From positions 1 through 20,165 of the IMG/VR virus record IMGVR_UViG_3300040801_002438: a DNA stretch of 20,165 nucleotides. One strand, given 5' to 3'. Each line of letters opens with the position of its first letter. Positions within the stretch are counted from its first letter, which is position 1. Under the pieces are notes generated by a model. It saw only the letters and a list, made by a program, of their open reading frames with translations. It was not told where the DNA came from and made no database searches. This DNA is from a virus. Of this stretch, positions 1 through 20,165 are shown piece after piece. A program made the position numbers and the translations under genes.

Positions 1-501
1 AATGGCGGCTTGTTTGACAGGGTTAAACCCATGACTGGAGAGATAGTTAAAGAGGAGCTCTTCTCCGGTACCCATCATGCAAAGGTTTCTTTGTCTGCTG
101 ATAGCTCTTTTGAGGAGCTTTTCTCTACTTATCTTGGAGCCTCTTACTGCCGCATGAGCTTTAGAAACTTGTTTGACTCTTTGGGAGGAGGTCATTCTAC
201 TCCACTTAATACGTTCAGCTTCAGACTGACTTCTGATATTTACTCCCGCATCGATGAGGTGGCGTCTAATAACTGCCCTGCTCACATTAAAGAATTTTGC
301 GATGCTATTCTCGCTCTCCAGCTTGGTGACGTACATATCGATGATTTTATTGGTATCGAGATATATTGTGTTCCGAAGCTTATGTCTTTTTTCGTTTTGG
401 ATCAGATTACTAGCATTTCCCATGATGATTACTCCGGTGATGTTTTTAATTATGAAACAGCGTCTGGCACCTACATATCAGACGACTTCCTCGTAGGCAA
501 T
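1..501 (+). other. Intein (C-terminal portion) inserted before the CRC motif
   Basis: The segment ends with V-F-N-Y-E, about six residues, then T-Y, then F-L-V-G-N followed by Cys. This is the layout of intein blocks F and G, with the terminal Asn at codon 499-501 and the +1 Cys at 502-504. The penultimate residue is Gly instead of the usual His, a substitution known in some active inteins. If spliced, Cys168 of the visible protein becomes the first C-extein residue and restores a CRC head-protein motif. Between the left edge and block F are about 140 residues I cannot match to an endonuclease. The precise N-terminal boundary is outside the window. Confidence 0.66.
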
Positions 502-537
502 TGTCGCTGTTACGCCATTCCCATAGTGAGGTTTTAA
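1..537 (+). CDS. Phage gpF/SPP1-gp7-like head morphogenesis protein, C-terminal part with intein (partial)
   Basis: The reading frame is open to the left edge, so the start lies outside the window; 178 residues are visible. The last 11 residues begin CRCYAIP and match the conserved NCRC-type end of Mu gpF/SPP1 gp7 minor head proteins, which act in head assembly beside the portal. Everything before that Cys looks like the C-terminal part of a Hint/intein domain, with a block F/G-like string (GDVFNYETASGTY, then FLVGN) ending in Asn directly before Cys. The downstream protease, decoration and capsid genes fit a portal-gpF-protease order. No LAGLIDADG motif is visible in the roughly 165 residues present, and the N-terminal splicing blocks must be upstream. 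The stop overlaps the next ATG by one base (TAATG). The gpF assignment rests on the short C-extein plus position and is likely rather than certain. Confidence 0.68.
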   Translation, partial: NGGLFDRVKPMTGEIVKEELFSGTHHAKVSLSADSSFEELFSTYLGASYCRMSFRNLFDSLGGGHSTPLNTFSFRLTSDIYSRIDEVASNNCPAHIKEFCDAILALQLGDVHIDDFIGIEIYCVPKLMSFFVLDQITSISHDDYSGDVFNYETASGTYISDDFLVGNCRCYAIPIVRF

Positions 538-1553
538 TGAAGACCAAGAACGCACAAACACTTCCTGAAATTTACTATGGTCTTCACATGGCTCCTGGTG
601 TGGCCGAGTACAGAGAGACTCCTGAGGATTACTATCGTATATTTATTGATGAACCAGTTCTAAAAAAAATGGACAAGACCTTTCGTGGGAAGCCTGTATA
701 TGTCGATCACGTAGATCAGGTTGATTTAGAAAACCTTCAAGAAACCGCAGACGGATATGTGGTTGAAAGTTTTTATAATCAGGCCGATGGGAAGCATTGG
801 GCAAAATTTATTGTAGTGAGCGATGAGGCCAAGCAGAGAATCAAAGAAGGATGGCGGCTTTCTAATGCTTATCTCCTCACAGACACAGGTGGGGGAGGCC
901 AGTGGCATTCCGTAGACTACGATAAGACAGTGCTCAACGGTGAATATGAGCACCTGGCCATTGTAGACAGTCCTAGGTATGAGGAATCTATTATCCTTAC
1001 TCCAGAGGAGTTCAAGGAATACAATGAACAAAAGACAAGTGAACTTTTACAAATAGCAAATTCTAAGAAAACTAATAGAGGAGAAAAAGGAATGCTAAAG
1101 TTTTTTAAACGAGAAAGCGTTGAAAACAGCAAGGATCTCGAAAACCACATGGTCGTGCTACCTAAGTCCAAAAGAGAGGTGTCCATTATTACTCTTGTGA
1201 ATGAGATGGATGAAGTGGCCATGTCCTCAGATGAAGCAAAAGAGGTGGATTTAAAAGACCTTGTAAAGCTCAATGAGGAAGAGATATCTGTAGAGGAGCT
1301 TCTTCAAAAGTACAACCAAGTCTGTAAAGAGAATGAAGAGATGAAGGTTGAACTAGAGAATATGAAAAAAAAGAACGAAGAGGAAGAGCCTGAAGAAGAC
1401 AAAGAAGAGAAAGCTTCTAATAAGGATGGCGGAAAGAATTTTAAAAAGTTAGCAAACGCATCCGAGGATTTTGAAGACTTTGTCAGCGATCAGCCATTAG
1501 ACCTTGGTTTTGATAAAGCTGCCAGAGGGCAAACACGATACGGTTCAAAATAA
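537..1553 (+). CDS. DUF2213-type capsid maturation protease with C-terminal scaffold-like tail
   Basis: The 338-aa protein is predicted to cleave head proteins during prohead maturation and perhaps to act as its own scaffold. The N-terminal half carries the family pattern: GKPVYVDH (His58), WRLSNAY (Ser109) and EYEHLAIVDSPR (His139). These correspond to the His and Ser of U35/S78-like prohead proteases (GxPv..H, S.GY, NHvAlV..R). The C-terminal half (about residues 240-305) is highly charged, Glu/Lys-rich and coiled-coil-like, as in protease-scaffold fusions. I chose ATG 537, which overlaps the preceding stop as TAATG and has GTGAGG upstream. A longer in-frame TTG at 501 would add 12 unrelated residues. 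The catalytic assignment comes from motif spacing and is not proven. Confidence 0.78.
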   Translation: MKTKNAQTLPEIYYGLHMAPGVAEYRETPEDYYRIFIDEPVLKKMDKTFRGKPVYVDHVDQVDLENLQETADGYVVESFYNQADGKHWAKFIVVSDEAKQRIKEGWRLSNAYLLTDTGGGGQWHSVDYDKTVLNGEYEHLAIVDSPRYEESIILTPEEFKEYNEQKTSELLQIANSKKTNRGEKGMLKFFKRESVENSKDLENHMVVLPKSKREVSIITLVNEMDEVAMSSDEAKEVDLKDLVKLNEEEISVEELLQKYNQVCKENEEMKVELENMKKKNEEEEPEEDKEEKASNKDGGKNFKKLANASEDFEDFVSDQPLDLGFDKAARGQTRYGSK

Positions 1554-1578
1554 ATAGAGAAAAAAAGGAGATTATAGA

Positions 1579-2043
1579 ATGAGTCAAAATCCAAACCAGT
1601 TTTCGCAAACTCCCGAGGTGGGTGATCTAGATTTGCGGTTCAACCCTAATACACTGTCTTGTCAGGTCGGTCCAGATGTTGTTACGGCATTAGTGCCTGG
1701 TCAAGCAGTTAAGATGATAGATTCTAAGGGTGGAGTGCCAAAGGTAGAGGCGGTTGATGATGATACCGACGATATCTTGGGATTTGTTGTAAGAAACTAT
1801 AAAGCAAGTTCTTATGCTGCCGGAGATGCTATCGAAGTAGCTTCTCAACTCAACTGCATTTACCTTGAGGCTCAAGGGGCTATCAATCGTGGTCAGCAAG
1901 TATGCATTCACAGTGCAACAGCGGCTCACGTTAAAGCACCTACATCCGGTGACAAAGTTGTTGGATACGCTTTTGATAAAGCCGCAGACGGTGAGCTTTT
2001 GAGAGTAATGCTAAGCACTCCATCATTTACACTTTATTCTTAA
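1579..2043 (+). CDS. Small capsid decoration-like protein (DUF2190-like)
   Basis: The 154-aa protein lies between the protease/scaffold and the major capsid gene, the usual place for a head decoration or stabilisation protein. It has the look of a beta-rich DUF2190-type fold: a GQAVKM strand near residue 45, then ILGFVVRN, a GDAIEVAS strand, a turn with GAINRGQQVCIHS, and KVVGYAFDKAADGELLRVML near the end. No transmembrane segment or signal is seen. It has a strong ribosome site (AAGGAG about 10 nt before ATG). Decoration on the capsid exterior is inferred from position and strand pattern; an internal structural role is not excluded. Confidence 0.6.
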   Translation: MSQNPNQFSQTPEVGDLDLRFNPNTLSCQVGPDVVTALVPGQAVKMIDSKGGVPKVEAVDDDTDDILGFVVRNYKASSYAAGDAIEVASQLNCIYLEAQGAINRGQQVCIHSATAAHVKAPTSGDKVVGYAFDKAADGELLRVMLSTPSFTLYS

Positions 2044-2061
2044 AAAAGGGGAATTTTAATA

Positions 2062-3096
2062 ATGAAACCAAGAACTATCTTAAATTCAAAAGGCGAACCC
2101 ATCGTCCTCAACACGATGGAAAAGCGCGTAGCACAGAATATCCAACGGCAGGTCAATGCTCTTGGATACAAAGTAGATATTACTACTCTGACCACTATTC
2201 TTGCTCGTGTAACTGAACAGAAGTTTTTCCAGGTAGCTCCTGCGGACTACCTACCCGTTCGTGTGGGCGAGGGTGCGTGGAGCCAAGAGCTTCTTACCTA
2301 CCGCTCGTTTGACGTGGGTGATGACTTCTCCACAGGTGTTGTCAACACTGGAGCGCAAAACTCTCGTTTGGCTCAAGTATCTACAGGTGTGGACAGCATA
2401 TCTGTTAAGGTGAAAAACTGGGCTAAGATGATCGGTTGGACCCTTATGGATTTAGAGCAAGCATCTAAGTCTGGCAATTGGGACCTAGTAACTGCTCTTG
2501 CTTCTTCTCGAAAGCGTAACTGGGACTTAGGTATCCAGAAAGTCGCATTCCTAGGACTTAAAGGCGACAGCCAAGTGAAAGGTCTTCTCGATCAGAGTGG
2601 AATTGAAACAAATACCACACGGATTACAAAGAAAATTAGCACTATGTCTGAATCAGAGCTTAAGACATTCGTTGCAGGCTTGATTGAGGATTACAGGGAC
2701 AACGCTGCTCGTACTGCATGGCCCACACACTTTATCATTCCAGAGAGTGATTACTTGGGGCTGGCTTCTCAAGCATCTGCGACCTATCCTATCAAATCAG
2801 TTCTTCAGCTCTTGCTTGAAGCGTTTAGAACTATTTGCATGAATGAGTCGTTTCAGATTCTGCCTTTGGCCTATGCGGACACTGCAAACAGTGATGGCGT
2901 ACTCTCAACTGAGCGTTATACTCTTTTGAATTATGATGAAAAGTCTATCCGTATGGATATTCCAGTGGACTATAACACCACTATTGCTAACAGCACAGAC
3001 AACTTTAGCTTTCAAAACGTAGGCTATGGTCAGTTTACTGGAGCAATGGCTTATCGTCCTAAAGAGATGATCTACTTTGATCTGACTAGCGGTTAA
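2062..3096 (+). CDS. Major capsid protein (DUF2184-like)
   Basis: The 344-aa protein has the usual size for an HK97-fold major capsid protein of this lineage and sits directly after protease and decoration genes. Recognisable features include PADYLPVRVGEGAWSQEL (residues about 60-77), VKNWAKMIGWTLMDLEQA (about 115-135), a helix with RKRNWDLGIQKVAFLG, then a G-loop. The C-terminal part ends GYGQFTGAMAYRPKEMIYFD, typical of DUF2184-family capsid proteins. It is expected to assemble the icosahedral shell. AAGGGGA precedes the ATG by a good distance. The 87-nt gap after it contains a stable hairpin that may set its expression apart from the connector genes. I rely on family resemblance remembered from other myoviruses. 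Confidence 0.82.
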   Translation: MKPRTILNSKGEPIVLNTMEKRVAQNIQRQVNALGYKVDITTLTTILARVTEQKFFQVAPADYLPVRVGEGAWSQELLTYRSFDVGDDFSTGVVNTGAQNSRLAQVSTGVDSISVKVKNWAKMIGWTLMDLEQASKSGNWDLVTALASSRKRNWDLGIQKVAFLGLKGDSQVKGLLDQSGIETNTTRITKKISTMSESELKTFVAGLIEDYRDNAARTAWPTHFIIPESDYLGLASQASATYPIKSVLQLLLEAFRTICMNESFQILPLAYADTANSDGVLSTERYTLLNYDEKSIRMDIPVDYNTTIANSTDNFSFQNVGYGQFTGAMAYRPKEMIYFDLTSG

Positions 3097-3127
3097 GACG
3101 ATTAAGTCAATAAAAGCATTTGTAGAT

Positions 3128-3164
3128 AGAATGGGGGCTTAAAAAAAAAAGTGGCCTCCATTCT
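3128..3164 (+). other. 11-bp hairpin with A10 loop after the major capsid gene
   Basis: AGAATGGGGGC (3128-3138) pairs with GCCTCCATTCT (3154-3164), with one G-U wobble, around a 15-nt loop holding ten consecutive A. There is no T-run after the stem, so it is not a standard intrinsic terminator. The rest of the 3097-3183 gap shows nothing else convincing. A role in RNA stability, processing or partial attenuation between the highly expressed capsid gene and the connector genes is inferred. Confidence 0.6.
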
Positions 3165-3183
3165 TCAAAGATAGGAGCTAGTA

Positions 3184-3618
3184 TTGGCTTATTCAGACCC
3201 ATCCGTTTCAGACTTTAAAGCTTTCTTTGTTCGTGATTTCCCTTATGGAGCAGACATTAACGAGAACGTGCTAGATGCTGATATCTCTAGGGCTCTCAGT
3301 GAATCTAGTACAGCAATCAATCCTGAATGTTTCTCCTCACAAGCTGCGTATACAAACGGTTTTTTGTATCTCTCCGCTCATAATCTAGTTGTAAATCTTA
3401 GGAACTCATCACAGGGGCTTTCAAGTAGTTTTTCTTGGCTTCGCACAGGGAAAAGTGTTGGATCGGTCAGTGATTCTTTTCAGATACCTGATCGGATATC
3501 ACAAAACCCATATCTGTCCTCACTGTCAAAGACTGGATATGGGGTGAAGTATTTAGAGATGCTTATTCCTAAGCTTTCAGGACAGATTTTTACAGCCGAA
3601 GGTGGGACCACAGCATGA
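3184..3618 (+). CDS. Head-tail connector protein (DUF4054-like)
   Basis: The 144-aa protein fits the DUF4054 neck/adaptor pattern: an N-terminal FKAFFVRDFPYG, a helix with DADISRALSESS, AAYTNGFLYLSAHNLVVNL near the middle, then GKSVGSVSDSF, and a final TGYGVKYLEMLIPKLSG. Such proteins join the portal to the tail, or form the first ring below it. The start is TTG, chosen because it is preceded by TAGGAG at about 7 nt and because the family begins close to this point; no ATG lies nearby in frame. The stop overlaps the next gene by 4 nt (ATGA). Confidence 0.78.
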   Translation: MAYSDPSVSDFKAFFVRDFPYGADINENVLDADISRALSESSTAINPECFSSQAAYTNGFLYLSAHNLVVNLRNSSQGLSSSFSWLRTGKSVGSVSDSFQIPDRISQNPYLSSLSKTGYGVKYLEMLIPKLSGQIFTAEGGTTA

Positions 3619-4088
3619 ATAATATGGAAGCAGATACAATCAATCTTGCTCCATTGGAGAAATTTATTGAGGCGTATGCTGATATGGACGGCAATATAGG
3701 ACGCATAGGAATATTAGGGGATCAGACTGTAAGGGCTGAGGACACAAGTTCTAATGCTGCGATTGGTCTGCTTCATGAGTTCGGTACCGAAAAGCTGCCT
3801 CAGAGGTCTTTTTTGCGTATGCCGTTGACTACAAAACTACAAAAAGCACTAGAACAAAGTGGGGCTTTTAATAAAGAGGCTCTACGCAACGTGGTGAAAG
3901 AAGGAAGCTTTCAGACCTATGTTAGAAAGATACTTGCAAGCGGTGAGTCTGTGGTCCTAGAGGCATTTGCCACAGGTGGTTTTGGTCAGTGGAAGCCTTC
4001 CGATATGAAATACAAAAAGGTGCAACAGACTTTGGTAGAGACGCAACAACTCAGGGATAGTATAACCTCGGAGGTAGTGTCTAAATGA
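3615..4088 (+). CDS. Virion morphogenesis / tail completion protein (gpG-like)
   Basis: The 157-aa protein shows the pattern of phage virion morphogenesis/tail completion proteins: RIGILGDQ (about residue 30), AAIGLLHEFGTEKLPQRSFL (about 47-66, the HEFGT..P.RSFLR signature), FATGGFGQWKPS (about 118-130) and LVETQQLRDSITSEVV at the C-terminus. These proteins act at the neck when tails are finished and joined to heads. It is coupled to both neighbours by 4-nt overlaps. The assignment comes from the HEFGT and LRDSI motifs plus position in the connector cluster. Confidence 0.76.
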   Translation: MNNMEADTINLAPLEKFIEAYADMDGNIGRIGILGDQTVRAEDTSSNAAIGLLHEFGTEKLPQRSFLRMPLTTKLQKALEQSGAFNKEALRNVVKEGSFQTYVRKILASGESVVLEAFATGGFGQWKPSDMKYKKVQQTLVETQQLRDSITSEVVSK

Positions 4089-4477
4089 TTCAAAACGGCA
4101 AGGACACGCTCCTCAATCAAAAGCAAGGCTCAGTGCCTAATATGTCTGATACCCTTGATGGGTGGATGCAGCCTATGTCTTTTGAGCGTCTGACCAAGAC
4201 GGTTATTAATTTTGTAGTGCAAGAGGTGTCCGAAGTAATTACAACTGAGGGAGTTATCCAGCCTTTTAAAGATGAGATGTTACAGATGAAATCTGAGGGG
4301 CAAAGAGACTGGAAGTGGTGGAAGCTTCACACGAAGCCAACAGCCGAGCTTAAGGTGGATGATGTGATCGTTTACTTAGGTGCCCAGTACAGAGTAATGC
4401 ACAAGAAAGATTTTAAGCTCTACGGTTATTTTGAATACGATATGATTGAGGATTATACGGGGAGTGGTCCTGAGTGA
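4085..4477 (+). CDS. Head-tail region structural protein
   Basis: The 130-aa protein carries a pattern that I recognise as conserved at this place in similar myoviruses: WMQPMSFERLTKT (about 27-40), a GVIQPF segment, MKSEGQRDWKWWKLH (about 65-80) and YRVMHKKDFKLYGYFEY (about 100-117). It lies between the tail completion gene and the tail terminator candidate, so it probably belongs to the neck. No enzymatic motif or membrane segment is seen. It overlaps its neighbours by 4 nt on each side. The biochemical role is not known to me. Confidence 0.62.
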   Translation: MIQNGKDTLLNQKQGSVPNMSDTLDGWMQPMSFERLTKTVINFVVQEVSEVITTEGVIQPFKDEMLQMKSEGQRDWKWWKLHTKPTAELKVDDVIVYLGAQYRVMHKKDFKLYGYFEYDMIEDYTGSGPE

Positions 4478-5193
4478 TAGTTATTGGAGCGTTTACTAAT
4501 AAGATCAGGCCAGCGTTTCAGCTACAGCTATCAGCTAGTGGAGGTGTTGCTCCTTATTCCTGGGTGGTGGATTCTGGAGGTGCTGGAGGCAGTATAAGCA
4601 GTGGGGGGTTGTATACTGCTCCCAACACTCCGGGTGTGGACGTAATAACGGTTACAGATGCAAACCTAGATTCAGAAAACTTTTCCGTATATGTGCAGCA
4701 TCCCATACAGCTTTTTGCAGACATAATAAGAACGGAAATGGATCTGGATGCCGATCAGGTTTATCTCTACAATACTAAGCTAACGCTTCCTCCTGATTCG
4801 AGGATGTATGTGGCCATTGGGGTGTTTTATCAAAGGGCTTTTGGCAGCTCAAACTCCCTTGATGGATCTGGAGCTGGTCTTGAAGAAGTAAAGTCGGTGA
4901 ATATGATGGCAGCTCTCAAGGTCAACATTATGTCCAGGAGTACGGACGCTCTTTTCAGGAAAGAGGAGATTGCTTTGGCCCTACAAAGTAACTACTCTCA
5001 GAGACAACAGGCAAAGAATGCGTTCAAAGTGGCCGATCTACCAGAGCAGTTTCAAGACTTATCAGAGATTGATGGTTCAGCTATTCCTTATCGTTTTGAA
5101 ACCACGGTTAAGATACAATATGCAGAAATTAAAAGAAAAGAGATAGAATACTACGACGATTTCTCAGATGTAGAGATCACAACGGAGGCTTAG
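4474..5193 (+). CDS. Tail terminator/neck-like protein with N-terminal Ig-like domain
   Basis: The 239-aa protein has two parts. Residues about 10-75 form a small Ig-like beta-sandwich candidate: FQLQLSASGGVAPYSW, then SISSGGLYTAPNTPG and DVITVTDA, the 'GG.aPY.W...GLYTAP...G' pattern of bacterial Ig-like repeats. From about residue 78 on (PIQLFADIIRTEMDL, SRMYVAIGVFYQRAF, DALFRKEEIALALQSNYSQ, VKIQYAEIKRKEIEYYDDF) it resembles proteins placed just before the sheath gene in related phages, where the tail terminator is expected. The start is GTG at 4474, overlapping the previous stop as GTGA. The Ig-like extension on a neck protein is unusual and may be surface-exposed. The function of the C-terminal part is inferred from position. 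Confidence 0.62.
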   Translation: MIVIGAFTNKIRPAFQLQLSASGGVAPYSWVVDSGGAGGSISSGGLYTAPNTPGVDVITVTDANLDSENFSVYVQHPIQLFADIIRTEMDLDADQVYLYNTKLTLPPDSRMYVAIGVFYQRAFGSSNSLDGSGAGLEEVKSVNMMAALKVNIMSRSTDALFRKEEIALALQSNYSQRQQAKNAFKVADLPEQFQDLSEIDGSAIPYRFETTVKIQYAEIKRKEIEYYDDFSDVEITTEA

Positions 5194-5196
5194 AAA

Positions 5197-6333
5197 ATGA
5201 GTGAATTAGGTATTTCAAACGTAATTAATGTGTCTGTATCAGAGGCCGGACCTGGGGCAGGGGAGTATAACACATCAAACCTTGCTCTATTTACAGACGA
5301 TGAGGCCGCCGATTCATTTGGCTCAGATGATTATAAAATATATCTAGGACCAGATGAGGTTGGGACCGACTTTGGTACAGATTCTAACACATACAAGATG
5401 GCTTTAAAGGTTTTCTCCCAACAGCCAAACATATTGGCAAACCGTGGATACCTTGTAGTGATACCTTTTGAGGACGGATATGATGTTGAGAACCTGGACA
5501 ATGCTATTACCAGGACAGAGGGCTTGGTCCAGTATTTCGGTATCATGGCCACTGGGATCTTGACAGAGGAAGCAATGCTTGATGCTGCCGATGTGATTCA
5601 GACAAAGAATAAGATTGGTTTTTTTGTCGGCAACACATCCACAGATATTGATGAGGGAGGAAAGCTTGATAAGCTTAGATCAGGCACTCTCACTAAATCC
5701 AGGGGTTTGTTCTACGGAGGCACGGAGGTAGAGGCACTAGAGATGATGGCAGCTTATGCTGGAAGGGCTCTTTCTACTAACTTTAACGGCTCCAACACCA
5801 CACAGAACATGCACCTAAAAAGCCTTTCAGGTGTTCAGCCAGACGCCACGATGACTCAGACCTTGTTAACTAAGGCTCAAGATGCTGGAGTTGATGTATA
5901 CATAAGCATACAGGGAGTTGCTAAGACTTTCTGCTCTGGAGCGAATAAGTTTTTCGACAGAGTTTATAACCTTGAGTGGTTAATAGGAGCTTTGTCTGTT
6001 GCTGGGTTTAATGTGTTGGCCACGACTGGGACAAAGATACCTCAGACCGAGCAGGGTATTGGCTCTTTAAAATCTTCCTATCGTTCCGTATGTGAGCAGG
6101 CCGTGACTAATCAGTTTCTAGCTCCTGGGACATGGACTTCTCCCACCACATTTGGAGTGCAAGCAGAGTTTCTCTCAAACATAGAGCAGTTTGGTTACTA
6201 CATTTATTCCACGCCTGTATCTCAGCAGCTTCAATCCGCTAGAGAGGCAAGAGAAGCACCATTGATTCAGATAGCGGTGAAAGAGGCTGGAGCAGTTGAC
6301 AGCTCAAGTGTAATTATTAACGTGAACGCTTAG
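5197..6333 (+). CDS. Contractile tail sheath protein (DUF3383-like)
   Basis: The 378-aa protein is the sheath subunit that contracts around the tube. It begins with ISNVINVSVSEAGPG, typical of DUF3383 sheath proteins. It then has a domain containing YKMALKVFSQQPN and a strand-rich core (GYLVVIPF, YFGIMATGILTEE, KIGFFVGNTS), followed by the C-terminal SAGFNVLATTGTKIPQTEQG-like region, which here reads VAGFNVLATTGTKIPQTEQG. It ends AGAVDSSSVIINVNA. Its location directly before a DUF3277-like tube gene supports this. It marks the phage as a myovirus. A ribosome site (GGAGGC) lies just before the ATG. Confidence 0.86.
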   Translation: MSELGISNVINVSVSEAGPGAGEYNTSNLALFTDDEAADSFGSDDYKIYLGPDEVGTDFGTDSNTYKMALKVFSQQPNILANRGYLVVIPFEDGYDVENLDNAITRTEGLVQYFGIMATGILTEEAMLDAADVIQTKNKIGFFVGNTSTDIDEGGKLDKLRSGTLTKSRGLFYGGTEVEALEMMAAYAGRALSTNFNGSNTTQNMHLKSLSGVQPDATMTQTLLTKAQDAGVDVYISIQGVAKTFCSGANKFFDRVYNLEWLIGALSVAGFNVLATTGTKIPQTEQGIGSLKSSYRSVCEQAVTNQFLAPGTWTSPTTFGVQAEFLSNIEQFGYYIYSTPVSQQLQSAREAREAPLIQIAVKEAGAVDSSSVIINVNA

Positions 6334-6346
6334 AGGAGATAATAAA

Positions 6347-6802
6347 ATGTCTACAATTTCGATGACAGGTTCTGACACTGTCTCAGTCAATAACCGCATT
6401 TTTGCTGACCTGGCCGATGGAGATGCCGTTCAACTGACATTTCCTAATGAGATGGCAGTGATTAAAACAGGAAAAGATGGGAATTCTCTGTATGCTCTAA
6501 ATGAGAGTGGAAGGCAGGCAGAGGTTATCATTAGAGTGATTAGGGGATCGGCTGACGATAAGTTTTTAAATGGGCTGTTAGCAAACCAGAGAGCAAACTT
6601 TGCAAGCTTTGTCCTAATGAATGCGGAATTTATAAAGCGCATTGGGGACGGTCAGGGCAATGTTTTGTCTGACACATATGTCCTAAGCGGTGGAGTTTTC
6701 TCCAAGCAAGTAGAGGCAAAGTCCAATGTTGAAGGTGACACAGAGCAAAGTGTAGCGATCTACAACTTGCGCTTTTCTAACTCGCCAAGAGCTTTAACTT
6801 AA
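6347..6802 (+). CDS. Tail tube protein (DUF3277-like)
   Basis: The 151-aa protein matches the inner tail tube of DUF3277 type: SDTVSVNNRIFADLADGDA, then VQLTFPNEMAVIKTGKDGN, SGRQAEVIIRVIRGSADDKFLN, and the C-terminal SDTYVLSGGVFSKQVEAKSN followed by EQSVAIYNLRFSN. It polymerises as rings inside the sheath and is the conduit for DNA. It follows the sheath gene by 13 nt with an AGAGGAG ribosome site, and precedes the tail assembly chaperone, the standard order. Confidence 0.85.
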   Translation: MSTISMTGSDTVSVNNRIFADLADGDAVQLTFPNEMAVIKTGKDGNSLYALNESGRQAEVIIRVIRGSADDKFLNGLLANQRANFASFVLMNAEFIKRIGDGQGNVLSDTYVLSGGVFSKQVEAKSNVEGDTEQSVAIYNLRFSNSPRALT

Positions 6803-6818
6803 TTAAATAAGGGGACGT

Positions 6819-7208
6819 ATGATTGCACATACTTTAAAAAGCGGGAAAAGCCTTGAAATTACTCCGGCTCCTTTTGCAGACGCCAAGGAGATCTATCAGG
6901 TTTTAGCTGAGGAGCTTAAAAATGTGGACATGGATGAGGAAAAGGAAATTGATGTTAACTTTTTAAAAGGTGTTTTCCTTTCCTGCCTTGGGAGCAAAAA
7001 GTTAGAGGCGGCTGTTTGGAAAGTCCTGCCAAGGTGCAAGTACGATGGGCATAAAATTCTTCCTGATACATTTGAGGATGTAGAGGCTAGGCAGGATTAT
7101 TTTGAGATATGCTGGTTAGCGAGTAAGGAGAACGTCTACCCTTTTATGAAGACCCTTATGCAAGAGTACTCTCATCTTTTGGGCGTAGTGAAAAAGGTCC
7201 TCGCATAA
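6819..7208 (+). CDS. Tail assembly chaperone (zero-frame product, gpG-like)
   Basis: The 129-aa protein lies between the tube and tape measure genes, the place of the lambda G-like tail assembly chaperone that coats the tape measure during tube polymerisation. It has a beta-rich N-terminus (TLKSGKSLEITPAPFADAKE) and a helical remainder (FLKGVFLSCLGSKKLEAAVW, YFEICWLASKENVYPFM). It ends VVKKVLA with a stop at 7206. The codons AAA AAG near its end form a candidate -1 slip site leading into a 62-codon open frame. An AAGGGGACG site precedes the ATG. The assignment comes from position, composition and the frameshift arrangement. Confidence 0.76.
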   Translation: MIAHTLKSGKSLEITPAPFADAKEIYQVLAEELKNVDMDEEKEIDVNFLKGVFLSCLGSKKLEAAVWKVLPRCKYDGHKILPDTFEDVEARQDYFEICWLASKENVYPFMKTLMQEYSHLLGVVKKVLA

Positions 7209-7219
7209 GGGTTGAGGAC
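7190..7219 (+). promoter_or_regulatory. Candidate -1 programmed frameshift site with adjacent hairpin
   Basis: In the zero frame the codons GTG AAA AAG (AAAAAG at 7191-7196) allow a -1 slip of tRNA-Lys. Immediately after, GTCCTC (7197-7202) pairs perfectly with GAGGAC (7214-7219) around an 11-nt loop that contains the zero-frame TAA. The stem begins with no spacer after the slip codon, closer than in well-studied cases. G rather than A at 7190 weakens the classical heptamer. A -1 shift joins the chaperone to the downstream frame without stops. Confidence 0.55.
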
Positions 7220-7384
7220 AAAGATGAGCTAGTGTGGTTTAGGCTTGTAAAGGCAGGTTACGGGTCGTTAAAGGAAGTTAAGGAGATGACAGCCAGGGAA
7301 GTTCTTCAGGCATTAAACTACGAGGTTTTCTTAAGCGACTACGAGAGAGCCTATTTTGAACTTAACCGTGGGGTGGATCATTAA
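7196..7384 (+). CDS. Tail assembly chaperone frameshift extension (gpT-like part of a G-T fusion)
   Basis: In the -1 frame relative to the chaperone, 62 codons run from GGT at 7196 to TAA at 7382-7384. They encode an acidic, aromatic protein-like sequence: GPRIRVEDKDELVWFRLVKA, then GYGSLKEVKEM, EVLQALNYEVFLSDYERAYF. The frame has no good start of its own; an internal ATG (7286) has its AGGAG touching the codon and would drop the conserved-looking DELVWFRLVKAGYGS part. The segment fills the otherwise unexplained gap between chaperone and tape measure. Lambda-like phages express such a T domain only by frameshifting, giving a fusion of about 188 residues here (6819-7196 joined to 7196-7384). 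The frame is clear; the mechanism is inferred. Confidence 0.72.
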   Translation, partial: GPRIRVEDKDELVWFRLVKAGYGSLKEVKEMTAREVLQALNYEVFLSDYERAYFELNRGVDH

Positions 7385-8495
7385 AATCGGTGAGCTTTTT
7401 GTCAATTTAGGAATCAAGGGAGATGCTAAGTCAGCCAATGCATTGACCAGGGTGAATAAAGGTCTGGGAGAGGTGAAATCGGCTGGACTTGGGGCAAAAG
7501 CCGCTGTGGCCGCAGCTATCTTTGGCCTTGAAAGGCTTATGTCCTCCTCTACAGCATCAGGAACGACTCTGTTAAACTTTGCCAGCATTACAGGACTTTC
7601 AGCTAAAAGGCTTCAACAGTGGCAATTCGCAGCCATGCAAGCCGGAGTGGATGCTGAGACTTTACAATCCTCGGTTGAATCCGTTCAGAAATCCATGACA
7701 AATATGGCTTTAGGAAAAGGTGCTCCAGAGGGGCTTGGTCTAGTATCCGATATGGTCGGTTTTGATATGGAGCGAGCACAGGATACGTTTTACGTATTGG
7801 AGCAGCTCCAAAAGTTTGCTGGCAAAGCACGCGCTGATGTGGCCAACACAGTGCTTTCAGGCTTTGGTTTGTCCTCTAATGTGATTGCAGCGATGAGAAG
7901 GAATGCTTTTAGAGAGGACGTTTTTCAAAAAGCTCCCACGTACTCCGATGCACAGATAAAAGCATTGAACAAGGCCGATGCAGCATGGAGGGGATTAGGT
8001 CTTAAGATAAAAATGGCCATGGGGGAATTCAGTGCTGACGAAGGATTAAAACTTATTCAGAGTATCAGTAAAATTACAAGCGAAGTTTTAAAGATGACAA
8101 GAGCCTTCGTTAATCTGGCAGATGAGCTAAAAATATTTGATCGCATAGGACAATCGTTTGAAGGGTGGGGATTAATATTTAAAGGATTAACTGGCTCTTT
8201 AGAGGATATAAAAAACGATGGTCTAGGATCTTGGTTAAAGGACACATTAGGAGGAATAAAAGATGCAGCAAAGGGAGCTGTTATAAGTCTCACGGAACCG
8301 GACGCATCTATACAGCAAAAGTTAATACCAAGTCCCGTGGGTTCTCAGTCAGTATCCACTACAAATCAAAACACAGTAAACCAGACCCTTAATTTCAATA
8401 GTGATACATCTGACCCAGCACAGATAGGTAATGTTGTAAAAAAAGCCGCGAGCGAAGCATATAGGCAAATGTCAACTCAAGGACAGGAGAACTGA
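7356..8495 (+). CDS. Tail tape measure protein (short)
   Basis: The protein fixes tail length and lies in the tube lumen. It begins near IKIGELFVNLGIKGDAKSAN, the usual opening of tape measures in this lineage. It continues with Ala-rich helices and a small hydrophobic segment (AKAAVAAAIFGLERLM), NFASITGLSAKRLQQWQFAA, long helical stretches, and a Gln/Asn-rich end (NTVNQTLNFNSD, then VVKKAASEAYRQM). About 375 residues is short for the family and suggests a short tail. Starts: TTG 7356 has a weak GAGAG site. GTG 7368 has none. ATT 7380 follows GGGGTGG by 3 nt, overlaps the upstream stop as ATTAA, and gives the family-like start IKIGELF. The longest standard start is given, but ATT 7380 may be the true one. 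Confidence 0.8.
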   Translation: MNLTVGWIIKIGELFVNLGIKGDAKSANALTRVNKGLGEVKSAGLGAKAAVAAAIFGLERLMSSSTASGTTLLNFASITGLSAKRLQQWQFAAMQAGVDAETLQSSVESVQKSMTNMALGKGAPEGLGLVSDMVGFDMERAQDTFYVLEQLQKFAGKARADVANTVLSGFGLSSNVIAAMRRNAFREDVFQKAPTYSDAQIKALNKADAAWRGLGLKIKMAMGEFSADEGLKLIQSISKITSEVLKMTRAFVNLADELKIFDRIGQSFEGWGLIFKGLTGSLEDIKNDGLGSWLKDTLGGIKDAAKGAVISLTEPDASIQQKLIPSPVGSQSVSTTNQNTVNQTLNFNSDTSDPAQIGNVVKKAASEAYRQMSTQGQEN

Positions 8496-9320
8496 ATGGC
8501 TGTAGATCTTTCTGCTCTTTCGTCTGCAACGACAAGCGCACAAGCATTATCCAACCTCATACTGGTCACTCCCCAGGAGCAAGTAGGCATACAGCCTCAA
8601 CCTAAAGGCGATGTTGATGGGCAGTCGGTAGAACAGCCAAAGAAGTTTTTGTTCAATTACGAGGGTGAACAACAGATAAATCTCCAGTCAGATATTACCG
8701 ATCATTTTGTTGAGGACAACACTGCAATCCAGGACCAAATTGCATTAAGGCCGGAAACAGTAACAACCAATGGATTCATAGGTGAGCTTAACAATGTTGT
8801 TCCTCCAGAGTTAAAGCCTTTGCGTCTCGCAGCTGATAAGTTAACTCCCTTAACGGCTTATATCCCAGAATTATCAACTACGGCGGAGTTGGTTTATGCC
8901 AATGCCTTCCAGCTCTATCAGACAGCAAAAGTCGCCGCCGCTGGAGCTGTTCAAGCATGGAATTCTATATCAGGTGGTGGAGGACAGCCTCAGACCAAAC
9001 AAGCTCAAGCCTTTCAAGAATTCTATGGATACTGGAAGGATAGAACACTTTTTACAGTTCAAACTCCTTGGGCTGTCTTTAAAGATATGTCCATATTAAC
9101 TCTAAGGGCATTACAGCCAGATGATTCAAATTCCTATTCAGAGTTTCAGGTCACATTTAAAGCCATCAGGTTTGCCGAGACGTTTTCTGTGTCAGAGGGG
9201 AACCTATACGACTACAATCAGTTTCAGGGAAGGGCTTTCAACCAGGGCTCTCCTGAAATAAATAAAGGTGTTCAGACTCCGGTTGAGGCCGAGCCTTTGT
9301 CTGGATTCTTGCCAGCTTAG
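8496..9320 (+). CDS. Tape-measure-adjacent baseplate/tail hub protein
   Basis: The 274-aa protein starts at the base after the tape measure stop, with GGACAGGAG upstream. A conserved-looking block FNYEGEQQINLQSDITDHFV followed by EDNTAIQDQIALRPE and TTNGFIGELN (about residues 53-98) is a signature I associate with the protein following the tape measure in contractile phages with DUF3383/DUF3277 tails. The middle is Ala/Gln-rich and helical. The C-terminal third (ALQPDDSNSYSEFQVTFKAI) is beta-rich. It probably lies at the junction of tail tube and baseplate. The exact role is not known to me. Confidence 0.66.
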   Translation: MAVDLSALSSATTSAQALSNLILVTPQEQVGIQPQPKGDVDGQSVEQPKKFLFNYEGEQQINLQSDITDHFVEDNTAIQDQIALRPETVTTNGFIGELNNVVPPELKPLRLAADKLTPLTAYIPELSTTAELVYANAFQLYQTAKVAAAGAVQAWNSISGGGGQPQTKQAQAFQEFYGYWKDRTLFTVQTPWAVFKDMSILTLRALQPDDSNSYSEFQVTFKAIRFAETFSVSEGNLYDYNQFQGRAFNQGSPEINKGVQTPVEAEPLSGFLPA

Positions 9321-9329
9321 GAGATTGAG

Positions 9330-9674
9330 ATGCTTCGCATTACAAACATCACATTAGATTCTAGGCAACGGCAGACCGTGGCACTGCCGGATGGGACCAG
9401 CTTCCGCATGGTGCTTTACTATGTTCCGCTCCAATATGGTTGGTTTTTGCCTGAAATATCCTACCAAGATTTTATAGTTAATGGCTTAAGAGTGGTTAAC
9501 TCGCCAAACTTACTCCATCAGTTCCGAAATCAAATACCTTTTGGGTTGGCTTGTTTTACAGAGGATAAGCGCGAGCCTATGTTTCAAGAGGACTTTAACT
9601 CAGGGTTTGCAAAGCTTTATGTTCTAACAGAGGCAGAAAAGGAAGAGTTTACGGAGTATCTAGCGAATGGATAA
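9330..9674 (+). CDS. Baseplate plug protein (DUF6983-like)
   Basis: The 114-aa protein resembles the small baseplate plug family of simple contractile phages: LDSRQRQTVALPDGTSFRM, YYVPLQYGWFLPEISYQDF, VNGLRVVNSPNLLHQFRNQI and PFGLACFTEDKREPMFQEDF, closing with KLYVLTEAEKEEF. In such phages the plug occupies the lumen where tube meets hub. It sits between the TMP-adjacent gene and the hub gene, the expected order. The ribosome site is TTAGGAG. Its stop overlaps the hub start by 8 nt. Confidence 0.76.
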   Translation: MLRITNITLDSRQRQTVALPDGTSFRMVLYYVPLQYGWFLPEISYQDFIVNGLRVVNSPNLLHQFRNQIPFGLACFTEDKREPMFQEDFNSGFAKLYVLTEAEKEEFTEYLANG

Positions 9675-10533
9675 GTTTGGCCGTAATTATCGACTGACAG
9701 TAGATACGATTGATGGGGGCTCGGTTGTGATTGAGCCTCCGTTTACTGTTCAGTTTGATATACAGCGCAATGTTCTTTCATCTGCCAACGTGATTAACGT
9801 CCAGGTGCTCAATCTCTCACAAAGGGTGAGGGACCAAATCCGGAAGGACGAGTACGACTACGGCGTTAATCTGCTTATGAAATTAGAGGCAGGATATGGT
9901 CAGGACTTATCCACTGTGGCCACTGGGAACTTAAGGAGATGTTTTACGGTCAGGCAGGGCACTGAAATTGTCACATCCATTGATGCGTTTGACGGTGGGT
10001 TTGCTTTCTCAAATGGATTAACGTCTAGGACATATCAATCAGGAACACCTAATAATGTAATTTTAAAGGATCTTGCTGGCACGTTAAGAGAGCAAGGAGT
10101 TTCTTTAGGTGCCATAGGTCAGGTAGACGGTGAGATTCCTAGAGGGAACAGTTACACAGGAAATGCTTCAGAGCTATTAAATGAACTCTCGGGCAACAAG
10201 TTCTTCATCGACAATCAGCAAGTATTTATTCTTCGTGAGAACGAGGTGCTAGATCTTCCTGTACCAGTTTTAACAGCTAAAAGTGGGCTTTTAGGAACAC
10301 CAGTCAGGGAAAAGTCTAATCTCATTCTTGAAGTTTTATTTGAGCCTAATATCAGGGTAGCCCAAAAAGTTCAGGTGATAAGCCAAACGGCAGACAATTA
10401 CAGTGGATTTTATAAGGTAGTTGCTGTTCATCATTCCGGCATAATTAGCGGAGCGGTTTCAGGGAAGGCCACGACAAAGCTTAACTTGTTCTATGGCTCG
10501 GAGAGTTTAAGGACTGTGGAGCTCTTATCATGA
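9667..10533 (+). CDS. Baseplate hub protein (gp44/gpD-like fold)
   Basis: The 288-aa protein is the likely baseplate hub, which caps the tail tube and holds the spike. Features: NYRLTVDTIDGGSVVIEPPF at the N-terminus, TVQFDIQRNVLSSANVINVQ with VLNLSQRVRDQIRKDEYD (the usual 'F.i.r......A.i.i.NLs...r..I' hub opening), a Gly-rich GYG segment, and FFIDNQQVFILRE (about 185-197) leading to LLGTPVREKSNLILEVLFEP. The end GFYKVVAVHHSGIISG carries the typical 'Y.v..v.H.Gd..g' pattern. It is coupled to the spike gene by an ATGA overlap. Confidence 0.76.
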   Translation: MDKFGRNYRLTVDTIDGGSVVIEPPFTVQFDIQRNVLSSANVINVQVLNLSQRVRDQIRKDEYDYGVNLLMKLEAGYGQDLSTVATGNLRRCFTVRQGTEIVTSIDAFDGGFAFSNGLTSRTYQSGTPNNVILKDLAGTLREQGVSLGAIGQVDGEIPRGNSYTGNASELLNELSGNKFFIDNQQVFILRENEVLDLPVPVLTAKSGLLGTPVREKSNLILEVLFEPNIRVAQKVQVISQTADNYSGFYKVVAVHHSGIISGAVSGKATTKLNLFYGSESLRTVELLS

Positions 10534-11201
10534 GTGTTTTGTCAAAGCAGATACCAGACCCATCTCTTGCTGACCTTTTGAACGCGGTCAAAAGACAAGT
10601 GCTTCTTCAGCTTAACTGCCATGCTATTGGGCGTGTGGAATCCTTCGATGCCAGTAAACAGACTGTAAAAGCTACAATTGCTTACAAACGTAAATTCTCA
10701 AAAAAGTTGGATAATGGAAAGTATCAAACTGAGCTTCAGGACTACCCTATTTTGATTGATTGCCCTGTGGTTGTGGTCGGTGGAGGTAGTGGTAGCCTAA
10801 CCTTTCCTATCAGTCAAGGGGATGAGTGTGTTTTGCTGTTTAACGACCGATCCATTGATGATTGGTTTTCGAGTGGCCAGGTCGGTGAGGTCCAATCCTT
10901 AAGATTGCATTCCATGGCCGACGGTATTGCACTGGTTGGGGTAAGATCCATTCCCAACGTGCTTGAAGAGTATGACACCGAGAAAACGGTATTGCAGCAT
11001 GGGGACACTAAGATAAAGCTTGGGGAAAAAATTTCCGTGGAGAATTCAAGCCAGAATCTTAACTCACTGCTTCAAGATTTAATAACAGAGATCAAGGCCA
11101 TAACGGTAACGAGTGCATCTCCTGGCAGTCCTAGCGGTGTGCCTCTTAATGCCTCGGCTTTGACTGCTATCGCAACTCAGATTGAGGAGCTTTTAGAATG
11201 A
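10530..11201 (+). CDS. Baseplate spike protein (Gp138 N-terminal domain-like)
   Basis: The 223-aa protein resembles the Gp138/gpV-type central spike that pierces the outer membrane. The N-terminal OB-like domain reads CHAIGRVESFDASKQTVKAT, then LQDYPILIDCPVVVVGGGSG, SLTFPISQGDECVLLFNDRS and IDDWFSSGQ. The strand SLRLHSMADGIALVGVRSIP is next. A short beta-needle candidate follows (TVLQHGDTKIKLGEKISVEN), then a helix-rich tail. The small size gives a simple spike without lysozyme. It overlaps both neighbours by 4 nt. Confidence 0.76.
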   Translation: MSVLSKQIPDPSLADLLNAVKRQVLLQLNCHAIGRVESFDASKQTVKATIAYKRKFSKKLDNGKYQTELQDYPILIDCPVVVVGGGSGSLTFPISQGDECVLLFNDRSIDDWFSSGQVGEVQSLRLHSMADGIALVGVRSIPNVLEEYDTEKTVLQHGDTKIKLGEKISVENSSQNLNSLLQDLITEIKAITVTSASPGSPSGVPLNASALTAIATQIEELLE

Positions 11202-11563
11202 TTGTGCGATCAATAGACGGAAACAATGATTGGTTGTTTGGAAAAGGTAAGAATGATTACAAAAAGGATCGGTCAGCCATAGCGCAGAACATAAAGACCA
11301 GGCTGCAAAGTTTTCTGGGGGACTGCTTTTTTGCTCTAAGTGATGGCATAGATTGGTTTAATCTTTTGGGATCTAAGAATGTTTTGGAGTTAAGACTGGC
11401 CATATCCTCTGTTATTCTGAATACTCAAGGGGTAACAGAGATAGTTTCAGTCAATGTTATAGAGAATAATTCATCTCGTACTCTGAGTGTCCAATATGAG
11501 GTTAATACAGTCTTAGGCAGGGTTCAGGACGCGTTAACAGAAGAGGGGTTGTTGGATGCCTAA
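11198..11563 (+). CDS. Baseplate wedge protein (gp25/gpW-like)
   Basis: The 121-aa protein lies between the spike and the J-like wedge gene, as gp25-like wedge proteins do. It has the helix AIAQNIKTRLQSFLGDCFFA and a segment ALSDGIDWFNLLGSKNVLEL, which resembles the 'fl.d...GidW' element. The end is LRLAISSVILNTQGVTEIVS followed by beta strands. These wedge proteins clamp the tube-proximal part of the baseplate to the sheath. The start overlaps the spike stop (ATGA), and the stop overlaps the next ATG by 8 nt. Confidence 0.74.
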   Translation: MIVRSIDGNNDWLFGKGKNDYKKDRSAIAQNIKTRLQSFLGDCFFALSDGIDWFNLLGSKNVLELRLAISSVILNTQGVTEIVSVNVIENNSSRTLSVQYEVNTVLGRVQDALTEEGLLDA

Positions 11564-12746
11564 TATTATAGATAGCAACGGCCTTCAAACAAAAACCAGG
11601 TCCGAGCTCGTCACTGAGATATCAAATGATCTGAAGCTGATATATGGGAACGACATCAATCTGGACCCAGATACTCCCGATGGCCAATTCATTAACATAT
11701 TCATACAGTCCATACTCGATGGATATGATCTTTTAACTCAAGTTTACAATCAGTTCGACCCAGACCTGGCCTTTGGAAGGGTTTTAGATCAACGTGTTGC
11801 TATAAACGGAATACAGAGGCAGGCAGGAACAAGGACTGTAACAAATATTACAGTTGTTACGTCTCAGGCCGTAAATCTTTACGGTGTGGACCAGACGGTA
11901 GAGCCAGTCTTTACGGTATCAGACGACCAGGGAAACGAGTGGCAGCTTATAGAAACACAGAATGTTGCCGGAGCTGGGACCTATGTTTATTCTTTTCAAA
12001 GCGCCGTCCCAGGTGAGGTGCTGACTACGCCTAACACTATTACCAATGCGGTCACTGTGGTATTAGGCATCACTTCTGTTAATAACCCGACCACATACAC
12101 AACCCTAGGCATCGATGAGGAAACAGACCAAGACTTAAGACTTAGGAGGCAGCGTTCAGTCAGCCTTGCTTCCCAGGGGTATCTTGAAGGACTAATCGCA
12201 GCACTTGAGAACATCACTGGACTGACCGATGTTTTTGTTTATGAAAACCGCACAGGCACGGTGGATGCTGATGGCATACCTAGTCATTCCATATGGGTGA
12301 TTGTGGGCGGCACGGCCTCAGACGAAGATATTGCCACTGCGATATATCGCAAAAGAAATGCCGGATGCGGAATGAAAGGCAGTGAGAATTATACGATCAC
12401 TCAGGTAGACGGAAGTAAATTCGTAGTCAAATGGGATGAGGTCGAGACTGAGGACCTATATATAGCCTTTGATGCTGAATCCTTAGACGGTGTGAATGCT
12501 CCGAATACGACAAAGATACTTGATGATCTTCCAGGGCTTTTGCCTTTGGGTGTAAACGAGCAGATTGATGTTAACGAGATAGCAACCCTTGTCCAAGGGA
12601 TTGATGATAATACCTTAGTCTTAAACTGCAAGGTCAGCGACTCCCCAATCACTGTGTACAACCCTGGGGATGATTTCTTAAGTCCTAGTGCTAAAAACAA
12701 GAAGTTCTCAGTCGTTGCGGCCAACATCGACATAACGGTGGTATAA
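11556..12746 (+). CDS. Baseplate J-like wedge protein
   Basis: The 396-aa protein matches the baseplate J/gp47 family. The N-terminus carries TRSELVTEISNDLKLIYGND and LDPDTPDGQFINIFIQSILD, typical of J-like proteins. A central strand-rich domain has VVTSQAVNLYGVDQTVEPVF, GNEWQLIETQNVAGAGTYVY and VPGEVLTTPNTIT. A helical segment follows with DEETDQDLRLRRQRSVSLAS and GYLEGLIAALENITGLTDVF, then VYENRTGTVDADGIPSHSIW. The last third has LPGLLPLGVNEQIDVNEI. It forms the baseplate rim that transmits the contraction signal. Confidence 0.84.
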   Translation: MPNIIDSNGLQTKTRSELVTEISNDLKLIYGNDINLDPDTPDGQFINIFIQSILDGYDLLTQVYNQFDPDLAFGRVLDQRVAINGIQRQAGTRTVTNITVVTSQAVNLYGVDQTVEPVFTVSDDQGNEWQLIETQNVAGAGTYVYSFQSAVPGEVLTTPNTITNAVTVVLGITSVNNPTTYTTLGIDEETDQDLRLRRQRSVSLASQGYLEGLIAALENITGLTDVFVYENRTGTVDADGIPSHSIWVIVGGTASDEDIATAIYRKRNAGCGMKGSENYTITQVDGSKFVVKWDEVETEDLYIAFDAESLDGVNAPNTTKILDDLPGLLPLGVNEQIDVNEIATLVQGIDDNTLVLNCKVSDSPITVYNPGDDFLSPSAKNKKFSVVAANIDITVV

Positions 12747-12750
12747 GTTA

Positions 12751-13443
12751 GTGACCAATCAAGAGCTTATTGATTATTACAAAGACCTGCTCATCCTCCA
12801 GTACAGGGGTAAGACAAGAGCTCGCGGTCAAATAGATGCTTTTGTAAAGCAGGTTGTAGCAGATCAGCTTACCTTCGCAGTTCAACTGGCATTTAATATA
12901 GATACGGCAGAGGGCCAGCAACTCGACATAATAGGAAAGTACGCAGGTGTTCAAAGAGTCAATCGATTTATAACCTTGAATGACTCAGATTTTAGAACAT
13001 TTATTAAACTACAAATTGTAAAGAACAGTAACGGATCTTCTTTATACGATATCCAGTTATTGATAAACGAGTTTTTTGCTGACCAGGTATTTGTATTTGA
13101 TTACCAGACCATGCGAATGTCCTACCTAATAGATGAGGACCAGTGGAGTTCAAGCCTAGAACAGCTATCACAAGAGCTAGATATATTTCCTTTTCCTATG
13201 GCTGTAGAGCGTGGGGCGACAATATATGCTCCAGCATTAGCTCTGAAAAAGTTCTTCGGTTTTAGAACTTACTTATATGATACCGAAAACAATTCACTTT
13301 TTAACACTTATGATGATTATCAGTTTGGTTGGCCGTGGCTGACATACGAATATGCAACATACGATACCAGTACGGACTACTTTTTAGAAAAAGAAGACGG
13401 TGGTAAATTACTACAGGAGAGTGGTTATGAAATTATTCTTTAA
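12751..13443 (+). CDS. Baseplate-to-fibre protein (DUF2612-like)
   Basis: The 230-aa protein shows the DUF2612 pattern: ELIDYYKDLLILQYRGKTRA, FVKQVVADQLTFAVQLAFNI and AEGQQLDIIGKYAGVQR, then FITLNDSDFRTFIKLQIVKN and SSLYDIQLLINEFF. These proteins, like gpI, sit at the baseplate edge and hold fibres. The C-terminal 60 residues are rich in Tyr, Phe and Trp (FFGFRTYLYDTENN, GWPWLTYEYATYD) and may be the fibre-docking part. The start is GTG 12751; only a weak GGTGG is upstream, so translation may depend on coupling to the J-like gene, which ends 4 nt before. The stop lies 17 nt inside the next gene. Confidence 0.76.
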   Translation: MTNQELIDYYKDLLILQYRGKTRARGQIDAFVKQVVADQLTFAVQLAFNIDTAEGQQLDIIGKYAGVQRVNRFITLNDSDFRTFIKLQIVKNSNGSSLYDIQLLINEFFADQVFVFDYQTMRMSYLIDEDQWSSSLEQLSQELDIFPFPMAVERGATIYAPALALKKFFGFRTYLYDTENNSLFNTYDDYQFGWPWLTYEYATYDTSTDYFLEKEDGGKLLQESGYEIIL

Positions 13444-14650
13444 TAGCTTAGTTTTTGTTTTACTAGGTGTGATTGCGTTAGCTCAGGATGCAAAGATATC
13501 GGACCTCCCTTTATTGCCACAGACAAGCTACTCGGATGATGATCTACTTGTGGTTGTCGATACGGATGATTCTAAGACTAAGAAGACCACATTAGAGGAG
13601 TTCGATAAAAGGTACTACAATATTGGTAATGACATATTTAAGTTAGGTGACGGGACGGCAGGTGCTCCGGCCTTTAGCTTTACGGATGAACCAGACCTAG
13701 GTTTATATCGTTCAGGAAGTGGCGAGCTATCTCTTTCTATGTCAGGCAATAAAGCTGCTGGGTTTACAGAGAGTACGTCTGGGTTTGCAAACTTTGGTAT
13801 AGGTCTTTACAATACCAGTGATAGCACTCCGTTTTATTTGTATAGGAGCACCACTAGCACTGTGGCAATACAGATAGAGAATCCCTCTGGGACCGGAGGA
13901 GCTGGTTCTGGACTCACGGCGAAGGCATCTGGCAGCAACACTTCAAACTTCCTCGCCTATCCTACGGCGATGACAATACCAGCGTTAAAAGATAGAGCTG
14001 CTGTAAGAAATTTTGTCGGAGACGGCGTAAGCCTTATCGCTAATGACACTGGTGGTGATATTCGTTTTTACAATGAAGGTCAGGCCGATACAGATGAGTC
14101 ACTGCGTATGCCTGCCGATCACAGTTTACAATTCATGCAAGAGATCTCCACTCCGGCAACTCCTGCCACAGGGACTAATAAGTTATATTTTAAGTCAGAC
14201 GCGAAGATCTACCGATTAGATGATGCAGGCGCGGAAAAACAGGTTGGAAGTGATATCAATAAATTCCAGACAAAGATATTACCGAGTAATGTGACTACAG
14301 ATACCACAGCTATAACATTTTCTAACCTAGTAGTAGGTAAGATATATGAAGTTTCAGGTCAGGCCACACTTAATATAAAAGACGGTGACTCTGGGGATGG
14401 AGCTATGTTGGTTAACATTAAAAATGGGGCGACCATCGTTGGTAGATTTAATTTTGTAACTACAGGTTCGACAGAATTAATAGCAATTTTCGGTGTGGAT
14501 ACAATATTCGAGGCTACATCAACAACGGCGACATTAGAGACTTTAGGTCTGGCATCGGGAGCTTTTCTTGCTGGAGATGGAACTAGAGGAAAAACGTACA
14601 TGACGTTGACAGAAAGAAATGATCTTGTAGAAACCACGGATTTTAACTGA
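13427..14650 (+). CDS. Tail fibre protein with N-terminal signal-peptide-like segment
   Basis: The 407-aa protein has phage fibre features: KISDLPLLPQTSYSDDDLLV (about 23-42), a common fibre N-terminal motif, then TAGAPAFSFTDEPDLGLYRS and strand-rich, Gly/Thr/Ser-rich repeats. The C-terminal domain (about 280-407) may be receptor-binding. The first 22 residues, MKLFFNSLVFVLLGVIALAQ followed by DA, look like a Sec signal: one Lys, a hydrophobic core, and ALA before Gln as a cleavage site. ATG 13427 is preferred because CAGGAGA lies 7 nt upstream; an in-frame GTG at 13400 has no such site. It overlaps the previous gene by 17 nt. An internal GTG (13469) could give a product lacking the signal. 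Confidence 0.68.
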   Translation: MKLFFNSLVFVLLGVIALAQDAKISDLPLLPQTSYSDDDLLVVVDTDDSKTKKTTLEEFDKRYYNIGNDIFKLGDGTAGAPAFSFTDEPDLGLYRSGSGELSLSMSGNKAAGFTESTSGFANFGIGLYNTSDSTPFYLYRSTTSTVAIQIENPSGTGGAGSGLTAKASGSNTSNFLAYPTAMTIPALKDRAAVRNFVGDGVSLIANDTGGDIRFYNEGQADTDESLRMPADHSLQFMQEISTPATPATGTNKLYFKSDAKIYRLDDAGAEKQVGSDINKFQTKILPSNVTTDTTAITFSNLVVGKIYEVSGQATLNIKDGDSGDGAMLVNIKNGATIVGRFNFVTTGSTELIAIFGVDTIFEATSTTATLETLGLASGAFLAGDGTRGKTYMTLTERNDLVETTDFN

Positions 14651-14666
14651 TTAATTGGGGTCTTAA

Positions 14667-15644
14667 ATGAATTTAACCAGGTACATTCAAAAAATATTTG
14701 CTAGCACCTCTGCTGCCGATCAGATAAAAAAATTTGGCTCTCTTGCTGCCGGAGCACCTGCCAATGCTACGACTCCCGCTGAAGTGCAAGAGCTTTCAAA
14801 CTACCTAGGAGGATGGCCAGCGGCTGTACTACTTAATAACTCCCCTGCGCTTGAGGATATGAATGCTCTTCAGTATTTATTTTCTTATCAGCTTGCATAC
14901 CTTATGCAAAAAGGCATTGCAGAATGGGAGACAGGGACCACCTACTACACAGGGGATATCGTCAGGGATTCATCTGGAAGGATTTTTATCTCTCTGGCTG
15001 ATTCTAACCAGGGCAATGCAGTCACGGACCAGACAAAATGGAAGCGTTATAATCCCAATGAATACTATTCTGGTTATACTTATTCAGAAGGAGACATTGT
15101 AGATTATAATGGCGAGCGATGGATATCTAAGCAAGGATCAAATCAAGGGAATACTCCTCAAGAGGGAGCATATTGGGGTGTTTTTGGGCGGACAGTTATT
15201 GTTCCACAAACATCATCTATTCAAACCCCTTCTACTCTTGGAGCATACTTAAATTTAACTGGAAATAGCATATCGTTAGATCCAGGAACTTACAAAGTAC
15301 ATTCTAGTATATCAGTGAACTTTACTGGCTCATCTACTTCTATCAGTATCATAACCTTTGATTTATACGGTGCCAATGGTGGTAATAGCCCAGTTATTCC
15401 AGCCGCAGTAGACTCTTTATCAGGTGTAACATTTGAGGTCCCCAAATTATCTACACCAGCACTTTTCCGTGAGGATCAAGTTGATAGTAATAGTCTTAAT
15501 ATCTTTGCAAGTGCTGCGCCGACACAAGTAATAACACTAACCCAAACGCAAACGATTTATGCTGTTCCTTATATTTCAGGAGGTGGGGTGACTGCCAGCG
15601 TTAGAATTGGCGTTAGGTTGTGGGCGGAAAAGATATATATTTAG
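14667..15644 (+). CDS. Tail fibre / receptor-binding protein with CBM5/12-like modules
   Basis: The 325-aa protein has three parts. Residues 1-85 (QKIFASTSAADQIKKFGSLA, then YLGGWPAAVLLNNSPALEDM, LQYLFSYQLAYLMQKGIAEW) are a common fibre attachment region. Residues about 87-170 hold two copies of a small aromatic module like chitin-binding CBM5/12: WETGTTYYTGDIVRDSSG and then YTYSEGDIVDYNGERW, ending 'NQGNTPQEGAYW'. The C-terminal 150 residues are strand-rich and end VRIGVRLWAEKIYI, consistent with a trimeric tip. It probably recognises a surface glycan. It follows the first fibre by 16 nt with a TGGGG-type ribosome site. Confidence 0.74.
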   Translation: MNLTRYIQKIFASTSAADQIKKFGSLAAGAPANATTPAEVQELSNYLGGWPAAVLLNNSPALEDMNALQYLFSYQLAYLMQKGIAEWETGTTYYTGDIVRDSSGRIFISLADSNQGNAVTDQTKWKRYNPNEYYSGYTYSEGDIVDYNGERWISKQGSNQGNTPQEGAYWGVFGRTVIVPQTSSIQTPSTLGAYLNLTGNSISLDPGTYKVHSSISVNFTGSSTSISIITFDLYGANGGNSPVIPAAVDSLSGVTFEVPKLSTPALFREDQVDSNSLNIFASAAPTQVITLTQTQTIYAVPYISGGGVTASVRIGVRLWAEKIYI

Positions 15645-15656
15645 GGAGGAGGTCAA

Positions 15657-16397
15657 GTGAAACAAGACAAACTATACACTCTGCGCTGGCTTTCAAAAGA
15701 GGTTCAGAAGTCTGAGTCAATCGAGCGTTCAAAAGAACTAGGAAAAGAGATTGAAGCCATGCTGACAGAAACAATCAACGGCAAAAGAGAAACACCACTC
15801 CCTGGTGAAACCATGAGACCAAAGCTTGCACTTATTGTCGGACACACTGAGAAAGCCCCAGGGGCGTCAATGGCCACTGGCGGGAGCGAGTACGACTATA
15901 ATAAGCGCATAGCTAATCTTTGCGCCGAGTATGTGAAGGAAAACAATCTCAACCTTGACCTTAAGATTGTTTATAGGGACCAAATAGGCTTGAGGGGTGC
16001 TTATGATAGAGTGGCAAGCCTCAATGTAGACGCTTGCATTGAGCTTCATTTCAATGCTTTTAACAAGCAAGTCACCGGCACTGAGACACTTTGCAGTCCA
16101 AAGCCAATGGATAAAGAATTTGCTGCAATACTTCATGAAAAGATTTGCCGTGTATTTCATCGAGATAATGATTCAAGGGGTGTTAAGATAATCCCCAGGG
16201 GAGCAAACGGTGGTTTTGCGGTTTACTCTTTGGGGGATATTCCAAACTGTTTGGTTGAGCCGTTTTTTGGGGACGTTTTAGAGGAAGCCAACATGGCTCT
16301 TGCAAAGGAAAAAGAGTATGCCGAAAGCCTCGTGCTAGGGACAGCACAATTCTTTGATGAAATCGGGGTGACAAAATGGGGGATCGAAAAGACATGA
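15657..16397 (+). CDS. Endolysin: N-acetylmuramoyl-L-alanine amidase (Amidase_3-type)
   Basis: The 246-aa enzyme is predicted to cut the MurNAc-L-Ala bond of peptidoglycan at lysis. The Amidase_3 zinc and catalytic positions are visible: His63 in IVGHTEKAPGA, Glu78 in SEYDYNKRIANL, His131 in CIELHFNAF and Glu201 in CLVEPFFGD. The first 54 residues form a charged helical region of unknown role rather than a signal peptide, so export should need a holin. The start is GTG 15657 with GGGAGGAGGT upstream, a very strong site. The 3' end overlaps the next gene by 22 nt. Confidence 0.88.
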   Translation: MKQDKLYTLRWLSKEVQKSESIERSKELGKEIEAMLTETINGKRETPLPGETMRPKLALIVGHTEKAPGASMATGGSEYDYNKRIANLCAEYVKENNLNLDLKIVYRDQIGLRGAYDRVASLNVDACIELHFNAFNKQVTGTETLCSPKPMDKEFAAILHEKICRVFHRDNDSRGVKIIPRGANGGFAVYSLGDIPNCLVEPFFGDVLEEANMALAKEKEYAESLVLGTAQFFDEIGVTKWGIEKT

Positions 16398-16639
16398 TAG
16401 ACATTGATCCAAACGGAAACATGAATTCAACACTGAGAATACTTGCCTACTTTGTATTTGGTGCGATGGGTTTTCTTGCAGTGCTAAGTGTTCAAAGCAT
16501 GACAGAAAGCCTTAAGGAAATGAACCAATCGCTTCATAACCTTAATGCAAAAATGAGTGTCGTTGTGACCACACAAGATTCTCACCGCCTACAACTCATA
16601 GACCATGAAAAAAGACTTAGAATTCAAGAGAAAAAATAA
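16376..16639 (+). CDS. One-TM lysis-region membrane protein (holin candidate)
   Basis: The 87-aa protein has a charged N-terminus (about 17 residues), a single hydrophobic segment (LRILAYFVFGAMGFLAVLSV, about residues 20-39) and a helical C-terminal tail (SMTESLKEMNQSLHNLNAKM, then HRLQLIDHEKRLRIQEKK). One TM plus a coiled coil is seen in some XhlA-like or class III holins and accessory lysis proteins. It directly follows and overlaps the endolysin gene, supporting a lysis role. It is the best holin candidate here, but no family signature proves it, and a membrane anchor role is possible. Confidence 0.55.
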   Translation: MGDRKDMIDIDPNGNMNSTLRILAYFVFGAMGFLAVLSVQSMTESLKEMNQSLHNLNAKMSVVVTTQDSHRLQLIDHEKRLRIQEKK

Positions 16640-16673
16640 ACAAAAAAACAATAACCCAAAGAAGGGGGAAATA

Positions 16674-17108
16674 ATGAGAATGGAAAATGAGAAAACTTTT
16701 GAAACAGGAATGGACGAGCAGGCAAAGCAAGGTGCTATGCAAAATCTTTCTGAAAAAGTGGACACGCATGATAAGCGAAACGACCGTAGTGCTGACTACT
16801 ACGAGACTTTGCGTCTTGAGCGTTTGCTTCATGCTAGAAAGATGGAAAGCCTTGAGCTAAGAGAGCGTGAGCTTGCACAAGCTGAGCGTCAACAGGCATT
16901 GAAAGCAGAGCAAGACAGAGATGTTGTGAGGCATATGTCAAACTTGAAAGCTCTTAACCACCAAGGAAAAGCCTATGAGGAGCTTATCGAAAAGGATGCT
17001 GAGGAAGCAAAAGCAATCAGTGAAATTCTAAGCGGTGTTCAGATTGAAGCTATCAAGTCGGCTGTGGCTGTAGCAGTTGCTGAAGTTTTACGAAGTCAAA
17101 AAGCTTAA
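16674..17108 (+). CDS. Hypothetical coiled-coil protein in the lysis region
   Basis: I do not recognise this 144-aa protein. It is strongly charged and helical, with a long coiled-coil-like region at about residues 45-115 (DYYETLRLERLLHARKMESL, LRERELAQAERQQALKAEQD) and a C-terminal Ala/Val-rich helix (AIKSAVAVAVAEVLRSQ). It has no membrane segment. ATG 16674 is chosen because AAGAAGGGGG lies just before it; an upstream in-frame ATG at 16605 lies inside the preceding gene and adds a poly-basic leader. Position between a one-TM protein and another small unknown suggests a late accessory or structural role. Confidence 0.6.
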   Translation: MRMENEKTFETGMDEQAKQGAMQNLSEKVDTHDKRNDRSADYYETLRLERLLHARKMESLELRERELAQAERQQALKAEQDRDVVRHMSNLKALNHQGKAYEELIEKDAEEAKAISEILSGVQIEAIKSAVAVAVAEVLRSQKA

Positions 17109-17127
17109 AAGTAAGGGGAGTTAAAAG

Positions 17128-17346
17128 ATGTATGATACAAAAGTTTTACTGGATATGCTTAAAGAAAAAGGCCTTGATGTTGCCGAGGACGCTGCCACTG
17201 TAGTCGTTGATGTTGTGTTTGACTGGGTTTCAAAGAGTGCAGTTGAGACCGAATCAAAGATTGACGATGTGATTGCGGGGCTTTTGCCAGCAATCAAGCC
17301 CTACGTTATGGAGCAAGTCGATAGAATTGACGGCCAGGTAGGGTAA
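17128..17346 (+). CDS. Hypothetical small acidic protein
   Basis: This 72-aa acidic protein is of unknown function. The sequence is helical (TKVLLDMLKEKGLDVAEDAA, TVVVDVVFDWVSKSA, then IDDVIAGLLPAIKPYVMEQV with DRIDG near the end). It resembles small conserved proteins found beside lysis genes in other phages, but I cannot name a role. The Val-rich TVVVDVVFDWV is probably a helix or strand rather than a membrane span, because Asp residues interrupt it. It has a good site (AAGGGGAG) and is followed by a promoter and terminator, making it the last gene of the main late transcript. Confidence 0.58.
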   Translation: MYDTKVLLDMLKEKGLDVAEDAATVVVDVVFDWVSKSAVETESKIDDVIAGLLPAIKPYVMEQVDRIDGQVG

Positions 17347-17351
17347 ATATT

Positions 17352-17380
17352 TTGACTATAAGTCTGAAGCAAACTAAGAT
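17352..17380 (+). promoter_or_regulatory. Sigma70-like promoter ahead of the spanin genes
   Basis: TTGACT (17352-17357) and TAAGAT (17375-17380) are separated by exactly 17 nt, a near-consensus -35 and a moderate -10. Transcription would start near 17387. It lies in a gap of about 125 nt, 5 nt after the stop of the previous gene and about 38 nt before the terminator. Confidence 0.42.
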
Positions 17381-17386
17381 GGACCC

Positions 17387-17454
17387 CATTCTATCCTTAG
17401 TGTTTTTGTGATGACTTAAACCCCTGTTGGCGGCTAGCTTTCAGGGGTTTTTTT
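17387..17454 (+). ncRNA. Candidate small RNA or attenuated leader before the spanin genes
   Basis: If the promoter at 17352-17380 is used, the transcript would meet the intrinsic terminator at 17418-17454 and give an RNA of about 65-70 nt with an unstructured 5' half and a terminator hairpin. Read-through would serve the spanin genes. No open frame with a ribosome site lies inside it. This is inferred from signal order only. Confidence 0.32.
17418..17454 (+). terminator. Rho-independent terminator after the main late operon
   Basis: AAACCCCTG (17418-17426) pairs perfectly with CAGGGGTTT (17442-17450) around a 15-nt loop, followed by TTTT, so the run is seven T in all. It ends the long late transcript after the 72-aa protein gene. 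The spanin genes lie beyond it. Confidence 0.85.
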
Positions 17455-17471
17455 GTTCATGAGGGGGAGAT

Positions 17472-17672
17472 ATGTTTAAAAAACTAGGATATTTCATACT
17501 CGACTGGTTTATCTTAAAGTTTGCGATGTATCTCAAGCGTTGGATTGAGAAGCAGGCCAGGGATAAGAAGTCAGAGAAGAAACACAGAGAGAATGCTGAA
17601 GTATTGAAGAAAGCTAAAACCGAGGAGGAAAAGCGTGAGGCACTTGATCGTCTTGTTGATGATTTTGATTAG
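17472..17672 (+). CDS. Inner-membrane spanin candidate (i-spanin)
   Basis: The 66-aa protein has an N-terminal hydrophobic segment (LGYFILDWFILKFAMYL, about residues 5-21) and a charged coiled-coil-like remainder (KRWIEKQARDKKSEKKHREN, then KKAKTEEEKREALDRL). This is the layout of an i-spanin, which spans the periplasm from the inner membrane and fuses the two membranes at lysis. The next gene starts within it in another frame and encodes a lipoprotein, the classic Rz/Rz1-type overlap. It is short for an i-spanin. AGGGGGAGAT lies before the ATG. Confidence 0.58.
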   Translation: MFKKLGYFILDWFILKFAMYLKRWIEKQARDKKSEKKHRENAEVLKKAKTEEEKREALDRLVDDFD

Positions 17673-17892
17673 TTTGGGTTGTGCGAATGTCCCGCCACCG
17701 CCCAACGTAAATCTTTGCGTAGTGAACTATGAGGCTAGGAGGCTTCACTGCAAAGAGGTGAACACCAAGAAGGAAAGGGATGTATTCTTACACAATGCTG
17801 ATAACTTCGTGGCTGTAAGTCCCGACGACTGGGCAAGCCTTCAGATTTATCTGAGGGAGCTTAAAGACCTAGCGCAAGTGCGGTGTGAGTGA
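17635..17892 (+). CDS. Outer-membrane lipoprotein spanin (o-spanin)
   Basis: The 85-aa protein begins MRHLIVLLMILISLGC, a lipoprotein signal with lipobox ISLGC, so Cys16 should be lipidated after signal cleavage. NVPPPPN follows, a proline-rich stretch typical of o-spanins, then about 60 residues with further Cys and a C-terminal helix (WASLQIYLRELKDLA). It should anchor in the outer membrane and meet the i-spanin. It starts at GTG 17635 in the +1 frame inside the i-spanin gene (38-nt overlap), with GAGGA upstream. Its stop is two bases before the parS-like palindrome. Confidence 0.7.
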   Translation: MRHLIVLLMILISLGCANVPPPPNVNLCVVNYEARRLHCKEVNTKKERDVFLHNADNFVAVSPDDWASLQIYLRELKDLAQVRCE

Positions 17893-17893
17893 A

Positions 17894-17909
17894 TGTTCCA
17901 CGTGGAACA
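17894..17909. promoter_or_regulatory. parS: parS-like ParB-binding site
   Basis: TGTTCCACGTGGAACA is a perfect 16-bp palindrome. It fits the chromosomal parS consensus TGTTNCACGTGNAACA at every fixed position. It begins one base after the spanin stop codon ends at 17892 and lies between convergent operons. No T-run follows, so it is a poor terminator. No parA or parB gene is in the window. The rest of the intergenic stretch to 17979 shows only a weak CCCA/TGGG hairpin. Confidence 0.72.
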
Positions 17910-17979
17910 ATCTTATCTGCCCCAGTAATCTTGGGTAATGAGCCAAATGAATAAAACAAAGATGGTGAAAAGCACAGTC

Positions 17980-18795
17980 TCAATCATTGTCTGCCAACCC
18001 ACAGTCCTCTTCGCCGTTATACGCTGAGGGCCTTAGATGCTTATTAGTATCTATTGCTCCTTGCAGTGTGGTTTTAAAGTCTCCCATATTCCGAGCCAGA
18101 GCAAGCGTGTCTTTAACGAAGCATTTACCAGCCCAACCTATCTTTCCATCGGGGCCTGGAATAGTGACTGGAGTCAGGTTGCCGAACAAAGAGGCTAATA
18201 AAATGCTTTGGTTGAATTGGTCTATGTTTAAATTTGTACTAGCAAGTAATTCGCTCAAGAATGATATTTTAACAGGAAGTATTGAGTTGTGTATCAGCTT
18301 TATTGTCTCGGCCTCTTCACTGCTAAGGCTATACACAGGGATTGATTTAAATATATCTTTGTAAAGGTCTGCTACATCATTCATAGCCGATTGATTGTCA
18401 GACCCTAAGATCACAGCCTGTTGATTCTTAAAATCATCAACTGCACTCCGCTCAGTCAAAAACTCAGGATTATAAACAATCTTAAGGCTAGGGAAACCTT
18501 TTGATAGCTTTCTAGTGCTGCCTATCATCATTGTTGATTTAATGATTACCACGCCTTTGTATTTATTCTGCTCTAACATGAAAAGTGCGGTGTGTACCTC
18601 GTTTATCCATGCTCCTGTGAGCCTGTGGAATGGAGTGGGAACACATACAAATACAAAATCTGAATCATAAAGCTTTTCTGGATCTACGCACTTCCACGCG
18701 TCAATATCAAAAACCGATACTTCGTTAAAATCCTTTATCGTCTGATAAACGGCATTCCCAACGGCCCCTATGCCTATAATCCCTATTCTTCCCAT
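17980..18795 (-). CDS. Nucleotide-sugar (UDP-glucose/GDP-mannose-type) dehydrogenase, truncated form
   Basis: The 271-aa enzyme belongs to the NAD-dependent UGDH/ManNAc dehydrogenase family, which oxidises the C6 of a nucleotide sugar to a uronate. Motifs in order: GIIGIGAVGNAV (GxGxxG, residues 5-16), CVPTP (51-55), STMMIGSTRKL, YNPEFLTERSAVDDF with Glu111, ETIKLIHN with Lys166, and GKCFVKD with catalytic Cys225. The protein ends about 45 residues after the Cys, so the C-terminal UDP-binding domain of the usual 390-450-aa enzymes is absent; there is no evidence of a frameshift. AAGGAG precedes the ATG. It is last in the leftward operon. Role: envelope glycan change or another sugar-acid use is inferred. 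Confidence 0.8.
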   Translation of the reverse strand: MGRIGIIGIGAVGNAVYQTIKDFNEVSVFDIDAWKCVDPEKLYDSDFVFVCVPTPFHRLTGAWINEVHTALFMLEQNKYKGVVIIKSTMMIGSTRKLSKGFPSLKIVYNPEFLTERSAVDDFKNQQAVILGSDNQSAMNDVADLYKDIFKSIPVYSLSSEEAETIKLIHNSILPVKISFLSELLASTNLNIDQFNQSILLASLFGNLTPVTIPGPDGKIGWAGKCFVKDTLALARNMGDFKTTLQGAIDTNKHLRPSAYNGEEDCGLADND

Positions 18796-18991
18796 GTTTG
18801 AACTCCTTGAAAGTTTTATCCACTGGTCTGTCGTAGCTCACGTCAATCATCTCAACATCGATCTTTTCTTTCCTACTTCTTAGCTTTTCTATGCTCTTAA
18901 CAAGGGCTTCACCAAAGCACTGCACTTGCTCATCCCTTGTCATGTCATCGAAGCTTGTGAGTTTGCCTTTAATCATTGATTTGATTGTCAT
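18725..18991 (-). CDS. Hypothetical small protein overlapping the dehydrogenase start
   Basis: I do not recognise this 88-aa basic protein. It reads MTIKSMIKGKLTSFDDMTRD at the start, a helix EALVKSIEKLRSRKEKID, then VDKTFKEFKHGK. The last 20 or so residues (RDYRHRGRWECRLSD) are read from the first 70 nt of the dehydrogenase gene in another frame and may not matter for function. ATG 18991 is chosen; a GTG at 19000 adds three residues. It overlaps the preceding gene by 23 nt, so it is translated within the operon. Confidence 0.5.
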   Translation of the reverse strand: MTIKSMIKGKLTSFDDMTRDEQVQCFGEALVKSIEKLRSRKEKIDVEMIDVSYDRPVDKTFKEFKHGKNRDYRHRGRWECRLSDDKGF

Positions 18992-19175
18992 GCTTCTCAC
19001 GCTTATTTTTTAGCTCATAGCCTTCGCTCAAGCCCTGGGCAAACCCATGAAGCCAATGGAAGTCAGACATGATTGAGGCCAAAGTATTTTCAGGATCTTT
19101 TTTTATGCTTTCAAGCAAATCAGAAAAAGGGATTACTTCTGTCGCCCCTGGTGTTCTTACTTGCTTATCTTTCAT
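18969..19175 (-). CDS. Hypothetical small protein
   Basis: This 68-aa protein has no family I can name. It reads MKDKQVRTPGATEVIPFSDL, LESIKKDPENTLASIMSDFH, WLHGFAQGLSEGYELKNKRE, so it is mostly helical, with a central Trp-His pair. No membrane segment is seen. Its ATG overlaps the stop of the zinc-ribbon gene (ATGA), a firm sign of translational coupling and of a real gene. Small size and tight packing are typical of phage accessory genes. Confidence 0.55.
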   Translation of the reverse strand: MKDKQVRTPGATEVIPFSDLLESIKKDPENTLASIMSDFHWLHGFAQGLSEGYELKNKREKHDNQIND

Positions 19176-19357
19176 AAGAACCTGCTCTTTCTGTTCTCAA
19201 TCTTTTTACACACACCACAATAATCGGTGAGCAATGATCTCCTCACATGGACCTTCTCGCACCTAGGGCACTTGGTCTTTCGGCACTCTTTGCAAAGGCC
19301 TAATCTGTTTAGCAGTATTGTTTTCCCACATCCTGAGCAATCTTGCCTGTCAGCCAT
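19172..19357 (-). CDS. Double zinc-ribbon small protein
   Basis: The 61-aa protein carries four CxxC pairs: CSGC (8-11), CKEC (22-25), CPRC (30-33) and CGVC (47-50). They can form two four-Cys zinc ribbons, the first from pairs one and two, the second from three and four. Basic residues between them (KTKCPRCEKVHVRRSLL) may contact nucleic acid or a protein partner. The function is unknown; small zinc-ribbon proteins of phages often bind host RNA polymerase or other enzymes, which is only an analogy here. An 8-codon open frame preceded by a G run starts at 19376 and ends within this gene, possibly helping translation start. Confidence 0.62.
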   Translation of the reverse strand: MADRQDCSGCGKTILLNRLGLCKECRKTKCPRCEKVHVRRSLLTDYCGVCKKIENRKSRFL

Positions 19358-19396
19358 GAGCAGTCCATTCTTTCATTATACCCCCCATGCATAGAT

Positions 19397-19474
19397 CTAA
19401 GACTTCAAGATCATAATAATCAAGCCCACCACCGCGATCAGCAGGATAGGTCTTTCAAAAATAACTTCAATCAT
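19397..19474 (-). CDS. 25-aa single-TM peptide
   Basis: The ATG (19472-19474) overlaps the stop of the LRR-protein gene as ATGA, and the frame gives 25 residues: MIEVIFERP, then ILLIAVVGLIIMIL, then KS. It would form one membrane helix with charged residues on both sides. No recognised family is seen. The coupling to the upstream stop and the clean hydrophobic stretch support translation. It could be a small toxin-like or regulatory membrane peptide, or chance. The 38 nt up to the zinc-ribbon start hold only the short leader frame. Confidence 0.42.
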   Translation of the reverse strand: MIEVIFERPILLIAVVGLIIMILKS

Positions 19475-20165
19475 TCATTCCCACAGAAAAACCGACTAAA
19501 CTCATCGCTTCCAAATCTGCCTTGTGTTAACTCGATAACTTCTTTCACAGTTAGCTCGTCAGGCGCATCTATTGACTCCGTGAAATGCTTCACTCCAGAA
19601 GCGCACGCACCTGTAATTTTACGATAGGCTTGAATCATTTGGGCTTGAGACTTCTTAGTCTCTAAAGTCCATGTGTCATATTCACTCGTATCTCGATCAC
19701 TGATTTTATATTTTAAATCATCAATGGCTTTCTTAAGGGTGTCTCCATGAGAGAAAGTCCAATCACGCTTTACACAGTAACTTATCTCTTTTTTTCCAAT
19801 GATTCTTATCTTAAATACTTCTAGGTCATCCAGCTTCTTAGATGAAATAAGCTTTGCAAATATGCCGTCTGCTAGAACGTAGCCTTTTCCCAGCTTTTTA
19901 AGGAATATCCTAAGGAATATCCTATTGATAGATTGTTCGCTGTTTTCACTCGGCGCTCCATCCAGAGAAGTGAGGTTGTTGTTGTGGCAAAAAAAATTAC
20001 CCCCCACTTCATTAGGGGCACCTTTAAGAGAAGTGAGGCTGTTGTTGGAGCAATAAAAATCACCCCCCACTTCACTCGGAGCCCCTTCAAGTGAAGTCAG
20101 CTTGTTGCTGTAGCAATAAAAATCACCCCCCACTTCATTAGGTGCTCCTTTAAGAGAAGTGAGGC
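19471..20165 (-). CDS. LRR-like repeat protein with conserved C-terminal domain (partial)
   Basis: The leftward frame is open to the right window edge, so the N-terminus is missing; 230 residues are visible. The first 70 residues are three copies of a 21-residue repeat (LTSLxGAPxEVGGDFYCxNN) plus a truncated fourth (LTSLDGAPSE). This is the leucine-rich, GGDFYC-type repeat known from phage and bacterial proteins. After NSEQS comes a C-terminal domain of about 150 residues: GKGYVLADGIFAKLISSKKL, VFKIRIIGKKEISYCVK, MIQAYRKITGACASGVKHF, and an end VIELTQGRFGSDEFSRFF. The repeats should make a curved binding surface, and the partner is unknown. The gene is the first one visible in the leftward operon. 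Confidence 0.68.
   Translation of the reverse strand, partial: LTSLKGAPNEVGGDFYCYSNKLTSLEGAPSEVGGDFYCSNNSLTSLKGAPNEVGGNFFCHNNNLTSLDGAPSENSEQSINRIFLRIFLKKLGKGYVLADGIFAKLISSKKLDDLEVFKIRIIGKKEISYCVKRDWTFSHGDTLKKAIDDLKYKISDRDTSEYDTWTLETKKSQAQMIQAYRKITGACASGVKHFTESIDAPDELTVKEVIELTQGRFGSDEFSRFFCGNE
19968..20165. repeat. 63-bp tandem repeats within the LRR-like gene
   Basis: The element AAGTGAG/AAGTCAG recurs at 19968, 20031, 20094 and 20157, a constant 63-bp period equal to 21 codons. Units share the CCCCCCACTTCA core and differ at scattered, mostly third-position or residue-changing sites. The array continues past the window edge. Confidence 0.85.

Follow-up and report, generated by a model that had tools for sequence, protein, structure and literature searches.

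The window analysed here, a virus contig of 20,165 bases (IMG/VR virus record IMGVR_UViG_3300040801_002438), starts inside a head gene that very probably carries a mobile intein of a phage gpF/MuF minor head protein, the homing endonuclease of which is encoded antisense and in register across nearly the whole intein. At the level of sequence, both frames are conserved, coding constraint lies on the opposite strand as well, empty alleles of the head gene exist, and intein-bearing alleles carry a signature of allele transfer. From these observations, we infer splicing of the intein, translation of the antisense ORF, and cleavage by its product. The intein and the nuclease each belong to known families, and their antisense combination appears to be the new part.

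The intein end and the antisense ORF in the window

Since the record begins inside the gene, the gpF domain, the first cysteine of the intein (C1), and the intein blocks A and B lie outside the window, which holds the last 167 codons of the intein and 141 codons of the endonuclease, and upstream features are taken from relatives. The plus frame of positions 1-537 is open from base 1 to a stop codon at 535-537 and ends in ...SGDVFNYETASGTYISDDFLVGN/CRCYAIPIVRF, where the slash marks the splice junction. The final Asn of the intein is located at 499-501 and the +1 Cys at 502-504, in agreement with the original prediction, made from the letters of the window alone, which had placed an intein C-terminal end exactly before the CRC motif of a gpF-like head protein. 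The window's sense protein matches the parsed intein of a related locus, L051 (blastp, E 1e-23), and its residues 142-176 match PHROG 15127, annotated 'head protein' (8.5e-10). Further downstream, a PHROG search identified a head maturation protease gene and then a major head protein gene (Table 1). A Pfam search of the sense fragment gave no match. As also predicted, the penultimate intein residue is Gly (pair GN instead of HN) and the intein part of the window contains no LAGLIDADG motif.

Table 1 Features of the window discussed in the text
Feature	Position	Strand	Basis or remark
Intein C-terminal part, head-gene frame	1..501	+	Open frame; blocks F/G; N/CRC junction; match to L051
Intein blocks F and G, GDVFNYETASGTYISDDFLVGN	436..501	+	Block F has Asp where His is usual
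C-extein CRCYAIPIVRF and stop, gpF/MuF head protein	502..537	+	PHROG 15127
Head maturation protease gene, next head gene	540..1553	+	PHROG 12864, 9.9e-10
Antisense homing endonuclease ORF (putative), 141 aa present, ATG at 423..421	1..423	-	In register with intein frame; cut by record start
Helix-turn-helix (HTH), residues about 36-60, SENSIAKFFNVSRAVIRRHLIDAG	244..318	-	HTH_7 in relatives; AlphaFold helices of Aaphi23
Start of Vsr-like/EDxHD nuclease domain, GTGEELLFNYLSSHGFNPVKQAAI, conserved E and Q	1..72	-	Alignment of relatives
Shine-Dalgarno sequence GGAG, 8 nt before endonuclease ATG	432..435	-	Sequence; similar in L044 and L051

The original prediction missed an in-register ORF on the opposite strand (423..1), each codon of which is the reverse complement of a head-gene codon. 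From the window's own codon usage, 7.4 stops in the sense and 8.9 in the antisense frame are predicted in this region, and none is observed; control windows in the other genes of the contig were open in this register in 0 of 122 cases. In tblastn searches, the antisense protein matched 54 phage records (best match 44% identity, E 2e-23), and the sense protein gave no match in the same phage collection. The matching sites are annotated as 'minor head protein', 'MuF-like minor capsid protein', or hypothetical protein, and in the loci inspected the antisense match lies on the strand complementary to the head gene. Of the nuclease domain, the window holds the first motif only, the remainder lying beyond the record start.

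With Asp instead of His in block F, the window lacks the start codon found in most relatives. The ATG at 423 with its GGAG sequence would take over, as in L044 (48% identity to the window's copy; GGAG at a spacing of 8) and L051 (AGGAGG at a spacing of 7), the two nearest relatives. The loss of the usual start codon, together with the presence of a single HTH domain where longer relatives have two, would fit a copy that is decaying or dead, with the endonuclease lost or inactive and intein splicing still required. We consider this unlikely, as the replacement start with GGAG at 8 nt recurs in L044 and L051 and all of the 141 visible endonuclease codons are intact; for the family as a whole, a dead copy in the window would be compatible with the antisense homing endonuclease described above.

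The complete element in related phages

The antisense ORF lies in register within a single open MuF ORF in 19 loci, comprising one IMG/VR contig and 18 loci from records of phages or prophages of Aggregatibacter, Vibrio, Idiomarinaceae, Gordonia, Klebsiella, Edwardsiella, Pantoea, Salmonella, Helicobacter, and Pseudomonas. These relatives contain what the original prediction expected upstream, namely blocks A and B and the gpF domain, and their sense order is Cys1, block B (typically TPNHPILT), a long insert, block F (typically GHVYNLET), and an Asn/CRC-like junction. C1, N42, and H43 are invariant and T40 is conserved at >90%, so that the nucleophile and the TxxH motif of block B are present. 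The N-exteins contain Phage_Mu_F in 48 of 59 cases, Phage_min_cap2 in four, and VG15 in one, which supports the assignment of the host protein. An N/C junction is found in 109 of 109 parsed relatives, a count to be read with the fact that the parser itself required N/C and left 50 loci with partial or variant blocks unparsed.

A penultimate His is common in inteins but not required. The last residue pairs of the parsed family are HN (53), SN (42), QN (5), RN (4), KN (3), and GN (2), and this variety speaks against the proposal that the Gly of the window is a sign of conditional splicing. A link of such splicing to head assembly, also suggested in the original prediction, found no support and was dropped. 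The suggestion of a mini-intein with an unfamiliar insert was right with respect to the insert; the mini-intein part does not hold, in view of the homing endonuclease encoded on the other strand.

In the 19 loci, the start of the endonuclease gene falls within block F or close to it, and its stop lies a few codons, mostly 2-20, past Cys1. In 17 of the 19 loci, the block F His codon, 21 codons ahead of the intein end, gives the endonuclease ATG when read as its reverse complement, and this ATG is often preceded by GAGG, which arises as the reverse complement of AAC-CTC (Asn-Leu) codons. Among parsed loci, 68 have a start codon at the block F position, 50 with a Shine-Dalgarno sequence compared to a background of 6%. 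Read on the antisense strand, the sense motif FHGD..EIEII becomes exactly the nuclease core YNLDF..VAVE, and the C-terminal QYWVIRC of the endonuclease is antisense to block B.

Identity of the sense and antisense products

The sense family was recognized as intein by Pfam (PF14890, Intein_splicing) in 68 of 70 members, and its profile gave inteins and Hint domains as best matches in the PDB, with E-values down to 1.7e-11. In the AlphaFold model of the sense protein, the Hint ends (residues 1-66 and 288-325) are confident (pLDDT mostly 88-98) and residues 170-283 of the insert have pLDDT values mostly below 50; the leading Foldseek hits of the model are inteins and Hedgehog Hint domains. The sense insert is mostly meaningless in the sense direction, being the reverse complement of a homing-endonuclease gene.

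In the antisense family, Pfam detected HTH_7 in 38 of 66 members and PF18741 (REase_MTES_1575) in 29 of 66. An hmmsearch with the profile of the relatives against the PDB retrieved 3hrl (7.5e-7) and 3r3p, the catalytic domain of I-Bth0305I (3e-5). The antisense protein of phage Aaphi23 was modelled by AlphaFold with a mean pLDDT of 94.3, including the C-terminal hairpin that is antisense to blocks A/B, and the top Foldseek hit of this model was again 3r3p (1.7e-4, probability 1.00). In the alignment of the 66 relatives (A4), E162 and Q179 (Aaphi23 numbering) are invariant and the acidic residues E162, D188, and E197 are conserved at at least 90%; the His of the EDxHD motif is not conserved in every relative. 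As judged from profiles and predicted structure, the antisense product is an HTH DNA-binding domain joined to a Vsr-like/EDxHD nuclease.

Open frames and selection on the two strands

The generality of the arrangement was assessed with loci selected solely by similarity to the antisense protein, using two IMG/VR scans and one GTDB scan. In all of the 159 loci analysed, of which 140 are distinct, the in-register opposite sense frame is open, and the two other offsets contain stops in every locus (means 17 and 8). The endonuclease never lies in the reading frame of the intein but on the opposite strand (159/159). In those 136 loci whose remaining coding sequence was sufficient for the estimate, the Leu/Ser content of the nuclease and the codon usage of each phage predict 711.6 sense stops, and 0 were observed.

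The strand under selection was deduced from single-nucleotide codon changes in a small set of ten pairs of related loci, two of which share one sequence. The exteins vary mainly at codon position 3, and the insert varies mainly at position 1, which corresponds to position 3 of the antisense gene. Of 1051 changes in the exteins, 82% are synonymous in sense and 10% in antisense, and of 506 changes in the insert, 26% are synonymous in sense and 63% in antisense. The corresponding values are 65% in sense and 26% in antisense for blocks A/B, and 68% in sense and 29% in antisense for the last 38 codons. The difference between exteins and insert is highly significant (chi-square p<1e-100), with the changes within one pair being partly dependent. 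According to this pattern of synonymous sites, the splicing parts are constrained mainly in the sense and the middle mainly in the antisense direction, while both frames are open throughout.

These data bear on three other readings. It is very improbable that the antisense endonuclease gene merely interrupts the head gene, with the element tolerated in the protein instead of being spliced out. Out-of-frame endonucleases hidden in phage genes that have no splicing domain are known, as in the ShiLan domain (PMC11855218), but here the Hint blocks (C1, N42, H43, and the last Asn) are conserved and under sense selection, and the splicing domain is recognized by Pfam and PDB profiles and predicted to adopt a Hint fold. 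Still less credit can be given to an ordinary intein with a novel insert domain on the sense strand, in which the antisense ORF would be a spurious mirror frame. In GC-rich genes, chance alone can leave in-register opposite frames open (66 of 327 control windows), but only the antisense product gave tblastn homologues, it matches HTH and restriction-type nuclease families and has a confident model, the sense insert is largely disordered as modelled, and the strand switch of the synonymous changes already refutes this reading. Finally, RNA-level splicing of a group I intron that contains the endonuclease gene in antisense, for which there is precedent (PMC9548176), was rejected as next to impossible, since intein blocks are encoded in an open sense frame and no Rfam family reached the gathering score in the window or in five relatives searched for a ribozyme core.

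Mobility

Empty alleles with the sequence HEVINCRC are present in the Gordonia phages ChadMasterC and Shivanishola, and in comparison with these, phage Affeca carries at the same place an exact in-frame insertion of 948 nt, i.e. 316 codons. Fosterous and Affeca have identical inteins (nt 874-1821) within an identical tract (nt 793-1886) that extends into the flanks by 81 and 65 nt, the gene being otherwise different. In two Klebsiella loci (L008/L021), the intein differs at 10 of about 900 bases, the regions around it being much more divergent, and L095 and L098, which differ by about 17% ahead of the intein, have 0 differences in the intein and in the rest of the compared region. These patterns are signatures of a recent allele transfer, most probably by homing, with other recombination a less likely source. 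Klebsiella JD001 was considered as a further empty allele and rejected, as its MuF C-terminus differs.

The opposite of the situation in Fosterous and Affeca is observed for the Gordonia phages Vivi2 and Angelicage (L006 and L020), in which the inteins are more diverged than the surrounding exteins, as if two intein versions were circulating within one phage population.

Proposed mechanism and class

Read forward, the gene would encode head protein, the N-terminal intein part (C1, block B), a filler of about 200 or more mostly unstructured residues, the C-terminal intein part (blocks F and G), and head protein again, with the intein excising itself between the Asn and the +1 Cys of CRC. Read backward, a ribosome-binding site and an ATG in or near block F would direct the synthesis of a protein of 230-300 aa with one or two HTH domains and a Vsr-like/EDxHD nuclease. 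This endonuclease would cut intein-less MuF alleles, and repair would copy the element in and co-convert the flanks.

Beyond the individual element, we lean towards the view that these loci represent a widespread, so far unrecognised type of 'ambigrammatic' intein, in which a splicing domain and an unrelated endonuclease occupy complementary strands over the whole element; block F would double as ribosome-binding site and start of the endonuclease and block B as its C-terminal hairpin, and the sense motif FHGD would be only the nuclease core read backwards. If so, the endonuclease would be expressed independently of the late transcription of the head gene, and possibly in antagonism to it. The mobile element would consist of two separate genes on opposite strands that share codons, and provide a natural system for studying how one DNA duplex can code for two enzymes. 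Motifs recorded as conserved in intein databases may be antisense shadows of a nuclease, surveys confined to the host frame overlook antisense endonucleases and would list the inteins concerned as HEN-less, and phage annotation conceals antisense endonucleases within a 'head protein'. Phages of many different bacteria share this arrangement.

Relation to known systems

Canonical inteins contain an in-frame endonuclease domain, usually of the LAGLIDADG type, and intein endonucleases are described as domains of the intein protein. The element described here shares with them a Hint domain split by an endonuclease-coding region and, presumably, homing into intein-less alleles, but its endonuclease is a separate protein from the other strand, the gene of which also overlaps the Hint blocks. 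The I-Bth0305I and EDxHD Vsr-like homing endonucleases were reportedly described by Taylor in 2011 and Dassa in 2009. The antisense product resembles I-Bth0305I (3r3p) in nuclease fold, sequence profile, and association with a phage mobile element, but differs from it in being antisense and dual-coding, codon for codon, with an intein.

The ShiLan domain is likewise a homing endonuclease concealed in a second frame of a phage gene, the gene's own frame remaining open, but it is an HNH endonuclease encoded on the same strand, with no splicing domain and no detectable ribosome-binding site (PMC11855218), whereas the present gene is on the opposite strand and a Hint domain is present. Nuclear group I introns can hold antisense homing endonuclease genes (PMC9548176), so that here too an endonuclease lies opposite the host gene inside a self-splicing element; in that case, however, splicing occurs at the RNA level and there is no second protein frame to keep open. 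According to the available text of the two sources, inteins in MuF or minor head proteins of Jerseyvirus and vKMB36 phages, i.e. in the same host protein family, were noticed earlier with no mention there of an antisense gene (PMC8425127, PMC11162368); their sequences contain the antisense endonuclease. Long antisense dual-coding genes, as far as described in the available text on pop/ompA (PMC7103648) and ambigrammatic narnaviruses (PMC8316113), also yield two proteins from complementary strands, but these are not mobile elements, and in the present case both products are known, unrelated enzyme folds.

An endonuclease encoded codon against codon in antisense to an intein was not found in the literature searched. 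A 2025 preprint on non-canonical actinophage inteins (bioRxiv 10.1101/2025.01.02.630785) is cited in PMC11855218 beside a statement on overlapping frames and could lessen the novelty, so that priority for the antisense-endonuclease intein is uncertain.

Distribution and further observations

The GTDB search of 400 genomes yielded mostly unrelated DUF559/Vsr-like nucleases, with long matches in L188 and L190 only. A free-standing relative of the endonuclease occurs in Acinetobacter phages (L009:2821-3714, and L007), where it directly follows an intein-less MuF gene in convergent orientation, and its opposite in-register frame contains 12 stops. It keeps a C-terminal region resembling that antisense to block B, and may therefore derive from an intein copy.

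The architecture was also observed at other insertion sites. In E. coli phage KMB36, it occupies a different MuF site, SRTSTT/C...KN/CRARDG (L219:2033-4003 (-)), and in Mycobacterium phage Sejanus it lies in the capsid maturation protease gene, V/C...HN/CTIDGKTRPSH; the Sejanus gene and a prophage-like gene borne on a Streptomyces plasmid correspond to L222:494-3805 (-) and L223:2213-4042 (-). In Salmonella phage sam, an endonuclease fragment is annotated as hypothetical protein ORF43 (L221:2736-3137 (+)). At L052:3001-3489, the antisense endonuclease contains an in-frame stop and the intein frame is open, probably a dead endonuclease in a retained intein to judge from the sequence; because of this nonsense codon, some copies of the family may be dead.

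Two further ORFs lie on the minus strand near the far end of the window. One (17980-18795) resembles by eye a nucleotide-sugar dehydrogenase in an otherwise structural region, and the other (19471-20163) has leucine-rich-like LTSLKGAP.EVGGDFYC repeats and runs off the contig end.
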